Assembly (NCBI GenBank): GCA_947460875.1
Contig: CANHGR010000008.1
Span: 1-64,000, forward strand
DNA: 64,000 nucleotides
Origin: Sphingobacteriaceae bacterium
GTDB taxonomy: Bacteria; Bacteroidota; Bacteroidia; Sphingobacteriales; Sphingobacteriaceae
Direction: 5' to 3'
Positions within the stretch are counted from its first letter, which is position 1; every line of letters begins with the position of its first letter. A model generated the notes under the pieces. It saw only the letters and a list, made by a program, of their open reading frames with translations, was not told where the DNA came from and ran no database searches. Below are positions 1-64,000 of the stretch, piece after piece. Both the position numbers and the translations under genes were made by a program.

Positions 1-1522
1 AATCCCATCGCGCTAACAAAGTATAACTCATATCAACCCAATGCTTCCGATAATCCTTTACTTCTTCCACTACTTGGTAAAAAAGATCATTATTATGCAG
101 ATATCTTTCAAACTGAAAACCAACCTGCTTGATACCCTTTACCCAGCTTATATTCAATGACTGCAGATTACTTCCAGGACCTATTCCAGCCCCCATCAGT
201 TGCCCCCCATTTGTATAGCCCTGGCGTATTTTACTACTAGTATACCAGCCCCCCAGCGTAGGAACAGTCGCTTGCTGAAGTTGTATAAACTCCATCCCCA
301 GCTGCAAAAATTCCCGTGACCGTTTATTTAAAGGCACCAATTTGCGCAATCCAAAAAGAAAAGAGGCTGTGACATCGGGATCCAGCAGAAAGTTTTTTAA
401 TTTAACAGGGGCATTATGCCCGTACTCTCCGTATATCTCGGCCATTTCCTCTTTCCACAGCCACCGGAAAAAGAATGAAGAAAGATATTCCCTTTGCTCA
501 GAGGGGTCGTTTTTCTGAAAAAATTGGAGCAAAGGAAAAAAATCGCCGGCTTTAGTTCCCATATTCTTATCGTAAACCTGGGAAGTCCTGCTTGCACCAA
601 GGAATAGCCCGGGGAAACCTTTTGGATTATATGTCAACACTAATCCGGAGAGGTATCGGGCATCATCATCCTTTGGGATATACAAGCTTCGTCCCTGGTA
701 AGTGCGATTAGGTTCCGGTGGTAAAAAATCGGAGTTTTCTAATTTACCTACTACCATCTGTGCTTCGAAAGAACCGATGGAGGTTTGAACGGGCCTAGTA
801 GTATTAACGGTTATATGTTTAAAGCCGGGAGCGTTGTTGCTCATTATTAATGATCCCCTCATCCCTGGGCCCCAGTACAGGTTCTCGCTTGAAACCCCTA
901 CAGAGACAGGATCAAAATTTACACGCAGGCTGCTCTGACCCCAGAAGAGTTTAGTGTAGGCTTTTTCTCCAAAACGCTCCGGAATATCCGTAACATTAAA
1001 ATAAGCAGCGTAATATTTTGCCCATACAATATCAGCGTGATCTGTGGGGAGGCCCTCATAGTCCTTATTTTCCGCAGATATTAACTCCGGCTTCAGTTGT
1101 AAACTTACCGGCCCTACTTTCATGTAGGCTCCTAAAATCAATTGCGTCTGGTCGCCCGCAGCCTGGATCATTGATCCATCATTCCAGCCATAGGGTATTC
1201 TGCTGTTATACTGGTGATTTAAAGTGGCAGGTAATAGTTGAATAATACCCGTACCGTTTGCAAAAGCTCCCCCTGTACTAAATTTGGTAAAGCTGTCGTC
1301 TTCGCGTACTGTATCAGCTACCAAACCCTTATCCATTTCAATAGAGCCCGTAAAAAGTGGCCTGATCGTGAATGAGACAAGTGAATCAGTATGACCAAGC
1401 AATTGTTCTCTGCGATGGGCATCTTCTAAAACCGGCATGCCGACCGGAAGCGACTGAGCATTACTGCTACCTACTAAAAGGAGGAAAAAACTTATTGAAA
1501 TGTAAAATGCCTTTTTCACCAT
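1..1522 (-). CDS. Wzi-like outer membrane protein, second copy (partial, C-terminus beyond the left edge)
   Basis: An open frame starts at ATG 1522 and stays open to base 1, about 507 codons, with no stop in the segments I checked. It opens with a signal peptide (MVKKAFYISI..., cleavage after NAQ). It matches the gene at 2203-3750 along its length: shared blocks include IPYGWNDG, ENLYWGPGMRGS, MSNNAPGFKH and FGLRKLVPL. Those blocks are characteristic of the capsule assembly Wzi family, beta-barrels that in other bacteria help anchor surface polysaccharide. By comparison with the paralog about 45 residues are missing off the edge. It begins 3 bp after the lipoprotein gene stops, so the three genes are probably one transcript. 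Family is a confident call; a capsule role here is inference, since no capsule genes are visible. Confidence 0.85.
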   Translation of the reverse strand, partial: MVKKAFYISISFFLLLVGSSNAQSLPVGMPVLEDAHRREQLLGHTDSLVSFTIRPLFTGSIEMDKGLVADTVREDDSFTKFSTGGAFANGTGIIQLLPATLNHQYNSRIPYGWNDGSMIQAAGDQTQLILGAYMKVGPVSLQLKPELISAENKDYEGLPTDHADIVWAKYYAAYFNVTDIPERFGEKAYTKLFWGQSSLRVNFDPVSVGVSSENLYWGPGMRGSLIMSNNAPGFKHITVNTTRPVQTSIGSFEAQMVVGKLENSDFLPPEPNRTYQGRSLYIPKDDDARYLSGLVLTYNPKGFPGLFLGASRTSQVYDKNMGTKAGDFFPLLQFFQKNDPSEQREYLSSFFFRWLWKEEMAEIYGEYGHNAPVKLKNFLLDPDVTASFLFGLRKLVPLNKRSREFLQLGMEFIQLQQATVPTLGGWYTSSKIRQGYTNGGQLMGAGIGPGSNLQSLNISWVKGIKQVGFQFERYLHNNDLFYQVVEEVKDYRKHWVDMSYTLLARWD

Positions 1523-1525
1523 CAA

Positions 1526-2200
1526 CTATTTGAATTCAATTGCAGTAATTTTAATATTGTCAACAGACCAGCTCTCATTACAGTTCTTATTTGCCGGATC
1601 AGGATCTTCCATCTGTGCAAAGCACCCAAGTTCTAAGTTGCTCCCCGTATGCGGAAATGTTCGCTGAATTCTATACAGCGATGTTCCACCTCCGACATCT
1701 TTTAGCTTACAAGCCCCAGGCAGATTAGTCTTAATGGCATTACTGTTCGGTTTATTTTGTGCAAAATTCAATATGTTATTTATGTATGATGAGGGCTGAG
1801 GATCAGGGTATGACTGGGTACAACCTACACAAGCCCCATTTGCAAAGGTGGTATAAATTGAGCTCCAGCCATCAATATTCATAATCCAAATATCCCTGCC
1901 ATTTGTTCCCATACTATTACCGTCCCAGGTATCATGGATATAAAGATCAAAACTAATCTGGATCATATCATGCGGGCGAATATCGTTAAGCTTTAACGAA
2001 AACCCATTTTCTGAATACCGTCCAATAACATTCGAGCCATTATATGATTCTATCTTCCCGTTGTCAATGTTTGTGAGATCATTGCTTCCGAAATCATTTT
2101 TGTAGATAACATTCTCTTTCTGAACTCCTTTACAGGAATACAATTCGGCTGTTAGAACCAATAAGACTAAAATTTGAGATACTTTCGCCCGTATTTTCAT
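1526..2200 (-). CDS. putative lipoprotein of unknown function
   Basis: About 224 residues from ATG 2200; an in-frame TTG two codons upstream overlaps the previous stop and is less likely. The N-terminus is a lipoprotein signal with a plausible lipobox ending LYSC, so the mature protein should be anchored to a membrane. The rest is rich in Asn, Gly, Asp and aromatic residues with several Cys (for example GACVGC), and looks like a beta-sandwich of the type that binds glycans, but I recognise no family. It sits between two Wzi-like genes with gaps of 2-3 bp, so it probably works with them at the cell surface. A glycan-binding or barrel-partner role is a guess from context. Confidence 0.75.
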   Translation of the reverse strand: MKIRAKVSQILVLLVLTAELYSCKGVQKENVIYKNDFGSNDLTNIDNGKIESYNGSNVIGRYSENGFSLKLNDIRPHDMIQISFDLYIHDTWDGNSMGTNGRDIWIMNIDGWSSIYTTFANGACVGCTQSYPDPQPSSYINNILNFAQNKPNSNAIKTNLPGACKLKDVGGGTSLYRIQRTFPHTGSNLELGCFAQMEDPDPANKNCNESWSVDNIKITAIEFK

Positions 2201-2202
2201 TC

Positions 2203-3750
2203 TCAAAATCTATAAGTGAGGCCCAATTGAATATTTAAATTAAAAACATTTAGCTCTGTCGTTCCGCCCTTACCCGTATTCCACTGGTAATTATTAGACT
2301 CTATTCCTTGCAACTTCCCACTTAATAAAAACTTTTTATACGTCCAGTCGATCCCTGTACCCATGACAAAGTCGACCCATTGCCCGCGACCCATACTGTT
2401 TGCTAGATCCCCGTTATGTTCATATCGTTCAATCTGAATTCCAATACGCTTCAACCCTTTATACCAACTTACATTCAACGATTGGAAATTTCCACCCGGA
2501 CCAATTCCTGCGCCCAGTGCCTGTCCCCTGTTCGTATATCCGTGTAGCACCTGACCATGCGTGTACCATTCCCCTGCCTCTCTAATGGTGCGGTCAATCG
2601 ATTGTTCCATGTGAGTGAGTTCAAATGAAATGCTCAAATGATCCCAATCTCGTTTTGCCAAAGGCACCAGTTTTCTGAAGCCTATTGTATAAGCTCTGGA
2701 ATGTTCAGGAGCTAATAGAAAATCTCTGATGTTATAAGAATGATCATTCAGTCCATATTCAAAATAGACTTCTGCTTTTGATTTTGCCATCATCCAGCGT
2801 AAAAATACGGAAGTGAGTTGATCCCGTTCCACTTCGTCTTCCTTGGTATTTTTCTTCTGAAAAGACTGAAACAGAGGAAAATAATCACTAAAGTTTCGCT
2901 CTTCCTTACTATACTGCTGAAAACTGCGTGTGAGACCAACAAACAATCCAGGCACCCATTTAGGATTATAACTAACGACCATAGCAGACAAATATCTCCA
3001 ATCATCGGGAGTTCCTGCCGCCGTAAATCCGGACCCTTCCAGTTTACCCGCAACGATTTGGGCTTCAATATTCCCGATTCCAATTGCCACAGGTTTGGCT
3101 GTATTTAAACTTAAATGTTTAAAACCGGGCGCTGTGTTGCTCATCAAAAGAGAATTACGCATGCCCGGCCCCCACCAAAGATTTTCATTAGACAACCCAA
3201 CTGCGATTGGTCCCAAATTCAATTTAATATTGCTTTGCCCCCAGGCGAGTTTTTTGTACGCCTTATCTCCAAACCGATTGGGCAAGTCAGTCGGTCCGCC
3301 AACTGTACTTACTTCTTGAAAGGAATTGTTTGCCGCGTATACAAATTCTGGACGAATCTGAATAGACAAGAAATAGAACTTTGCAAAAACACCTGCACTA
3401 AACATCGATTGATATCCCTTGGCTGGCATCATTAGACCATCATTCCAACCATAGGGATGGTGAGAATTATATTGTTGCTGAATTGAAACCGGGAGCAATC
3501 CAAATCGAATCTTATCCCCCCCCCAATATGCGGTTGAGATAGTATCGTGGCCGGTCAAGATAGATTCAGATATTGTAAGCGCAGGAATTGGCCGTACCGT
3601 GAAAGAAATATTAGAGTCGACCTCGCCAGATAATTGACCGCGTCTTAGGAAATCCTCGGCAACAGATCCAACTTGGATAGACTGTGCATAGCAGGGATAA
3701 CTTATTATAAGGGTAAATCCAACACAAAATCGAATAAAAAATCTCTCCAT
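2203..3750 (-). CDS. Wzi-like outer membrane protein, first copy
   Basis: 515 residues from ATG 3750. A longer frame opens at 3789, but the ATG at 3750 gives a clean signal peptide (MERFFIRFCVGFTLI..., cleavage after CYAQ), and a promoter lies between the two starts. The mature part is a repeated beta-strand pattern ending in aromatic TYRF, typical of an outer membrane barrel. Blocks such as PYGWNDG, NLWWGPGMRN, NTAPGFKHLS and FRKLVPL fit the Wzi-like capsule assembly family. First gene of a three-gene operon with a lipoprotein and a second Wzi-like copy. No glycosyltransferase or polysaccharide export gene is within view, so the polysaccharide it may serve is unknown. Confidence 0.85.
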   Translation of the reverse strand: MERFFIRFCVGFTLIISYPCYAQSIQVGSVAEDFLRRGQLSGEVDSNISFTVRPIPALTISESILTGHDTISTAYWGGDKIRFGLLPVSIQQQYNSHHPYGWNDGLMMPAKGYQSMFSAGVFAKFYFLSIQIRPEFVYAANNSFQEVSTVGGPTDLPNRFGDKAYKKLAWGQSNIKLNLGPIAVGLSNENLWWGPGMRNSLLMSNTAPGFKHLSLNTAKPVAIGIGNIEAQIVAGKLEGSGFTAAGTPDDWRYLSAMVVSYNPKWVPGLFVGLTRSFQQYSKEERNFSDYFPLFQSFQKKNTKEDEVERDQLTSVFLRWMMAKSKAEVYFEYGLNDHSYNIRDFLLAPEHSRAYTIGFRKLVPLAKRDWDHLSISFELTHMEQSIDRTIREAGEWYTHGQVLHGYTNRGQALGAGIGPGGNFQSLNVSWYKGLKRIGIQIERYEHNGDLANSMGRGQWVDFVMGTGIDWTYKKFLLSGKLQGIESNNYQWNTGKGGTTELNVFNLNIQLGLTYRF

Positions 3751-3759
3751 GCTTTGAAA

Positions 3760-3790
3760 CAAAGATAGCTTATAAACAGCCCCGATCAAA
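3760..3790 (-). promoter_or_regulatory. Bacteroidota-type promoter of the Wzi-like operon
   Basis: On the minus strand TTTG (3790-3787), a 19-bp spacer and TATCTTTG (3767-3760) fit the Bacteroidota sigma-factor consensus TTTG-N19-21-TAnnTTTG. The -7 box ends 9 bp before ATG 3750, so the leader would be only a few bases. The longer start at 3789 would lie inside the promoter, which argues against it. Confidence 0.5.
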
Positions 3791-3825
3791 CTGAACTGGG
3801 TTCTTTGATTTTAACTCGAGCATTT

Positions 3826-4332
3826 TTAACTCAAATATACCGCGTCCTTGCCCGAAGCGTCTAACACAACATCAACATGCTCCTTCAGGACTGTAGCAAG
3901 CTCAATGCCGGTAAAATCCGTAGAAAGCGGGAAAATACGGTGACTCCGATCAACCATTACTAATGTTCGCATTTTCTTTATCGGAACGTTTAGAAAAATT
4001 CCGAGACCATAGGCCAACGTTCTTCCACTATTCAGGACATCATCTACCAGTACCACCACCTTGTTGGCACAGATATCCAGAGGAATATCCGTAGTAATTG
4101 GCAAATGGATGTTTATTTTATCGAGTGAAATCTTAATCAAGCTTACTTTAATACCAGAAATCTGCTCTAATACTTTCTTAACGCGCTCGGACAATAGATA
4201 ACCACAACCAACAATACCCGCAATAACAATTTCTTTCTCTGTGAAATTATCTTCCCAGATCTGATAAGCCATTCGGTTTATTTTCTGTTGAATCTGTGTT
4301 TCGGTTAAAATTAATAGCTTTCTATCTGGCAT
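3826..4332 (-). CDS. phosphoribosyltransferase-family protein
   Basis: 168 residues. The segment VVVLVDDVLNSGRTLAYGL is the PRPP-binding loop of type I phosphoribosyltransferases (two acidic residues then SGRT). An upstream part (IAGIVGCGYLLSERV) fits the PPi-loop region. Length and layout are closest to PyrR/hypoxanthine PRTase-like proteins, but I cannot assign the base. It may be a regulatory or salvage enzyme acting in the cytoplasm. It lies 72 bp after a 132-residue conserved protein, downstream of rlmD and purD; a nucleotide-metabolism role would fit the purD neighbour. Substrate is unresolved. Confidence 0.8.
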   Translation of the reverse strand: MPDRKLLILTETQIQQKINRMAYQIWEDNFTEKEIVIAGIVGCGYLLSERVKKVLEQISGIKVSLIKISLDKINIHLPITTDIPLDICANKVVVLVDDVLNSGRTLAYGLGIFLNVPIKKMRTLVMVDRSHRIFPLSTDFTGIELATVLKEHVDVVLDASGKDAVYLS

Positions 4333-4404
4333 ATCTAAAGTCTGATGAAATTACATAATTCTAGTCAAAGAATGGAAATGTATTAAACAACTAATGTAGA
4401 ATTT

Positions 4405-4803
4405 CTATTTTCTAAATGGATAAAAGACGAAATTCGCCCCCTCCGGCACGATAACAAAAAGACACATAAAATCAGTTGCACTTTTAAAATTTTTTACGAA
4501 CGCGGCTTTTTTATCTCCAAGAATTATCTCTTTCTCAACAAATTCTTCTAATGTCGACGCATGGATACTCCATTCAGTATTCAATTCGTCCTTATCCAGA
4601 ATCGGTTCTCCAATACTAACGTGATGCTGATGGGCAATAAATATAGGATACATCGAAATTCCTTCGACCATAATTTCGGTTGAAACTTCTTTTATGGACT
4701 CATTGTAAAACTTTAGGTCTGCTTCAAGACTTTTCAACGGACTCTCCTTTGGAGGAGAACTGGTCTTGCCATCTTCAGAGCCAAATAAATCTTTTAATTC
4801 CAT
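4405..4803 (-). CDS. conserved hypothetical protein, 132 residues
   Basis: A soluble, acidic protein with no signal peptide or membrane segment. The first 25 residues are polar and look disordered (SEDGKTSSPPKESPLKS); the rest looks like a compact alpha/beta domain with segments such as VEGISMYPIFI and FVIVPEGANFVFYPFRK. I do not recognise a family or active site. It follows rlmD by 31 bp and precedes the phosphoribosyltransferase, so it is probably on the purD-rlmD transcript. Start ATG 4803 is the only plausible one. Confidence 0.65.
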   Translation of the reverse strand: MELKDLFGSEDGKTSSPPKESPLKSLEADLKFYNESIKEVSTEIMVEGISMYPIFIAHQHHVSIGEPILDKDELNTEWSIHASTLEEFVEKEIILGDKKAAFVKNFKSATDFMCLFVIVPEGANFVFYPFRK

Positions 4804-4834
4804 TTTAGCCTTGCAAAGTGTGTAAGAATCAAAA

Positions 4835-6262
4835 TTAATTAATGGTTTTCAGTTCGCTCCTTAGACCCATCAATACAACATTTTCAACGTGTTGTGTATG
4901 AGGGAACATATCGACCGGTTTAATTCTGGCAACCTCATATTTTTCGTTAAGAAGTGAAATGTCTCTGGCTTGAGTGGCAGCATTACAGCTTATGTACACA
5001 ATTTTTTTAGCCTCGATCGCCAAGAGACGATCAACCACGTCCGGATGCATACCGGCACGCGGTGGATCTGTAATGATTACATCTGGTTTACCGTTCTCAA
5101 TCACAAACTCTAAACTGAGAATGTCTTTCATATCTCCAGCAAAAAAGGCCGTATTCTGAATCCCATTTATTTCTGAGTTAATACGTGCATCTTCAATCGC
5201 AGCTTCCACATAGTCTATACCAATAACCTTTCGAACATTCCTGGCAATAAAATTTGCAATAGTGCCTGCTCCGGTATAAAGATCGTAAACTAGTTCATCT
5301 CCATTAAACCCCGCAAATTGCTTCGCTATTTGGTATAGCTGGTAGGCCTGATGCGAGTTGGTTTGATAAAATGACTTCGCACCAACCTTAAATTTTAGAT
5401 CATCCATCTGCTCGAAGATATGATCACGTCCGTTATACAGATGAATGTCCTGATCAAAGATTGTATCGTTCAGTTTATGGTTGATGATGTACATTAAGGA
5501 CGTAATATCAGGAAACTCAGACTTCAAAAACCCCATCAAGGATCCTATTTGCTCTTGTAAAGCATACGCAAACACCACAATAATCATTATTTCTCCGGTG
5601 CTAGATGTCCGAACGATCAAATTACGGAGGGCGCCCTCATGAGTTCTCAGATCGTAATAAGACATGCCTTGTTTCACGGTAAAATCCCTAAGCCTATTCC
5701 TAATCTCATTTGAAGGCGAAGCTTGCAGGTAGCAGTGCTCTATGTTGAGTATTTTATCAAACCTTAGCGGAATGTGAAATCCGAGTGCCCTCATCTCCTC
5801 GGGCTCTTCTTCAAGCATATCTGTATTCGTCAGCCAACGCTTATTTGAAAAAGTGTACTCCAGTTTGTTCCGATAAAACTTGGTTTCAGCGGAGGCCAAT
5901 ATAGGTTCACAAAGGCTGGCGTCAATTTTTCCGAGTCGTTCAAGCGCATCTTTAACAGATTTTTGTTTAAAATGAAGTTGCGACTCATAACTCATGTGTT
6001 GCCACTTGCATCCTCCACATACGCCAAAATGCTGACAAAATGGTTCGATACGATGCTGAGAAGACTCTATCAAAGAAATAATTTTGGCTTCGGCAAAATT
6101 TTTCTTTTTCCTATAAAGCTCGATATCTACTACATCCCCCGGGATAGCCTTATCTATAAAAATAACAAGCTCGTCGGCCTTGCCTACACCTTTTCCTCCT
6201 TCGGCGATGTCGGTGACCAGAACATTCTGGAATTGCTGTCGTTTCGTACGGACTTTTCTCAT
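4835..6262 (-). CDS. rlmD: 23S rRNA (uracil-5-)-methyltransferase, RlmD/RumA type
   Basis: 475 residues. An N-terminal TRAM domain (about 10-65) is followed by an iron-sulfur cysteine cluster, CQHFGVCGGC, with a likely fourth Cys in NIEHCYLQ, then the SAM-binding Rossmann fold (VYDLYTGAGTIANF, DPPRAGMHPD) and the catalytic YISCNAA segment (Cys426). These are the hallmarks of the RumA/TrmA family that makes m5U; the [4Fe-4S] cysteines favour an rRNA enzyme over TrmA. Which uracil of 23S rRNA is modified cannot be read from sequence. It starts 9 bp after purD stops, so the two are co-transcribed. Confidence 0.9.
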   Translation of the reverse strand: MRKVRTKRQQFQNVLVTDIAEGGKGVGKADELVIFIDKAIPGDVVDIELYRKKKNFAEAKIISLIESSQHRIEPFCQHFGVCGGCKWQHMSYESQLHFKQKSVKDALERLGKIDASLCEPILASAETKFYRNKLEYTFSNKRWLTNTDMLEEEPEEMRALGFHIPLRFDKILNIEHCYLQASPSNEIRNRLRDFTVKQGMSYYDLRTHEGALRNLIVRTSSTGEIMIIVVFAYALQEQIGSLMGFLKSEFPDITSLMYIINHKLNDTIFDQDIHLYNGRDHIFEQMDDLKFKVGAKSFYQTNSHQAYQLYQIAKQFAGFNGDELVYDLYTGAGTIANFIARNVRKVIGIDYVEAAIEDARINSEINGIQNTAFFAGDMKDILSLEFVIENGKPDVIITDPPRAGMHPDVVDRLLAIEAKKIVYISCNAATQARDISLLNEKYEVARIKPVDMFPHTQHVENVVLMGLRSELKTIN

Positions 6263-6271
6263 CAGGTTTGT

Positions 6272-7546
6272 TTATAACAAGTCAAACCCAATATCATTTC
6301 TGAAATACCGACCATCGTAATAAATACGACCGGCATCGGCCGTTGCCGACTGAACTGCATCAAAAAGGGTGTCCTGTAAAGATGTTACCGCAATTACACG
6401 GCCTCCAGCAGTTGTAACCTGCCCATTTTCTGTATCAGTTCCGGCATGAAACACGAGCGAATGTCTAACATTTTCAATGCCTGTGATAACTTTGCCCTTC
6501 AAGTAATCGCCCGGATAGCCTCCGGACACGAGCATGATCGTAGCGGCTGTTTTTGATGAGACTAGCAATTGTTTCTCATCTAAATTCCCGTTTGCCACTC
6601 CAAGAAAAAGTTCTAGTAAATCACTTTTTATTCTCGGTAGAACACTTTCTGTCTCAGGATCGCCCATTCTAACATTATATTCAATCACATAAGGCTCGCC
6701 CTTAAAATTCATTAAGCCAATAAAAATAAATCCTTTGTATGGGATTCCGTCTTTTTTCAAACCCTCTATGGTTGGGATGATCACGGAATCTTCAACCTTT
6801 TGCATAAACGCCTGGTCAGCAAAAGCTACCGGAGAAATTGACCCCATTCCGCCGGTATTCAAGCCAGTGTCTCCTTCGCCTATACGCTTATAATCTTTAG
6901 CTTCCGGAAGAACTTTATAATGTGTACCGTCTGTCAATACAAAAACAGAGAGTTCAATTCCTTTCAAAAACTGCTCTATAACTACCGTACTACTGGCTTC
7001 GCCAAACTTGGCGTCCTCTAACATGGACCTAAGCTCAACCTTGGCTTCGTAGACAGATTCACAAATCAACACCCCTTTACCTCCAGCAAGGCCGTCTGCT
7101 TTTAATACGATCGGAAGCGAGTGAGAATCAAGATAGTTGAGTCCTTCTGAAAGAGTACCCTTGGTGAACGAGCGTGATGCGGCAGTTGGAATTTTATGCC
7201 TCTGCATAAACTGCTTGGAGAAATCTTTACTTCCTTCCAGGCGTGCTCCTTCTTTTTGTGGCCCTATTACAGGAACACTTTTCAAAGATTCATTTTCGAG
7301 GAAAAAATCATGAATGCCATTAACTAGAGGCTCTTCGGGACCCACAATCACTAATCCGATTTGATTCGCGACCACAAAATTTCCGATAGCCTCAAAGTCA
7401 GCAGAGTTAATACTAACATTTTTGCCATAAATTCCCGTTCCGGCATTCCCCGGTGCGATATATAAATTGCGGCATTTTTCACTTTGAGTAATTTTCCATG
7501 CAAAAGCGCTTTCTCGTCCGCCAGAGCCAATTAGAAGGATGTTCAT
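6272..7546 (-). CDS. purD: phosphoribosylamine-glycine ligase
   Basis: 424 residues, the usual length. Joins 5-phosphoribosylamine and glycine to form GAR, the second step of purine synthesis, with ATP. The N-terminal LLIGSGGRESAFAW motif, the ATP-grasp lysine segment LKADGLAGGKGV, and the glycine-rich GDTGLNTGGMGS and YNVRMGDPETE blocks are all present, so it should be active. It is the first gene of a minus-strand operon with rlmD; no other purine synthesis gene is nearby. Its ATG lies only 4 bp from a TATCTTTG box, suggesting a leaderless or nearly leaderless mRNA. Confidence 0.95.
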   Translation of the reverse strand: MNILLIGSGGRESAFAWKITQSEKCRNLYIAPGNAGTGIYGKNVSINSADFEAIGNFVVANQIGLVIVGPEEPLVNGIHDFFLENESLKSVPVIGPQKEGARLEGSKDFSKQFMQRHKIPTAASRSFTKGTLSEGLNYLDSHSLPIVLKADGLAGGKGVLICESVYEAKVELRSMLEDAKFGEASSTVVIEQFLKGIELSVFVLTDGTHYKVLPEAKDYKRIGEGDTGLNTGGMGSISPVAFADQAFMQKVEDSVIIPTIEGLKKDGIPYKGFIFIGLMNFKGEPYVIEYNVRMGDPETESVLPRIKSDLLELFLGVANGNLDEKQLLVSSKTAATIMLVSGGYPGDYLKGKVITGIENVRHSLVFHAGTDTENGQVTTAGGRVIAVTSLQDTLFDAVQSATADAGRIYYDGRYFRNDIGFDLL

Positions 7547-7550
7547 GGTT

Positions 7551-7579
7551 CAAAGATATATATTCTGTTAGCCAAACAA
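7551..7579 (-). promoter_or_regulatory. putative purD promoter abutting the start codon
   Basis: Minus-strand TATCTTTG at 7558-7551 exactly fits TAnnTTTG; a TTG at 7579-7577 lies 18 bp upstream, one short of the usual 19-21. Only four bases (AACC) separate the box from ATG 7546, so transcription would begin at or within a base or two of the start codon. Confidence 0.45.
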
Positions 7580-7691
7580 GGGGAATTTTTTCAGCAAAAA
7601 AATTGTAAATTCGGCTTTTTCATATGCCAAAATGGCTTAGGCTAGACAATGGCGTAGTTGTTGGGAAATAGATTGCACTATAATAAAAAAC

Positions 7692-10600
7692 ATGTTAGGA
7701 TTTTTAAATAAACTATTCGGAAGTAAATCTGAACGAGATATAAAACTGATCAAGCCCCTAATCGATCAGATAAAAGAAGAATATAATAAACTAAATAACT
7801 TAACTCACGATGAGCTAAGAGAGAAAACTGTTGGTTTCAAAAGCCATATTAAAAGCCGCCAGGCAGATATTGATCAAGCAATATCCGAACTTAAATTAAA
7901 AGCGGAGGCTCCTGAACTGCCAATCAACGAAAAGACCGACATCTACGATGAAGTAGATAAGCTTTTACAAGACAGAGATAAAGATCTTGAAAAAGTCCTT
8001 ATGGAAATCTTACCAGGAGCGTTTGCGGTTATGAAAGAAACGGCTAAACGCTTTGCTGAGAACAAATTTATCGAAGTTACTGCAACGCAATTTGATCGCG
8101 ATCTCGCTGCCAGAAAGCCAAATGTTGTAATCAAAGGCGATAAAGCAACTTACTCCAACACTTGGCTGGCTGCCGGCAGCGAAGTAACCTGGAATATGAT
8201 TCATTACGACGTACAACTTATTGGCGGTATTGTCTTACACCAAGGAAAAATTTCCGAAATGGCCACCGGCGAAGGGAAAACATTAGTAGGGACGCTACCG
8301 GTATATTTAAACGCCCTTGCAGGTCAAGGAGTGCACATAGTTACCGTAAACGATTACCTTGCCAGACGTGACTCTGAATGGAATGGCCCGCTGTTTGAAT
8401 TCCATGGTCTTAGCGTTGACTGCATTGATAAACACCAACCGAATTCTGACGAAAGACGAAAAGCTTATCTCGCTGATATTACATTCGGCACCAATAACGA
8501 GTTCGGTTTCGATTATCTACGGGATAATATGATACTAACGCCGGATAGCCTCGTTCAGCGTAAACTACACTTTGCAATAGTTGACGAGGTCGATTCAGTG
8601 CTGATAGATGATGCTCGGACGCCTTTAATCATTTCTGGGCCAATTCCAAGGGGAGATGAACACGAATTCCATCTTTTAAAACCACGAATAGAGCGCTTGG
8701 TAAACGCCCAAAAAGCGTTCACAAGTTCAGCCCTAAATGAAGCAAAGAAATTAATCAATGACGGGAAATCAGGCGCGATGGATGGTGGCCTGTCACTTTT
8801 GCGGGCACATCGAGGACTGCCTAAAAACAAGGCATTGATTAAGTTTTTGAGTGAGCCCGGTGTAAAACAGAGCCTTTTGAAGACAGAACACTATTACATG
8901 CAAGATCAAAACAAGGAAATGCATAAGGTAGATGCTGAACTGTTTTTCGTGATTGATGAAAAAAACAATCAGGTCGAATTAACTGAAAAAGGAATTGAAC
9001 TAATAACTGCATCGGGCGAGGATACTAATTTCTTTGTATTGCCAGACGTAGGAACTGAAATTGCAGATCTTGAGAAATCAAGTCTTTCTACAGAAGAAAA
9101 AATAGCGAAGAAAGATGACCTGATGCGTGATTTCTCGATCAAATCAGAACGCATACATTCTGTCAATCAATTACTAAAGGCATATACGTTATTTGAACGC
9201 GATACGGAATACATCATTGATGAAGGAAAAGTAAAGATCGTCGATGAACAAACCGGCCGAATCATGGAAGGACGCCGTTACTCGGACGGGCTACATCAGG
9301 CAATTGAAGCTAAAGAAAATGTAAAAGTTGAAGACGCATCGCAAACTTACGCAACGATCACTCTTCAGAATTACTTCCGCATGTACCATAAGCTTTGTGG
9401 AATGACCGGTACCGCGACGACAGAGGCGGGGGAATTTTGGCAGATCTATAAACTTGATGTTGTTGAGATCCCAACCAATGTGCAGACTCAACGAAAAGAT
9501 ATCGAAGACATGGTATACAGAACCATGCGTGAGAAATATAACGCAGTTGCCGACGAGATTGTTAAGCTAAGCGAGGCAGGTCGCCCGGTACTTGTCGGTA
9601 CAACTTCTGTTGAAATTTCGGAACTGTTGAGCAGGATGCTTAACCTTCGAGGGATTAAGCATAATGTATTAAACGCGAAACTACACCAGAAAGAAGCCGA
9701 TATCGTCACGGAAGCCGGAAAGTCCGGAACGGTAACCATCGCTACAAATATGGCAGGTCGAGGCACAGATATTAAATTAGGTTCTGGAGTGAAAGAAGCA
9801 GGCGGTTTGGCGATTGTGGGAACCGAGCGTCATGAATCTCGGCGCGTTGATAGGCAGCTTCGTGGTAGAGCTGGCCGTCAAGGAGATCCGGGGTCATCGC
9901 AATTCTTTGTATCGCTTGAAGATAATCTGATGCGCTTGTTTGGTTCAGAAAGAATTTCAAACATAATGGTTCGTATGGGAATTGAAGAGGGTGAAGTAAT
10001 TCAGCACTCCATGATCACTAAATCCATCGAACGAGCGCAGCGTAAGGTAGAAGAAAACAATTTCGGCATCCGTAAACGCTTATTGGAATATGATGATGTG
10101 ATGAACTCTCAGCGTACGGTTGTTTATACAAAACGTAAAAACGCATTGTTTGGAGATCGGCTCGACGTTGATTTGAACAATACTATTTTTGATGTTGTAG
10201 AAGACATCGTTTCTGAATACAAGGAGGGAAATAACTATGAAGGATTCCCTCTTGAATTTATTCGCATATTCTCTGTTGATCCGGAAGTTACAGCACAGGA
10301 ATTTACTGCAGAATCGATTCCGACATTGACAGAAAGGATATTTTCCAGAATTAATGATTTCTATCACCGGAAATCAGATTCAATTGCAAAACAAACATTG
10401 CCGGTATTAAAAGATATTTTTAAAGAACGAGGCGAGTATATCGAAAATATTGTCGTTCCCTTTACAGATGGCATTCGTGGTATTCAAGTCGCTACCAACC
10501 TAAAAAAAGCCATTGAAAGCGAGGGGCGTGAAATATTTAAAAACTTTGAAAAGTCAGTTGTACTGTCGCTAATCGACGATCTTTGGAAAGAACATCTTCG

Positions 10601-10994
10601 AGAAATGGATGAACTAAAACAGTCGGTACAAAATGCAGTTTACGAGCAAAAAGATCCGTTGGTGATTTACAAAATGGAGGCATTTAATCTGTTTAAGCAG
10701 ATGCTTGCAACCGTAAATAAAGATATTGTAAGTTTCTTGTTTAAAGGGTTGATCCCAAATCAGCAGGCTGAGGACCTGCGAGAAGCAAGACCTCAACCGA
10801 AACAAGATATGAGTAAACTCAAGATATCTAAACCTGAACTAGTGCAATCGGCCGCCGGAACTCCTGTCCAAGATACTAGAGAAATTCAAAAACCACAGCC
10901 GGTTCGAGTTGAACATAAAGTAGGAAGAAATGATGCTTGCCCATGCGGTAGCGGTAAAAAATACAAACATTGTCACGGGATAGGTGTTCAATAG
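7692..10994 (+). CDS. secA: preprotein translocase ATPase subunit
   Basis: 1100 residues. Motor ATPase that drives unfolded preproteins through SecYEG. Visible parts: Walker [15 protein letters not shown] (about residue 190), the DEAD-type [15 protein letters not shown] segment, helicase motif [26 protein letters not shown], and a C-terminal zinc-binding tail [13 protein letters not shown] that in other species contacts SecB and phospholipid. It is about 200 residues longer than E. coli SecA, with an extra segment around residues 335-410 that I regard as usual for Bacteroidota. It is divergent from purD; no convincing TAnnTTTG box was seen directly upstream. Confidence 0.97.
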
Positions 10995-11030
10995 CTTTGC
11001 TGGCAAAGTGAGCTGAATTAAATGATTTAT

Positions 11031-11038
11031 TAACTTTG
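11031..11038 (+). promoter_or_regulatory. -7 box (TAACTTTG) upstream of the SPOR gene
   Basis: TAACTTTG matches TAnnTTTG and leaves a leader of about 35 bases to ATG 11078. I see no TTTG at the proper distance upstream, so this is a half-supported call. It overlaps an alternative TTG start at 11036, which speaks against that longer start. Confidence 0.35.
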
Positions 11039-11077
11039 ATTGAAAATTTATTTGAGGATTTTTGCGTTAGATCTCTA

Positions 11078-11485
11078 ATGGGGTTTCAATTGAAATTCAC
11101 CGTACTACTATTTGCTAGTTTCTTCGTACTCGATAACGGATTTGCGCAGTCAAAAGGTCGTGTTGAAGTGATCAAAGACGCCCAAATTGATAGCCTAATT
11201 TCGAGACGAATAGCCATGAGCTCTTCGGTCGAAGGATCAGGATCGGCTGCTTACCGAGTTCAAATATATTCGGGGTCAGAGAGACAAGACGCATTTGACG
11301 CACAAAATCGATTTAAGTCACTTAATCCGTCAATTACAACTTACCTGAGCTATATTGAGCCCAACTATAGAGTACAAGCCGGCAATTTTCGTACAAGACT
11401 TGAAGCTCAAAATTTTACAATGAGCCTAAAACAGACGTTTCCTGCTAGTATTATTGTTCCGGCAAAGCCAAATCTCTCTCAATAA
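11078..11485 (+). CDS. exported SPOR-domain protein
   Basis: 135 residues from ATG 11078, which directly begins a signal peptide (MGFQLKFTVLLFASFF..., cleavage after GFAQ). The C-terminal 70 residues are a SPOR domain: YRVQIYSGSERQDAF, then YIEPNYRVQAGNFRTRLEAQ, the two-strand RNP-like pattern. SPOR domains bind glycan strands stripped of stem peptides, mostly at division sites, in the periplasm. A division or cell-wall role is therefore likely but not proven. The M20 amidohydrolase follows 7 bp later, so they are probably co-transcribed. Confidence 0.85.
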   Translation: MGFQLKFTVLLFASFFVLDNGFAQSKGRVEVIKDAQIDSLISRRIAMSSSVEGSGSAAYRVQIYSGSERQDAFDAQNRFKSLNPSITTYLSYIEPNYRVQAGNFRTRLEAQNFTMSLKQTFPASIIVPAKPNLSQ

Positions 11486-11492
11486 AAATAAA

Positions 11493-12677
11493 ATGCTGAA
11501 AGAAAAAATCAAACAACTTGCCGGTACAATACAAGAAGCAGTGGTAAGAGATCGTAGGCATCTCCATGCACACCCTGAACTTTCCTTTCAGGAGTTTGAA
11601 ACATCCGCGTTCATAAAGTCCGCTCTTGATAAATTAGGAATTCAGTACCAGTCAATGGCAGAGAATGGAGTAGTTGCGCTTATTAAAGGAGCAAAACCTT
11701 CTGAAAATGTGGTAGCATTACGTGCAGATTTTGATGCGCTGCCTATTTTTGAAGCAAATGAGGTGCCCTATAAGTCGTTAAATGTAGGCGTGATGCATGC
11801 TTGTGGACACGATGTACATACGTCTTCACTATTAGGAACAGCTACAATTTTAATGGAACTCCGAGAAGAATTTGCTGGTACTGTAAAACTAATCTTTCAA
11901 CCAGCCGAAGAAAAATTGCCCGGTGGTGCAAACTTGATGATCAAAGAAGGTGTGCTCGAAAATCCGACGCCACAAGCGGTTATCGGGCAGCATGTTATGC
12001 CACTCATTGAAACCGGCAAAGTGGGTTTCCGATCTGGAAAATACATGGCCTCTACCGACGAACTTTATGTAACCATTAGAGGAAAAGGTGGACACGCGGC
12101 TCAACCAAGCCAGAATATTGATCCGGTGTTAATCACCTCACATATCATCGTCGCGTTGCAACAAATTGTGAGTCGCGCTGCCGATCCCAAAATGCCCACG
12201 GTGTTATCTTTTGGGAAAGTTATCGCCAATGGCGCTACCAATGTTATTCCAAACGAAGTAAAACTTGAGGGCACATTTAGAACGATGAATGAAGAATGGC
12301 GGGCAGAAGCGCATCGTCGAATGAAGAAAATTGCCGAAGGTATTGCCGAAAGCATGGGTGGAACTTGTGAATTTACTATTGTCAAAGGCTACCCCTTTCT
12401 TGTTAATGAGGAAAAGTTAACCGCAAATCTTCGCGGCTTCGCTGAAGATTACCTGGGCAAAGAAAATGTTGTTGATCTTGACATTTGGATGGCGGCAGAA
12501 GATTTTGCTTACTTCTCTCAAGTAGCTGATTCTTGTTTTTATAGGCTCGGTACGCGTAATGAAGCTAGAGGAATCGTTTCATCTGTCCATACTCCAACTT
12601 TTGATATCGACGAGAATGCGCTCATGCTAAGCACTGGACTGATGACCTACCTTGCACTCAAACGACTTGGCAATTAA
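11493..12677 (+). CDS. M20-family metal-dependent amidohydrolase
   Basis: 394 residues from ATG 11493; a longer TTG start at 11454 would overlap the SPOR gene and adds unrelated residues. Metal-binding blocks of the M20D group are clear: MHACGHDVHTSSLLG, QPAEEKLPGGA, IGQHVMP and near the end SVHTPTFDIDENAL. The dimerisation-domain segment GKGGHAAQPSQNIDP is present. This family includes hippurate and IAA-amino-acid hydrolases and N-acetyl-diaminopimelate deacetylases, acting on N-acyl amino acids in the cytoplasm. The substrate cannot be fixed from sequence; the neighbouring cell-wall-type SPOR protein is weak support for a peptide-scavenging role. Confidence 0.88.
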   Translation: MLKEKIKQLAGTIQEAVVRDRRHLHAHPELSFQEFETSAFIKSALDKLGIQYQSMAENGVVALIKGAKPSENVVALRADFDALPIFEANEVPYKSLNVGVMHACGHDVHTSSLLGTATILMELREEFAGTVKLIFQPAEEKLPGGANLMIKEGVLENPTPQAVIGQHVMPLIETGKVGFRSGKYMASTDELYVTIRGKGGHAAQPSQNIDPVLITSHIIVALQQIVSRAADPKMPTVLSFGKVIANGATNVIPNEVKLEGTFRTMNEEWRAEAHRRMKKIAEGIAESMGGTCEFTIVKGYPFLVNEEKLTANLRGFAEDYLGKENVVDLDIWMAAEDFAYFSQVADSCFYRLGTRNEARGIVSSVHTPTFDIDENALMLSTGLMTYLALKRLGN

Positions 12678-12706
12678 TTACCAAACTTGTTGCTAAAAAT
12701 TTAAAG

Positions 12707-12720
12707 CCTTATGATTAAGG
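12707..12720. repeat. short inverted repeat before an exported-protein gene
   Basis: CCTTA-TGAT-TAAGG forms a perfect 5-bp hairpin ending 4 bp before ATG 12725. There is no T run, so it is not a terminator; it could affect translation initiation or be chance. Confidence 0.3.
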
Positions 12721-12724
12721 ATCG

Positions 12725-13669
12725 ATGAAAAAAATATTAATTGTACTGTGCTTTCTTTGTCTCTCCAATATCGCGTTAGCACAAAGAATAAAGCGTTTCA
12801 ACCCAGATACCGTTTTAACCGTACTTTCAGAACCGGTTAATATAAGTTCTACCCGTTTGAGCATCGAAACTTTTATCGACCAGATTCTCCGTGATACCAG
12901 CTTCTATCAGGCGTTCCGCGACATGAAAAAATTTAGTTTTATCGCTGAAAATCGTGTCTATACGTATAGTAAATCCGACCAGGTAGATAGTAAACTTTTT
13001 CGCCGCATTTTTCATAACAACAATGGGCCCTATAAAATGGAAACCCTGGCAAAGCAAGATAGCGGTAAACTTTACAAAAAGAACGGAACATTTCAATCCG
13101 AAACTGTAGACATGTTCGACTATATTTTCATGAATCCCTATAATTCCGATTTTGTCCCCTCCTCTGCATCAGGTACCAATGAAACATATAAAGACAAGCT
13201 AAAAACACTCATTTTCCGTCCGGGGCACCCCATCAAGGGGATGGCATTTGCAATGGCGGGCATCAGCAGCAAAACGCAGCTCTTTACTGCAAACATGCGG
13301 CAGTACTACGATTATTCATTCTTTAGTGGAACCTATCTTGATTCTATACCTGTTTATCGTTTTAAGGTCGCTGTAAAACCCGGCCTATCGAACTGGACGA
13401 AGGATGGAATAATGATCAAGGAGCTAACAACAATATTCGATAAGCGAAATCTCCAAATCCTTGGTCGCTACATTGACATGAAACTAGATGCTCCACTCAT
13501 TTATGATTTCGACGTACAGATGAATATTGAGATGAGTTATTTTGGGAATAGATCGACAATGCTTCCCACAAAAATCAGTTATCAGGGTAACTGGGACTAT
13601 CTCACCCATAAGCAAGAACGCGCAAGTTTTCTGGTACTGCATAAAGGATATGCGACGGGCAAAAATTAA
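12725..13669 (+). CDS. exported protein of unknown function
   Basis: 314 residues with a clear signal peptide (MKKILIVLCFLCLSN, cleavage after ALAQ). The remainder is rich in aromatic residues and alternating polar/hydrophobic stretches, suggesting a beta-rich periplasmic or outer-membrane-associated domain; no transmembrane helix beyond the signal. I recognise no motif or family. It stands between the amidohydrolase and dnaG, each with short gaps, but no functional link is apparent. A conserved-sounding segment is RPGHPIKGMAFAMAGIS near the middle. Confidence 0.7.
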   Translation: MKKILIVLCFLCLSNIALAQRIKRFNPDTVLTVLSEPVNISSTRLSIETFIDQILRDTSFYQAFRDMKKFSFIAENRVYTYSKSDQVDSKLFRRIFHNNNGPYKMETLAKQDSGKLYKKNGTFQSETVDMFDYIFMNPYNSDFVPSSASGTNETYKDKLKTLIFRPGHPIKGMAFAMAGISSKTQLFTANMRQYYDYSFFSGTYLDSIPVYRFKVAVKPGLSNWTKDGIMIKELTTIFDKRNLQILGRYIDMKLDAPLIYDFDVQMNIEMSYFGNRSTMLPTKISYQGNWDYLTHKQERASFLVLHKGYATGKN

Positions 13670-13745
13670 TTTTTGAGCCGTTGAATTAGTTCATCTAAGT
13701 ATTAATTCGCTGATACTTCGTATATTTCAATCCAAGACACTGGTT

Positions 13746-15662
13746 GTGATTGCTAAAGAAACAAAAGAAAAAATTATTGAAACCGCTCGAATCGAAGAGG
13801 TGGTCGGCGATTTTGTGCAGCTTAAAAAGCGCGGCACGAGCCTTATTGGCTTATGCCCTTTTCATAATGAAAAAACCCCTTCCTTTAATGTTTCTGTAAC
13901 TAAAGGAATTTTTAAATGCTTCGGTTGTGGCAAAGGCGGTGATTCGTTGCAATTCATCATGGATCATGAGAAATATTCGTATCCGGAGGCACTTAAATAC
14001 CTTGCGGCAAAATATCATATCGAATTTGAAGAAACTGAACACTCTCCCGAACAACTGATCGCTGACAATAACAGAGAAAGCTTATATATTATTTCCGCTT
14101 GGGCGGGAAAATTCTTCCAGAACAGTATGTGGGAGACCGAAGAAGGCAAAAATATTGGACTAAGCTATTTTAGAGAACGCGGCTTCCGCGATGAAATCAT
14201 CAAGAAATTCGAGCTTGGATACTCGCCCGATGAATGGGATGCCCTGATAAAGCAAGCTACTACAGAATCGTATAAGGAAGAATTTATCCTTGAATCAGGC
14301 TTAGCCATACGCAATGACAAAGCCAAATTATACGACCGATTTCGCGGAAGAGTAATGTTTCCCATACATAATTTTACCGGACGAATAATTGGTTTTGGAG
14401 GACGTACGCTAAAGAGCGATAAGAATATTCCTAAGTACGTAAACTCGCCCGAAAGCGACATTTATCATAAATCAAATGTTCTTTACGGCCTATTCCACGC
14501 TAAAAAAGCGATCCGAGATGAAGATAATTGCTATCTGGTAGAAGGCTATGCCGATGTGCTGTCAGTACATCAGGCCGGCGTGGAAAATGTGGTTGCCTCT
14601 TCGGGCACTTCGTTAACAATTGAGCAGATACGCCTTATTGGTCGGTTTACAAAAAACGTAAGCATCTTATACGATGGAGATGATGCCGGGATTAAAGCTT
14701 CGCTCCGCGGACTGGATATGATTTTAGAAGAAGGTCTTAACGTTAAGATTGTTCTTTTCCAGGATGGCCAAGACCCCGATTCGTACGTTCAGAGATTTGG
14801 AAGCGCAGCGTTTAAAACCTACATCGCGGAAAATAGTCAAGATTTTATCCTGTTCAAGACTTCCATCTTACTAAAAGATGCCGGGAATGACCCTATTAAA
14901 AGAGCAGGTGTAATCCGCGAAGTAGTTGAAAGCATCGCAAAAATTCCGGATAACATTAAAGCGTCAGTTTTCGCGCGCGAATGTAGCTCGTTGATGCAGA
15001 TTGAAGAGCGGGTACTTATTTCAGAGCTAAACAAAATGCGTCTGGGCAAACAAAAAAAAGCGAGTCAGTCACCCGCGCCGCAACAATTCGAAACACCGTT
15101 GTATCCGGATGTTTTAGTCGAACCCTATACAGATTCAGATGAATGGCAAGAAAAGGAGATTGTTAGGCTCTTGCTAACTTATGGACATGAATTAGTGCAA
15201 TGGGATGGAATAACGGATACTTACATTGCTCCCTATGTGATTGCCAACCTATCTGATGTGACTTTTGAGCATCAAATCTGCCTAAAAATAATCGAAGCTT
15301 ACAAAACTGGGTTAGAAAAAGGGCATCTACCTACCGAACAAGATTTTATTCGTAGTCCAGATCATGAGGTTGCCCAAATGGCAATTTCCCTAGTTTCATC
15401 TCCGTACTTACTGAGTGAAAATTGGTACGCAAAGCGGAAAATATTTGTGCGTAATGAAAAAGAGAACATGCGAGTAACCATTTTAGGCGGCATTTTTCAT
15501 CTAAAGAAACGAAAAGTTGAGCACATACTTCGCAATATTATGGACGAGATTCAGAATGAGCCCGATCATGACAACCAGTCCATATTGATGCAGCGATATA
15601 TGCGTGTGAAAGAAGTTGAAAAAGGAATCTCCACCTATCTTGGATCCGTGATTTTAAAGTAA
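13746..15662 (+). CDS. dnaG: DNA primase
   Basis: 638 residues; makes the RNA primers for replication. The N-terminal zinc finger has Cys37, His40, Cys58 and Cys61 (CPFH...CFGC). The TOPRIM core shows LVEGYADVLSVHQAGV, ASSGTSLT and ILYDGDDAGIKA with its acidic metal ligands. The C-terminal third is the variable helicase-binding part. The start is a GTG at 13746; the translation from it matches the usual DnaG opening (ETKEKIIETARIEEVVGDFV), so I prefer it despite not being ATG. Upstream of yraN by 15 bp. Confidence 0.96.
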   Translation: MIAKETKEKIIETARIEEVVGDFVQLKKRGTSLIGLCPFHNEKTPSFNVSVTKGIFKCFGCGKGGDSLQFIMDHEKYSYPEALKYLAAKYHIEFEETEHSPEQLIADNNRESLYIISAWAGKFFQNSMWETEEGKNIGLSYFRERGFRDEIIKKFELGYSPDEWDALIKQATTESYKEEFILESGLAIRNDKAKLYDRFRGRVMFPIHNFTGRIIGFGGRTLKSDKNIPKYVNSPESDIYHKSNVLYGLFHAKKAIRDEDNCYLVEGYADVLSVHQAGVENVVASSGTSLTIEQIRLIGRFTKNVSILYDGDDAGIKASLRGLDMILEEGLNVKIVLFQDGQDPDSYVQRFGSAAFKTYIAENSQDFILFKTSILLKDAGNDPIKRAGVIREVVESIAKIPDNIKASVFARECSSLMQIEERVLISELNKMRLGKQKKASQSPAPQQFETPLYPDVLVEPYTDSDEWQEKEIVRLLLTYGHELVQWDGITDTYIAPYVIANLSDVTFEHQICLKIIEAYKTGLEKGHLPTEQDFIRSPDHEVAQMAISLVSSPYLLSENWYAKRKIFVRNEKENMRVTILGGIFHLKKRKVEHILRNIMDEIQNEPDHDNQSILMQRYMRVKEVEKGISTYLGSVILK

Positions 15663-15677
15663 GATTTTCTTCTTGCA

Positions 15678-16043
15678 ATGGCAGAACACAATGATTTTGG
15701 GAAAAAAGGCGAGCTAATCGCAGAACATTTTCTGAAAGAAAAAGGCTACGAGATTTTGGATCAAAACTGGTCGCATAAAAAATCGGAAGTGGATCTTATC
15801 GCCTACACTAATAAAAAAATCGTTTTTGTTGAAGTAAAAACCCGCAGCAATAATATCTTTGGAGAGCCAGAAGATTTTGTTAGTGTACACAAGCAGATTC
15901 AAGTGGAACTCGCTGCTAATGAGTACATCCACCTGATGAATTTCGAAGGAGAAATAAGATTTGATATTATATCCGTCCTATTTGATAGCAGTGGAAAGTA
16001 TAGCATTAGGCATATCGAAGATGCTTTTTGGCCTGAAAATTAA
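15678..16043 (+). CDS. YraN/UPF0102 family nuclease-fold protein
   Basis: 121 residues, the family's usual size. The sequence shows the characteristic pattern GKKGELIAEHFLKEKGYEIL, then KSEVDLIAYT and IVFVEVKTRS, which is the PD-(D/E)XK-like core of UPF0102 (D...EVK). The family is widely conserved and its function is not settled; a role in DNA processing is often proposed. Its stop overlaps the next gene's start by one base (TAATG), so the two are translationally coupled. Confidence 0.88.
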   Translation: MAEHNDFGKKGELIAEHFLKEKGYEILDQNWSHKKSEVDLIAYTNKKIVFVEVKTRSNNIFGEPEDFVSVHKQIQVELAANEYIHLMNFEGEIRFDIISVLFDSSGKYSIRHIEDAFWPEN

Positions 16044-17098
16044 TGATGAAGAAACTATTTATAATACTCTCTTTTAGCTCTTTTTTACTTATCGCTTGCC
16101 GCCAAGATGAGAAAGAATCTGGCATAAGTATTTTATCTCCCGAAGCAGGAACCGTAGTAAAATCAGGAGATAAATTTTCAATAGACATGCATCTACCTCC
16201 CGGCACCAAAGCTGACTCAATTGTCTATCTGCTGGACTCCAACATCGTCTATCGCCAGTTGGATACAGCGATAGTTCATATTGGCACGGTCGATCTGCCA
16301 ATGGGTAACCACCTGATAACCGCCAAAATATACAATGGCGCTATCGCCGAAGATTTTACTTCTAATATTGTTGTTGTCGCTGCAAAACCACCACTACATT
16401 ACAGCTACAAGGTAGTAAATACCTACCCTCATGATTCAACGTCTTTCACAGAAGGCCTAGAGTATCATGATGGATTTATATATGAAGGAACGGGACTTGA
16501 AGGCTCTTCTTACCTGACAAAAACCGACCTTAAAACGGGGAAGATCCTCCAAAAGATAGAACTTGATAAGATATATTTCGGTGAGGGAATTACTATCGTC
16601 GGTGATAAGATTATTCAAATTACATATCGAAATGGTGTTGGTTTCGTCTATGATAAAGCGAGCTTCAAAAAGCTCTCCGAATTTAATTATCAGGCAGGTG
16701 CAGAAGGCTGGGGCTTAGCTTTCGATGGCACACGCATTCTCAATACCGACGGCACAAGTACCATTCATTTTCTAAACAAAGATACTTATCAAAAAGAAGG
16801 AAGTCTCGAAATTTACGACGATAAAGGTCCTGTCGATCTTTTAAATGAAATTGAATTCATAGACGGGAAGATCTATGCAAATATTTGGGAGGTCGAAAGT
16901 CCGAAAATTATAGTCATCAACCCGAACACAGGTGCTGTCGAAGCAGAAATCAACCTACAAGCCCTCTTACCAGATTACTATGACGAGGGCCTTACCAATG
17001 TGTTAAACGGTATCGCCTGGGATTCGATAGGCCGTCGAATGTTCGTGACAGGAAAGAAATGGTCTAAGCTATATGAGATAAAGGTTATAAAAGAATAG
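16043..17098 (+). CDS. lipoprotein glutaminyl-peptide cyclotransferase (plant-type)
   Basis: 351 residues. A lipoprotein signal ends in LIACRQD, so the protein should be tethered at the cell envelope. Residues about 30-110 form an Ig-like all-beta segment; the rest (from about residue 115, YKVVNTYPHDSTSFTEGLEY) is a five-bladed beta-propeller of the plant/bacterial glutamine cyclotransferase family, with the typical FTEGL, GWGLAFDG and NVLNGIAWD blocks. These enzymes convert N-terminal Gln to pyroglutamate. A role in capping exported proteins that begin with Gln after signal cleavage is plausible here, since many nearby exported proteins have a Q directly after the cleavage site; that link is inference. 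Confidence 0.85.
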   Translation: MMKKLFIILSFSSFLLIACRQDEKESGISILSPEAGTVVKSGDKFSIDMHLPPGTKADSIVYLLDSNIVYRQLDTAIVHIGTVDLPMGNHLITAKIYNGAIAEDFTSNIVVVAAKPPLHYSYKVVNTYPHDSTSFTEGLEYHDGFIYEGTGLEGSSYLTKTDLKTGKILQKIELDKIYFGEGITIVGDKIIQITYRNGVGFVYDKASFKKLSEFNYQAGAEGWGLAFDGTRILNTDGTSTIHFLNKDTYQKEGSLEIYDDKGPVDLLNEIEFIDGKIYANIWEVESPKIIVINPNTGAVEAEINLQALLPDYYDEGLTNVLNGIAWDSIGRRMFVTGKKWSKLYEIKVIKE

Positions 17099-17100
17099 AA

Positions 17101-19950
17101 TTAAGTTTTATCACCAAGCTCGATTCCAAGGTATTTTCCGGTATGACTTCCCTGTACCTTAACCAGGTCTATAGGCGTTCCGGCAAAAAGCATCTCTCCG
17201 CCACCTGCACCCCCCTCGGCACCCATGTCGATCACCCAGTCGGCCACTTTAATAACATCCAGATTATGCTCAATGACCAGTACCGTATTTCCATGATCTA
17301 CCAAGCGGTTTAGAACACCCAACAAAACGTTGATATCCTCAAAATGAAGTCCGGTGGTTGGCTCATCAAGAATGTAGAATGTTTGCCCAGTATCTTTCTT
17401 AGAAAGTTCAGTTGCTAACTTAACCCGCTGCGCTTCTCCGCCCGATAGGGTAACCGAAGACTGTCCCAGTCGAATATATCCCAGGCCAACATCGTTCAGT
17501 GTCTTTATCTTACGATAGATCGCCGGAATCGACTCAAAAAATGCTACTGCATCTTCAATACTCATGTCCAGAACATCACTAATTGATTTTCCGCGATAGC
17601 GTACTTCCAAAGTTTCCCTATTATAGCGCCTTCCCCCACATTCTTCGCAAGGAACCTGAACATCCGGCAGAAAATTCATCTCAATGATTTTCATCCCACC
17701 GCCCTGACAGGTCTCACATCTGCCCCCTTTTACGTTAAAAGAGAACCTACCCGGTTTATAGCCGCGGATCTTCGCCTCAGGCAAAGCCACAAACAAATTT
17801 CTAATGTCAGAAAAAACTCCAGTGTAGGTTGATGGATTAGAGCGCGGCGTTCGTCCGATCGGTGCCTGATCAATTTCTATAACTTTGTCAATATGCTCCA
17901 AACCTTCTATCTTCTTATACTTAAGCGGCTGTTTCTTTGCCCTGAAAAAATGATGATTGAGTATAGGATACAGTGTTTCGGTAATCAAGCTGGATTTTCC
18001 ACTACCGGAAACTCCTGTTACGCAGATAAACTTGCCGAGAGGAAACTCGGCTGTTACATTCTTTAGATTATTGCCAATTGCATTTTTTAGTATAAGCGAC
18101 TTTCCGTTACCCGGACGTCTTTCCGCCGGAATTTTTATCTCCTTGTTTCCATTGAGATATGCAGTCGTTAGAGTAGATTTCCTTAAAACCGTTATGGGAG
18201 TGCCTTCCGCAACCACTTCGCCTCCATGTACTCCGGCTGCCGGACCCATATCAATTACGTGGTCGGCCTCTAGGATCATTTCCTTATCATGTTCTACCAC
18301 TAAAACAGAATTACCGATATCTCGAAGATTTTTCAATGCTCCTATTAGCCGGGCGTTATCCCTTTGGTGCAAACCAATACTGGGCTCGTCTAAAATATAC
18401 AACACATTAACTAACTGAGATCCAATTTGCGTTGCTAGCCTAATTCTTTGGGCTTCGCCTCCCGAGAGGGTTTTTGAAGTCCTGTCGAGGGTCAAATAAT
18501 TTAATCCCACATCTAACAGAAATCCAATTCTACCTCTTATTTCTTTTAATATTTCCTTAGAAATAATTAACTGTCGATTGCTAAGTTGGCCTTCGATCAT
18601 ACTAAACCAAACGCTTAAGGCGGAGATATCCATTCCCGCAAGCTCAGAGATATTTTTATCTCCAACTTTAAAGTGTAGCGATTCCTTTTTCAACCGCGCT
18701 CCATTACAAATAGGGCAAGTTTTCAGTATCCGGTAATTCTCAAGATCTTCGCCGGAATCCGCTCCCTTCTTATCGGATTGTTCCTCTAAAATCTTTATTA
18801 TCCCGTCAAAAGAGATTTGATAATTCTGCACATTCCATTTATTGTATTCTACTGGAACGGTAATTATATCATGCGAGCCATTCAAAATGATATCTATAAT
18901 TTCTTCCGGGAGCTTCTCAATAGGAACCGACAAAGAAAACTCATATTTCTTTGCTAAAGCTTTCAAAATCTGAAAGATCCACACTTCTCTATATTCGCCC
19001 AGAGGGGCAAGTCCGCCCTGAATAATACTTAGTTTCGGATTAGGTATCACCGATGCCCTGTCTACGTCAAAGATGTAACCAAGTCCGTCGCAACGCTCAC
19101 AAGCACCATATGGAGAGTTAAAGGAAAATGTGTTGGGCTGCGGCTCATCGTAAGAAATTCCCGAAACAGGGTCCATCAGATATTTACTAAAGAAATATTC
19201 CTTATTGTCCTGATCCGTTAACTTTATAATTCCCTTAGCCGCTTTAAGAGCAGTTTGAATTGAAGCATAAAGACGTTTCTTTTCATCTTCCGATATGATC
19301 AACCTGTCGACAACAATTTCAATATCGTGTATTTTATACCGATCAAGTTGCATTTTAGGCTTAATATCTACAATCTCGCCATCAACTCGAACTTTTAGGT
19401 AGCCTTGCTTACGGATTTGTTCAAATAGCTCCCGATAGTGCCCTTTTCTTCCCTTTACTGTAGGAGCTAAGATATTAATCGTCCGGTTCTTGAATTGAAG
19501 AAGAATACTGTTTAATATCTGACCCTCAGTCATACGCTCCATTTTTTCTCCGGTCATATAGGAGTATGCTTCGCCAATCCTTGCAAAAAGAAGGCGCATA
19601 AAATCATAAATTTCCGTGATGGTACCTACGGTCGATCGGGGATTTTTAGAGGTGGTTTTCTGTTCAATAGCAATTACTGGACTCAGTCCTGAAATTTTAT
19701 CTACATCGGGTCGCTCCATGCCACCAAGAAACTGCCGGGAGTAGGCCGAAAAGGTTTCCATGTAGCGGCGCTGACCTTCAGCATAAATGGTATCGAATGC
19801 CAAAGACGATTTACCGCTTCCGCTTAAACCTGTGATCACAACAAGTTTATTTCTCGGAAAGGAAACATCAATATTTTTAAGATTGTGGACTCTGGCACCG
19901 TAAACTTCTACTTCACTTTGGTCGCCCAGGTCGGGAATAATTTTGCTCAT
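17101..19950 (-). CDS. uvrA: excinuclease ABC subunit A
   Basis: 949 residues from ATG 19950; a GTG five codons upstream is also possible. Damage-recognition ATPase of nucleotide excision repair. Two ABC modules are complete: Walker [15 protein letters not shown] and [14 protein letters not shown]; signatures [16 protein letters not shown] and [15 protein letters not shown]. Zinc-binding pairs are seen at [25 protein letters not shown] and CEECGG. Converges with the cyclotransferase gene, 2 bp between stops. A CATCTTTG sequence at 19992-19985, one base off the -7 consensus, could be the promoter. Confidence 0.97.
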
Positions 19951-20043
19951 AAAAACATGAACCACCGCTCAGGCAGTCGGATTACAAAGATGCAAAATTG
20001 TTACAGAAGAGCCCGAACGGAAAACAATAAAACTAATCTACTT

Positions 20044-20874
20044 TTAATTGTAAAAAATATATGGCTTTACAACCGCAGGTTTATCCGCTAAGGGCAGGAT
20101 TTCGTATAGATGCTTAAAATCAGAATTTATAAAACGCCGAGCTTCAATTGGTTTCGCGTAGCCGTGTTGCACCGGATTTTCGATAATCTCTTTCATTGAA
20201 ATCAATTTGTAAACATAACTTCCGGTTTCCCGATTAAGCTTCATTTTGAAGTAATTGTCTTGACGCTGTCTGATCATCTGCCTCTTCAAATTTGTTTCGC
20301 CAATATTATATGCGGCAGCAACGAGTGTCCAGTCGTTGAACTCCATATATAGAGACTTTAAATACTTACAAGCAGCAATCGTAGACCTACGAATATCTTG
20401 CCGCTCATCCACATTCTTATCTACTCTAAGTCCGTAGGTTCGAGCAGTACCCGGCATAAATTGCCAATAACCCGAGGCGCCCCTATATGAGGATGTACCG
20501 CTCTCAAAACCGCTTTCGACTAAAGGAATGTATTTAAAATCATCTGGTATTCCGTATGCCTTCAACATCGACTCTACAATCGGAAACCATCTCTTAGCAT
20601 TTTGATGCAATTTCGATGTCTGCATCGTATTGTGACTATACGCTTTAAGCTCTTTTCTTATCCGTTTAACAACATTTGGATCTTGCGAAGGCATGGTTTC
20701 ATTTGCAAAACTCATAGAAGCTATAAAACTGTCTGTGGAAGAGTCTTTTTGAGGTGAATCACCAAATTTAAATGGCGATTTCTGGCGGTCTGAAGGTGTG
20801 CTAAAAATAAAAAGCTTAGCCAGCACCATCAATACCAGCATGCCGGAGCACGCAATGAAGTGTTTTTTTATCAT
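20044..20874 (-). CDS. lytic transglycosylase (SLT domain, MltD-like)
   Basis: 276 residues from ATG 20874; the longer frame to 20907 runs into the promoter. One N-terminal hydrophobic segment (IACSGMLVLMVLAKLFIF) is a membrane anchor or signal. The SLT lysozyme-like domain is clear: KYIPLVESGFESG with the catalytic Glu, GASGYWQFMPGTARTYGL, and AAAYNIGETNL. It should cleave the peptidoglycan MurNAc-GlcNAc bond in the periplasm, forming 1,6-anhydro ends. No LysM repeats, unlike E. coli MltD. The catalytic Glu is at the usual place, so activity is expected. Confidence 0.88.
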   Translation of the reverse strand: MIKKHFIACSGMLVLMVLAKLFIFSTPSDRQKSPFKFGDSPQKDSSTDSFIASMSFANETMPSQDPNVVKRIRKELKAYSHNTMQTSKLHQNAKRWFPIVESMLKAYGIPDDFKYIPLVESGFESGTSSYRGASGYWQFMPGTARTYGLRVDKNVDERQDIRRSTIAACKYLKSLYMEFNDWTLVAAAYNIGETNLKRQMIRQRQDNYFKMKLNRETGSYVYKLISMKEIIENPVQHGYAKPIEARRFINSDFKHLYEILPLADKPAVVKPYIFYN

Positions 20875-20904
20875 ATCCTCTTTTATTATTAGTAAAAAAG
20901 TCAA

Positions 20905-20936
20905 CAAAGATAATTTTTATCTTGTTAATTACCAAA
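20905..20936 (-). promoter_or_regulatory. promoter of the lytic transglycosylase gene
   Basis: Minus-strand TTTG (20936-20933), 20-bp spacer, TATCTTTG (20912-20905): an exact match to the Bacteroidota consensus. Predicted leader about 27 bases to ATG 20874, with GAGG just before the ATG. Confidence 0.6.
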
Positions 20937-21029
20937 TAGTTACAAAACAGCCCCTGCTAAACTGCTGGTTTTTACGTTCTTACGTCCTAAAAAATGGGCG
21001 ACAATATCAATATAACTTGTTAATTTTGT

Positions 21030-21037
21030 TAGCTTTG
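21030..21037 (+). promoter_or_regulatory. -7 box (TAGCTTTG) of the pseudouridine synthase gene
   Basis: TAGCTTTG fits TAnnTTTG and lies 23 bp before ATG 21061. No TTTG at 19-21 bp upstream was seen. AAGAGG eight bases before the ATG resembles a ribosome binding site. Confidence 0.4.
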
Positions 21038-21060
21038 CAGCCCCATTCTAAAGAGGTATT

Positions 21061-22389
21061 ATGCCATTCAAAAATAACAGGAACAGTCGCGATGACAAGT
21101 CCAAAAAAGCAGATAGGACGACTAAATCTTCCAAAGATTTTGCTCCAAAAAGCTCGAGAAATAGAACCGAAAGAACTGATTCAACAAGCGTTAGACCAAA
21201 AAAATTATTTGGAATCTCGAATGAAATTCCTCTAAAGAGTGACTCTAAGAGAGGCGCAGAAAGTCCGTTTGGCAAAGGCATAATCTCTGAAAGAGCTTCT
21301 GATCCAAAATCGGAAAGGCCTTTTAAAAGGCCGGAAAACAAGAGGCTTGAAAAATCTGACAACAAATCTTCCGGAAGAATTGTAAACAAGCCTTTCGGCA
21401 AGTCAGATGATAAGAAATTTGGCCGTTCCGGCGATAGAAAGACCGGAAGTACTGGTGCCAAAAAGATTTGGACTAAATCGGCGGACAGTTCGGGCGATGA
21501 GCGTGGACCAAGCCGTTATGGAAAATCAGACACGGGCCGTCCTTTTAGTAAGACTTATAAACCTAGAGCCCCATATTCTACAGACGATCGTAAAAATGCA
21601 ACAGCAGATCGCTCAGAGCGCAAGCTAGGGGGTAAAGGCAAAAAATCGCCGGTTGAAAAAATTGCCGATGACGGCCTGATCCGCCTTAACAGGTATATTG
21701 CAAATGCAGGAATCTGTTCGCGACGAAAAGCTGATGAGTTGATTCAGGCCGGAGTTGTATCAGTAAATGGAGAGGTTGTTTCAGAATTAGGTACTAAAGT
21801 AGACCCATCAAAAGACCTTATACGGTATAACGGCGAGACCTTAAAACGAGAAAGAATGGTTTATGTATTACTAAATAAACCGAAAGATTATATAACAACC
21901 ACAGACGATCCGCAAGAACGTAGAACCGTGATGGAGCTGGTGGAAAAAGCTTCGCGCGAACGCATCTATCCCGTAGGTCGTCTAGATAGAAATACCACAG
22001 GCTTACTTTTGATGACGAATGATGGAGCGTTAGCGGAAAAACTATCGCATCCCAAAAGCAACATTACGAAGCTTTATCAGGTTGAATTAAACAAAAACCT
22101 CGCACAGGGCGATTTAAATAAAATTTCTTTCGGACTGGAGTTGGAAGATGGGCCGATCAAGCCAGATGCAGTAAGTTATGTTCAAGGAGGCAGCAAAAAA
22201 GAAATTGGCATTCAAATCCATAGCGGAAGAAATCGTGTTGTAAGGCGTATTTTTGAACACCTCGGATACGAAGTCGTTAAATTAGACCGTGTGGTGTATG
22301 GCAGTCTAACAAAGAAAGATCTAACCCGTGGACGATGGAGATATCTTGAAGAGAAAGAGATCGTTCAGTTGAAACACCTAATCAAATAA
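21061..22389 (+). CDS. RluB/RsuA-type rRNA pseudouridine synthase with long basic N-terminal extension
   Basis: 442 residues. From about residue 197 it is a standard RsuA/RluB enzyme: S4 RNA-binding domain (LNRYIANAGICSRRKADELI), then the synthase domain with catalytic Asp in VGRLDRNTTGLLLM, and SGRNRVVRRIFEHLGYEV. The first ~195 residues are a low-complexity, Lys/Arg/Ser/Gly/Asp-rich stretch with repeated SDD/DK/FGK-type units and no predicted fold, likely disordered and RNA-contacting. It should make pseudouridine in 23S (or 16S) rRNA; the exact target cannot be told. Similar tails are known on Bacteroidota RNA enzymes, but this one makes up over 40 percent of the protein. Confidence 0.88.
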   Translation: MPFKNNRNSRDDKSKKADRTTKSSKDFAPKSSRNRTERTDSTSVRPKKLFGISNEIPLKSDSKRGAESPFGKGIISERASDPKSERPFKRPENKRLEKSDNKSSGRIVNKPFGKSDDKKFGRSGDRKTGSTGAKKIWTKSADSSGDERGPSRYGKSDTGRPFSKTYKPRAPYSTDDRKNATADRSERKLGGKGKKSPVEKIADDGLIRLNRYIANAGICSRRKADELIQAGVVSVNGEVVSELGTKVDPSKDLIRYNGETLKRERMVYVLLNKPKDYITTTDDPQERRTVMELVEKASRERIYPVGRLDRNTTGLLLMTNDGALAEKLSHPKSNITKLYQVELNKNLAQGDLNKISFGLELEDGPIKPDAVSYVQGGSKKEIGIQIHSGRNRVVRRIFEHLGYEVVKLDRVVYGSLTKKDLTRGRWRYLEEKEIVQLKHLIK

Positions 22390-22439
22390 TAGCGAAAATT
22401 ATTTAGAGAAATTATAACTTGCATCATAATTTCTCCCTT

Positions 22440-23573
22440 ATGAACCGCACCACTTTAGTTTTAGTTGCTGCTCTTTTAGGCATCACAAATTTCTCCATTG
22501 CACAAAGTCCCAAGTATCATATTTTAGTAGGTACTTATACCAGTACTGGTAAAAGTGATGGCATCTATGTCTACGAGTTTGATGATCAAACGGGCGCCCT
22601 AAGTTATAAAAGTAAAATCACCGGAATAAGCAACCCAACTTACCTAGCTGTATCTCCAAACAGGAAACAGGTTTACTCGGTAAGTGAAGACAAAACACAA
22701 GCCATAAATTCATTCAATTATGATTCGAAATCAGGGGAGCTGACTTTCCTTAATAAACTAAGCACCAGCGGAGATGCTCCTTGTTATGTTTCGGTAGATG
22801 CTAGCGGAAAATATGTTTTTGCGGCAAATTATGGGGGAGGTAGCATAGTGGCTTTCCAAATTCGGCAAGATGGTTCTATAGGATCAGATTCGCAATTTAT
22901 TAAACATGAGGGAAGCAGTATCGTAAAAGGACGCCAAAGTACTGCTCACGCGCATTCTGTGGTGCTATCACCCGATAACAAGTTCTTATTTGTGCCGGAT
23001 CTAGGGATTGATAAGATTAATATCTACAAGTTTAATCCTAAGAACAGTGCACCTTTGAGCCCGTCCGAACCAGCATCCGTTCCGGTAACTCCGGGAAGTG
23101 GCCCAAGACACATCACATTTCACCCAAACAATAAGTTTGCATATTCAATACATGAGCTCAATGGAATGATTACGGCATTTAGCTATAAAAAGGGTGTCCT
23201 AAAAGAAATTCAAACTGCTCCTACTTTACCCGAGGGATTTAAAGGTAGGATCAGCGGAGCTGATATTCACGTTTCACCTGATGGCGAATTTCTATACGGC
23301 TCTAATCGCGGAGACGGGAATGATTTAGTAATTTATCGTATCGATCAAAAAAACGGACGTATCAACTTTGTGGGCAGACAAGCATCTCTTGGCAGGACTC
23401 CGCGCAACTTTACCATGGACCCATCAGGCAGCTTCTTGCTCGTCGCTAATCAAGATACTGACAACATCAGTGTTTTTAAACGTGATAAAAAAACCGGCTT
23501 GCTAACCGATACCGGACTAAAAGTTGACAATATCGGAAAACCTGCATTTCTTAAGTTTGTTGAAACTAACTAA
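22440..23573 (+). CDS. secreted lactonase-family beta-propeller (6-phosphogluconolactonase-like)
   Basis: 377 residues from ATG 22440, which begins a signal peptide (MNRTTLVLVAALLG, cleavage after SIAQ); the frame extends 7 codons upstream without a better start. The body is a seven-bladed propeller of the Pgl/lactonase family: YHILVGTYTSTGKSDGIYVYEFD, GPRHITFHPNNKFAY, GRTPRNFTMDPSGSFLLVANQ. The family name comes from cytoplasmic 6-phosphogluconolactonase, but an exported copy cannot serve the pentose phosphate pathway in the cytoplasm; a sugar-lactone hydrolase in the periplasm is more likely. Confidence 0.85.
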   Translation: MNRTTLVLVAALLGITNFSIAQSPKYHILVGTYTSTGKSDGIYVYEFDDQTGALSYKSKITGISNPTYLAVSPNRKQVYSVSEDKTQAINSFNYDSKSGELTFLNKLSTSGDAPCYVSVDASGKYVFAANYGGGSIVAFQIRQDGSIGSDSQFIKHEGSSIVKGRQSTAHAHSVVLSPDNKFLFVPDLGIDKINIYKFNPKNSAPLSPSEPASVPVTPGSGPRHITFHPNNKFAYSIHELNGMITAFSYKKGVLKEIQTAPTLPEGFKGRISGADIHVSPDGEFLYGSNRGDGNDLVIYRIDQKNGRINFVGRQASLGRTPRNFTMDPSGSFLLVANQDTDNISVFKRDKKTGLLTDTGLKVDNIGKPAFLKFVETN

Positions 23574-23597
23574 AAGAATGCCTTCGCATTGCACGTG

Positions 23598-23635
23598 AAT
23601 TGGTTCATTGAAACCGAATTGCCCGATTTTCTTTT
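23598..23635 (+). terminator. putative terminator after the lactonase gene
   Basis: AATTGGTT (23598-23605) pairs with AACC-G-AATT (23612-23620, one bulged G), loop of six, followed after a few bases by a T-rich run (TTTTCTTTTT, 23627-23636). The bulge and the gap before the T run lower confidence. Confidence 0.4.
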
Positions 23636-23898
23636 TGCTGAAAATCAAAGCAATGACCTAGAGCCACCTAGATCAAAACAAAAATAACGATGTTGGATAA
23701 GTATCCTCCGCCTAGTTTATTGGCACCATACCCTGCAAGCAATCCTATAAATGATTATTCATCTGATACGTTTAAGTTAAAACATAAGCTTCAATTTAGC
23801 CGATGTATCAACTATAACACTAGCATCATTGCTGTTTGACATTTTGTAAAACTTGAAGACTCATGTCTTTATTGATTTGACATGTAATCATAGACATT
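23636..23898. other. AT-rich intergenic sequence with no gene seen
   Basis: Part of the 646-bp stretch between the lactonase and Lrp genes. It has stops in all frames and no repeat or hairpin that I could support. Confidence 0.5.
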
Positions 23899-23928
23899 AA
23901 AAAAGCATCCGATGGGCAGACACTTTTT
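23899..23928 (-). terminator. terminator-like hairpin downstream of the tRNA-like gene
   Basis: On the minus strand AAAAAGTGTC (23928-23919) pairs with GATGCTTTTT, with two G-T wobbles, and ends in a run of six T. It lies about 40 bp past the 3' end of the tRNA-like sequence, in the right orientation to end its transcript. Confidence 0.45.
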
Positions 23929-23966
23929 CAACTAACCAATTATAACCTAAAAATAAACGAAAGTAG

Positions 23967-24076
23967 CTGTAGGGGAAGGAGTCGAACCTTCAAGGAGTGG
24001 TTAGCCCGTTACCGGATTTCCCAGATTCTCCGCCACCGAGACAAGGAGGTGTGTCTGCCAATTTCACCACCCTACA
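23967..24076 (-). tRNA. atypical class II tRNA-like gene (110 nt, anticodon position reads GTC)
   Basis: Minus strand 24076 to 23967. Seen: a perfect 7-bp acceptor stem TGTAGGG/CCCTACA with G at position 73; D-arm GTG...CAC with a loop containing TTGGCAGA; T-arm GAAGG-TTCGACT-CCTTC, perfect. The anticodon arm CCTCC-TTGTCTC-GGTGG has one T-T mismatch and places GTC at 34-36. The variable region is 41 nt (24032-23992), far above the 13-20 usual for Leu or Ser tRNAs; it can fold as GGAG/CTCC with an inner CCG-GTAA-CGG hairpin. CCA is not encoded. Body shape is Leu/Ser-type, and G73 favours Ser over Leu, but the anticodon would be Asp. It has a full-consensus promoter and a terminator-like hairpin. 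It could be functional, a decoy or regulatory tRNA-like RNA, or a decaying tRNA. Confidence 0.6.
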
Positions 24077-24110
24077 GTGTTTTAACAACCGTTTTATTGA
24101 TTGCGTAAAT

Positions 24111-24143
24111 CAAATGTAAGGCATTTATAATATCAATTGCAAA
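24111..24143 (-). promoter_or_regulatory. consensus promoter of the tRNA-like gene
   Basis: Minus-strand TTTG (24143-24140), 21-bp spacer, TACATTTG (24118-24111), an exact match to TTTG-N19-21-TAnnTTTG. Predicted start near 24107, about 30 bases before the mature 5' end. It faces away from the Lrp gene, so the tRNA-like sequence is the only visible gene it could serve. Confidence 0.55.
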
Positions 24144-24219
24144 TATTTTAACAAAATATTTCAATTTTTACTATTTTATTATTTAATTCGCATATAAATT
24201 ATTATTGTACAAAATTCAA

Positions 24220-24702
24220 ATGGAAAAACGGATGCAAAATTTAGAAATTGATAATCTGGACATGCAAATACTGGGATTCTTGCTAGAAGACGCCACTATC
24301 CCATATACTGAAATTGCTAAAAGACTAATTGTTTCCGGTGGGACGATTCATGTGAGAATGAAAAAAATGCAAGACATGGGGATAATAAAAGGATCGAATC
24401 TTATTATTGATGCCCAAAAAATAGGGTATGACGTTTGCGCTTTCTTAGGCATTTTCCTTGAAAAAGGATCCATTTACAAAGATGCCGTAGAAAAACTGAA
24501 GAAAGTAAAGGAGATTGTTGAATTACATTATTGCACCGGCACTTATAGCATGTTTGCAAAAATTATCTGTCGGGATACCAACCACCTTAGGGAAGTATTG
24601 AACGAAGATATTCAAGCAATAGAAGGAATTCAACGCACTGAAACATTTATATCTCTCGAAGAGAGTATTAAACGCCAGATTGATCTAGCAAGACAAGCCT
24701 AA
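24220..24702 (+). CDS. Lrp/AsnC-family transcriptional regulator
   Basis: 160 residues from ATG 24220 (a further ATG at 24232 is possible; the TTG at 24205 is less likely). N-terminal winged helix-turn-helix: LDMQILGFLLEDATIPYTEIAKRL then VSGGTIHVRMKKMQDMG; C-terminal RAM domain with the beta-alpha-beta pattern (YDVCAFLGIFLEKGS, VELHYCTGTYSMFAKIIC). Such regulators usually sense amino acids as octamers. It stands alone, converging on pdhB with 23 bp between stops; its targets are unknown. Confidence 0.9.
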   Translation: MEKRMQNLEIDNLDMQILGFLLEDATIPYTEIAKRLIVSGGTIHVRMKKMQDMGIIKGSNLIIDAQKIGYDVCAFLGIFLEKGSIYKDAVEKLKKVKEIVELHYCTGTYSMFAKIICRDTNHLREVLNEDIQAIEGIQRTETFISLEESIKRQIDLARQA

Positions 24703-24725
24703 AAATTTCCAAGAATATCTACCGT

Positions 24726-25712
24726 CTACTTTTGAATGTACATGACACTTTTTACAGTGGCTACTACTCTTTCAACATTAGGGAGGGCTTCAACCAATAA
24801 GGTTGGAGCATATGGAATGGGCACATCTGCAGATACAACCCTTAAAATTGGCGCATCAAGAAAATCGAAAGCATCTTTCTGAACTTTAAATGAAACTTCT
24901 GTCGCTATTGATCCGAGTGGCCAGGTTTCTTCAACTATTATTAGCCTGTTAGTTTTCTTTACAGACGCAATAACCGTATCGTAATCAATTGGGCGAACAG
25001 TTCGTAAATCGATAACTTCAGCACTGATACCTTCTTTTGCTAATTCTTCAACCGCAGGATTAACTACGCGGGTCAACATCTTGCCATAAGTAACTATCGT
25101 TACATCGCTGCCTTCTTTTACAACATTGGCTTTGCCAATTTCTATATAATATTCTTCTTCAGGCACTTCTCCTTTATCGCCATACATTACTTCAGATTCC
25201 ATGAAAATTACAGGATCGGGATCTAAAATTGATTGCTTTAATAATCCTTTTGCTTCATATGGAGTAGAGGGCACTACAACTTTTAAACCTGGACAGTTTG
25301 CATACCAGTTTTCAAAATTCTGCGAGTGCTGCGCACCCAACTGACCGGCATTGCCCGTAGGTCCGCGAAATACGATAGGAACTGAAAATTGCCCACCACT
25401 CATTGACAGCACCTTGGCTGCACCATTTATTATCTGATCGATACCAACTAATGAGAAGTTGAAGGTCATAAACTCAATCACCGGACGTAATCCATTCATT
25501 GCCGCACCAATGCCGATGCCCGTAAACCCCAATTCAGAAATTGGAGTGTCTATTACTCTTTTCGGACCGAACTCGTCCAACATGCCCTGACTAACCTTAT
25601 ATGCCCCATTATATTCAGCAACTTCTTCGCCCATTAAAAAAATCTTCTCATCTTTTCGCATTTCTTCATTTAATGCTTCACGAAGCGCTTCTCTGAACTG
25701 TATCTCTCTCAT
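24726..25712 (-). CDS. pdhB: pyruvate dehydrogenase E1 component, beta subunit
   Basis: 328 residues, the normal length. With the alpha subunit (not in this window) it decarboxylates pyruvate using thiamine diphosphate. Seen: MREIQFREALREALNEEM, the E1-beta MGEEVAEYNGAYKVSQGML block, FRGPTGNAGQLGAQHSQ, and the C-terminal transketolase domain (VVEETWPLGSIATEV). Related acetoin or branched-chain E1-beta enzymes are close, but the pattern fits PdhB best. Has its own consensus promoter. Confidence 0.92.
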   Translation of the reverse strand: MREIQFREALREALNEEMRKDEKIFLMGEEVAEYNGAYKVSQGMLDEFGPKRVIDTPISELGFTGIGIGAAMNGLRPVIEFMTFNFSLVGIDQIINGAAKVLSMSGGQFSVPIVFRGPTGNAGQLGAQHSQNFENWYANCPGLKVVVPSTPYEAKGLLKQSILDPDPVIFMESEVMYGDKGEVPEEEYYIEIGKANVVKEGSDVTIVTYGKMLTRVVNPAVEELAKEGISAEVIDLRTVRPIDYDTVIASVKKTNRLIIVEETWPLGSIATEVSFKVQKDAFDFLDAPILRVVSADVPIPYAPTLLVEALPNVERVVATVKSVMYIQK

Positions 25713-25731
25713 GTTTAATCAAGTTTGGACG

Positions 25732-25761
25732 CAAATATAATGAGTAATGTTTGAAATACAA
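25732..25761 (-). promoter_or_regulatory. pdhB promoter
   Basis: Minus-strand GTTG with TTG at 25761-25759, a 19-bp spacer and TATATTTG (25739-25732). The leader to ATG 25712 would be about 16 bases. Confidence 0.55.
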
Positions 25762-25859
25762 CCCTGTAATAAAGAGGGCACAGTAATTTTGGTTTTCGGA
25801 GACAGATTACCCGATTTTAGGATAGGTTTTCTTAATCTTCAGGGCTATTTTCTACTGAT

Positions 25860-28800
25860 TTAATCAAACTCATTTTCTTCTTCAGCGGCCTTTTCTAAAA
25901 TATCTTGCGGCTCCTTGAAATTTGTCCGCACGAACGTACACCATTGGCACTCCTCTTTTCCGCAGCCGCTAAATTCATGATTGAGAATTCGGCCATAAGT
26001 TTCTTTGATCTGTTCTTTGACAAGCGATAAATCGTCGGCCGTAATATCCACCTTCTTTTTTATATATTCATTCTTGTAAGGCTCAACAAAGTCAAATTCA
26101 GCACCAATCGCTTTCCAATTATTGCGCCTATCGTTATCGACTAAAAGCTTATAAAATACGGCCTGCCTCCAGTAATCGCCACCCAAAGGGTCTTTTTCAT
26201 TAGGTGGACTCAATTTCTTTTTCGCGTATTCGAAGCTTCCGGTTTTATAGTCTACAATATTTACGTCATTCCCCCTAAACTCGAGCTTATCAAGTACACC
26301 TTTTACGGGCACTCCCTCTATTTCAACATTGCTAATTCTATATTCTGCCACAATATATTTTTCCCAATGGCTGATGTATTTATTGTAGAAATCCGGAAGA
26401 ATTTTATCGCCATATTCCATCCTCCTTTTAAATTGTTCATTAGTAAACGCTTCGCGATTGCGTTTCATATACCACTGAAAATCTTCTACGAATTTAGACA
26501 CTCCATGGAACTCCTTTTTGTCTTCAGCCAAGGAACTAAATAGCTTATTCAAAGCTGAATGCACTGCAGACCCAAATGTCATTGACTCATTTTTGCCGGA
26601 AGGAACCATAATTAAATTCTGGAAATAAAACTTGAGTGGGCAGTCTAAATAGTTATTTAGATGCGTGCTACTAAGCACGTAATTCTGTAATAAAGATTCA
26701 ACGTATTGCTTGTCAATCAATCCTATACTCGGTCTTTCATCCTGCGCAAATTGCAGAATGAAGAAATCGGTTAAAATGCTTTCCGACACTTCCTTTCTGC
26801 TGACCTGAAGGTCTGTTCGCGACAATATCTCTCCCAGAAAAAGCGTAGGTTCTAACTCTTTGCCATTTGCATCTTGGGCAGGATAAGAGATGGCAAGGAA
26901 CTTCTTCGCCCGGGTAATTGCCACATAAAATAATCTGCGGAGCTCTTCGTCATTATTCGAAGAAGATGAAGAAGTAAATAAGTTATCAGGGAATTTATAG
27001 GTCGATGAAAGTTTCTTTTTCTTCTCCCACACATTCGTGTTTGCACCTATCAGATAGACATACTCAAATTCAAGACCTTTAGAGCCATGGCAGGTTAAGA
27101 AATTTACGCCTTGTTCATTAAATATAATCTGATTTACTTCAATAGAAATGTCGTTCTCTTCGAGAAGGTCTATCAATGTTACCATGTCTTTCAACTTCAT
27201 GTCAGGCTTCTTCCTGCTTTCCTCTTTAAGAAAATTAAAAAGCGCAGAGATTGCCTGCATATACCAAGTCTTATCAGCCGAGCTTAGAATATAGGCTAGA
27301 ATCCCTCCCCTAACCATTATCTTTTCAAAAAGGCCTTGTACCGTGAGGTTATTCGACTCTTTTATCCAAAACTCAAGATCATCGCTCAATCTTTTAATCT
27401 GTTTCCGGCTCTCTGTGTCAAATAGGGTTTGCGCAGTTTGTCTGGAAATATCGGAAATCTTTGCGCGTATTGAAGTTTTGTCAGTATGGCTTTTGTTATA
27501 ATCGCTAACCTCTACGCTGATTTTAGCGATATCAATGGGCGCTATTTGGTAAAAATCATAGTGCATAATCTCAAATAGCAGCTCATCTCCGCTAAAAGGA
27601 AATTGACTTTCAAAGGCTAAATAACGAAGGATATTAATAAGTTTTCGTCCAAAAGGTTCTTTTAGAATATTTACCTTTCTCTTTGTATGTACAGGAATCC
27701 CTTTGAGCTGAAAAAATCGCGCTAACTCTTGCCCCGACCGATGTTCCTTATAGATAATAGCAATTTCTTCTGGCGGAACTCCGCTCTGTAATAACAGACC
27801 GACTTCATGGGTTATATCCGCGAATTCATTAAATTGACTGGAATAGGCCATGATCTTTGGATGCGGCACCACTCCGGCATACCTATCATTCTGAGCTATT
27901 AGATGTTTACTTAGTCCGGGAAGATTAATGCGCTCTGTATTGTGCTTAATTAGTTCTCTTGCAACATCCAATACGATCTGAGAAGAGCGATAGTTATCCG
28001 TTAACATCACCCGATAGAGGCTATCCGCATAGCGCGAGTTGTATTCTTCGATGTTTTGAACGTTTGCTCCCTGAAACCTGAATATTGACTGATCATCATC
28101 GCCGACTACAAAAATATTGGGCTTATCCCAATAACTGATCAGCAAATTGATTAATTCATTTTGAGTGCCGCTTGTATCTTGAAATTCATCTACTAAAACA
28201 TATTGATACCGCTCTTGGTAGTTGAGAAGGAAATTTTCATCTTTCTTAAAAGCGTCTAATACCCATAAGATCATATCGTCATAGTCATAACGCGACATTT
28301 TCATCATCAACGCTTGATAGGCCTTAAACTCGTTCACCGCAGCACAAAGCTTATCCATATCTTCGCGCATTTGAGAAAATTCGGGCTTCAGCGACCCTGC
28401 TTCATTCGCTTTATATTTCCTTACATATTTAAACGTTTTGTAATACGGAGAATCCGGTTCGCAATTCTCAACCTGATCAATATATTCGGAGATCTTTTTG
28501 TCGATTATTTCAGGCGACCACCCTTCCCTTTTCATGATCGAAAACAATTCCTGCAGACGTTTTATCTCATAATAAACATCCCCCCTAAAACGCTTTAACA
28601 AATGATTAGGCGGAAAACCATCAACAAGTTTTCGAAAGAGGTCTATGCGTTCAAGATCGGAAATAGGATCCAATTCCAGCTTACCAAAATAATCCAGATT
28701 TTCTTGAATAATGTAGTTACAGAAAGCGTGGAAAGTGTAGATATTGACGCGATAAGCATCTGGGCCAATAAAATCAAACAATCTTTTACGCATGGCAACC

Positions 28801-29024
28801 GTTCCTGCGTCTGTATACGTTAGACATAATATATTATTTGCCTGCGTATCTGTTTCAGTAAGAATCTTACCGATCCTAGCAGCGAGAATTTGCGTTTTTC
28901 CAGTTCCCGGACCGGCGATCACCAATACAGGGCCGTCTATCTGATTTACTGCTTTAAGCTGATTCTCATTCAGTCGCTCAAGCGCTTTTTGAAAATTTTG
29001 GTTGTATTTGGATAGGATCTGCAT
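25860..29024 (-). CDS. UvrD/PcrA-type helicase fused to an Fe-S PD-(D/E)XK nuclease
   Basis: 1054 residues. Superfamily 1A helicase motifs in order: VIAGPGTGKTQILAARI, VLVDEFQDTSG, VVGDDDQSIFRFQGA, TDNYRSSQIVLD, TCHGSKGLEFEYVYLIGA and FYVAITRAKKFLAI. The C-terminal 270 residues carry a RecB-type nuclease: GVLDKLEF and NIVDYKTGSFEYAKK (D...DYK catalytic set), bracketed by Cys795 (LDCPLKFYF) and Cys1021, Cys1026 and Cys1029 (CGKEECQWC), the four-cysteine cluster of AddB-type nucleases. So one chain carries helicase, nuclease and probable [4Fe-4S] staple. It should process double-strand DNA ends or foreign DNA. No AddB/RecC partner is adjacent. Confidence 0.88.
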   Translation of the reverse strand: MQILSKYNQNFQKALERLNENQLKAVNQIDGPVLVIAGPGTGKTQILAARIGKILTETDTQANNILCLTYTDAGTVAMRKRLFDFIGPDAYRVNIYTFHAFCNYIIQENLDYFGKLELDPISDLERIDLFRKLVDGFPPNHLLKRFRGDVYYEIKRLQELFSIMKREGWSPEIIDKKISEYIDQVENCEPDSPYYKTFKYVRKYKANEAGSLKPEFSQMREDMDKLCAAVNEFKAYQALMMKMSRYDYDDMILWVLDAFKKDENFLLNYQERYQYVLVDEFQDTSGTQNELINLLISYWDKPNIFVVGDDDQSIFRFQGANVQNIEEYNSRYADSLYRVMLTDNYRSSQIVLDVARELIKHNTERINLPGLSKHLIAQNDRYAGVVPHPKIMAYSSQFNEFADITHEVGLLLQSGVPPEEIAIIYKEHRSGQELARFFQLKGIPVHTKRKVNILKEPFGRKLINILRYLAFESQFPFSGDELLFEIMHYDFYQIAPIDIAKISVEVSDYNKSHTDKTSIRAKISDISRQTAQTLFDTESRKQIKRLSDDLEFWIKESNNLTVQGLFEKIMVRGGILAYILSSADKTWYMQAISALFNFLKEESRKKPDMKLKDMVTLIDLLEENDISIEVNQIIFNEQGVNFLTCHGSKGLEFEYVYLIGANTNVWEKKKKLSSTYKFPDNLFTSSSSSNNDEELRRLFYVAITRAKKFLAISYPAQDANGKELEPTLFLGEILSRTDLQVSRKEVSESILTDFFILQFAQDERPSIGLIDKQYVESLLQNYVLSSTHLNNYLDCPLKFYFQNLIMVPSGKNESMTFGSAVHSALNKLFSSLAEDKKEFHGVSKFVEDFQWYMKRNREAFTNEQFKRRMEYGDKILPDFYNKYISHWEKYIVAEYRISNVEIEGVPVKGVLDKLEFRGNDVNIVDYKTGSFEYAKKKLSPPNEKDPLGGDYWRQAVFYKLLVDNDRRNNWKAIGAEFDFVEPYKNEYIKKKVDITADDLSLVKEQIKETYGRILNHEFSGCGKEECQWCTFVRTNFKEPQDILEKAAEEENEFD

Positions 29025-29104
29025 GGCGGTTTACGAATTTGCGGAAAATAAATTACCAAAACTAATTTGACACCTTCTTAACATAATAGGGAATGCAAAA
29101 CCAT

Positions 29105-29112
29105 TAACTTTG
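29105..29112 (+). promoter_or_regulatory. -7 box (TAACTTTG) of the VWA-MoxR operon
   Basis: TAACTTTG fits TAnnTTTG, 22 bp before ATG 29135. The nearest TTTG (29066-29069) is 35 bp upstream, too far, so only the -7 box supports this promoter. The same word occurs before the SPOR gene. Confidence 0.4.
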
Positions 29113-29134
29113 ATTTTACGTTTATACATCTAAA

Positions 29135-30235
29135 ATGCGGGGATATTCCTTTTCAAAATTCAATCCAAACGATCTTCCGCAAGGAGGATTTGATCAATTG
29201 TTAAAATTGTTCCTTGAATTATTGAATTATACTGCAGGAGATGCCGGAGAAGCGCTTGCTTGGATGAATGAGCTCGACAAACAACATCAGTTTACCAGTG
29301 ATGACTATGCGATGGGCGATTTCATCGAAGACCTGAAAAACAAAGGATATATCAGCGATGACGAGAAAAACCCAGGCGATATTAAGATAACGGCTAAAAC
29401 TGAGCAAAACATCCGCCAATCGGCGTTAGAAGAAATTTTCGGAAAATTAAAAAAATCTGGCAGGGGAAATCATAACAGCAATATCTCAGGGTTAGGAGAA
29501 GAAAAAAATGCCGACCGTCGCGAGTACCAATTCGGCGACAGCTTGGATCAAATAGACATGACGGCCTCGATCCATAATGCACAGATCAACCATGGGATCA
29601 GCGAATTTGCAATGACCGAGCGTGATCTTGAAGTGGAAGAAAAAGACTATAAGACGATCACTTCTACGGTCCTCATGATCGACGTTTCCCACTCGATGAT
29701 TTTATATGGCGAAGACCGCATCACGCCCGCAAAAAAGGTAGCAATGGCTCTGGCTGAACTGATCCGCACAAAATACCCAAAAGATACGCTCGATATCGTA
29801 GTTTTTGGTAACGATGCCTGGCCAATAAGCATCAAAGATCTTCCGTACCTTCAAGTTGGTCCATTTCACACAAACACGTACGCAGGGCTAGAACTCGCCG
29901 TTGATATTCTGCGCCGAAGAAAAACACACAACAAACAGATTTTCATGATCACCGATGGAAAGCCAACCTGCTTGAAAGAAAATGGCAAATATTATAAAAA
30001 TAGCGTCGGCCTTGATCGTAAAGTAGTTAACAAGACATTTAATATGGCAGCGCAATGCAAACGCCTCAATATTCCAATTACCACCTTTATGATAGCCAAG
30101 GACCCTTATCTGCAGCAGTTTGTAAGGCAATTCACCGAGATCAATGGAGGGAAAGCATTCTATAGTTCGTTAAAAGGACTGGGAGAATTTATTTTTGAAG
30201 ATTATATAAAGAATAGAAGACGGACTGTTAAATAG
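29135..30235 (+). CDS. von Willebrand factor A domain protein, partner of a MoxR ATPase
   Basis: 366 residues, cytoplasmic by composition. The C-terminal half is a VWA domain with a MIDAS motif (VLMIDVSHSMILYGEDR; D-x-S-x-S) and downstream FMITDGKP. The N-terminal half is helical and has no family I can name, with a GDSLDQIDMTASIHNA segment near 155. Such VWA proteins work with MoxR-type AAA+ ATPases (next gene) as chaperone or remodelling pairs, by analogy with CbbO/CbbQ, NorD/NorQ and ChlD/ChlI. The client is unknown. Confidence 0.85.
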   Translation: MRGYSFSKFNPNDLPQGGFDQLLKLFLELLNYTAGDAGEALAWMNELDKQHQFTSDDYAMGDFIEDLKNKGYISDDEKNPGDIKITAKTEQNIRQSALEEIFGKLKKSGRGNHNSNISGLGEEKNADRREYQFGDSLDQIDMTASIHNAQINHGISEFAMTERDLEVEEKDYKTITSTVLMIDVSHSMILYGEDRITPAKKVAMALAELIRTKYPKDTLDIVVFGNDAWPISIKDLPYLQVGPFHTNTYAGLELAVDILRRRKTHNKQIFMITDGKPTCLKENGKYYKNSVGLDRKVVNKTFNMAAQCKRLNIPITTFMIAKDPYLQQFVRQFTEINGGKAFYSSLKGLGEFIFEDYIKNRRRTVK

Positions 30236-30240
30236 TCTAA

Positions 30241-30276
30241 ACCTTCCGACTTCCGGTCCTTCGGACTTTCCGAATT
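30241..30276. repeat. short degenerate CTTCCG-type repeat between VWA and ATPase genes
   Basis: About 36 bp made of near copies of cttccgac, cttccggt, cttcggac, and ctttccga. It could fold weakly through TCCG/CGGA. A similar cttcc-rich run lies at 61280-61306. I have no function for it. Confidence 0.35.
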
Positions 30277-30290
30277 TACTGAAAAAAATT

Positions 30291-31796
30291 ATGCAAGACA
30301 TCAACATAAGAACACTAGAACAACTAAAAGCCTCAGGCTATCAAACTCGGTCTGTTAAGCAAGAATTAAGAGAGAATCTGATTTCTCAGCTGAAAAATAA
30401 GGAAGCGGGTTTTGAGGGAATCATCGGCTACGAGGATACCGTAATACCAGATCTACAGACAGCAATCTTGTCAAGACATAATTTTCTATTACTCGGTCTA
30501 CGGGGTCAAGCCAAAACCCGTATCGCCCGGTTGATGATTAATCTGATGGACGAATATATCCCCTATATTGAAGGTTCAGAACTTTTTGAAGATCCACTAA
30601 ATCCAATCTCCTGGTATGGCAGAACACAACTAGCTGAGCATGGAGATCAGACTCCTATTGCTTGGCTTCATCGTTCAGAAAGATACACCGAGAAACTTGC
30701 GACACCCGATGTCACCGTTGCCGATCTTATTGGTGATGTCGACCCTATTAAAGCTGCCACTTTAAAATTGACTTATTCAGATGAGCGGGTTTTACACTAT
30801 GGTTTAATCCCTCGAGCGCATCGCGGAATATTTGTAATTAATGAACTTCCTGATTTACAGGCTCGTATACAGGTGGCTTTATTCAATATCTTGCAGGAAA
30901 AAGACATACAGATCCGTGGATTTAAATTGCGTCTACCGCTTGACATACAGTTTGTATTTACGGCAAATCCAGAAGATTATACCAACAGAGGTTCTATCGT
31001 AACTCCTTTAAAAGACCGTATAGAAAGTCAGATCCTCACTCACTATCCGAGGAGCGTTGATATCTCAAGGAAGATCACTCAACAAGAGGCGTCGCTTACT
31101 GCATCGCAACGCGAAAACATTGAAGCGGATGGCTTGGTTAAAGATCTTGTTGAACATATTGCCTTTGAGGCCAGAAATTCTGAGTATATTGATAAAAAAT
31201 CGGGCGTTTCTGCGAGACTGACGATTTCTGCGTACGAAAACCTAATCAGCAATGCCGAACGCAGAATGCTGATCAACGACGAACCGCGTACACTTGTACG
31301 TATTTCTGATTTTATGGGAGCTATTCCTGCCATTACCGGCAAAATAGAACTAGTGTATGAAGGCGAGCTTGAAGGGCCTGCTAAAGTTGCTAATATCCTT
31401 GTCGGAAAGGCCATTAAAACGCTCATGGCTCAATACTTTCCGGAGCCCGAAAAGTTAAAAAAATCGAAGGCGGTGAATCCTTATAGTGAGATTACCAATT
31501 GGTTTGCTTCAGGCAATAGCATTAGTTTACTTGACGATCTTTCTGAACAGGAATACAAATCAGCTCTAAACTCAATTCCGGGATTGAAGAGTGTAGTCAA
31601 ACAATTTCACCCGAATTTAAGTAAAAGTCAGCACCTGTTATTGATGGAATTTCTACTCCACGGACTGGCAGAATTTTCGCAGGTGAGCAAATCACATCTC
31701 GATAATGGTTTTACGTTTAAAGACATGTTCAATAGTCTATTCAACGCAGATTTCGGTGAAGACGATGATGAATATGACGAAAAGGATAGATATTAG
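30291..31796 (+). CDS. MoxR-type AAA+ ATPase (magnesium-chelatase ChlI-like)
   Basis: 501 residues. Nucleotide-binding Walker A is LLLGLRGQAKTRIAR (GxxGxAKT) and the Walker B region is GIFVINELPDL, followed by the sensor-1-like VFTANPEDYTNRG. About residues 330-400 form the lid; the last 100 residues are a poorly conserved extension. MoxR family ATPases remodel or activate protein clients, usually with a VWA partner, which is the upstream gene 55 bp away. No substrate can be assigned. Confidence 0.88.
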   Translation: MQDINIRTLEQLKASGYQTRSVKQELRENLISQLKNKEAGFEGIIGYEDTVIPDLQTAILSRHNFLLLGLRGQAKTRIARLMINLMDEYIPYIEGSELFEDPLNPISWYGRTQLAEHGDQTPIAWLHRSERYTEKLATPDVTVADLIGDVDPIKAATLKLTYSDERVLHYGLIPRAHRGIFVINELPDLQARIQVALFNILQEKDIQIRGFKLRLPLDIQFVFTANPEDYTNRGSIVTPLKDRIESQILTHYPRSVDISRKITQQEASLTASQRENIEADGLVKDLVEHIAFEARNSEYIDKKSGVSARLTISAYENLISNAERRMLINDEPRTLVRISDFMGAIPAITGKIELVYEGELEGPAKVANILVGKAIKTLMAQYFPEPEKLKKSKAVNPYSEITNWFASGNSISLLDDLSEQEYKSALNSIPGLKSVVKQFHPNLSKSQHLLLMEFLLHGLAEFSQVSKSHLDNGFTFKDMFNSLFNADFGEDDDEYDEKDRY

Positions 31797-31812
31797 TGCT
31801 CTAATCGTTTAG

Positions 31813-33060
31813 ATGGCTGATCGTATTTTTATTTTAGTAATAATCAGCATTCTCTTGTTGCTGATTGATTGGTATATCTATAGAGCAGTTCGAGCAATTA
31901 AGCCTGGCTGGGCCAAGAATAGCCTACCATACATCTGGTGGGGCTACTCGGTGTTGCTGATAGTTGGAGTATTCATCGGCATATTTTTCAACTTGCGCCT
32001 ATCACTAAGAGCAATCATTTTAGTTGCCTTTTTCATGACAGTAATATCCAAGATATTGCTGTTACCTTTTGTATTGGTTGATGATCTACGACGCGCTGTT
32101 TTGTGGGTAAAACAAAAATATTTCTATTCGGCCAAAAAGTCTGATGCAGAACCTAAAACAAAGGAAACAATAACTCGATCCGATTTTATTATAAAAGCAG
32201 GTATCGCGGTAGCTGCATTGCCTTTTGCAACTCTGACTTACGGCATTATTTCGGGAGCCTACGATTATCAGATAAACCGAAGAAAAATCTACCTTCCCAA
32301 CCTGCCAAAGGCATTCGATGGCATTAAGCTTGCGCAACTATCAGACATTCATTCTGGTAGCTTTTACAATAAAAAAGCTGTACTAGGCGGAGTTGAGATG
32401 CTCCTGGCAGAGAAGCCTGATATTATATTCTTTACCGGAGATCTTGTTAATAATGTTGCTCCTGAGATGAAAGACTACCAGGATATATTCTCTAAAGTTA
32501 AGGCCCCTCTTGGTGTTTATTCCATCTTGGGAAACCATGATTACGGCGATTACTATTACGGACCGGGCCCATCAGCAGCAAAAGCAAGCAATCTTGTTGC
32601 AGTTAAAAATATCCATAACGTTCTTGGGTGGGACCTCTTAATAAATGCAAACCGGATAGTAAAAGTTGACAACGAAGAAATCTCAATTATTGGAATTGAA
32701 AATTGGGGTGCAGGTCGTTTCCCTAAATATGGCAAAATGGACTTAGCAGTTCAGAAGACAGACAATAGTCCAGTAAAACTACTCCTTTCGCATGACCCTT
32801 CACACTGGCGTGGGCAAGTAATTTCGGAATATCCAGAAATCGACATGATGTTTAGCGGGCATACTCATGGAATGCAATTCGGTGTCGTAACTGATCGCTT
32901 TCAATGGAGTCCGATACAATACATCTATAAGGAATGGGCCGGACTGTATCAGGAAAAGCATCAACAGCTTTATGTAAACGTCGGCTACGGATTTTTAGGC
33001 TATCCCGGCAGAGTTGGTATTTTACCAGAAATTACCATATTTGAGTTAAAGAAAGGATAA
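31813..33060 (+). CDS. membrane-anchored metallophosphoesterase
   Basis: 415 residues. The first 160 contain three or four hydrophobic helices and a final one just before the catalytic domain. The phosphoesterase domain begins around 175 with LAQLSDIHSG, then TGDLVNN, ILGNHDYGD, LLSHDPSHW and MFSGHTHGMQFG: the full set of metal ligands of the calcineurin-like fold. Relatives (YkuE/YaeI-like) act on UDP-sugars or lipid pyrophosphates on the membrane surface; which one here is unknown. It starts 16 bp after the ATPase gene and precedes a UbiA-like gene by 15 bp, so a lipid-linked substrate would be consistent, but that is inference. Confidence 0.85.
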   Translation: MADRIFILVIISILLLLIDWYIYRAVRAIKPGWAKNSLPYIWWGYSVLLIVGVFIGIFFNLRLSLRAIILVAFFMTVISKILLLPFVLVDDLRRAVLWVKQKYFYSAKKSDAEPKTKETITRSDFIIKAGIAVAALPFATLTYGIISGAYDYQINRRKIYLPNLPKAFDGIKLAQLSDIHSGSFYNKKAVLGGVEMLLAEKPDIIFFTGDLVNNVAPEMKDYQDIFSKVKAPLGVYSILGNHDYGDYYYGPGPSAAKASNLVAVKNIHNVLGWDLLINANRIVKVDNEEISIIGIENWGAGRFPKYGKMDLAVQKTDNSPVKLLLSHDPSHWRGQVISEYPEIDMMFSGHTHGMQFGVVTDRFQWSPIQYIYKEWAGLYQEKHQQLYVNVGYGFLGYPGRVGILPEITIFELKKG

Positions 33061-33075
33061 ATTATCCTGTCCTTC

Positions 33076-33939
33076 ATGAATAAACTTATCCGAAAGAGCC
33101 TTGATTTTTTGCTGTTTAGCAATGTTTTTATTGCATTGTGTGCAGTTGCGCAAGGATTGCTTTGCTATCGTTTGTTGAAGGTAGAGCCAGACAAGCTTGT
33201 GCTTGGTGTATTGTTTTGCTCAACACTGGCAATGTATAATTACAGTATCTTATTATCAAAACCGACCGATCTGCAGTATTCAGCATTAAGATGCGCGCAA
33301 TGGGGCTTCTCCCATCGTCGCTTAACAGCTACGATAACTTTGCTCGCCATCTTGCCAATTATGCCGTTGGCTTTCTTTTTAGCTCTGTCTTCACAAATAT
33401 TATTGTTCATTTTGGCTCTCATTTCTTTCGCTTATAATCTGCCATTATTCAGATTTGAGCAAAAGAAGTTTGGTCTGAGAAATATACCCGGAATCAAATT
33501 TCTGTTGATCTCCCTAGTGTGGTCTTTAAGCTGCGTTCTTCTGCCTATTCTGGAGCTCGAGAAGCAACAAATATTCATTACAGTAGCAGATACAATCTTA
33601 CTTATCGCAGCTGAATTAGTTTTTATCGCAGCTATTACGATACCATTTGACATTCGCGACCTGTTTCAAGACAAAGAGGATGAATTGAAAACCATACCGG
33701 TTAGGTTTGGCGAAAAAAAAGCGTATCGGTTTTGCTTCACTTTATTATCTTGCTATCTGACACTTTTGTATCTGTTCACGGGCAATTTCAATGCTGACTT
33801 TATAGCACTTGCCTTTTCTGTTCTCTTAGCAGGATGGATTATTTTCAAATCTAATTGGGAAAAAAATGAATACTATTATTTCTTATACATAGACGGGATA
33901 ATGATCATTCAATATCTTTTCATCGCCACGATCAGCTAG
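33076..33939 (+). CDS. UbiA-like integral membrane protein with a degenerate first Asp motif
   Basis: 287 residues, about eight hydrophobic helices. The segment FDIRDLFQDKEDELKTIPVRFG contains the second UbiA motif D192-x2-D195-x3-D199. The first motif (NDxxDxxxD, which binds the prenyl diphosphate magnesium) should lie in the second-third helix; the matching stretch LAMYNYSILLSKP lacks the aspartates. So it looks like a UbiA-superfamily member that may have lost or changed its prenyltransferase activity. No quinone or heme pathway gene is adjacent. It is 3 bp convergent with the response regulator gene. Confidence 0.7.
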   Translation: MNKLIRKSLDFLLFSNVFIALCAVAQGLLCYRLLKVEPDKLVLGVLFCSTLAMYNYSILLSKPTDLQYSALRCAQWGFSHRRLTATITLLAILPIMPLAFFLALSSQILLFILALISFAYNLPLFRFEQKKFGLRNIPGIKFLLISLVWSLSCVLLPILELEKQQIFITVADTILLIAAELVFIAAITIPFDIRDLFQDKEDELKTIPVRFGEKKAYRFCFTLLSCYLTLLYLFTGNFNADFIALAFSVLLAGWIIFKSNWEKNEYYYFLYIDGIMIIQYLFIATIS

Positions 33940-33942
33940 AAA

Positions 33943-34632
33943 CTATTCTACCACAAATTTATATCCTATTCCCCTTACAGTTTGTAAATACTCTGGCCGA
34001 TCGGAATTTTCTTCAATTTTCTTTCGTAATCGAACAATGTGCATATCCAGCGTTCTGGTATTCACATCAGAGTTATAACCCCAAACCACCATCATTAATT
34101 CATCCCTGTTGATGACCTTATTTACGTTTTTTAGGAAATAAAGAAGGATACGATTTTCGAGAATTGTCAATTCGATCTTTTTATTGCTTTTCAACAATGA
34201 GTGTGTGTTGGGATGATGCTCTATATCTCCGAATCTATGAAGCTCAGTTTTTTCATTTAAAACAAAGTACTTTACCTTATTTTCAATCAAGGCTACTAAA
34301 ACGTCCATGTTAAATGGCTTCGTGACATAATCCGAAACTCCAAAACTGTAAGCGTCTATTTTATCAATATCCTGCGCTTTAGCCGTCATCATGATAATTA
34401 GATTGTTAAACCCCCTTTCTCTTAAAGATTGGCACACCTCTGAACCTTGCTTTTTCGGCAACATCCAGTCTAAAAGTACAATATCAGGATTTTCCTTCTC
34501 TATAATTGCCTCTGCCGACAATCCGTCAGCAGCTTCGATAATAGTATATCCTTCAGCCTGTAGGCGATGACTTACTAAAAATCGAAGATTTTCATCATCT
34601 TCAACTATTGCAACCTTTATTTCTTTTTTCAT
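33943..34632 (-). CDS. OmpR-family response regulator
   Basis: 229 residues from ATG 34632; 10 extra codons upstream are probably not used. Receiver domain with the phosphate-acceptor Asp55 in VLLDWMLPKKQGS, plus acidic EDDE and the conserved Lys in DYVTKPF. Winged-helix DNA-binding C-terminus with NTRTLDMHIVRLRKKI and VRGIGYKFVV. Follows the histidine kinase by 53 bp, so the pair forms a two-component system. Confidence 0.93.
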   Translation of the reverse strand: MKKEIKVAIVEDDENLRFLVSHRLQAEGYTIIEAADGLSAEAIIEKENPDIVLLDWMLPKKQGSEVCQSLRERGFNNLIIMMTAKAQDIDKIDAYSFGVSDYVTKPFNMDVLVALIENKVKYFVLNEKTELHRFGDIEHHPNTHSLLKSNKKIELTILENRILLYFLKNVNKVINRDELMMVVWGYNSDVNTRTLDMHIVRLRKKIEENSDRPEYLQTVRGIGYKFVVE

Positions 34633-34685
34633 GCTCTGTTGATTAACTACTCTTAGCAAATTATTCTTGGCTGGGTTATATTAAA

Positions 34686-36362
34686 CTAGTTCTCTGGTTC
34701 ATACGGCAACTCAATTCTGAATTCAGATCCTTTATCTAATTTACTTTTTACAGATATTTTACCGCCCATAAAATTAACCAGTTCTTTACAAAATGCCAAC
34801 CCTATACCCACACTGCCAGTTTGGTTATATTGATTTTGTATCCGATAGAACTTTTTGAATATATTACTTATTTCTGAATCAGGAATACCGATTCCCTTAT
34901 CGATAAATCTGAAAATGATCAATTTCTTTTCGCTGCTAATCCTTATTAACAAGTCCCGCCTATCATCCGGCGAATATTTATAAGCATTCTCAATCAGATT
35001 ATCGAAAATACTCCCCAATAGTACGGGGTCAGTTTCAAAAAATCTAATGTCTAAAAGTTCAAAGCTGATATTAAAGTCAGGGTATTTAATTTGATAAGCA
35101 TTAATTAATCTCTGTACAAATTCTGCAAGAATGATATTTTCATTTTTGATTTGGATAGACTTGTTTTCAATTTGGGTAAAGGACAACAACTTGTTCATCA
35201 AACCATTTAGCTTATCTGCTTCTTCGTCTAGAATTTTCCCGTAATGGGTTCTTTGCTTGTCTGTTAGTATAGTTGCGCTACGAATATTATTTCCTGCAAT
35301 TTTTATTACACTAACCGGTGTTTTAAACTCATGTGTTAGGTTATTTATAAAGTCGTATTGCAGTTTAAACATCCTACTATTAACATTTAAGTTTCGATAA
35401 ATCAGATAAGCAATTAATGTCAAAACAATATATATAGAAAGCAGTGAAGCTGCTATTGGCATAAATCTATAAGTTGTTTCATCCGATAAAAATTTTCTCG
35501 AAGAGCTTAGGTACAGTTTATAATCTGAAAAAGCTCCGGGCAATGGGATATCTGTAGAGATTAAATCCGGATTTGTATCTATTGACTCATACACAAGCGG
35601 CTGAATACTTATTTGTTGGTAAAGTTCCGGATGCACATTGGATATCTCAAGGCGAAAAGGGTCTAAATCATATGTCAACATATCCTCCTCATAGAAAATA
35701 GAAGGTGGAAGTTCCTTAAACATCAGATCCTTAAACGATCGCAACTCGTCTGTGCCTGGAATGTTCATATAAGTAATCCGCTTAGGCGTGATGCTATAAA
35801 AATAATTAAGCAGATCATCATTGCTAATGGCCTTTGTTGTATCCGAAGATTGTACATACTCCAAAAACTTAACTGCCATTTTATTAAATTCTCTGGCCTC
35901 TTCGGCGAAAAGATTTTTCGGAATGCCCCCTTTAAATATGCGAACAGAATCCGGTGACATATGCCTTTTAAACTGAAGTGCCGACTTAAGTTCCACGCCA
36001 AGACTATGGAGACTTACATGGGAAAGCGAATGATTGCTAATTTGAATATCATAGAATATAATATTCTCAACAAATGAATATTTTCTAAAAATAGTATCTG
36101 CGTATTTGCTGGCCGATGCAGAATCAAGAAAGCCTTGATAGAATGTTATCTCAGGGACCTTTTTTTGAAAAAAATCATTGTAGGGTTTGATCGTTTCTTC
36201 CAGAACCTCTATCTTATTCGAACTAAACTCATTTTCGATATATTTCTTTGTTAGATTGTGAGCGAGGTAAAGCGCCACTACCAGCGATATCGAAATAAGT
36301 ATTAAAAAAAAGACAATTAGCAAATAATTCTTCCGATAAGATAAAGGCTGATGATCGTTCAT
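34686..36362 (-). CDS. membrane histidine kinase
   Basis: 558 residues. A first transmembrane helix near residues 12-33, a periplasmic sensor of about 270 residues with no domain I recognise, a second helix near 305-330, then the HisKA segment NLTHEFKTPVSVIK with phospho-acceptor His344, N box FDNLIENAYKYSPDDRR, G boxes DKGIGIP and GSVGIGLAFCKELV. It should phosphorylate the adjacent response regulator. Start ATG lies 2 bp after the S9 peptidase gene ends, so peptidase, kinase and regulator form an operon; a peptide or cell-envelope stimulus is a guess from that. Confidence 0.92.
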   Translation of the reverse strand: MNDHQPLSYRKNYLLIVFFLILISISLVVALYLAHNLTKKYIENEFSSNKIEVLEETIKPYNDFFQKKVPEITFYQGFLDSASASKYADTIFRKYSFVENIIFYDIQISNHSLSHVSLHSLGVELKSALQFKRHMSPDSVRIFKGGIPKNLFAEEAREFNKMAVKFLEYVQSSDTTKAISNDDLLNYFYSITPKRITYMNIPGTDELRSFKDLMFKELPPSIFYEEDMLTYDLDPFRLEISNVHPELYQQISIQPLVYESIDTNPDLISTDIPLPGAFSDYKLYLSSSRKFLSDETTYRFMPIAASLLSIYIVLTLIAYLIYRNLNVNSRMFKLQYDFINNLTHEFKTPVSVIKIAGNNIRSATILTDKQRTHYGKILDEEADKLNGLMNKLLSFTQIENKSIQIKNENIILAEFVQRLINAYQIKYPDFNISFELLDIRFFETDPVLLGSIFDNLIENAYKYSPDDRRDLLIRISSEKKLIIFRFIDKGIGIPDSEISNIFKKFYRIQNQYNQTGSVGIGLAFCKELVNFMGGKISVKSKLDKGSEFRIELPYEPEN

Positions 36363-36364
36363 TA

Positions 36365-38251
36365 TTAGTTATTGCCTATATTATTAGCAAGAAGCTCTTC
36401 CAATTTCCGATAAAATTCTCGCCTATTAGCCTGATTTTTGAACGTATGTCTTTCTTCATCTTTCAATAAATAGCTGACAGGAACCTGGCGCTTCTTTAAC
36501 TCCTTTACAAACTGATTTGTGCCATTAACATTTACCCTAGGGTCTTTTCCACCCTGCGCTATTAGTACCGGGACCTGAATTTTGTCAGTATGAAAGACAG
36601 GTGAAACCGCCCTAAAATAATCCGCGTCCCGTTCAGGATCACCCACCATCTCGTAGTACATCTCTAAAGAAGGCTTAACATATGGAGGCGTGCTTTTCAT
36701 ATAAGTAAATAGATTTATTAATCCAGAATAAGATGCTCCACAAGCATATAGCTTTGGCTGGAAACATAGCCCATGCAAAGCAGAATATCCTCCAAAGCTG
36801 GAGCCATAAATAGCGATGCGCTCTGGATCAGCTATGTTTTCGTCAATGAGCCATTTCACGCCGTCAGTAATGTCATTTTGCATATCGGTTCCCCATTTCT
36901 TAAATCCTGCCGTCCAGAACTCCTTTCCATAACCTGTCGAACCTCTGAAATTCATCTGAAAAACGGCATAGCCACGATTCGCTAAAAACTGAACTTCTGG
37001 GTTAAACTCCCAAGAAACTCTTGATGATGGACCACCATGAGGCAGAACAACCATCGGCAAATCTAGACCGTTAGTGCCCTTAGGAATAGTCAAGTATCCA
37101 TTTATCTCCAATCCATCCCTGCTTTTATAAGATATCGGTTTCATTTCGCACATCTCATCTTCTTTTAGTAATGGGTTAATATCACTCAACTTTACTATTT
37201 TATGATCCGATAAGGTGTACAGATAATGTGCTCCCGGGGTTTTATCCGTGTACGTTCTTACAATGAACTTTTTCAAAGAAGAATCCCTATCGACGATTGT
37301 CAATTCAGTATCAGGAAATTTCTTCTCGAGATCGGCGAAAACCGCTTTTTTTTCGGCATCTAAATAATAACGCTGCTTTTTCCAAGTTTCGTAAATGGCA
37401 TACAGTACCGTTTTTCTCCTAACGGAGTGAACACCATCAATCACATCCGCTACAGCGCTACTAAATATTTCCCTTTTTTCACGTCCCTTTTTGCAATCGA
37501 ACTCAATTAAAGCAGTTTTATCACGGCCTTGATTAGAAAGTGCATAAATCGTTTCTTTGTTATCACCTGAAAAACTAATAGGCGCAAGCAGCGTTTTAAA
37601 ATTATTTGTAATTACAGGCCTGAAATCATCGCTCTCGCTATCACGATATAGCAAAGTCTCATTTGTACCGTCGCTTGAGATCGCCATTCTAAGCTTACCC
37701 TCCTGGTCAGTATACCAATTTGTAATATTTCCTGGATTCTGAACCGCCAAAACCAGTTTGTTGTCTCTTATATTTAAGCGATATGCGTCAAAAACAGTTG
37801 AATCACGCTTATTAAGGGAAATCAAAAGTTCGTCATTCCAAATTCTAGTTGGATTTATAAATTTCAGCCGGATGTTATCCTCAGACAATACCTCTCTGCT
37901 AGTTTTTCCATCTTTACTGACAACCCATAAATGTACTCGATCACTATTCGTTTTATCCTTTAGATATATAAGTTCATTATTGTTTGCCCAAAAATAATAC
38001 GAAACGTCTCGGTCTATTTCATTTGTTATTCGGCTGACCTTCTTTCCATCGGCAGACTGAATAAAAATATTTAACTTGCTTTTATAGGATTGCAAATAAG
38101 ATATATGCTTGCCATCCGGCGATATTAAATAAGAAGTTTTAACCGGATCCGTAAAGAAATCTTCCAAGGAAATCTGCCTGACTGTATCTTGCCGACTACA
38201 GCCAGCAACGACAATCCAAACTATAAGGCAGAAATATTTTAGTCTCAACAT
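36365..38251 (-). CDS. S9-family (prolyl oligopeptidase-type) peptidase, lipoprotein
   Basis: 628 residues. A lipoprotein signal ends at VVAGCSRQD, so it is anchored to the envelope. The N-terminal half is a beta-propeller; the C-terminal half is an alpha/beta hydrolase with nucleophile Ser485 in YGSSFGGYSA, an Asp in GKDPRVN, and a His in ERHTFK. Family members cleave short peptides, often after Pro. First gene of a probable operon with a kinase and regulator, so its level or product may be the signal. No clear promoter was found in the 304 bp upstream. Confidence 0.88.
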   Translation of the reverse strand: MLRLKYFCLIVWIVVAGCSRQDTVRQISLEDFFTDPVKTSYLISPDGKHISYLQSYKSKLNIFIQSADGKKVSRITNEIDRDVSYYFWANNNELIYLKDKTNSDRVHLWVVSKDGKTSREVLSEDNIRLKFINPTRIWNDELLISLNKRDSTVFDAYRLNIRDNKLVLAVQNPGNITNWYTDQEGKLRMAISSDGTNETLLYRDSESDDFRPVITNNFKTLLAPISFSGDNKETIYALSNQGRDKTALIEFDCKKGREKREIFSSAVADVIDGVHSVRRKTVLYAIYETWKKQRYYLDAEKKAVFADLEKKFPDTELTIVDRDSSLKKFIVRTYTDKTPGAHYLYTLSDHKIVKLSDINPLLKEDEMCEMKPISYKSRDGLEINGYLTIPKGTNGLDLPMVVLPHGGPSSRVSWEFNPEVQFLANRGYAVFQMNFRGSTGYGKEFWTAGFKKWGTDMQNDITDGVKWLIDENIADPERIAIYGSSFGGYSALHGLCFQPKLYACGASYSGLINLFTYMKSTPPYVKPSLEMYYEMVGDPERDADYFRAVSPVFHTDKIQVPVLIAQGGKDPRVNVNGTNQFVKELKKRQVPVSYLLKDEERHTFKNQANRREFYRKLEELLANNIGNN

Positions 38252-38555
38252 CTTTTTGCCTAATCGAAACTTAATAAAACTTGGATTTCTAGCTTTTCTA
38301 TCCTTAGCATTACAAAACGTTTTGAATGTTTAAGTTACTAAAATCAACCTGCCAAAAATATTCATCAAGGTAACAAATACAATACAGGTTGATCTGAAAA
38401 GCGATCAAGCAGAATCACACGATTTTATCTATTGTTTCCTTATTAATGCACTGTCAAATTTTGTCATTGACTAGATAAAAAACGTATCATAAAATCATTA
38501 ACTTTAGATGTTTGTGAATAGATCATTGTTTGATTTGCTGTCCTAAAGTTCGATT
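38252..38555. other. divergent intergenic region between S9 peptidase and TPR genes
   Basis: AT-rich. It contains a perfect 12-bp palindrome CAAAACGTTTTG (38313-38324), about 60 bp upstream of the peptidase gene on the minus strand, which could be an operator. TAACTTTA near 38501 is one base off the -7 consensus for the TPR gene. No RNA gene seen. Confidence 0.4.
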
Positions 38556-40361
38556 ATGAAAAAGCTTTTGATATTTTCCTTCCTGATTTTTGCCCTCAAT
38601 TCTGCGAAAGCCCAAACATCTGTAGACGAGGCGTTAGCCATGCAATTTTATCAGGATGGCGACTATGAAAAAGCCCTCACCATCTACGGACGACTATTTA
38701 GCCGTAGTCGAAATCAAACTTATTACGACTCTTATTTCAATACGTTGTTAAAGCTAAGACATTTTGAAGAGGCAGACAAACTAGTAAAAAGTCAAATAAA
38801 ATCCGAACCTGCAAACTATGCCTTTCAGGTTGATTACGGAAAACTTTTGCGAGAGCGTGGCGAACTTGATAAGGCTATAGACTGGTATGAAAATCTGATC
38901 AAAAATACTCCTAAAAATGAATTTGCCATTAGTGATCTTGCTAACAACTTATTTAAAGCCCAAGCACTCGACTATGCTATAAAGACATACATGCATGGCC
39001 GAAAAATACTGAATAGTGAGTCGGCTTTTACGTATGACCTTTTGAACATCTACAGAGTTCAAAATAACAAAGAACTGCTCGTGCAGGAATATCTAAATAT
39101 ACTTTCTACTGAACAGCAGATTTTAAACCAAGTAAAAAGTGTTCTATCTCGTTCCCTGCAAGAAAACGTCGATTATGACATGCTAAAGACTGCTATCCTT
39201 CGACGCATTCAAAAATCCCCACAAAATTTAGCATACGAGCAGCTTTTGTCCTGGGTTTATATCCAGCAAAAAGATTTTGATCTTGCCTTGAGACAGACCA
39301 TCGCTTTAGACAAACGACTAAAAGAAAATGGCGAACGTGTTTACGACATTATCGGACTTCTTCTTGCTAATAAAGCTTATATAACTACAATTGATGGTCT
39401 TCAATATCTCATCGGTAAGGGCAAAGAAAATGACTATTATATAATTTCCAGGATTGAGCTGATAAAAACCAAGCAACTGATGGTCACGGCGGGAAAATAT
39501 ACTACCGCTGATTTGTTGCAATTGGAAAAAGATTATATCTCTATAATCCAAGAGTATGGACGTATTAGCGATGGATCTGACGCAATCCGCCAATTGGCTA
39601 ACCTGCAAGCCTTTTATTTAAACAAACCATTAGACGCGAAGAAACTGCTCGAAGACTTACTATTGGTACGTGGCTTGTCGGCAAATGTTATTGCCCAATC
39701 AAAGTTAGATTTGGGCGATGTTTACATACTTGCAGGAGAAGAATGGGAAGCGGCCCTTATCTATGGACAAGTAGAAAAACAATTAGCTAATGAGCCTCTC
39801 GGGCAAGAGGCAAAATATCGAAGTGCAAAACTTTCTTACTACCAGGGAGAATTTGACTGGGCAAAAGCACAATTAGACGTCCTAAAGAGCTCTACCTCAC
39901 AGCTAATGGCGAACGACGCACTAAATCTAAGTTTGTTGATCGGCGAAAATACGATATCTGCAACAGACACGAATGCATTGCGAAACTACGCGCGCGCAGA
40001 TTTCTTGATTTTCAAAAGTCAGTTTGAGCCAGCTATTTCAATTCTGGATAGCATTAATCTTAAATACCCTAAAAATTCCCTTTCTGATGACATACTCATG
40101 GCAAAGGCGAAAATCTATATTAAACAAAACGATTTACCCCAAGCCATTGCCCAACTTCAAAAGATAATAGATTCTTATAGTTCCGATCTATGGGGGGATG
40201 ATGCAATTTTTACCCTCGCTGATATCTATGAAACAAAACTAAGTGATCCAGATAAAGCCAAAGCCTTGTATGAAAAAATAATTCTCGATTTCCCGGGAAG
40301 CTTATTTGTAATCGAAGCCCGTAAACGTTTTCGAACCCTTCGCGGGGATAAGATTGGTTAA
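38556..40361 (+). CDS. exported tetratricopeptide-repeat protein
   Basis: 601 residues with a signal peptide (MKKLLIFSFLIFALN, cleavage after AKAQ). Helical repeats of TPR type run through the protein: for example FYQDGDYEKALTIYGRLF, RERGELDKAIDWYENLIK, and at the C-terminus DLPQAIAQLQKIIDSY and PDKAKALYEKIILDFP. A periplasmic scaffold role is likely; in the phylum such proteins often support outer membrane machinery. No specific partner is suggested by its neighbours. Confidence 0.85.
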   Translation: MKKLLIFSFLIFALNSAKAQTSVDEALAMQFYQDGDYEKALTIYGRLFSRSRNQTYYDSYFNTLLKLRHFEEADKLVKSQIKSEPANYAFQVDYGKLLRERGELDKAIDWYENLIKNTPKNEFAISDLANNLFKAQALDYAIKTYMHGRKILNSESAFTYDLLNIYRVQNNKELLVQEYLNILSTEQQILNQVKSVLSRSLQENVDYDMLKTAILRRIQKSPQNLAYEQLLSWVYIQQKDFDLALRQTIALDKRLKENGERVYDIIGLLLANKAYITTIDGLQYLIGKGKENDYYIISRIELIKTKQLMVTAGKYTTADLLQLEKDYISIIQEYGRISDGSDAIRQLANLQAFYLNKPLDAKKLLEDLLLVRGLSANVIAQSKLDLGDVYILAGEEWEAALIYGQVEKQLANEPLGQEAKYRSAKLSYYQGEFDWAKAQLDVLKSSTSQLMANDALNLSLLIGENTISATDTNALRNYARADFLIFKSQFEPAISILDSINLKYPKNSLSDDILMAKAKIYIKQNDLPQAIAQLQKIIDSYSSDLWGDDAIFTLADIYETKLSDPDKAKALYEKIILDFPGSLFVIEARKRFRTLRGDKIG

Positions 40362-40384
40362 ACTTCAGAAGAATTATATCTTCG
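40354..40384 (+). promoter_or_regulatory. putative promoter of the DUF4286-rfbC pair
   Basis: TTG (40354-40356), 20-bp spacer, TATCTTCG (40377-40384), the last T of the consensus being C. Only three bases (CGA) remain before ATG 40388, so the mRNA would be leaderless or nearly so. The -33 box overlaps the end of the TPR gene. Confidence 0.4.
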
Positions 40385-40387
40385 CGA

Positions 40388-40696
40388 ATGATCTTATATA
40401 ACATCACCGTTATCATTGACGAATCCATAAGTGATCAATGGCTTGATTGGATACAAAACGATCACCTTCCCGAAATAATGGCTACAGAACTTTTTGAGTC
40501 CTTTCGTTTATTAAAAGTGCTCGACTCGCCCAATGAAGGAGTCACGTATTGTATCCAGCTAATTGTTGAAAACGAGGAGAAATACGGTCGGTACCTACGC
40601 AAATTTGAGCCGCAATTTCGATCTCAACACATCAATAAATTCGGCAACAGTCTAGTAATTTTTCCATCAGCGATGGAATTTATAGTACATATATGA
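40388..40696 (+). CDS. DUF4286 family protein
   Basis: 102 residues, cytoplasmic. The order of motifs (MILYNITVIIDESISDQWLD, WIQNDHLPEIMAT, then YCIQL and KYGRYLRKFEP) fits the small DUF4286 ferredoxin-like family, whose function is not known. Its stop overlaps the next gene by four bases (ATGA), so it is coupled to rfbC. Little else can be said. Confidence 0.8.
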   Translation: MILYNITVIIDESISDQWLDWIQNDHLPEIMATELFESFRLLKVLDSPNEGVTYCIQLIVENEEKYGRYLRKFEPQFRSQHINKFGNSLVIFPSAMEFIVHI

Positions 40697-41241
40697 CGTT
40701 CATCGACACTCCAATCAAAGACCTATTTGTTATCCAGCCCAAAATCTGGGAAGATGAACGGGGATATTTTTATGAATCCTATAGCGAAAAACGATTTGAA
40801 GATAAAAGCATCTTCACTCATTTTGTTCAAGACAACCAATCGTTGTCCCAAACAGGAACTCTGCGTGGATTGCATGCGCAAACATCTCCTTTTGAACAGG
40901 GAAAACTCGTAAGGGTGATACAGGGAAAAGTATTGGATGTTGCGGTCGATATTCGCAAAAATTCGGCTACTTTTGGACAACATTTTACAGTAGAACTAGG
41001 TGGAGATACTCACAAAATGCTGTGGATTCCCCCCGGTTTCTTACATGGCTTTATAACCCTAGAAGACAATACCATATTCACCTATAAGGTGACCAATTTA
41101 TATAATAAAGATCTTGAAATTGGTTTGAGATGGGATGATCCTGACTTAGGCATTGAATGGCAATTAGATCGAACTAAGATCATTTTATCTGAAAAAGACA
41201 AGGCGCTTCCAGCGTGGAAAGAATTTGAAAGCCCGTTCTAG
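40693..41241 (+). CDS. rfbC: dTDP-4-dehydrorhamnose 3,5-epimerase
   Basis: 182 residues, the usual length. Cupin-fold epimerase of dTDP-L-rhamnose synthesis. Conserved RGLHAQ with the catalytic His, KLVRVIQGKVLDVAVDIRKNS, and GFLHGF are all present. No rfbA, rfbB or rfbD in the window, so it depends on genes elsewhere. Overlaps the DUF4286 gene by four bases. Converges with the OmpA-family gene. Confidence 0.93.
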   Translation: MTFIDTPIKDLFVIQPKIWEDERGYFYESYSEKRFEDKSIFTHFVQDNQSLSQTGTLRGLHAQTSPFEQGKLVRVIQGKVLDVAVDIRKNSATFGQHFTVELGGDTHKMLWIPPGFLHGFITLEDNTIFTYKVTNLYNKDLEIGLRWDDPDLGIEWQLDRTKIILSEKDKALPAWKEFESPF

Positions 41242-41244
41242 TTC

Positions 41245-42084
41245 CTATTTGATCAACTGATATAGCTCGTCTAATTTCGGAGAGAGAACAATTTCTATTC
41301 GCCGGTTGCGACTTAGAGCTTCGAGCGCATTGCCTGAAACTATTGGCTGATACTCTCCTTTACCAGTTGCAATAATGCGACTATTGCCAATCATTTGAAC
41401 GTCTGTTAAATACCTGACAACTGAAGTCGCCCTCAACACGCTAAGATCCCAATTATCTTTTATCTGTCCAAGATTCACAACCTTTTGATTGTCAGTATGT
41501 CCTTCAACGGAGATATTAATTTCAGGTTGTGTTTTTAATACTTTGGCTAGTTCTTGTAAGGCCTGTTTTCCCTTATTGTCAATAACAATACTTCCTGAAT
41601 TGAATAGTAGTTTGTCAGTCATCGACACATATACTTTACCCGCTCTAATATCTACAGATAGCCCATTTTGCTGAAATCCTAAAAGTGCTTTTTGCAGCTT
41701 TTCCTTTAGAGCAGTTGTTGATTCATCGCGTTTACGTAAAATCTCTTCGACCTCCTTCAACCGCGTTTCCCGCTTTTTAAGATCCGCCGCCAGCTTTTCG
41801 ATTTCATTAGACGAAGTGCTCCTAAGTGACGAAAACCCCGTACCTATACTATCGCGTTCTGCGCGAATCCTAGCCATTTCCCTGCTTAAGAGAATTGTAT
41901 CCGCTTTTAATGAGCTAATCTGTTCTTCAAGATTTTCAATTCTAACTTGCGCTTCATTCCAGCCTGCAGCAATTGAATCTCTTGTGGCCAGTAGGCCGTC
42001 GTACTTTTTTGTAGATAGCACAATGCAAGACTGCGATATAGACAGGATAAGTGTAACGATTAAAAGAATAGGCAGTCGCTTCAT
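41245..42084 (-). CDS. OmpA-family lipoprotein
   Basis: 279 residues. A lipoprotein-type signal (LILSISQSCIVLS) anchors it. Residues about 35-135 form a coiled coil with regular Glu/Arg/Leu spacing. The C-terminal domain is OmpA/MotB: INISVEGHTDNQKV, WDLSVLRATSVVRYL and SRNRRIEIVLSP, which binds peptidoglycan. It should bridge a membrane and the cell wall. It lies 7 bp after a DUF2461 gene at the tail of the oxidase gene block, which is probably chance. Confidence 0.88.
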   Translation of the reverse strand: MKRLPILLIVTLILSISQSCIVLSTKKYDGLLATRDSIAAGWNEAQVRIENLEEQISSLKADTILLSREMARIRAERDSIGTGFSSLRSTSSNEIEKLAADLKKRETRLKEVEEILRKRDESTTALKEKLQKALLGFQQNGLSVDIRAGKVYVSMTDKLLFNSGSIVIDNKGKQALQELAKVLKTQPEINISVEGHTDNQKVVNLGQIKDNWDLSVLRATSVVRYLTDVQMIGNSRIIATGKGEYQPIVSGNALEALSRNRRIEIVLSPKLDELYQLIK

Positions 42085-42091
42085 AGGCTAT

Positions 42092-42754
42092 TTAAGTAAT
42101 GGCTGTTCTCAGAAATTGAATAAAAGGATTTAGCTCTTTAAACACGTCTAATACATAATTAATGACATCAGGCTTTATGAACTCTTCATCCTTCAGACGA
42201 TGAGAAACTGTAAAGCTTTTTAACTTCAAATATTCGATATCCTGATGATCGGATAGATATCCTTTCGGCGATGTTTTCAATACATCTTCCCTATCCAGAT
42301 CTGCAAAATATGATTTAAAAGAACTCTTTCCAATTATCTGGTGAAATTCATCCCCATTATAGTCGATCTCCTGACGGATACTTTTAAGATGCTCTGCCGA
42401 TGGCATCCATGAGCCTCCTGCAATAAAAGAGTTTTTAGGTTCTAAATTAATATAGAATCCCGCCCCGTCAAAGTTCTTGCCTTTTGGAGAAATTGCAATC
42501 CCGAAATTTTTCTTATAAGGTGCTTTATTTTTGCTGAATCGCACGTCACGATAAATGCGCATTACACAGTCTTTGGGGTTTAAATCCGATGGAATTGCCG
42601 GCTCAATTTTAGATATTTCTGGAATAAGTGCTCCGACAAAATTCCAAACAGTTTTTAGAGAACACTCATAATCGCCTTTGTGAGCCTGAAACCAATCACG
42701 ATCATTATGGAGAGCAACTTGTTTAAGAAAATCAAAAGTTGCTTTTGTTATCAT
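42092..42754 (-). CDS. DUF2461 family protein
   Basis: 220 residues from ATG 42754 (a TTG one codon upstream is in frame). The segment HNDRDWFQAHKGDYE, then PKDCVMRIYRDVRFSKNKAPYKKNFG and GAGFYINLEPKNSFIAGG, match the DUF2461/TIGR02453 family, whose function is unknown. Cytoplasmic by sequence. Located after the oxidase assembly genes, 47 bp from the small Cys-rich protein. Confidence 0.85.
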   Translation of the reverse strand: MITKATFDFLKQVALHNDRDWFQAHKGDYECSLKTVWNFVGALIPEISKIEPAIPSDLNPKDCVMRIYRDVRFSKNKAPYKKNFGIAISPKGKNFDGAGFYINLEPKNSFIAGGSWMPSAEHLKSIRQEIDYNGDEFHQIIGKSSFKSYFADLDREDVLKTSPKGYLSDHQDIEYLKLKSFTVSHRLKDEEFIKPDVINYVLDVFKELNPFIQFLRTAIT

Positions 42755-42801
42755 CAATGTTTAATAGGATCTCTCAAGAGAGTGTTATTTAATCAATTTG
42801 A

Positions 42802-43077
42802 CTAATTCAAATTGATCTTTTCATCCTTCATATTGAGCGCGACATTCTTACGTCTATATTTCCTGTGCCAAATATACCCTACGCCGATAACCGCTAAATA
42901 GGGCGCTGCCAATAAATATAATATTCCCTTGTTAAGCCCCGTCCCCTGTTTATTGCCATTTCTTACAGAACTCTCGGCATTCATCGCACACATAGCACAT
43001 TGCGCATAGCTGCTTTTTGTGCCGATAGTCACTGATAAGATAACTAACACGAGGAGAATTTTGAAACCCTTCATCAT
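42802..43077 (-). CDS. small membrane protein with an exported Cys/Met-rich motif
   Basis: 91 residues (two ATG codons at 43077 and 43074). A signal peptide ends at SSYA, then the mature N-terminus begins QCAMCAMNAESS, followed by one membrane helix (LLAAPYLAVIGVGYIWH) and a basic tail. The C-x2-C and nearby Met residues resemble soft-metal ligands. It follows the SCO and DUF420 genes within an oxidase assembly cluster, so a copper-delivery or assembly role is possible, but I do not recognise a named family. Confidence 0.75.
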   Translation of the reverse strand: MMKGFKILLVLVILSVTIGTKSSYAQCAMCAMNAESSVRNGNKQGTGLNKGILYLLAAPYLAVIGVGYIWHRKYRRKNVALNMKDEKINLN

Positions 43078-43101
43078 ACTACAAATATAGCTATCAGATA
43101 A

Positions 43102-43641
43102 TTAAAATTGGTAATAAGGTGAAATCATTAAATAGACAATAACCCCGGTGATTGTAACGTAAAGCCATATTGGAAAACTCCATTTCACTAACGTCCGATG
43201 CCTTTGAACGTCCATTTGAAAGCCCCGGTGAAAGCTAAGCAATACTAAAGGTAGCACGATAGCGGCAAGTATAATGTGGGTAATCAAAATGAAATAATAA
43301 ACCAGACGAATACTTCCTTCTCCCCCATAAGTGGTTTTTATACCTGTAGAATGAAAAATGATATATGAAACCAGAAACAATGAAGACAAAATAAAAGTAA
43401 TGCTATTGAGGACCTTATGCATTACAATGTCCTTCTTCTTGATATAATAAAGAGACATCAACAGAAGAAAGGTACAGGTTCCATTTAGAATTGCATTGAC
43501 CTTTGGAAGAGCTAAAACCCATTCAGGCACGACGCTGGCGACGGGAAAAATCGTAATTAGTTTGCTCTGTAATATCGCCACAACGAGAAATACAACAATA
43601 GATATTACCAATATCAGCCGAAAAACTATTTTATCATTCAT
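43102..43641 (-). CDS. DUF420 family membrane protein
   Basis: 179 residues with five hydrophobic helices. The layout (NDKIVFRLILVISIVVF, then ILNGTCTFLLLMSLYYIKK, SIRLVYYFILITHIILAAI) fits DUF420, a family often found beside cytochrome oxidase genes and related to CtaM/YozB-type assembly factors. Function in assembly of the oxidase is plausible from the context. Starts 13 bp after SCO stops. Confidence 0.82.
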   Translation of the reverse strand: MNDKIVFRLILVISIVVFLVVAILQSKLITIFPVASVVPEWVLALPKVNAILNGTCTFLLLMSLYYIKKKDIVMHKVLNSITFILSSLFLVSYIIFHSTGIKTTYGGEGSIRLVYYFILITHIILAAIVLPLVLLSFHRGFQMDVQRHRTLVKWSFPIWLYVTITGVIVYLMISPYYQF

Positions 43642-43654
43642 TTATATATTATTA

Positions 43655-44356
43655 TTAGCGATCTTTTACGTTCCGAAGGTCCTCAGCAATTAATACCTTA
43701 ATCTCATCAATTAGTTTATCTACTTGCTCTTTACTGCCCGAATTATAGTATCCCCGAATATGCTTATTCATATCGACCAATATTAGCATTGGACTATGGA
43801 TAAAATTATTAGAAACTGATGTGTCCTCTAAAGCATCGACAAGAAAATCTTTCTTAGATAATTGATGAATTTCATCTTGACCACCCGTTAGAAAATTCCA
43901 CTTGCCAGGTCGTGCGTTGTATGTGCTCGCATACTCTTTCAGCATTTCAGGAGTGTCATATTCCGGGTCCACGCTTATGGAAATAAATCTTAAATAATTA
44001 TTCCTTTTATAGGTGTCTACCACTCTCGCCATTTCCTTATTCATGTCCTTACAAAAACTTGGGCATCGAGTGAAAAAGAAATTTACAAGTGTTATTTTAT
44101 TGCTATCCGCCGGAAAGCGAACGGTATCACCCTGCTGATTAACTAGCTTAAAATCCCTGATAGTGTGATAAAGTGTGTCTGGCACTTCCTTTCTTCTTAC
44201 AGTATGAAATGTGCCTGAAAGTTGTTTAGGGCCAAAAAATGCTAAAGGATGATATCTATTTTTGCCTTTATCCTGAAGTAAATAATATAAAAATCCTGGT
44301 ACGGCTAGAATCGTTACCAGGATTAATATTTTTTTAACAGAAAAGGTATTATTCAT
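43655..44356 (-). CDS. SCO-family copper chaperone
   Basis: 233 residues. One N-terminal membrane anchor (about 8-25), then a thioredoxin-fold domain facing the periplasm. Copper ligands are present: Cys98 and Cys102 in RCPSFCKD and His in NNFIHSPML. SCO proteins deliver copper to, or reduce, CuA on oxidase subunit II. Its start overlaps the stop of the subunit IV gene by one base, so the genes are coupled. Role is well supported by motif and context. Confidence 0.92.
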   Translation of the reverse strand: MNNTFSVKKILILVTILAVPGFLYYLLQDKGKNRYHPLAFFGPKQLSGTFHTVRRKEVPDTLYHTIRDFKLVNQQGDTVRFPADSNKITLVNFFFTRCPSFCKDMNKEMARVVDTYKRNNYLRFISISVDPEYDTPEMLKEYASTYNARPGKWNFLTGGQDEIHQLSKKDFLVDALEDTSVSNNFIHSPMLILVDMNKHIRGYYNSGSKEQVDKLIDEIKVLIAEDLRNVKDR

Positions 44357-44703
44357 TAGTTCATGTGAACGTTAAGATAAGATCCTTCTGTTAACATTAA
44401 TACGATAAAATATATGATAAAAACAAAAACAGTAACGATAATAGTTCTAAGAGCGAACTTCTCAAACTTTAAGTGCATGAAATACGCTACAATATAAAAA
44501 GCTTTAACTAGAGTCAGTACGATATAGGTGAAGTTGCCAATGCCATGTCCGATAATGCCTTTAGGTATTAGGTAAAGCGCAATTACGAATTCAACTGCAG
44601 TGATGCCTAATAAATAGAAGAATACTTGCCAGATTCTCTTCTTGGTCATTGTTTCACTGTGCTCTTCTGCGTGAACATCGGTATGCTGATGTGAATTATC
44701 CAT
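44356..44703 (-). CDS. cytochrome c oxidase subunit IV-type protein
   Basis: 115 residues with three hydrophobic helices, the size and layout of prokaryotic subunit IV (CtaF/CyoD-like). The short acidic and His-rich N-terminus (HQHTDVHAEEHSE) precedes the first helix. It lies 13 bp after subunit III and overlaps SCO by one base. It should be a structural subunit with no cofactors. Confidence 0.85.
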   Translation of the reverse strand: MDNSHQHTDVHAEEHSETMTKKRIWQVFFYLLGITAVEFVIALYLIPKGIIGHGIGNFTYIVLTLVKAFYIVAYFMHLKFEKFALRTIIVTVFVFIIYFIVLMLTEGSYLNVHMN

Positions 44704-44716
44704 AATATGTTTGTTC

Positions 44717-45406
44717 TTAAACTAAATAAAAGAATGTAAAAACGAATACCCATACAAGATCTACAAAGTGCCAATACAAGCCAACTTTTTCGACCATTAA
44801 ATAACTGCCACGCTTTTCAAAAGAATTGCCAAGCGTCATAAAAAATATAATTATATTAATGACAACACCACTAAAAACGTGAAAGCCGTGAAAACCAGTT
44901 ATAGTAAAAAACAAATTGGCAAATTGCGTAGCGCCAACCGTATCAACTCCTTTGTAAAACTCTGGAATGCTCCCCCACCAATATCCCTCATGATGAAGGT
45001 GAGACCATTCTGCTGCCTGACATCCCAAAAAGGTTAGACCGCCCAGTATTGTCCATATCATCCAAACGGCCACTTCTTTTTTAGCCATTCTGTGGCCTGC
45101 TTCAACGGCTAGAACCATTGTCACAGAGCTCATAATAAGTATAAATGTCATCAAGCCGACAAAAACGAGTGGGTAACCATGATCCGCAATACCGGGTATA
45201 GATTGAAAAACAAGATCAGGGTCAGGCCAACTTACTTGTGTGAAACGCTGCGCTCCATAGTATATAAGAAAAGCCGAAAAAGTAAAGGCGTCCGACACTA
45301 AGAAAAACCACATCATTAATTTGCCGTACTCTACATTAAATGGAGATTTCCCTCCACTCCATGGTTCGGTTTTTATTTCGTCAAGTTGTGATACTGTAGC
45401 ATTCAT
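44717..45406 (-). CDS. cytochrome c oxidase subunit III
   Basis: 229 residues from ATG 45406; an upstream extension to 45493 overlaps the previous gene and has no proper start context. Six or seven helices of the COX3 family: MMWFFLVSDAFTFSAFLIYYG, GHRMAKKEVAVWMIW, ITGFHGFHVFSGVV and ended by FVDLVWVFVFTFFYLV. Structural subunit of the aa3 oxidase that supports proton transfer. The second COX3-type gene is directly upstream. Confidence 0.92.
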   Translation of the reverse strand: MNATVSQLDEIKTEPWSGGKSPFNVEYGKLMMWFFLVSDAFTFSAFLIYYGAQRFTQVSWPDPDLVFQSIPGIADHGYPLVFVGLMTFILIMSSVTMVLAVEAGHRMAKKEVAVWMIWTILGGLTFLGCQAAEWSHLHHEGYWWGSIPEFYKGVDTVGATQFANLFFTITGFHGFHVFSGVVINIIIFFMTLGNSFEKRGSYLMVEKVGLYWHFVDLVWVFVFTFFYLV

Positions 45407-45432
45407 TGAATACGATATATATTTTACATTTT

Positions 45433-46005
45433 TTATTGGTTCAAAAGTAAGAAAACATATAGATAAATCCATACGATATCTATAAAATGCCAAAAAATTG
45501 AGGCCATTTCTAGACGGTATAAGTTCTTTACTTGAGCAATGTTTTTTAGTCTTCCAGTAAGTGCATTAACCAGAGCTCCGATACCTGCAATAATATGCGC
45601 CAAGTGAGCACCGGTAAAAATATAAATAAATGATTGTGATGCATTATAATTAACAAGAAATACGCCTTGCTCTGTTAAAGTTCGCCAGGCCAGCACCTGC
45701 AAAACAAAAAATAATAAGCCAAGAAGTATGGTCAATATCAAATAGATTTTTTGCTTATCAAATTGAAGCCTTTTAGCAGACAAGTATGCCATATGCATCG
45801 TTATACTGCTAACAATCATTGCTGCAGTACTATATTTAAATACATCCGGCAATATTACTTTAAGTCCTTGATCGGCACTTCCCGCCGCGTAAACCATGAA
45901 CCCGCTTGTCCATCCCGCAAAAAGCATCGATGAAGAAATCACAACGAGCCACATTAAAAATTTTCGAGCCTTTACATTTACTCTGTCTTCTGATGAATCT
46001 TCCAT
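45433..46005 (-). CDS. second COX3-type subunit
   Basis: 190 residues, shorter than the next gene's product but with the same ending pattern (MASIFWHFIDIVWIYLYVFLLL) and five helices, typical of the short COX3-like proteins in this phylum. Segment FTGAHLAHIIAGIGALV matches the corresponding GFHGFHVFSGV block. Probably a second subunit of the same oxidase. Lies 2 bp after heme O synthase and 26 bp before the longer COX3 gene. Confidence 0.85.
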   Translation of the reverse strand: MEDSSEDRVNVKARKFLMWLVVISSSMLFAGWTSGFMVYAAGSADQGLKVILPDVFKYSTAAMIVSSITMHMAYLSAKRLQFDKQKIYLILTILLGLLFFVLQVLAWRTLTEQGVFLVNYNASQSFIYIFTGAHLAHIIAGIGALVNALTGRLKNIAQVKNLYRLEMASIFWHFIDIVWIYLYVFLLLNQ

Positions 46006-46007
46006 AA

Positions 46008-46880
46008 CTATTTCACTATAAAATCAAACAGCAAACTCAGCTGCATAATTGGTAAATAAAAGAACGATCCGAACATAACTTTTTGAGCCGAATTTATGTC
46101 AAGATTAATAAGCAACCTAATGGAATACGCTAGAAAAGCTAATCCGCAGATCAGGGAAATAGCTCCTAATATATACCCTCCAAAGCCATAAACAAGTGGA
46201 AGCAAGCTTACCGGAATTAAAATCAGCACAGATAAAACAATTGCTATTGCACTCATTTTGTCTCTTTTACGGGTAGGCAATAATCTAAATCCAGCTTTCT
46301 TATAATCATCATCGAGCACCCATGCAATCGCCCAAAAATGCGGAAACTGCCAAACAAATTGAATCAAAAACAATACGATGGCTACCCAAGTAATCACCGG
46401 TCGATCGAATGCGGCAAAATAGCCTATCAGCGGCGGAAGTGCACCTGGAAATGCACCAATAAAAACCGCAATCGGCGACTTTCTCTTCATTGGTGTATAT
46501 AAAAATGCATACAGAAAGATCGAGAACACAGACAAAACTCCCGTCAAAAAATTGAGTCTGACCAAAATAAGAGTGCCAATTATTCCCATTAGCAAACTCA
46601 GAACCAGTGCCTGTCCGGTTGTCATTCTACCCGAGGGCAAAGGCCTGTCGGAAGTGCGCGCCATTAGCTTATCAAGATCCTTTTCAATAATCTCATTAAA
46701 TCCGTTCGCGGCGCCCGTGACTAAAAATCCACCAACTGTCAAAATAAGCCAATTAAGCCAATTTATTTGCCCCTGCTCTCTACTCCCAATCAAGAAAGCA
46801 ATTGAGGCAGAAAAAACTACCAAAAAAGTCAGACGTAGCTTAATTAACTTCTTAAAATCCGAAAAAAAACTTCCTTCCAT
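46008..46880 (-). CDS. ctaB: heme O synthase (protoheme IX farnesyltransferase)
   Basis: 290 residues, about nine helices. UbiA family: the first Asp-rich motif lies in NEIIEKDLDKLMARTSDRPLPSG and the second in WVLDDDYKKAGFRLLP. Adds a farnesyl group to heme B to make heme O, the precursor of heme A for the oxidase encoded upstream. Follows ctaA by 8 bp. Unlike the UbiA-like protein at 33.1 kb, both motifs are intact. Confidence 0.94.
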   Translation of the reverse strand: MEGSFFSDFKKLIKLRLTFLVVFSASIAFLIGSREQGQINWLNWLILTVGGFLVTGAANGFNEIIEKDLDKLMARTSDRPLPSGRMTTGQALVLSLLMGIIGTLILVRLNFLTGVLSVFSIFLYAFLYTPMKRKSPIAVFIGAFPGALPPLIGYFAAFDRPVITWVAIVLFLIQFVWQFPHFWAIAWVLDDDYKKAGFRLLPTRKRDKMSAIAIVLSVLILIPVSLLPLVYGFGGYILGAISLICGLAFLAYSIRLLINLDINSAQKVMFGSFFYLPIMQLSLLFDFIVK

Positions 46881-46888
46881 CCTTCCTC

Positions 46889-47947
46889 TTAAGCAACTTT
46901 ATGATAACTATTTTGAGACAACAACACTGAGTAAAAATGCATACCAAACATCAAGGTTGCAAGAAAGAGGTGCAATGTCTGTGCAACGGGCGGCAGAGAA
47001 AAGTAAGCCAAGATAATTCCGGTCAAAATTTGCAATGCTGCTACTATTAAAACATACAACGTGTATTTTTTCTGATATCTACTCGCTGATGGAGCTTTTT
47101 TAATTAGAAAAAACAACGCCAAAATGAACAGAAAAAGCACCAACGCCAGATCTCTATGAAGATTAAAATTATATCCAATCTTCGACACCCATTCAGACCT
47201 AATGCTATTATCCATTATTCCCGAAATTGTGTCAATCTGTTCCCTCACTCCAGTTCCCATTGCTATTTGCAATGTGATAAAAATTAAGATGGCAATTGAC
47301 GCTAGCTTAACGAACAAATTAGATGTGCCTTCTGATAACCGAATATCACGCATCGATCTTGCAATAAAGTAAGTATAAATACTCAGCCCGACAATGAGCA
47401 AAGCCAACAACATGTGAACGGTCACCACCCATTCCAAAAGATTAGTTGAAACTACGATAGAGCCTAACCATGCCTGAAAGCCTACCAAAAACAGGTTAAT
47501 TATACACAAGACAACTATTTGCATTCGCATTCTCAAATAAACTACGGAAAATAAAACGCAGGATAATAATAACAGTCCGGTAATTGCTCCAATTAGTCTG
47601 TTAATATATTCTGTCCAGGTTTTTGCAACATTAAATTCCTCCGGCAATAGAATGCTTTTATCATTGCGAACACGATTAGCCAGATTTCCGAAGCCTAGTA
47701 CTTCAAGTGTTTGGGCAAATCGTTGATTCTTGTCTACTCGCTGATCTACATATTTATTCTGATAGCCCACTGGCAGCTGTGAGACATCCGTGGGAGGAAC
47801 AAAAGTACCAAAACATTTAGGCCAATCGGGGCACCCCATTCCTGAACCCGAGCTACGAACTATACCGCCTGCAAAGATCAAAACGAAGAGAGCCACAATT
47901 GTGATCAAATTAATCTGAACAAATCTCTTTTCGCCTCGCGGATACAT
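46889..47947 (-). CDS. ctaA: heme A synthase
   Basis: 352 residues from ATG 47947; a GTG start at 47986 would lie within the hairpin upstream and is unlikely. About eight helices. The N-terminal GGIVRSSGSGMGCPDWPKCFG holds the Cys pair of CtaA/COX15, with heme-ligand His residues in later helices (for example VTVHMLLAL, NLHRDLAL, QTLHLFLA). Oxidises heme O to heme A. First gene after a terminator-like hairpin, so it may be partly uncoupled from the subunit I gene. Confidence 0.93.
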   Translation of the reverse strand: MYPRGEKRFVQINLITIVALFVLIFAGGIVRSSGSGMGCPDWPKCFGTFVPPTDVSQLPVGYQNKYVDQRVDKNQRFAQTLEVLGFGNLANRVRNDKSILLPEEFNVAKTWTEYINRLIGAITGLLLLSCVLFSVVYLRMRMQIVVLCIINLFLVGFQAWLGSIVVSTNLLEWVVTVHMLLALLIVGLSIYTYFIARSMRDIRLSEGTSNLFVKLASIAILIFITLQIAMGTGVREQIDTISGIMDNSIRSEWVSKIGYNFNLHRDLALVLFLFILALFFLIKKAPSASRYQKKYTLYVLIVAALQILTGIILAYFSLPPVAQTLHLFLATLMFGMHFYSVLLSQNSYHKVA

Positions 47948-47958
47948 ATAATCATTAT

Positions 47959-48005
47959 AAAAATTTGGGGTACCCGTAAGTTGCACTTACAAAAGATACC
48001 CCAAA
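47959..48005 (-). terminator. terminator or attenuator between oxidase subunit I and heme A synthase genes
   Basis: Minus strand: TTTGGGGTA (48005-47997) pairs perfectly with TACCCCAAA (47972-47964), a 9-bp stem; the 24-nt interior holds a second hairpin, GTAAG-TGCAA-CTTAC. The distal arm runs into TTTTT (47963-47959), as in an intrinsic terminator. ATG 47947 is 11 bp further on. Confidence 0.6.
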
Positions 48006-48049
48006 AAACAATGTCCTATACTTGGTTAAACTTTCTCTTCACTCTGGTG

Positions 48050-49918
48050 TTAAGGGTTTTGGATTAACCATTCTGCCTGAATACGCTCGGCTTCCGCGTT
48101 CCCCTCAAAATCATGAGGCAAATTAGAACTCATAGTTTCTGAGAAAGGTGTAGTTTGTGGAATAAAATCTTCATTATGACCTGGCTTACTGTAGTCGTAG
48201 GGCCAACGATATACTGAAGGTATTTCCCCAATCCAGTTTCCATGGTAATGCTCTACAGGTGCAGTCCATTCCAGGGTATTTGAATCCCATGGATTTTGAA
48301 CTGTTTTCTTACCGTAGTACATAGAGTGGAAAAAATTCCATAGGAATGCAACTTGAGCGAGTGCACTAATTATAGCAGCCCAAGTGATAAACACATTTAC
48401 AGTCAACCATTGTTGCATAAATTCAAACTCTGTAAATGCATAATAGCGCCTTGGAACACCGTCTATACCCATAAAGTGCATCGGGAAGAATACTAGATAT
48501 GCCCCGATGAACGTAAGCCAAAAATGCAAATAACCGAGCTTCTCATCCATCATACGTCCGAACATCTTTGGAAACCAATGATAAACGCCACTCAACATTC
48601 CGAAGATTGCGGCCGATCCCATCACAAGGTGAAAGTGAGCTACAACAAAATAGGTATCGTGTAGATTAATATCTAACGCCGCATTCCCTAAAAATATTCC
48701 GGTTAATCCGCCTGAGATAAAAAATGAAACTAATCCAACCGCAAACAACATTGCCGGTGTAAACCGAAGATTTCCTCTCCACAAAGTTGCCAGGTAATTA
48801 AAGGTCTTTACAGCGGAAGGGACTGCGATAATCAGTGTGGTGATCATAAATACGCCACCAAGAAAAGGATTCATCCCTGTTATAAACATATGATGACCCC
48901 AAACAATAAATGAAAGGACCGCAATTCCTATTAGGGAATATACCATCGCATGATAACCAAAAATAGGCTTACGAGCGTTAGTGGCAATTACCTCAGAAGT
49001 AATACCCAATGCAGGTAAGATAACGATATACACTTCTGGGTGCCCTAAAAACCAAAATAAGTGTTGCCATAAAATTGGGCTACCACCTTCATTTGGAAGA
49101 ATATTTCCATTTAATACAATATCAGACAAATAAAAACTTGTTCCAAAACTGCGGTCAAAGATGAGTAAAACAACTCCAGAAACAAGCACAGGAAATGACA
49201 GAATACCTAAAATTGCGGTTAAGAAAAAGGCCCAAATCGTCAAAGGCATCTTCCATAAGTCCATTCCCTTAGTACGCATATTAAGTACGGTACTAACATA
49301 ATTCAAAGCACCCATCAACGATGAAGCCACGAATAAAACCATACTAATAAGCCACAATGTCATCCCTAAACCAGAGCCTGCAATTGCCGTGGGAAGTGCA
49401 GACAAAGGTGGATATACCGTCCAACCCGAACTCGCCGGCCCAGTCTGCACAAAGAATGAGCTCATCATTATTACGCAAGCAATAAAGAAAAACCAATAAG
49501 ACAACATATTTACAAACGGTGATGCCATATCTCTTGCTCCTATTTGCAGAGGAATCAAAAGATTACTAAATGTGCCGCTTAGTCCTGCAGTTAGTACGAA
49601 GAATACCATGATCGTACCATGGATGGTGATCAGTGCCAAATAAAAATCCGGACTAATTCTACCACCTTCTGCCCATTTTCCTAGGAATGCCTCAAGCAAA
49701 GGAAAATCTTTATCTGGCCAAGCTAATTGAATTCTAAATAGCAAAGACAATAACATCGCGATAACCGCCATTACAATTCCTGTGATAAGGAATTGTTTTG
49801 CGATCATTTTATGATCCTGACTAAATACGTACTTACTTATAAAAGTCTCTTTATGATGTTCGTGCCCGTGATCATCATGATGGACTGCGGTTGAATCGTG
49901 GGTTGATACGCCTGACAT
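48050..49918 (-). CDS. ctaD: cytochrome c oxidase subunit I
   Basis: 622 residues, about 12-13 helices. Heme and copper ligands are all present: the heme a His in LITIHGTIMVFF, the CuB His293 cross-linked to Tyr297 in GHPEVY, the CuB pair in WGHHMFITG, and the heme a3/a His pair in VVAHFHLVMG. The HPEVY motif marks an A-type heme-copper oxidase (aa3-type). Has a His-rich N-terminal tail (HHDDHGHEHHKE) that faces the cytoplasm. 18 bp after subunit II. Confidence 0.97.
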   Translation of the reverse strand: MSGVSTHDSTAVHHDDHGHEHHKETFISKYVFSQDHKMIAKQFLITGIVMAVIAMLLSLLFRIQLAWPDKDFPLLEAFLGKWAEGGRISPDFYLALITIHGTIMVFFVLTAGLSGTFSNLLIPLQIGARDMASPFVNMLSYWFFFIACVIMMSSFFVQTGPASSGWTVYPPLSALPTAIAGSGLGMTLWLISMVLFVASSLMGALNYVSTVLNMRTKGMDLWKMPLTIWAFFLTAILGILSFPVLVSGVVLLIFDRSFGTSFYLSDIVLNGNILPNEGGSPILWQHLFWFLGHPEVYIVILPALGITSEVIATNARKPIFGYHAMVYSLIGIAVLSFIVWGHHMFITGMNPFLGGVFMITTLIIAVPSAVKTFNYLATLWRGNLRFTPAMLFAVGLVSFFISGGLTGIFLGNAALDINLHDTYFVVAHFHLVMGSAAIFGMLSGVYHWFPKMFGRMMDEKLGYLHFWLTFIGAYLVFFPMHFMGIDGVPRRYYAFTEFEFMQQWLTVNVFITWAAIISALAQVAFLWNFFHSMYYGKKTVQNPWDSNTLEWTAPVEHYHGNWIGEIPSVYRWPYDYSKPGHNEDFIPQTTPFSETMSSNLPHDFEGNAEAERIQAEWLIQNP

Positions 49919-49936
49919 AATATATCCTCTATTTTT

Positions 49937-51106
49937 TTATTTTAAAGCCAATTTATTATCTCCAACAACGCTTTTTTGCGCCATTTGAAGCTCCATTTTT
50001 ACATCGTCGTTATAATATAATTGTTGTTGCGCCAACCAATCCTGATACTCTGCCGCACTAACAACACGAACATTCTTTTGCATATTCCAATGACCCGATC
50101 CACAGATCTTTGCACATAACAGCAAGTAGTTATACTTAGGATCGTTTTCCATCGTGCGCATTTCTTCAGTTGTGTATTTCGGAGTAAACTGGAAATGCGT
50201 TGGCATGCCTGGTACAGCATTGACTTGTACTCGGAATGCTGGCATGTAAAAACTATGTAAAACATCCTTTGCGTTTATTGTAAAGCGAACCGGCTGATTT
50301 ACAGGAATGACTATTTCATCTGCCATTTTATCATCCCAGCTAGCGTTATCGCTAAAGTCTATACCTAGACCATTGGCTGCGGTTGTCTTTTTATAATTGC
50401 GGGCACCAACTTTGTTGTCTGCTCCGGAATAACGAATCGTCCAATTGTATTGTTGACCAGTAACCTCTATACTAAGTGCTTTCTTTTGTTCGTCTTCAGG
50501 CACTTCTGTTATTCCTTTCCAGGTAAAAAATCCTAAAACAACTAGATATGTCAAAACGATCGCAGGAACTATAGTCCACCATCTTTCAAGCGTATTGTTA
50601 TGTGGATAAAAATATGCCTTCTTCTTTTTAGAATTAGGGTATTTAATCGCAAAACCAAACAAGGCGATATGAGTCAGGACAAATACAATCGTAGTGATTA
50701 TAAGTGTAACATTAAACATACTATCAATATCGTCTCCATGTACCGACGCGGACACGGAATGGCTCATCACACCGTGAACTGAGTAAGACCAATAAGTTCC
50801 GAATAATCCGGCTATCAAAAACACACCGAATAATGCCCCATTAATTTTGTTCCAATTGGCCTTTGACTTTTTACCTTGAAGTTCGCTGTTCAGATCATGT
50901 AATTTAAAAACCTTTCCAATCACGACAATGAACACGCAGAATAAAATAAACAAAAGCGAATAGTAAGCTGCCGTCTTGTATGCAGCTGAATAAACCGCAG
51001 GAGCAAGTTCTGATTGAGCCAGTACTGGCGACGTTGCACATAGCGCAAGTACTATTAACCCCGTTAAAAGATTAGCCCTAAGCTTTAAAAAATTTCTCAA
51101 TCCCAT
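49937..51106 (-). CDS. ctaC: cytochrome c oxidase subunit II
   Basis: 389 residues. A signal peptide (MGLRNFLKLRANLL..., cleavage after VLAQ) and three hydrophobic segments precede the CuA domain. Ligands: His in DVLHSFYMP, and Cys331, Cys335, His339 and Met342 in CAKICGSGHWNM. There is no fused cytochrome c domain at the C-terminus, so a separate cytochrome must feed it. Longer than usual at the N-terminus. It follows actF by 29 bp. Confidence 0.95.
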   Translation of the reverse strand: MGLRNFLKLRANLLTGLIVLALCATSPVLAQSELAPAVYSAAYKTAAYYSLLFILFCVFIVVIGKVFKLHDLNSELQGKKSKANWNKINGALFGVFLIAGLFGTYWSYSVHGVMSHSVSASVHGDDIDSMFNVTLIITTIVFVLTHIALFGFAIKYPNSKKKKAYFYPHNNTLERWWTIVPAIVLTYLVVLGFFTWKGITEVPEDEQKKALSIEVTGQQYNWTIRYSGADNKVGARNYKKTTAANGLGIDFSDNASWDDKMADEIVIPVNQPVRFTINAKDVLHSFYMPAFRVQVNAVPGMPTHFQFTPKYTTEEMRTMENDPKYNYLLLCAKICGSGHWNMQKNVRVVSAAEYQDWLAQQQLYYNDDVKMELQMAQKSVVGDNKLALK

Positions 51107-51135
51107 TTTATAGACAATGTTTGTGAATACTTTAA

Positions 51136-52356
51136 TTATATATGATGATGCAAACTTTCCTGCAAAAAAGGATGATTTGACGAAACCAGCGACTTCTTGC
51201 TTAATTGAGTAAGCATGAGGAACGTAAATAAACCTGCAAAACCCAAAGCAGTTCCAATTTCAATAATGCCAAAGCCACGATGTTCTGCTACAGTACCCGG
51301 CATGATCATCATATAATAATCCAACCAGTGGCCACAAAGCAACATGATACAAACGAACATCAACGTATTCATTTGCCTCTTCGAATCGCGAGTCATTAGA
51401 ATCAAAATAGGCGCTAAAAAGTTAATTACTATGTTTACCCAAAACCACGGCTTATAAGCGGGCTCCCATCGTTTGTAAAAATACACCGTTTCTTCGGGTA
51501 TATTAGCATAATAGATCAGCAAAAATTGTGAAAACCAAACGTAAGTCCAGAAAATAGAAAATGCAAAGATGAACTTGCCAAGATCATGCAAATGATTCTC
51601 ATTGATCCAAGTCATATAACCAGACTTCTTAAGTAGAATTACTGTTAGTGTAATCGTGCACAAACCACTTACCCACATGGCAGCAAAATTGTACCAACCG
51701 AACATCGTTGAAAACCAATGCGCCTCTAAAGACATGATTGTATCAAATGCCCATAGTGGAGTAGTAAATCCAAATATAATTAAGAAAATGATGGCGAATT
51801 TAAAGTTCTTTTTATAACTACTCAGACCACCCTCTAGGTCTTCATTATTTGAAAACTTAGTAATCACTCTCGCGAAGATGCTGTATATCCCTAGCAATAG
51901 TACCATACGAGTAAGGAAGAATGGCATATTTAAATAAGACGCCTTTCCTGCAATAATTGGGTCATAATTTGGATTTCCAACTTCGGTAATGCCTTCCTGA
52001 TGCCAATGATGATAAAGATTATGGGTAAGTAAACCGGAAGCTGCAACAATAATAAGTATTACCGAGGCTATTGGTAATACTTTAGCAAATGCTTCAGGTA
52101 TACGTAATAAGCCAGCAGACCAACCAGCCTGAGCCACATATTGAAGACAAATAAAGAATAAACCTGCAGCACAAACGCAGGTAAAGTAATAAGACATCAA
52201 CAGCAGGTTTGCAAAAGTACGCTCTGCATTAGTATACAGGCCAAAAGCAATAGCTAATACGCCAACAACTATAGCTATTAAACTCCAGGTCTTCGCTTTT
52301 CCTGTAAATTCGAATTCCTGCGTAAAATTATGAGTATGATTATCGTGAGTTCCCAT
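51136..52356 (-). CDS. actF: alternative complex III subunit F (membrane quinol oxidoreductase)
   Basis: 406 residues with about ten helices, related to but shorter than ActC. It lies at the expected place between actE and the oxidase genes, and shows the loops RMVLLLGIYSIFARVI, AFDTIMSLEAHWFSTMFG and FILHDLGKFIFAFSIFW-like patterns typical of ActF. Belongs to the integral-membrane half of alternative complex III. His-rich ends (HDNHTHN, ESLHHHI) are notable but their use is unknown. Confidence 0.9.
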   Translation of the reverse strand: MGTHDNHTHNFTQEFEFTGKAKTWSLIAIVVGVLAIAFGLYTNAERTFANLLLMSYYFTCVCAAGLFFICLQYVAQAGWSAGLLRIPEAFAKVLPIASVILIIVAASGLLTHNLYHHWHQEGITEVGNPNYDPIIAGKASYLNMPFFLTRMVLLLGIYSIFARVITKFSNNEDLEGGLSSYKKNFKFAIIFLIIFGFTTPLWAFDTIMSLEAHWFSTMFGWYNFAAMWVSGLCTITLTVILLKKSGYMTWINENHLHDLGKFIFAFSIFWTYVWFSQFLLIYYANIPEETVYFYKRWEPAYKPWFWVNIVINFLAPILILMTRDSKRQMNTLMFVCIMLLCGHWLDYYMMIMPGTVAEHRGFGIIEIGTALGFAGLFTFLMLTQLSKKSLVSSNHPFLQESLHHHI

Positions 52357-52364
52357 CTATTTAA

Positions 52365-52949
52365 CTACTGTAATTTTTGTAATTCGTGAACATACATAAC
52401 AATTTTCCATCTTTCAGAAGGCTCAAGTTGAGAGCGGTGTGGGCCCATCAGATTGACGCCGTATGTGATTGTGTGAAAAATCTTGCCGTCTGTTAAATCC
52501 TTTACCGCACCACCGCGTGAGGACATTCCGGTTGAGTATGAGGGCGGAGGCGGGAATTTATCCTGTTTAATTATGGATCCATCTCCTTTTCCTTCAGCTC
52601 CATGGCAATGTGAACACATGTTTTGATATAAAACCTTACCCTGAGCAAGATTTGCTGGAGCTGCAGGAAGTGGATTGGTTAAGCTTACACCTGCTGCCTC
52701 GTAGCCTTCTATTGTGTTCGGATATTCAAAAAATCCATCAAAGCCAACTGGAATAGTACCGGCAGGTGGAACCTGCGCTGTCTGCCCATTCTTAAAATTT
52801 TTGTTTGGCTGATCCGGATTATATGCAATTGGATCGTACATATTACGTGCATACTCCCACCCTGTACTCCGTTTATCGCCACAGGAAGAAATAATAGCTG
52901 CACTAGCGACAACGATAAAAGCGGTGCCTAATATCCTCAGCTTATTCAT
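52365..52949 (-). CDS. actE: alternative complex III monoheme subunit E
   Basis: 194 residues from ATG 52949, overlapping actD by 8 bp. A lipoprotein signal ends at ISSCGDK. Single c-heme site CSHCHG, with downstream Met residues as possible sixth ligands (for example NLMGPHR). It should carry electrons from ActA to the oxidase at the periplasmic face. A longer frame to 52991 includes residues from inside actD and is not likely used. Confidence 0.9.
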   Translation of the reverse strand: MNKLRILGTAFIVVASAAIISSCGDKRSTGWEYARNMYDPIAYNPDQPNKNFKNGQTAQVPPAGTIPVGFDGFFEYPNTIEGYEAAGVSLTNPLPAAPANLAQGKVLYQNMCSHCHGAEGKGDGSIIKQDKFPPPPSYSTGMSSRGGAVKDLTDGKIFHTITYGVNLMGPHRSQLEPSERWKIVMYVHELQKLQ

Positions 52950-53478
52950 AACTAACATATTTTCTATCATTGTGCTTAATTTCAACAGCACCAGCCTCTT
53001 TCAATAAACCATCTATTTTATCAGGAAATGGATTTGCCTTTGCATCGATAGCAATCACAAAACGATCGCTTGTTGCTTGTAAATCCATCACTCTTGGCGC
53101 ACGTCCCGGAAACAAATGATTCGCAAAGAAAAATGTACCTACCATTCCGAATGCGCAAAACAATACAGTCATTTCAAACATGATCGGAATAAAATCCGGA
53201 AAAGCAAATGAAGGCTTTCCACCGATATTCATAGGCCAGTCATAAACAAGCATATAATAGATCATAGAAAATGCTGTAAATGTTCCTGTAATCCCAAAGC
53301 AGAAAGCCGCAATTGGTAAACGTGATCTCTTCACGCCTAATTTTGCTTCTATACCGTGGATAGGCATCGGAGTAAAAACATCATAAATACCAATGTTATT
53401 TTCCTGCAATTTATCAATGCCATGCATCATATCGTCAGGATCTTCAAAGTGGCCTAAAATATATTTTGTGCTGCTCAT
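52942..53478 (-). CDS. actD: alternative complex III subunit D (DUF3341)
   Basis: 178 residues. Soluble N-terminal ferredoxin-like part (YILGHFEDPDDMMHGID) and two membrane helices around 60-85 and 100-125, ended by a soluble tail. This is the DUF3341 family, subunit ActD. Has no cofactor motif. Starts 2 bp after actC. Confidence 0.92.
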   Translation of the reverse strand: MSSTKYILGHFEDPDDMMHGIDKLQENNIGIYDVFTPMPIHGIEAKLGVKRSRLPIAAFCFGITGTFTAFSMIYYMLVYDWPMNIGGKPSFAFPDFIPIMFEMTVLFCAFGMVGTFFFANHLFPGRAPRVMDLQATSDRFVIAIDAKANPFPDKIDGLLKEAGAVEIKHNDRKYVSYE

Positions 53479-53480
53479 TT

Positions 53481-54956
53481 TTAAATTTTTGCGTATTCTG
53501 GTTTTGGTATAACACTATCGTACTTCTCCAAAGATTGGAGATAGGCTTCGGCTTGTTCTGGATCAACTTTCTTATCTCTAATGAGTTTCTGTTTGGACTG
53601 GTCGCTTGAACTTTTCAACAGCAATTTAACCTCAGCCATCGCGATAGCTGGGAGAACGCGTAAGAACAACAGGAACATAGTAAAAAACAGCCCAATTGAA
53701 CCAATAAACACACATACATCTATTATCGACGGATAAAACATAACCCAACTTGATGGCAAATAATCACGATGTAAGGAAGTCACGATAATTACAAATCGCT
53801 CAAACCACATCCCAATATTTACCACAATTGATAGTATCCATGAAGCTGCGATGCTTGTCCGTACTTTCTTAAGCCAGAATAGCTGCGGAGAGATTACATT
53901 ACATGTCATCATACTCCAATAAGCCCACCAATATGGTCCGCTTACACGATTAAGGAAAGCATACTGCTCATATTCAACACCTGAGTACCAGGCAATAAAC
54001 AATTCTGTTAGATAAGCTACACCTACGATGGAACCTGTAAGAATGATGATCTTATTCATCGATTCAATATGGAACATCGTGATGTAATTTTCAAAATTCA
54101 TTACCTTACGCGTTACAAGTAACAGCGTCTGAACCATCGCAAAACCTGAAAATATCGCTCCCGCAACGAAGTACGGAGGGAAAATAGTGGTATGCCATCC
54201 CGGTACCAACGACGTTGCAAAGTCCATGGATACAATAGTATGAACTGAAAGTACGAGCGGTGTAGAAACACCGGCAAGGATTAAGGATACTGCTTCAAAC
54301 CGTTGCCATGTTTTAACAGAACCATTCCATCCGAAAGACATAATTGAATATATCCTGCGACGTAATCCTGTTGCACGGTCGCGTACTGTTGCGATATCTG
54401 GCAAAAGACCTGTATACCAAAACACCAATGACACAGAGAAGTAGGTCGAGATTGCAAAGACGTCCCATACTAATGGAGAGTTAAAATTAACCCATAATGA
54501 CCCGAACTGATTCGGCAAAGGCAGTGGCCAGTAAGCTAGCCATGGACGCCCCATATGCGAAACAACATAAGTCGCCGCACAGATAACTGCGAAGATGGTC
54601 ATCGCTTCTGCCGAACGATTTATTGAATTTCTCCAGTTCTGTCTAAATAATAACAATATTGCTGAAATCAGAGTTCCGGCATGACCGATACCTACCCACC
54701 AAACGAAGCCAGTGATATCCCAAGCCCAACCTACAGTTTTATTTAGACCCCAGGCACCAATCCCAGTCCAGAAAGTATATCCAACAGCAACTACCCAAAG
54801 TAATGCACCTAAGGCAGAAATTGTAAAACCAATCCACCATGCTTTATTGGCTTTGTTTTCAACCGGAACCAGAATATCATTGGTGATTTTGGTATAGGTA
54901 ATATTTTCACCGGTAATTAATGGTTCCCTTAATATCGATTCGTGATGAGATGACAT
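53481..54956 (-). CDS. actC: alternative complex III subunit C (NrfD/PsrC type)
   Basis: 491 residues with about ten helices; NrfD-type membrane subunit that is thought to hold the quinol-binding site. Segments such as TGFVWWVGIGHAGTLISAIL and SMDFATSLVPGWHTTIFPPY match the ActC family. C-terminal tail of about 45 residues is charged and soluble. 17 bp after actB. Confidence 0.93.
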   Translation of the reverse strand: MSSHHESILREPLITGENITYTKITNDILVPVENKANKAWWIGFTISALGALLWVVAVGYTFWTGIGAWGLNKTVGWAWDITGFVWWVGIGHAGTLISAILLLFRQNWRNSINRSAEAMTIFAVICAATYVVSHMGRPWLAYWPLPLPNQFGSLWVNFNSPLVWDVFAISTYFSVSLVFWYTGLLPDIATVRDRATGLRRRIYSIMSFGWNGSVKTWQRFEAVSLILAGVSTPLVLSVHTIVSMDFATSLVPGWHTTIFPPYFVAGAIFSGFAMVQTLLLVTRKVMNFENYITMFHIESMNKIIILTGSIVGVAYLTELFIAWYSGVEYEQYAFLNRVSGPYWWAYWSMMTCNVISPQLFWLKKVRTSIAASWILSIVVNIGMWFERFVIIVTSLHRDYLPSSWVMFYPSIIDVCVFIGSIGLFFTMFLLFLRVLPAIAMAEVKLLLKSSSDQSKQKLIRDKKVDPEQAEAYLQSLEKYDSVIPKPEYAKI

Positions 54957-54973
54957 ATCTTTAAATAATCAAT

Positions 54974-57900
54974 TTAAGCTTCTACTGTATTTCTAACTTT
55001 TACTTGATAACCGATACCAGGCTGAACATTAAGTTCTTCTAAAACATAATAAGTGCGCTCATTTCCCAGCGCCTTGCTAACTTCCGATTCCGGATCATTC
55101 ATATCGCCAAAGATGATAGCACCTGCGCTACATGCCTGCTGGCATGCCATTTTGATATCACCATCCTTAAGAGTACGCTTTTCCATTTTTGCCTCGAGTT
55201 TACCGGCTTGTATCCGTTGGATACACATACTACATTTCTCCATTACACCACGAGAGCGTACGGTAACATCGGGATTTAGAACAAGTTGCGTAAACTCGTT
55301 GTTCATATAATTATCAAAGCGCGAATCATTCCAGTAGTTAAACCAGTTGAAACGACGCACTTTATACGGGCAATTGTTAGCGCAATAACGTGTGCCGACG
55401 CACCGGTTATAAGCCATGTGGTTCAACCCATCTGAAGAGTGAACTGTTGCAAGTACTGGACAAACTGTTTCGCAGGGGGCATGCTCGCAATGCTGACAAA
55501 GCATCGGCTGATGTACAACAGAAACGTTATCTAGATCTTCTAACTCAGAAATTTCCTTTTCTTCTGTATATGATTCACTACCTTCATTAAAACTATAATA
55601 ACGGTCAATCCTAAGCCAGTGCATTTCACGGCGCTTAAGAACCTCTTCCCTTCCAACAACCGGTATGTTGTTCTCTACGTTACATGCAACGATACATGAT
55701 CCACAACCTGTACAAGCATTCAGATCGATTGCCATTACCCAATTGTGTCCAGTAATTGGTCTTTCATTCCACAGATCATAAGTCTTATGCTCTGTACCGT
55801 GATTTCCACTACCAGAATGAGGATCCTTCAAATAGCTATTAAAGGTTGTTTCTCTGATAATATTTCTTCCTTCGTACGAGTGGTGAGTTTGAGTTTGTGC
55901 AAGCTCGTATGAGCCGCCGGTCTTTGTAATCGTTGCACTAGTGTTGAATTGCAACGTTCCATTGACCATGCTGGCAAAAGGATAAGCATTTTTACCCACA
56001 CCATCTCCTGCCTTTCCTACCTTGGTTCTACCATATCCTACTGCAATGGAAATCGTCCCTTGGGCCTGACCGGGTTGAAATAATACCGGAAGAGTAACGG
56101 TGTAACCATTTGCGCCCTTAATTTCAACAAGGTCGAATTCTGTAACGCCAATCTTCTCCGCATATTTCGGCGCAATTGCCGCAAAATTATCCCAGGTTAC
56201 TTTACTAACGGGATCAGGAAGTTCTTGTAAAAATGCATTATTTGCATGCTTGCCGTCTAGAATTGCTGCATTTTGATAAAGCTGTACTTCTACATCTTTC
56301 GCTACAGCTTTACTTTGGTTAACAACTGTTTGTACAACAGCGGTAATAGACTGATTGAAAGCATAAGAAGCGGATGGCATTTCGCCGCTGTACACAAAAC
56401 CTGTCTGCAATAATTGCTTCCACGTTTTTCCGGCTCCAGGAAGAATATTTCTTTCCCAGTTATTTTTTACATATTGATAATAATCCTGAACTGAGTTGGC
56501 CGACCAAGTCAACAGACTTTGCTCTGCCTGGCGCGTGTCGTGTACCGGATTAATGGTCGGCTGAACGATTGTGTAAAGTCCTGAAATGACGCTCTCATCT
56601 CCCCAGGATTCCAAATAATTATGATTGGGAGCGATAACATTACATAAAGCAGCTGTTTCATCTTCGCGATCGGCAAAAGAAACTTTTAGCGAAACTTTGT
56701 TCAAGCCATCAACAAACAACTTGTTGCTAAAATATTCATAAGCAGGATTACTATTCAAAAAGAATACTGCCCCAACTTCGCCGCGATTCATCTCACTTAT
56801 AAACTCTGCGAATTCTGAGTCATTTCCGGAGTAAAGTGTTACTGGATTATCAAGGTCGATTGTAGATCCGTAGCTTCCTAAAAATGAGTTTATTGCATTA
56901 ACGATAGTTTGTACAGACACATCATTTGAACCAGAAACCACTAGAGCTCTACCTTTTGCATTCAATAACTCTTTTGCTGCCAATTTAATTGCCTTATCTG
57001 CGATTACATTCTCCGAAAGGCTAACTCCTGCCAAGGCAATACCCGTAATCGCGCTATATAAGGCTAAAATTGCTACACCCTCTTCAGAAGGTTTAACCGG
57101 AATACGTGAATCTGCATTCGTACCGGTTAAGCTCATGCCAGTTTCAAACTGAATATGCCGAGACATTTTCTTATTTTTAAGAGATGCTCCGTTCCTGTTA
57201 CTTACATACTGTCTTGTAAATTCTTGCGATGCGATCCATGTACCTAGAAAATCAGCACCAAAACTTACAATGACATCTGCGTTGTCAAAACGGTACCTGG
57301 GTAGACCCGCTTTTCCAAAGCTATTTTCATTTGCCTTAATAATACCGGTGTACGATACAGGATCAACTTGAACAAGCTTAGCGGCCGGGAATTGCGCGAT
57401 AAAATCTGCTATAACCGCTTTTGTTGAAGGGCTGCTAATTGAAGACGATACAATGCGTAGCTTCTTGCCTGAAGCTTGTACCTTATTTAGTTCTCCCTGG
57501 ACAAATGCATCAAGGGCTTTCCAAGATGTATTGGATTGATTTAATTTCGGACCTTTTAGTTTTGATACATCGTAAAGATCTAATACTGATGCTTGTGTAT
57601 TAGGAGCTGTTCCATGATTTCCAAAAATTCCGTTAGGATTTCCTTCAATTTTAATTGGCCGCCCTTCACGTGTTTTAACTAGAATACTTTGTCCATTATG
57701 GCTAGAAGCATAATAGTTAGGGATGCCAGGAACAATTTCCTCTGGCTTAACTAAATAAGGAATTGATTTATGCACCGGAGTTGGCTGGCATGCCGCCAAC
57801 GTTACCGCTCCAAGTCCGAAGCCCAATGCCTTTAAGAAATCGCGACGTGGAGTTACACTACTTAACCCAGCGTCACTCAATACTTCCTCGATTGGAAGAG

Positions 57901-57991
57901 ACTCTGCGAATTCGTTTTTATTGCTGCCAACGAAATCTGGCGTCTTTTGTAATTCTTCTATACCTTTCCAGTATTTTTTGTTGCTTTCCAT
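54974..57991 (-). CDS. actB: alternative complex III subunit B (molybdopterin-like and iron-sulfur fusion)
   Basis: 1005 residues. A twin-arginine signal (RRDFLKALGFGLGAVTLAAC) that also ends in a possible lipobox Cys. Residues about 60-700 resemble a molybdopterin oxidoreductase but with no clear molybdenum ligand, as usual for ActB. The last 250 residues hold four ferredoxin-type cysteine groups: CTGCGSCIVAC, CQHCEHAPCETVC, CVGTRYCANNC, and CSMC...CQQAC, which carry Fe-S clusters. It should route quinol electrons to ActA. No Mo-cofactor role is expected. Confidence 0.94.
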   Translation of the reverse strand: MESNKKYWKGIEELQKTPDFVGSNKNEFAESLPIEEVLSDAGLSSVTPRRDFLKALGFGLGAVTLAACQPTPVHKSIPYLVKPEEIVPGIPNYYASSHNGQSILVKTREGRPIKIEGNPNGIFGNHGTAPNTQASVLDLYDVSKLKGPKLNQSNTSWKALDAFVQGELNKVQASGKKLRIVSSSISSPSTKAVIADFIAQFPAAKLVQVDPVSYTGIIKANENSFGKAGLPRYRFDNADVIVSFGADFLGTWIASQEFTRQYVSNRNGASLKNKKMSRHIQFETGMSLTGTNADSRIPVKPSEEGVAILALYSAITGIALAGVSLSENVIADKAIKLAAKELLNAKGRALVVSGSNDVSVQTIVNAINSFLGSYGSTIDLDNPVTLYSGNDSEFAEFISEMNRGEVGAVFFLNSNPAYEYFSNKLFVDGLNKVSLKVSFADREDETAALCNVIAPNHNYLESWGDESVISGLYTIVQPTINPVHDTRQAEQSLLTWSANSVQDYYQYVKNNWERNILPGAGKTWKQLLQTGFVYSGEMPSASYAFNQSITAVVQTVVNQSKAVAKDVEVQLYQNAAILDGKHANNAFLQELPDPVSKVTWDNFAAIAPKYAEKIGVTEFDLVEIKGANGYTVTLPVLFQPGQAQGTISIAVGYGRTKVGKAGDGVGKNAYPFASMVNGTLQFNTSATITKTGGSYELAQTQTHHSYEGRNIIRETTFNSYLKDPHSGSGNHGTEHKTYDLWNERPITGHNWVMAIDLNACTGCGSCIVACNVENNIPVVGREEVLKRREMHWLRIDRYYSFNEGSESYTEEKEISELEDLDNVSVVHQPMLCQHCEHAPCETVCPVLATVHSSDGLNHMAYNRCVGTRYCANNCPYKVRRFNWFNYWNDSRFDNYMNNEFTQLVLNPDVTVRSRGVMEKCSMCIQRIQAGKLEAKMEKRTLKDGDIKMACQQACSAGAIIFGDMNDPESEVSKALGNERTYYVLEELNVQPGIGYQVKVRNTVEA

Positions 57992-58025
57992 TTAAGCTAT
58001 AAAGTATACGTACTTTTTATTCTAA

Positions 58026-59303
58026 TTAATAATGGCATTTGCCGCATTCAATACCGCCTAGCAGTGATGCAGTGATCTTATCTCCCTTTTTCAATTTCTC
58101 ATGAGCGGCGATAAGATCATCGTAATAAGCATTGTCCTTATGGTTTACTTCAGTTTCCTTATGGCAATTGATACACCATTTCATTGTTAGCGGAGAATAT
58201 TGGTAAACCTCTGCCATTGTTTCAATCGGACCATGGCATTTCTGACATTCTATTCCTGCAACGCTTACGTGCTGTGAGTGATTGAAATAAGCAAGATCAG
58301 GCAAATTGTGGATTCGAATCCATTCAACAGGTCTTTGATTCGCACCGTACTGACTCGTTTTAGGATCGTAATCTAAAGCGGTATATATCTTTTGAATCTC
58401 TGGAGAAATCTCACCATTGTATTTCTCAGTTGCTTGAACATAGTTATGACAATTCATACAAACGTTAAGCGATGGAATCGAAGCATTTTTAGATTTGAAT
58501 GCGCCTGAATGGCAATACTGACAATTTATCTGATTCAAACCAGCATGTAATTGATGCGAAAATTTAATAGGCTGCACCGGTTGATATCCCTGATGCACAC
58601 CCGTATTCCACATTCCCTTTAATCCCACAGCACTTAGAAATATCACTGAAAGAATAATAGTAAAGAAGATGAACTTTTTGTTCTTCACCAGATGATTAAA
58701 ATTGCTCAAACCAGAAGACTCAGTCTGTACTTCCAACAGTTCAAGCTCTGCATCCGGTCCGTCAATCAATAATTTTTCTAGAGTTGCAATAACGCGGTTA
58801 AGCGCTAAAATAATAAATAATGCAATGAGGATAACTGCGATCAGGCCGATGATCATGTATGTATTAATACCTCCATCAGAAGATGTAACTGCTGCTGCTC
58901 CTGCGGCCGAACTAGTTGCTGCTGCGGCTAGCGGCTTCTCTCCTTCTGTTTTAATATATGCCAGAATACTTAAGATATTACCTTCAGTAAGCATCGGCAT
59001 TGGAGTCATCAGCATTTTATTGTTCTCGTTGTACAGTTGAACAGCCGTTGGATCTCCCGAAGCAATCATCGCCGGAGCATTTTTTATCCACTTAAGCAAC
59101 CAAGCTTCCTCTCGACGTTCGTTTACGCCTTTCAAAGCAGGCCCGGTCATCTTACGATCTAAGGCATGACAGCTTTTGCAATTTTTCTGAAAAAGGGCAG
59201 CACCTTCAGTTGCATCCTGCGCCATCAAGGTATTGATACCAAAAAAGCAGATTATAACTAAAGATTGTACAACACTTCTAAAAAACAATGAGATGCTTCT
59301 CAT
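58026..59303 (-). CDS. actA: alternative complex III subunit A with an N-terminal monoheme domain (hexaheme)
   Basis: 425 residues. Signal peptide, then a c-type heme domain with CKSCH (about residues 30-120), an Ala/Ser linker, a membrane helix (about 150-172), a second helix (about 208-228) and a C-terminal multiheme part with CQYCH, CMNCH, CQKCH, CINCH and CGKCH. That makes six c-hemes: five as in ActA plus the extra N-terminal one. The N-terminal domain is nearly the same as the stand-alone cytochrome encoded 100 bp upstream. Confidence 0.92.
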   Translation of the reverse strand: MRSISLFFRSVVQSLVIICFFGINTLMAQDATEGAALFQKNCKSCHALDRKMTGPALKGVNERREEAWLLKWIKNAPAMIASGDPTAVQLYNENNKMLMTPMPMLTEGNILSILAYIKTEGEKPLAAAATSSAAGAAAVTSSDGGINTYMIIGLIAVILIALFIILALNRVIATLEKLLIDGPDAELELLEVQTESSGLSNFNHLVKNKKFIFFTIILSVIFLSAVGLKGMWNTGVHQGYQPVQPIKFSHQLHAGLNQINCQYCHSGAFKSKNASIPSLNVCMNCHNYVQATEKYNGEISPEIQKIYTALDYDPKTSQYGANQRPVEWIRIHNLPDLAYFNHSQHVSVAGIECQKCHGPIETMAEVYQYSPLTMKWCINCHKETEVNHKDNAYYDDLIAAHEKLKKGDKITASLLGGIECGKCHY

Positions 59304-59404
59304 ATGGAATATTTGTGCTAAAATTTAATAATATCGAATTGTTGCTTCTGAGCCAACCCATCCGGTGACCAATGTGTATTTATTCAGATTTAAGTTCTGT
59401 TAAC

Positions 59405-60013
59405 TCAATGTGTGTTTTGATTAGATTTCGAGCCATTATCAGACGATTCACGCCTCTTAGCTAACATCCGCTCTAGGGTCCCGATAATACGATTTAGTAC
59501 TCCGATAATCAGGAACGCTATAACAATGATGATAAGCAATCCAATAAGCATAAAATCGCTCACCCCGCTTGAATCTCCACTTGCTGCTGCGGTGGCCGTT
59601 CCATCGCCGGAAGCGGCAGGGACTGAAGGGGCTGCAGTCTTCGCTTCCTCGGATTTAACGTAGGCAAGAATACTTAGAATATTACCCTCAGTTAACATTG
59701 GCTGAGGCGGCATCATCATTTTATTGTTGTCGTTGAAAAGCTTAACAGCAGCAGGATCGCCGGTGGCAATCATTGCTGGAGCATTTTTTATCCATGTAAG
59801 CAACCATTTCTCATCATGTCGTTCGCTAATGCCCTTTAACGCAGGGCCAACCATTTTGCGTTCAATGGCGTGACAGCTTTTACAATTCTTCTGGAAAAGT
59901 GCGGCTCCTTCTGCAACATCCTGGGCGAAGCTAGCCTGAATAAGTGATAGCCCAGAAATGGTGAATAGGGTTGCCTTTATCATATTCTTAAAAAACATGT
60001 TGCTGTTCTTCAT
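59405..60013 (-). CDS. membrane-anchored monoheme cytochrome c, paralog of the ActA N-terminus
   Basis: 202 residues: signal peptide (cleavage after SFAQ), heme domain with CKSCH and a C-terminal Met-rich region (NNKMMMPPQPMLTEGN) that likely holds the sixth ligand, Ala/Ser linker, one membrane helix (about 158-182) and a basic tail. Aligns with ActA residues 28-200 over its whole length by eye; it looks like a tandem duplication. As first gene of the Act operon it probably feeds or receives electrons within the supercomplex. Confidence 0.88.
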   Translation of the reverse strand: MKNSNMFFKNMIKATLFTISGLSLIQASFAQDVAEGAALFQKNCKSCHAIERKMVGPALKGISERHDEKWLLTWIKNAPAMIATGDPAAVKLFNDNNKMMMPPQPMLTEGNILSILAYVKSEEAKTAAPSVPAASGDGTATAAASGDSSGVSDFMLIGLLIIIVIAFLIIGVLNRIIGTLERMLAKRRESSDNGSKSNQNTH

Positions 60014-60077
60014 ATAGAGTGATTACTAAAGTTTTTACTTATCGTCAGATTATTGACTAAAAGCCCTTTTCGGTTGA

Positions 60078-60110
60078 CAAAAGTATAATTTATTCAGATA
60101 TCGGTGACAA
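60078..60110 (-). promoter_or_regulatory. putative promoter of the Act-oxidase operon
   Basis: Minus-strand TTG (60110-60108), 22-bp spacer and TACTTTTG (60085-60078). The -7 box is an exact consensus; the spacer is one base longer than usual. Leader of about 60 bases to ATG 60013. Confidence 0.5.
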
Positions 60111-60246
60111 TTGAATGACCGTAATTAATAATTTATATTCATTCTAAATAAACAAAAACGAGCTTTAAATATCAATCAGCAAAGTTTTTTCAGTAAACCG
60201 ACGCTTGACAAAAACAGGCGATATTTTGATTTTTTAAAAAAAAGTA

Positions 60247-61224
60247 TTAATATCTAAGAACCCAAGCAAATATCAAAGGAGCAACGATTGTTGCATCTGA
60301 CTCAACAATAAATTTGGGAGTATTTATGTCAAGTTTGCCCCAAGTGATTTTTTCATTAGGTACTGCCCCAGAATAAGAACCGTAAGACGTGGTTGAATCT
60401 GAAATCTGGCAGAAATAACTCCAAAAAGGGATGTCTTGCATTTCCATATCCTGGTAGAGCATCGGCACAACGCAGATTGGAAAATCACCTGCTATCCCTC
60501 CTCCAATTTGAAAAAATCCAACACCTTTTCCGCCTGAATTTTTTACATACCAATCTGAAAGCCAGGTCATATATTCAATTCCACTTTTCATCGTAGATGC
60601 TTTCAGCTCGCCTTTAATTACATATGAAGCAAAGATATTACCCATTGTAGAATCCTCCCATCCGGGTACGATGATTGGTAGATTCTTTTCAGCAGCGGCA
60701 AGCATCCAGGAATTTTTAGGGTCAATCTCATAATATTGTTCCAAGTCGCCGCTCAGTAATATTTTATACATGTACTCATGCGGAAGGTATCGCTCGCCTT
60801 TATCGTCGGCGTCTTTCCATATTTTGTAAATATGTTTTTGCAAGCGCCGAAACGCTTCTTCCTCAGGTATGCAAGTATCGGTCACGCGGTTGTAGTGGTT
60901 TTCTAGAAGATCCCATTCATCTTGCGGACTGAGATCGCGATAGTTTGGCACCCTTTTATAATGCGAATGGGCCACCAAGTTCATGATATCTTCTTCGAGA
61001 TTTGCACCTGTACACGAAATAATAGCCACTTTATCTTGTCTGATCATCTCAGCAAGCGAAATTCCCAACTCTGCCGTACTCATCGCCCCAGCTAGGGTAA
61101 TCATCATTTTCCCGCCCTCTTCAAGGTGCTGTTCATAGCCTTTTGCTGCGTCAACTAATGCTGCTGAATTAAAATGAAGGTAATTTTTTTCAATAAATTG
61201 AGATATCGGTCCTCTGCTGATCAT
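60247..61224 (-). CDS. deoxyhypusine synthase-like protein
   Basis: 325 residues. Fold pattern of deoxyhypusine synthase: MMITLAGAMSTAELG, IISCTGANLEEDIMNLVAHSHY, VGFFQIGGGIAGDFPI, and SGAVPNEKITWGKLD with the active-site Lys297 in the WGK motif. In eukaryotes and archaea the enzyme modifies eIF5A; bacteria have no eIF5A, and the bacterial group is thought to act on spermidine or putrescine (homospermidine-type chemistry). Polyamine metabolism is therefore the likelier role. No speB or speD gene is adjacent. Has its own promoter. Confidence 0.88.
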   Translation of the reverse strand: MISRGPISQFIEKNYLHFNSAALVDAAKGYEQHLEEGGKMMITLAGAMSTAELGISLAEMIRQDKVAIISCTGANLEEDIMNLVAHSHYKRVPNYRDLSPQDEWDLLENHYNRVTDTCIPEEEAFRRLQKHIYKIWKDADDKGERYLPHEYMYKILLSGDLEQYYEIDPKNSWMLAAAEKNLPIIVPGWEDSTMGNIFASYVIKGELKASTMKSGIEYMTWLSDWYVKNSGGKGVGFFQIGGGIAGDFPICVVPMLYQDMEMQDIPFWSYFCQISDSTTSYGSYSGAVPNEKITWGKLDINTPKFIVESDATIVAPLIFAWVLRY

Positions 61225-61241
61225 AGATTAAAATTAGAGCA

Positions 61242-61272
61242 CAAAAGTAGGTAATTGAGTCGAAGTTCTAAA
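61242..61272 (-). promoter_or_regulatory. promoter of the deoxyhypusine synthase-like gene
   Basis: Minus-strand TTTA (61272-61269), 19-bp spacer and TACTTTTG (61249-61242). One mismatch in the -33 box. Leader about 14 bases. Confidence 0.45.
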
Positions 61273-61317
61273 GCCACTTTCAGACTTCCCTGCTTCCAAA
61301 CTTCCATACATTCACCT

Positions 61318-61325
61318 TATCTTCG
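61318..61325 (+). promoter_or_regulatory. -7-like box (TATCTTCG) abutting the Omp85-type gene
   Basis: TATCTTCG ends 5 bp before ATG 61331. One base off consensus and no TTG at the right distance was seen, so support is weak; the same box precedes the DUF4286 gene. Confidence 0.3.
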
Positions 61326-61330
61326 TCCCG

Positions 61331-62470
61331 ATGAAAAAAAGCTTTGCTATTTTATTTTCTCTTTTTGCCTTTTCGGCGATGCCCAGCTTGGCCCAGATGA
61401 AAATTCTAAAAAGAATATTGTCTAGCGAGAGTGACTCCACTCGTTCGGCTAGCTTTTTACCCTTACCGGCGATAGGCTATTCGCAAGAAACCGGATTAGA
61501 ATTTGGCATTATAAGCCTTTACTCATTTTATACTGATCGTATAGATATTCTTACGCGCAACTCTTCTATTACCGGTGTTGCCAGCTTCACAACAAAAAAA
61601 CAAAGCAATTTTAAGCTTGTTGCTGATGTCTGGGCATCGCAAAATAATTTTCACTACCTCTCTGAGATGCGTTACAAAAACTTCCCGTTCAATTTTTATG
61701 GCGTCGGCGATAAGACACTTAAAGCTGATGAAGACCCAATCACCCAAAAAATATTTAAACTAAGTGGCGAAGTTGAAAAGCTATTTTCACCCAGATTTTA
61801 TGGTGGGATTAGTTCAAGTTTCGAGCATCATCGTTTTAGCGATAAAGAAGCCGGAGGAATTTTCGGAATCGCTAACCCATTTATCCAAGATCGCGACGGC
61901 GGAAAAGTTCTATTTGTTGGTTTGAGTCAAATATCAGATGGCCGAAACACCAATACCTATACCACTAAGGGTACTTATCTCAAATTCAATTATTCTTACG
62001 CACCCGATATTTTTGGCGGAGAAAACTTTAGTGGAAGCCTGTTTAAAGCGGATTTTAGAAGTTTTAGAAGTTTTAACAATAACGCAGTTCTAGCCCTACA
62101 AACGGTTTTTCAAACAATACAAGGTGGAACTGTTCCTTTCTATTTGATGCCGCAAATGGGTAACGACCAGATAATGAGGGGCTACTATGCCGGCCGATAT
62201 AGAGACAGAAATCTATTAGCCGCTCAGGCAGAATTCAGATACCGCTTTATACCAAAATTCGGAGTTGCTGCTTTTATGGGAGCTGGAACCGTCTATGGAA
62301 CAGGAGCATTCAACCTCAGCGATTTAAAACCAAACACTGGGGCGGGGATACGGTATTTCTTCGACGTAGAACGGGGATTAAGCATCCGTATCGATTACGG
62401 AATCGGAGAAAAAAGAGCTGGCGAAGAAAGGCAAAAGGGATATTATATTAGTTTGGCTGAGGCGTTTTAG
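61331..62470 (+). CDS. Omp85-type outer membrane barrel without POTRA domains
   Basis: 379 residues with a signal peptide (MKKSFAILFSLFAF..., cleavage after SLAQ). The C-terminal half contains the Omp85 RGYYAGRYRDRNLLAAQ block, the counterpart of the VRGF/Y loop motif of BamA, followed by strand after strand ending in an aromatic (SLAEAF). There is no room for POTRA repeats; short barrel members of the bacterial surface antigen family are known in the phylum. Possible translocation of surface or lipid substrates; role unknown. Confidence 0.85.
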   Translation: MKKSFAILFSLFAFSAMPSLAQMKILKRILSSESDSTRSASFLPLPAIGYSQETGLEFGIISLYSFYTDRIDILTRNSSITGVASFTTKKQSNFKLVADVWASQNNFHYLSEMRYKNFPFNFYGVGDKTLKADEDPITQKIFKLSGEVEKLFSPRFYGGISSSFEHHRFSDKEAGGIFGIANPFIQDRDGGKVLFVGLSQISDGRNTNTYTTKGTYLKFNYSYAPDIFGGENFSGSLFKADFRSFRSFNNNAVLALQTVFQTIQGGTVPFYLMPQMGNDQIMRGYYAGRYRDRNLLAAQAEFRYRFIPKFGVAAFMGAGTVYGTGAFNLSDLKPNTGAGIRYFFDVERGLSIRIDYGIGEKRAGEERQKGYYISLAEAF

Positions 62471-62561
62471 GTGAATTTTTGTACAGACTGAGTGCTGGAT
62501 GAGATAGTCGATCGCTGAAATAACTTATTCCGAAAATCGTACACGTTCTTTAAACATGAAA

Positions 62562-62930
62562 TTACTCTTTTGAATTCTTCTTAATAATCTTTCTAATCTT
62601 CTCCATTTCCTCTTTACTGATCTTTTGCTCTTTTACCATAAATAATAAAAGACTTTCTGCCGAGTTATCGAAATAACCAAGCAGCATCGATTTAAAATAT
62701 AATTTCCGGTATTCTGATTTGCTTACCAAGGGAAAATATTCATAGGTTTTTCCATAAGCCTTATATCCTACATAACCCTTTTTCTCCAATAGTCTAACAA
62801 CAGAAGAGATAGTATTATAAGGCGGCTTTGGATGCTCCGGAATGGCTTCAATAATATCTTTTACGAAAGCATTTTTTAGCTTCCATATGATTTGTATGAT
62901 ACGCTCTTCGGTTTTTGTCAGCTCTTCCAT
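62562..62930 (-). CDS. BlaI/MecI/CopY-family repressor
   Basis: 122 residues from ATG 62930 (an in-frame TTG lies two codons upstream). Winged helix with EERIIQIIWKLKNAFVKDII, PPYNTISSVVRLLEKKGYV and KAYGKTYEYFPLVSKSEYRK. The family represses beta-lactamase or copper genes and is usually partnered by a BlaR1/M56 sensor peptidase, which is not beside it here. An inverted repeat just upstream could be its own operator. Confidence 0.88.
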   Translation of the reverse strand: MEELTKTEERIIQIIWKLKNAFVKDIIEAIPEHPKPPYNTISSVVRLLEKKGYVGYKAYGKTYEYFPLVSKSEYRKLYFKSMLLGYFDNSAESLLLFMVKEQKISKEEMEKIRKIIKKNSKE

Positions 62931-62939
62931 AATCAACTA

Positions 62940-62961
62940 TAAAACTTATATCTCAGTTTTA
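62940..62961. promoter_or_regulatory. inverted repeat upstream of the BlaI-type gene (possible operator)
   Basis: TAAAACT-N8-AGTTTTA, perfect 7-bp arms, 9 bp upstream of ATG 62930. The position suits autorepression. It lacks the TACA/TGTA core of classical BlaI operators. Confidence 0.4.
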
Positions 62962-63033
62962 CAACTGCTTTATACGTTATTATACCTGAAGTTTCAGTTT
63001 AATAGATAAAAAACTAACTATAAACACGATAAT

Positions 63034-63744
63034 TCAAAATCTAATTCTAAAATGCTCTTTTGCCTGATCCTCTTTAAAGAAAACCATTCCAATCCAAAAA
63101 AGATCGACTGTTACGGTTACGCTGGGATGGGCTTTTATTTCTTCCCAGGCTTCTTTTGTCGCCTTGCTCAAATAAATCGTTTCAAAAATCATTATAGATT
63201 TACTTGAAATCTTGGGAAGGCATATATAAAAATAATCCAGAGGGCTTTCCATCCTTCGCTCGGCCGCGACGAAAACAATATCAAGATTCTTAACTTTTGA
63301 AATTATCCCAGCAACGGTATGATCTTCATTTTGGACCAGGTATTCGACATTATTTGTCTGGAGCGATTTAAAATTCTGAACCGAATTATCGGTTTCAGAA
63401 TAAGTCTGTATGGTGATAACTCTTGCCGAGGGCGCAGCTTTTGCTAGGTATAAGGTGCTGATACCTACGTTTGTTCCGATCTCAAGAATATTTCTAGGCG
63501 TGAATTCTTCAACGAGCCGGTAAATAAGCCGGTGAATCTTCGATCGTTTAGAGGGCATCACTGCACTTTGGTCTTGCAATAACTTTTGATGCAATTTTTC
63601 AATCTCGGCATAATCGCTCCTTTCCGATCGATCATATATAACCTCATCCACTAAATGATAAACAAAAGGCGAGTGTAATCCGTGTCGGTCTTTGGCTTTT
63701 AGTTGATGCCTTAGATATGCAAGTATGGAAGGCATGTTTATCAT
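63034..63744 (-). CDS. class I SAM-dependent methyltransferase (O-methyltransferase-like)
   Basis: 236 residues from ATG 63744; ATG 63735 is also possible. The Rossmann motif I is NILEIGTNVGISTLYLAKA, followed by VITIQTYSE and LDIVFVAAERR (motif II and III positions, though the usual acidic residue after the third strand is shifted). It fits the catechol O-methyltransferase-like group often found in this phylum. The substrate is unknown. TATTTTTG at 63756-63749 could be its -7 box. Confidence 0.82.
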   Translation of the reverse strand: MINMPSILAYLRHQLKAKDRHGLHSPFVYHLVDEVIYDRSERSDYAEIEKLHQKLLQDQSAVMPSKRSKIHRLIYRLVEEFTPRNILEIGTNVGISTLYLAKAAPSARVITIQTYSETDNSVQNFKSLQTNNVEYLVQNEDHTVAGIISKVKNLDIVFVAAERRMESPLDYFYICLPKISSKSIMIFETIYLSKATKEAWEEIKAHPSVTVTVDLFWIGMVFFKEDQAKEHFRIRF

Positions 63745-63802
63745 ATTTCAAAAATAGATAAACGATTTATCCGTAAAGAATGTTAAATTAGAAAATAGAA
63801 AG

Positions 63803-64000
63803 ATGATCAACTATAAAGAGGTAGAATCTTTAATTAAATTGCTTGACGACCCTGATAATGAGATATCCAGGCATGTTGAAGATAAGCTTTTATCCTATGG
63901 CTATGAGATTATCAATTACTTGGAAAGCGCTTGGGAGCAATCTTTTGATGCCATCTTACAAGAACGAATTGAAAATTTAGTTCATAAAATCCAATTCCGG
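63803..64000 (+). CDS. start of a SirB1/transglutaminase-like protein (partial)
   Basis: Frame open from ATG 63803 to the right edge, 66 codons. It begins MINYKEVESLIKLLDDPDNE, followed by HVEDKLLSYGYEIINYLESA, the helical opening common to SirB1-type transglutaminase-like proteins in the phylum. The catalytic domain would lie outside the window, so the assignment rests only on the N-terminus. Confidence 0.6.
   Translation, partial: MINYKEVESLIKLLDDPDNEISRHVEDKLLSYGYEIINYLESAWEQSFDAILQERIENLVHKIQFR

What the first reader, a model, noticed from the sequence alone, without database searches (positions are those of the whole stretch)
23899..24143. Self-contained tRNA-like transcription unit with a 41-nt variable region and GTC at the anticodon
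Sequence shows a perfect acceptor stem, a D-arm and a perfect T-arm of a class II tRNA, preceded by an exact-consensus Bacteroidota promoter (TTTG-N21-TACATTTG) and followed by a terminator-like hairpin. The variable region (41 nt, with a CCG-GTAA-CGG tip) is about twice the normal length, the anticodon position reads GTC in a Leu/Ser-shaped body, and the discriminator is G. Known class II allo-tRNAs have Ser identity with unusual anticodons; this could be a related form, or a non-decoding tRNA-like RNA. If SerRS charged it, it would place Ser at Asp codons. A decaying tRNA would not be expected to keep a promoter and terminator in consensus.
Basis: partly seen in the sequence, partly recalled or inferred. 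Interest (0 to 1): 0.65.

Follow-up and report, generated by a model that had tools for sequence, protein, structure and literature searches.

The report
Non-decoding aspartate tRNA beside asparagine regulator
A hidden family of tRNA-shaped RNAs, conserved across many bacteria of the class Bacteroidia, keeps the marks for being loaded with aspartate and then converted to asparagine but not those for reading codons, and sits head-to-head with an asparagine-regulator-like gene, suggesting a tRNA used for making an amino acid rather than proteins.

Summary
In detail: window 24076-23967 (-) is a class-II-shaped tRNA-like RNA with a 41-nt variable domain, GUC, G73, promoter and terminator-like hairpin. 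It is not a stray. It belongs to a family (107-171 nt) found in about 19 sampled families of one class, with compensatory changes in all five stems, missed by ARAGORN and, in long members, by Rfam. Across 67 distinct sequences G73 is invariant, U35 and C36 are intact wherever the loop is, and G34 and C38 are near-invariant: the strong bacterial AspRS determinants. What decoding needs is not kept: U33 is U, G or C, and position 37 is almost always a pyrimidine. U1-A72 is invariant and U20a absent, the rule by which GatCAB amidates Asp-tRNA. In 15 families the gene lies head-to-head with an AsnC-like regulator. All 54 genomes with the RNA have GatB, against 165 of 242 without it. Best explanation: a dedicated non-decoding carrier on which aspartate is charged and amidated to asparagine, under AsnC-type control (confidence 0.45; charging, amidation and release are inferred). 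Serine identity and allo-tRNA are rejected. Against: most carriers also encode an AsnB homologue; GlnRS was not tested. The trailer is a separate conserved sRNA-like element.

The parts
24111..24143 (-). promoter, TTTG-N21-TACATTTG
   Evidence: read from sequence; promoter-like sequence also precedes the relatives at the syntenic locus
23967..24076 (-). tRNA-like RNA, 110 nt, U1 to G73; CCA not encoded
   Evidence: Rfam tRNA 35 bits; models R1 135.6 bits and R2 116.4 bits
24038..24044 (-). anticodon loop UUGUCUC; GUC at 24042-24040, C38 at 24038
   Evidence: class-wide counts
23992..24032 (-). 41-nt variable domain: GGAG/CUCC and UGG/CCA stems, conserved GAAA/CUAA internal loop, variable tip hairpin
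   Evidence: covariation
23931..23948 (-). conserved trailer AGGUUAUAAUUGGUUAGU, also found as stand-alone small units
23899..23927 (-). terminator-like hairpin, loop CCCAT, U-run
   Evidence: sequence; stems change but hairpin and loop are mostly kept in relatives
24205..24702 (+). divergent AsnC-like regulator gene, 165 aa
   Evidence: NCBIfam AsnC 177 bits (below its 227 cut-off) against 52 for Lrp; best PDB match AsnC 2cg4, 1.4e-34; conserved head-to-head

Best explanation
It is a dedicated, non-decoding aspartate-accepting tRNA. AspRS charges it through G34, U35, C36, C38 and G73; GatCAB recognises U1-A72 and the absence of U20a and amidates the bound Asp to Asn; loss of U33 and of a purine at 37 keeps the Asn-charged, GUC-bearing RNA from placing Asn at Asp codons; the asparagine is then released or handed on. 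The divergent AsnC-like regulator adjusts its transcription to asparagine supply. Shown: the RNA family, its structure, the conserved positions, the AsnC neighbourhood and the GatB association. Inferred: charging, amidation, ribosome exclusion, release, and regulation by AsnC.
For: Covariation in all five stems. G73 67/67, G34 63/66, U35 66/66, C36 66/66, C38 65/67, against U33 52/66 and a purine at 37 in only 6/66; the five strong aspartate determinants are G73, G34, U35, C36, C38 (PMC9976931). U1-A72 67/67 and a single base at position 20 in nearly all, so no U20a, whereas the genome's own tRNA-Asp has G1-C72 and GGUUA; U1-A72 confers and G1-C72 plus U20a block amidation of Asp-tRNA (PMC9976931). 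Head-to-head AsnC-like gene in 15 families. GatB in 54/54 carriers against 165/242 others; joint absence in f1, f2, f36 and f16. AsnRS nearly universal, so GatCAB is not needed for ordinary Asn-tRNA; GlnRS is the rule in Bacteroidetes (PMC3927822).
Against: Most carriers, the window's genome included, also encode an AsnB homologue, and genomes with neither AsnA nor AsnB are no commoner among carriers (6/54) than others (22/242, my tally). GlnRS was not tested in these genomes. No releasing enzyme is identified. G1-C72, which helps AspRS position the 3' end, is replaced by U1-A72. The AsnC-like neighbour is below NCBIfam's AsnC cut-off and absent at the loci of f3, f63, f64 and f66. Ordinary tRNA-Asn also has U1-A72, so a non-discriminating AspRS would make the RNA unnecessary. 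Some f1 genomes have reduced tRNA-like parts that lack the anticodon arm.
Confidence: 0.45

Rival explanations
1. An Asp-charged non-decoding tRNA used for something else, such as donating Asp to a lipid, peptide or wall component, or acting as a sensor of aspartylation; the GatB link is only shared ancestry.
For: Asp determinants kept and decoding features lost; no depletion of asparagine synthetases in carriers.
Against: Invariant U1-A72 and missing U20a are unexplained; no transferase gene recurs beside it, AsnC does; GatB and the RNA are missing together in several families.
Confidence: 0.22
2. A regulatory RNA of tRNA shape whose charging is irrelevant, with the conserved trailer sRNA as the active part and the tRNA fold as a processing or stability module.
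For: The trailer is nearly invariant, exists as stand-alone units, and stays at the syntenic locus in Sphingobacterium, Parapedobacter and Olivibacter when the tRNA part is gone; reduced tRNA parts without anticodon arm precede it.
Against: The trailer is confined to the Sphingobacteriaceae family while the RNA spans about 19 families; position-specific retention of AspRS determinants needs another reason.
Confidence: 0.17
3. An ordinary though odd decoding tRNA-Asp isoacceptor.
For: GUC and aspartate determinants; some aptamer-tagged tRNAs are translationally active (abstract of PMC7590224), so a large variable arm need not exclude decoding.
Against: U33 not conserved, pyrimidine at 37 in 60/66; a canonical tRNA-Asp exists; U1-A72 would invite amidation.
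Confidence: 0.06
4. A Ser-charged allo-tRNA-like RNA that puts Ser at Asp codons.
For: Long variable arm, G73, G2-C71.
Against: A72 instead of C72 in 67/67; C11-G24 in 10/67 only; 7/5 acceptor branch; SerRS does not read anticodons, so conserved GUC and C38 would be unexplained.
Confidence: 0.03
5. A decaying tRNA-Leu gene.
For: Leu-like D arm; ARAGORN does not call it.
Against: Compensatory changes in all stems and deep conservation.
Confidence: 0.01

Closest known systems
tRNA-Asn as substrate of AspRS plus GatCAB (tRNA-dependent asparagine synthesis; Deinococcus, Thermus, Bdellovibrio; PMC4206432)
   Same: U1-A72, no U20a, GatCAB present beside AsnRS, aspartate as the likely first amino acid
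   Different: GUC instead of GUU so that a discriminating AspRS could charge it; leucine-like body, large variable domain, U33 and purine 37 not kept; would not decode
bacterial tRNA-Asp
   Same: G34, U35, C36, C38, G73, G2-C71; closely similar anticodon arm in some members (CCGCC-CUGUCGC-GGCGG against CCGCC-CUGUCAC-GGCGG)
   Different: U1-A72 not G1-C72, no U20a, long variable domain, pyrimidine 37, U33 not kept
tRNA-Leu of the same genomes
   Same: D arm UGGUGAAAUUGGCAGACAC and class II shape
   Different: G73 not A73, GUC, variable domain of about 40-100 nt with conserved internal loop
allo-tRNA (8/4 and 9/3; PMC7609411)
   Same: class II shape, GUC among frequent anticodons, G73
   Different: 7/5 acceptor branch, serine determinants not met, chromosomal and class-wide, AsnC-like neighbour
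Staphylococcus aureus non-proteinogenic tRNA-Gly for cell-wall synthesis (mentioned in PMC8007984)
   Same: tRNA kept for chargeability but not for translation
   Different: different amino acid and destination; G18-G19 and T loop are intact here

Membership tests
class II tRNA fold | 7-bp acceptor, D, anticodon, long variable and 5-bp T stems | tested here: met
   98.6% of cells paired, changes on both sides in every helix
class II tRNA fold | ordinary variable-arm length | tested here: not met
   110-nt RNA with 41-nt variable region; members 107-171 nt against 80-88 nt for own Leu/Ser tRNAs
AspRS substrate | G73, G34, U35, C36, C38 | tested here: met
   67/67, 63/66, 66/66, 66/66, 65/67; rule from PMC9976931
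AspRS substrate | G10 | tested here: not met
   19/67 class-wide; G in the window member
AspRS substrate | aspartylation in vitro or in vivo | not testable with these tools
   needs biochemistry
GatCAB substrate | U1-A72 pair and no U20a | tested here: met
   U1-A72 67/67; single base at position 20 in 116 of 117 parsed members
GatCAB substrate | GatCAB encoded in the same genome | tested here: met
   GatB over cut-off in all 54 carriers; GatA and GatC not searched
tRNA-dependent Asn synthesis as the needed Asn source | no AsnA or AsnB in carriers | tested here: not met
   only 6/54 carriers lack both; AsnB homologue also in own genome
tRNA-dependent Asn synthesis as the needed Asn source | GlnRS present, so GatCAB is free | not tested
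decoding tRNA-Asp | U33 and purine 37 | tested here: not met
   U33 52/66, purine 37 6/66
allo-tRNA | 8/4 or 9/3 acceptor/T branch | tested here: not met
   7 and 5 pairs in the modelled structure
allo-tRNA / tRNA-Ser | serine determinants C72 and C11-G24 | tested here: not met
   A72 67/67; C11-G24 10/67
tmRNA | tag reading frame, no anticodon arm | tested here: not met
   no Rfam or ARAGORN tmRNA match; anticodon arm conserved
AsnC (neighbour) | NCBIfam AsnC equivalog cut-off of 227 bits | tested here: not met
   177.3 bits; AsnC-like rather than a proven AsnC

The most novel reading that the evidence does not exclude
A class of bacteria uses a dedicated tRNA, barred from the ribosome, as a biosynthetic carrier on which aspartate is turned into asparagine by AspRS and GatCAB under an asparagine-responsive regulator: a tRNA gene serving metabolism rather than translation.
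Probability: 0.4. Interest if true: 0.9.

Novelty: new variant of a known kind. Interest (0 to 1): 0.78.

Why it matters
It would show a tRNA gene evolved for amino-acid synthesis and removed from decoding, and would answer why many Bacteroidota keep GatCAB although they have AsnRS and, as a rule, GlnRS, a puzzle noted in PMC4206432 for some Bacteroidetes. Whatever the exact function, it is a class-wide structured RNA family with a deep link to an AsnC-like regulator, for which no description was found in the papers and Rfam library searched.

Tried and rejected
Anti-Shine-Dalgarno idea: CACCUCCUU in the anticodon stem matches the 16S 3' end from memory, but the 9-mer occurs 9 times in the genome, fewer than its reversed control (19), and the stem is replaced by other paired sequences in other families. 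Serine identity and allo-tRNA: rejected by identity positions and acceptor-branch length. Mobile-element origin: no blastn match in the plasmid or phage collections. Gene partner other than AsnC: flanks of loci lacking AsnC show no shared gene. asnA next to asnC in RNA-negative genomes: no AsnC-like gene within the flanks of twelve asnA loci. Depletion of asparagine synthetases in carriers: not found. Rfam match for the trailer or for long members: none convincing. Single-sequence folding: uninformative.

Full report
What is there. On the minus strand the window holds a compact unit: promoter TTTG-N21-TACATTTG (24143-24111), a 110-nt tRNA-like RNA (24076-23967), a conserved trailer (23948-23931) and a terminator-like hairpin (23927-23899). 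Rfam scores it as tRNA at 35 bits; ARAGORN misses it.

It is a family. blastn finds relatives in 56 of 100 related genomes; some of those hits are short stretches of trailer or of leucine-like D arm, but full-length copies occur in many genera, often several per genome and in tandem (six or more in G004 and G047). Named members come from Pedobacter, Mucilaginibacter, Arcticibacter, Daejeonella, Solitalea, Hufsiella and others. A covariance model R1 was built from 28 of these. Within Sphingobacteriaceae the acceptor, D, variable and T stems show compensatory changes while the anticodon stem CCUCC/GGUGG is invariant. A search of 296 genomes of the class finds members of 107-171 nt scoring above 61 bits, over ordinary leucine tRNAs of about 80-87 nt at about 60 bits or less (one 84-nt match reaches 65), in about 19 families. 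A second, class-wide model R2 separates them more sharply: members score 103 bits or more; everything else 69 or less, and nothing outside the class reaches member scores in the phylum sample. Class-wide, every helix has changes on both sides, the anticodon stem included (173 cells against 44 in shuffles). Family numbers f1, f2 and so on are the tool's anonymous labels.

What is conserved. Across 67 distinct sequences: G73 67/67, U1-A72 67/67, G2-C71 67/67, G34 63/66, U35 66/66, C36 66/66, C38 65/67. Not conserved: position 33 (U 52, G 9, C 5), position 37 (U 57, G 6, C 3, never A) and G10 (19/67). The first set contains the five strong bacterial determinants for AspRS (PMC9976931). U33 and a purine at 37 are what ordinary decoding tRNAs keep (general knowledge). 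The genome's own tRNA-Asp has CCGCC-CUGUCAC-GGCGG; one member has CCGCC-CUGUCGC-GGCGG. The variable domain has a GGAG/CUCC-type base stem, then a conserved internal loop with roughly GANAAA on one side and CUAA on the other (it resembles the UAA/GAN motif, from memory), and a freely varying tip; about a third of the sampled sequences (21 of 67) carry a longer form with GGGUUGACCAC.

The amidation rule. GatCAB amidates Asp-tRNA-Asn because of U1-A72, and G1-C72 and U20a block it in tRNA-Asp (PMC9976931). The RNA has U1-A72 throughout and one base only at position 20 (116 of 117 parsed members). So it combines the charging marks of tRNA-Asp with the amidation marks of tRNA-Asn.

Genomic company. 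In 15 families the RNA is head-to-head with an Lrp/AsnC-type gene that shares the promoter region; other neighbours differ. In the window this is 24205-24702 (+). It is closest to AsnC: NCBIfam AsnC 177 bits (under the 227 cut-off) against 75 or less for other members, and PDB AsnC 2cg4 at 1.4e-34 against 6e-20 for the next. In E. coli AsnC lies beside and activates asnA (from memory), so the RNA takes the place of an asparagine-synthesis gene. At the loci of f3, f63, f64, f66 and some of f15 the gene is not adjacent.

GatB. Of the 296 genomes, 54 carry the RNA (my tally; one, G205, is marginal at 61.6 bits), and all 54 have GatB over cut-off, against 165 of 242 others (Fisher p 2e-8, not corrected for kinship). 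Within families: f1 10 with both, 3 with neither; f2 5 and 1; f36 5 and 2; f16 one with both, one with GatB only, four with neither. Conditioning on family the chance is about 1e-5 by genome and 1e-3 by genus (the test was chosen after seeing the data). GatB without the RNA is common, so GatB has other roles. AsnRS is nearly universal. AsnA occurs in RNA-negative members of f1 (G016, G037) and f2 (G169) and in only three carriers. AsnB homologues are nearly everywhere, own genome included, and genomes without AsnA and AsnB are not enriched among carriers (6/54 against 22/242); AsnB-type hits may include paralogues of other function. GlnRS could not be searched; Bacteroidetes with GlnRS and no GatCAB are the rule (12 of 14 genomes in PMC3927822), and PMC4206432 lists Bacteroidetes among genera with AsnRS, GlnRS and GatCAB but no asparagine synthetase, which it explains by possible Asn synthesis on tRNA-Asn.

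Mechanism, with status. Shown: RNA family, fold, conserved positions, divergent AsnC-like gene, GatB co-occurrence. Inferred: AspRS charges it; GatCAB amidates it; it stays off the ribosome; Asn is released; AsnC responds to Asn. The logic is coherent: an RNA with a GUC anticodon carrying Asn would corrupt Asp codons, so decoding features should be lost, as seen. The weakest steps are release of Asn and need, given AsnB.

The trailer. In Sphingobacteriaceae the RNA is followed by AGGUUUAUAAUUGGUUAGU and a hairpin. The same element exists as stand-alone units in this and related genomes, and alone at the syntenic locus in Sphingobacterium, Parapedobacter and Olivibacter. Sampled members of other families lack it. 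It is treated here as a separate, lineage-specific element; a purely regulatory reading is kept as a rival.

Limits. No expression data; genomes are anonymous; GatB stands for GatCAB; presence calls use strict filters and may miss weak members; the literature searched is open-access only.

Noticed in passing
window 23948-23899 (-); L144, L145, L147; G000:C1:137560, C6:75239, C6:75574: GGTTTATAATTGGTTAGT plus a hairpin forms stand-alone promoter-driven small units, near-invariant in Sphingobacteriaceae: an apparent unnamed sRNA family.
   Followed up: partly
L146; G000:C6:75429 (-): Between two such units lies an oppositely oriented unit with its own promoter-like and terminator-like sequence whose 5' part (ACTAACCAACTATAACCT) is nearly complementary to the conserved element: a possible sponge.
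   Followed up: no
L124, L138, L140, L066 (f1, small genomes): Reduced tRNA-like parts keep acceptor and T arm but have lost the anticodon arm, still followed by the trailer element.
   Followed up: partly
L098 3548-3689, L018 1710-1853 and others (Pedobacter-type loci): A second, diverged copy with a longer variable domain and GGGUUGACCAC lies directly downstream of the first.
   Followed up: partly
L279 (G116, f49): A 76-nt shortened relative with U1-A72, G73 and loop CUAUCUC in a genome that has AsnA.
   Followed up: no
L159-L228, variable domain: Conserved GANAAA/CUAA internal loop resembling the UAA/GAN motif, suggesting a tertiary contact or protein site.
   Followed up: no
window 23948-23931 and 24004-23998 (-): UGGUUAG in the trailer is complementary to CUAACCA in the variable arm, so the precursor could fold in an alternative way.
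   Followed up: no
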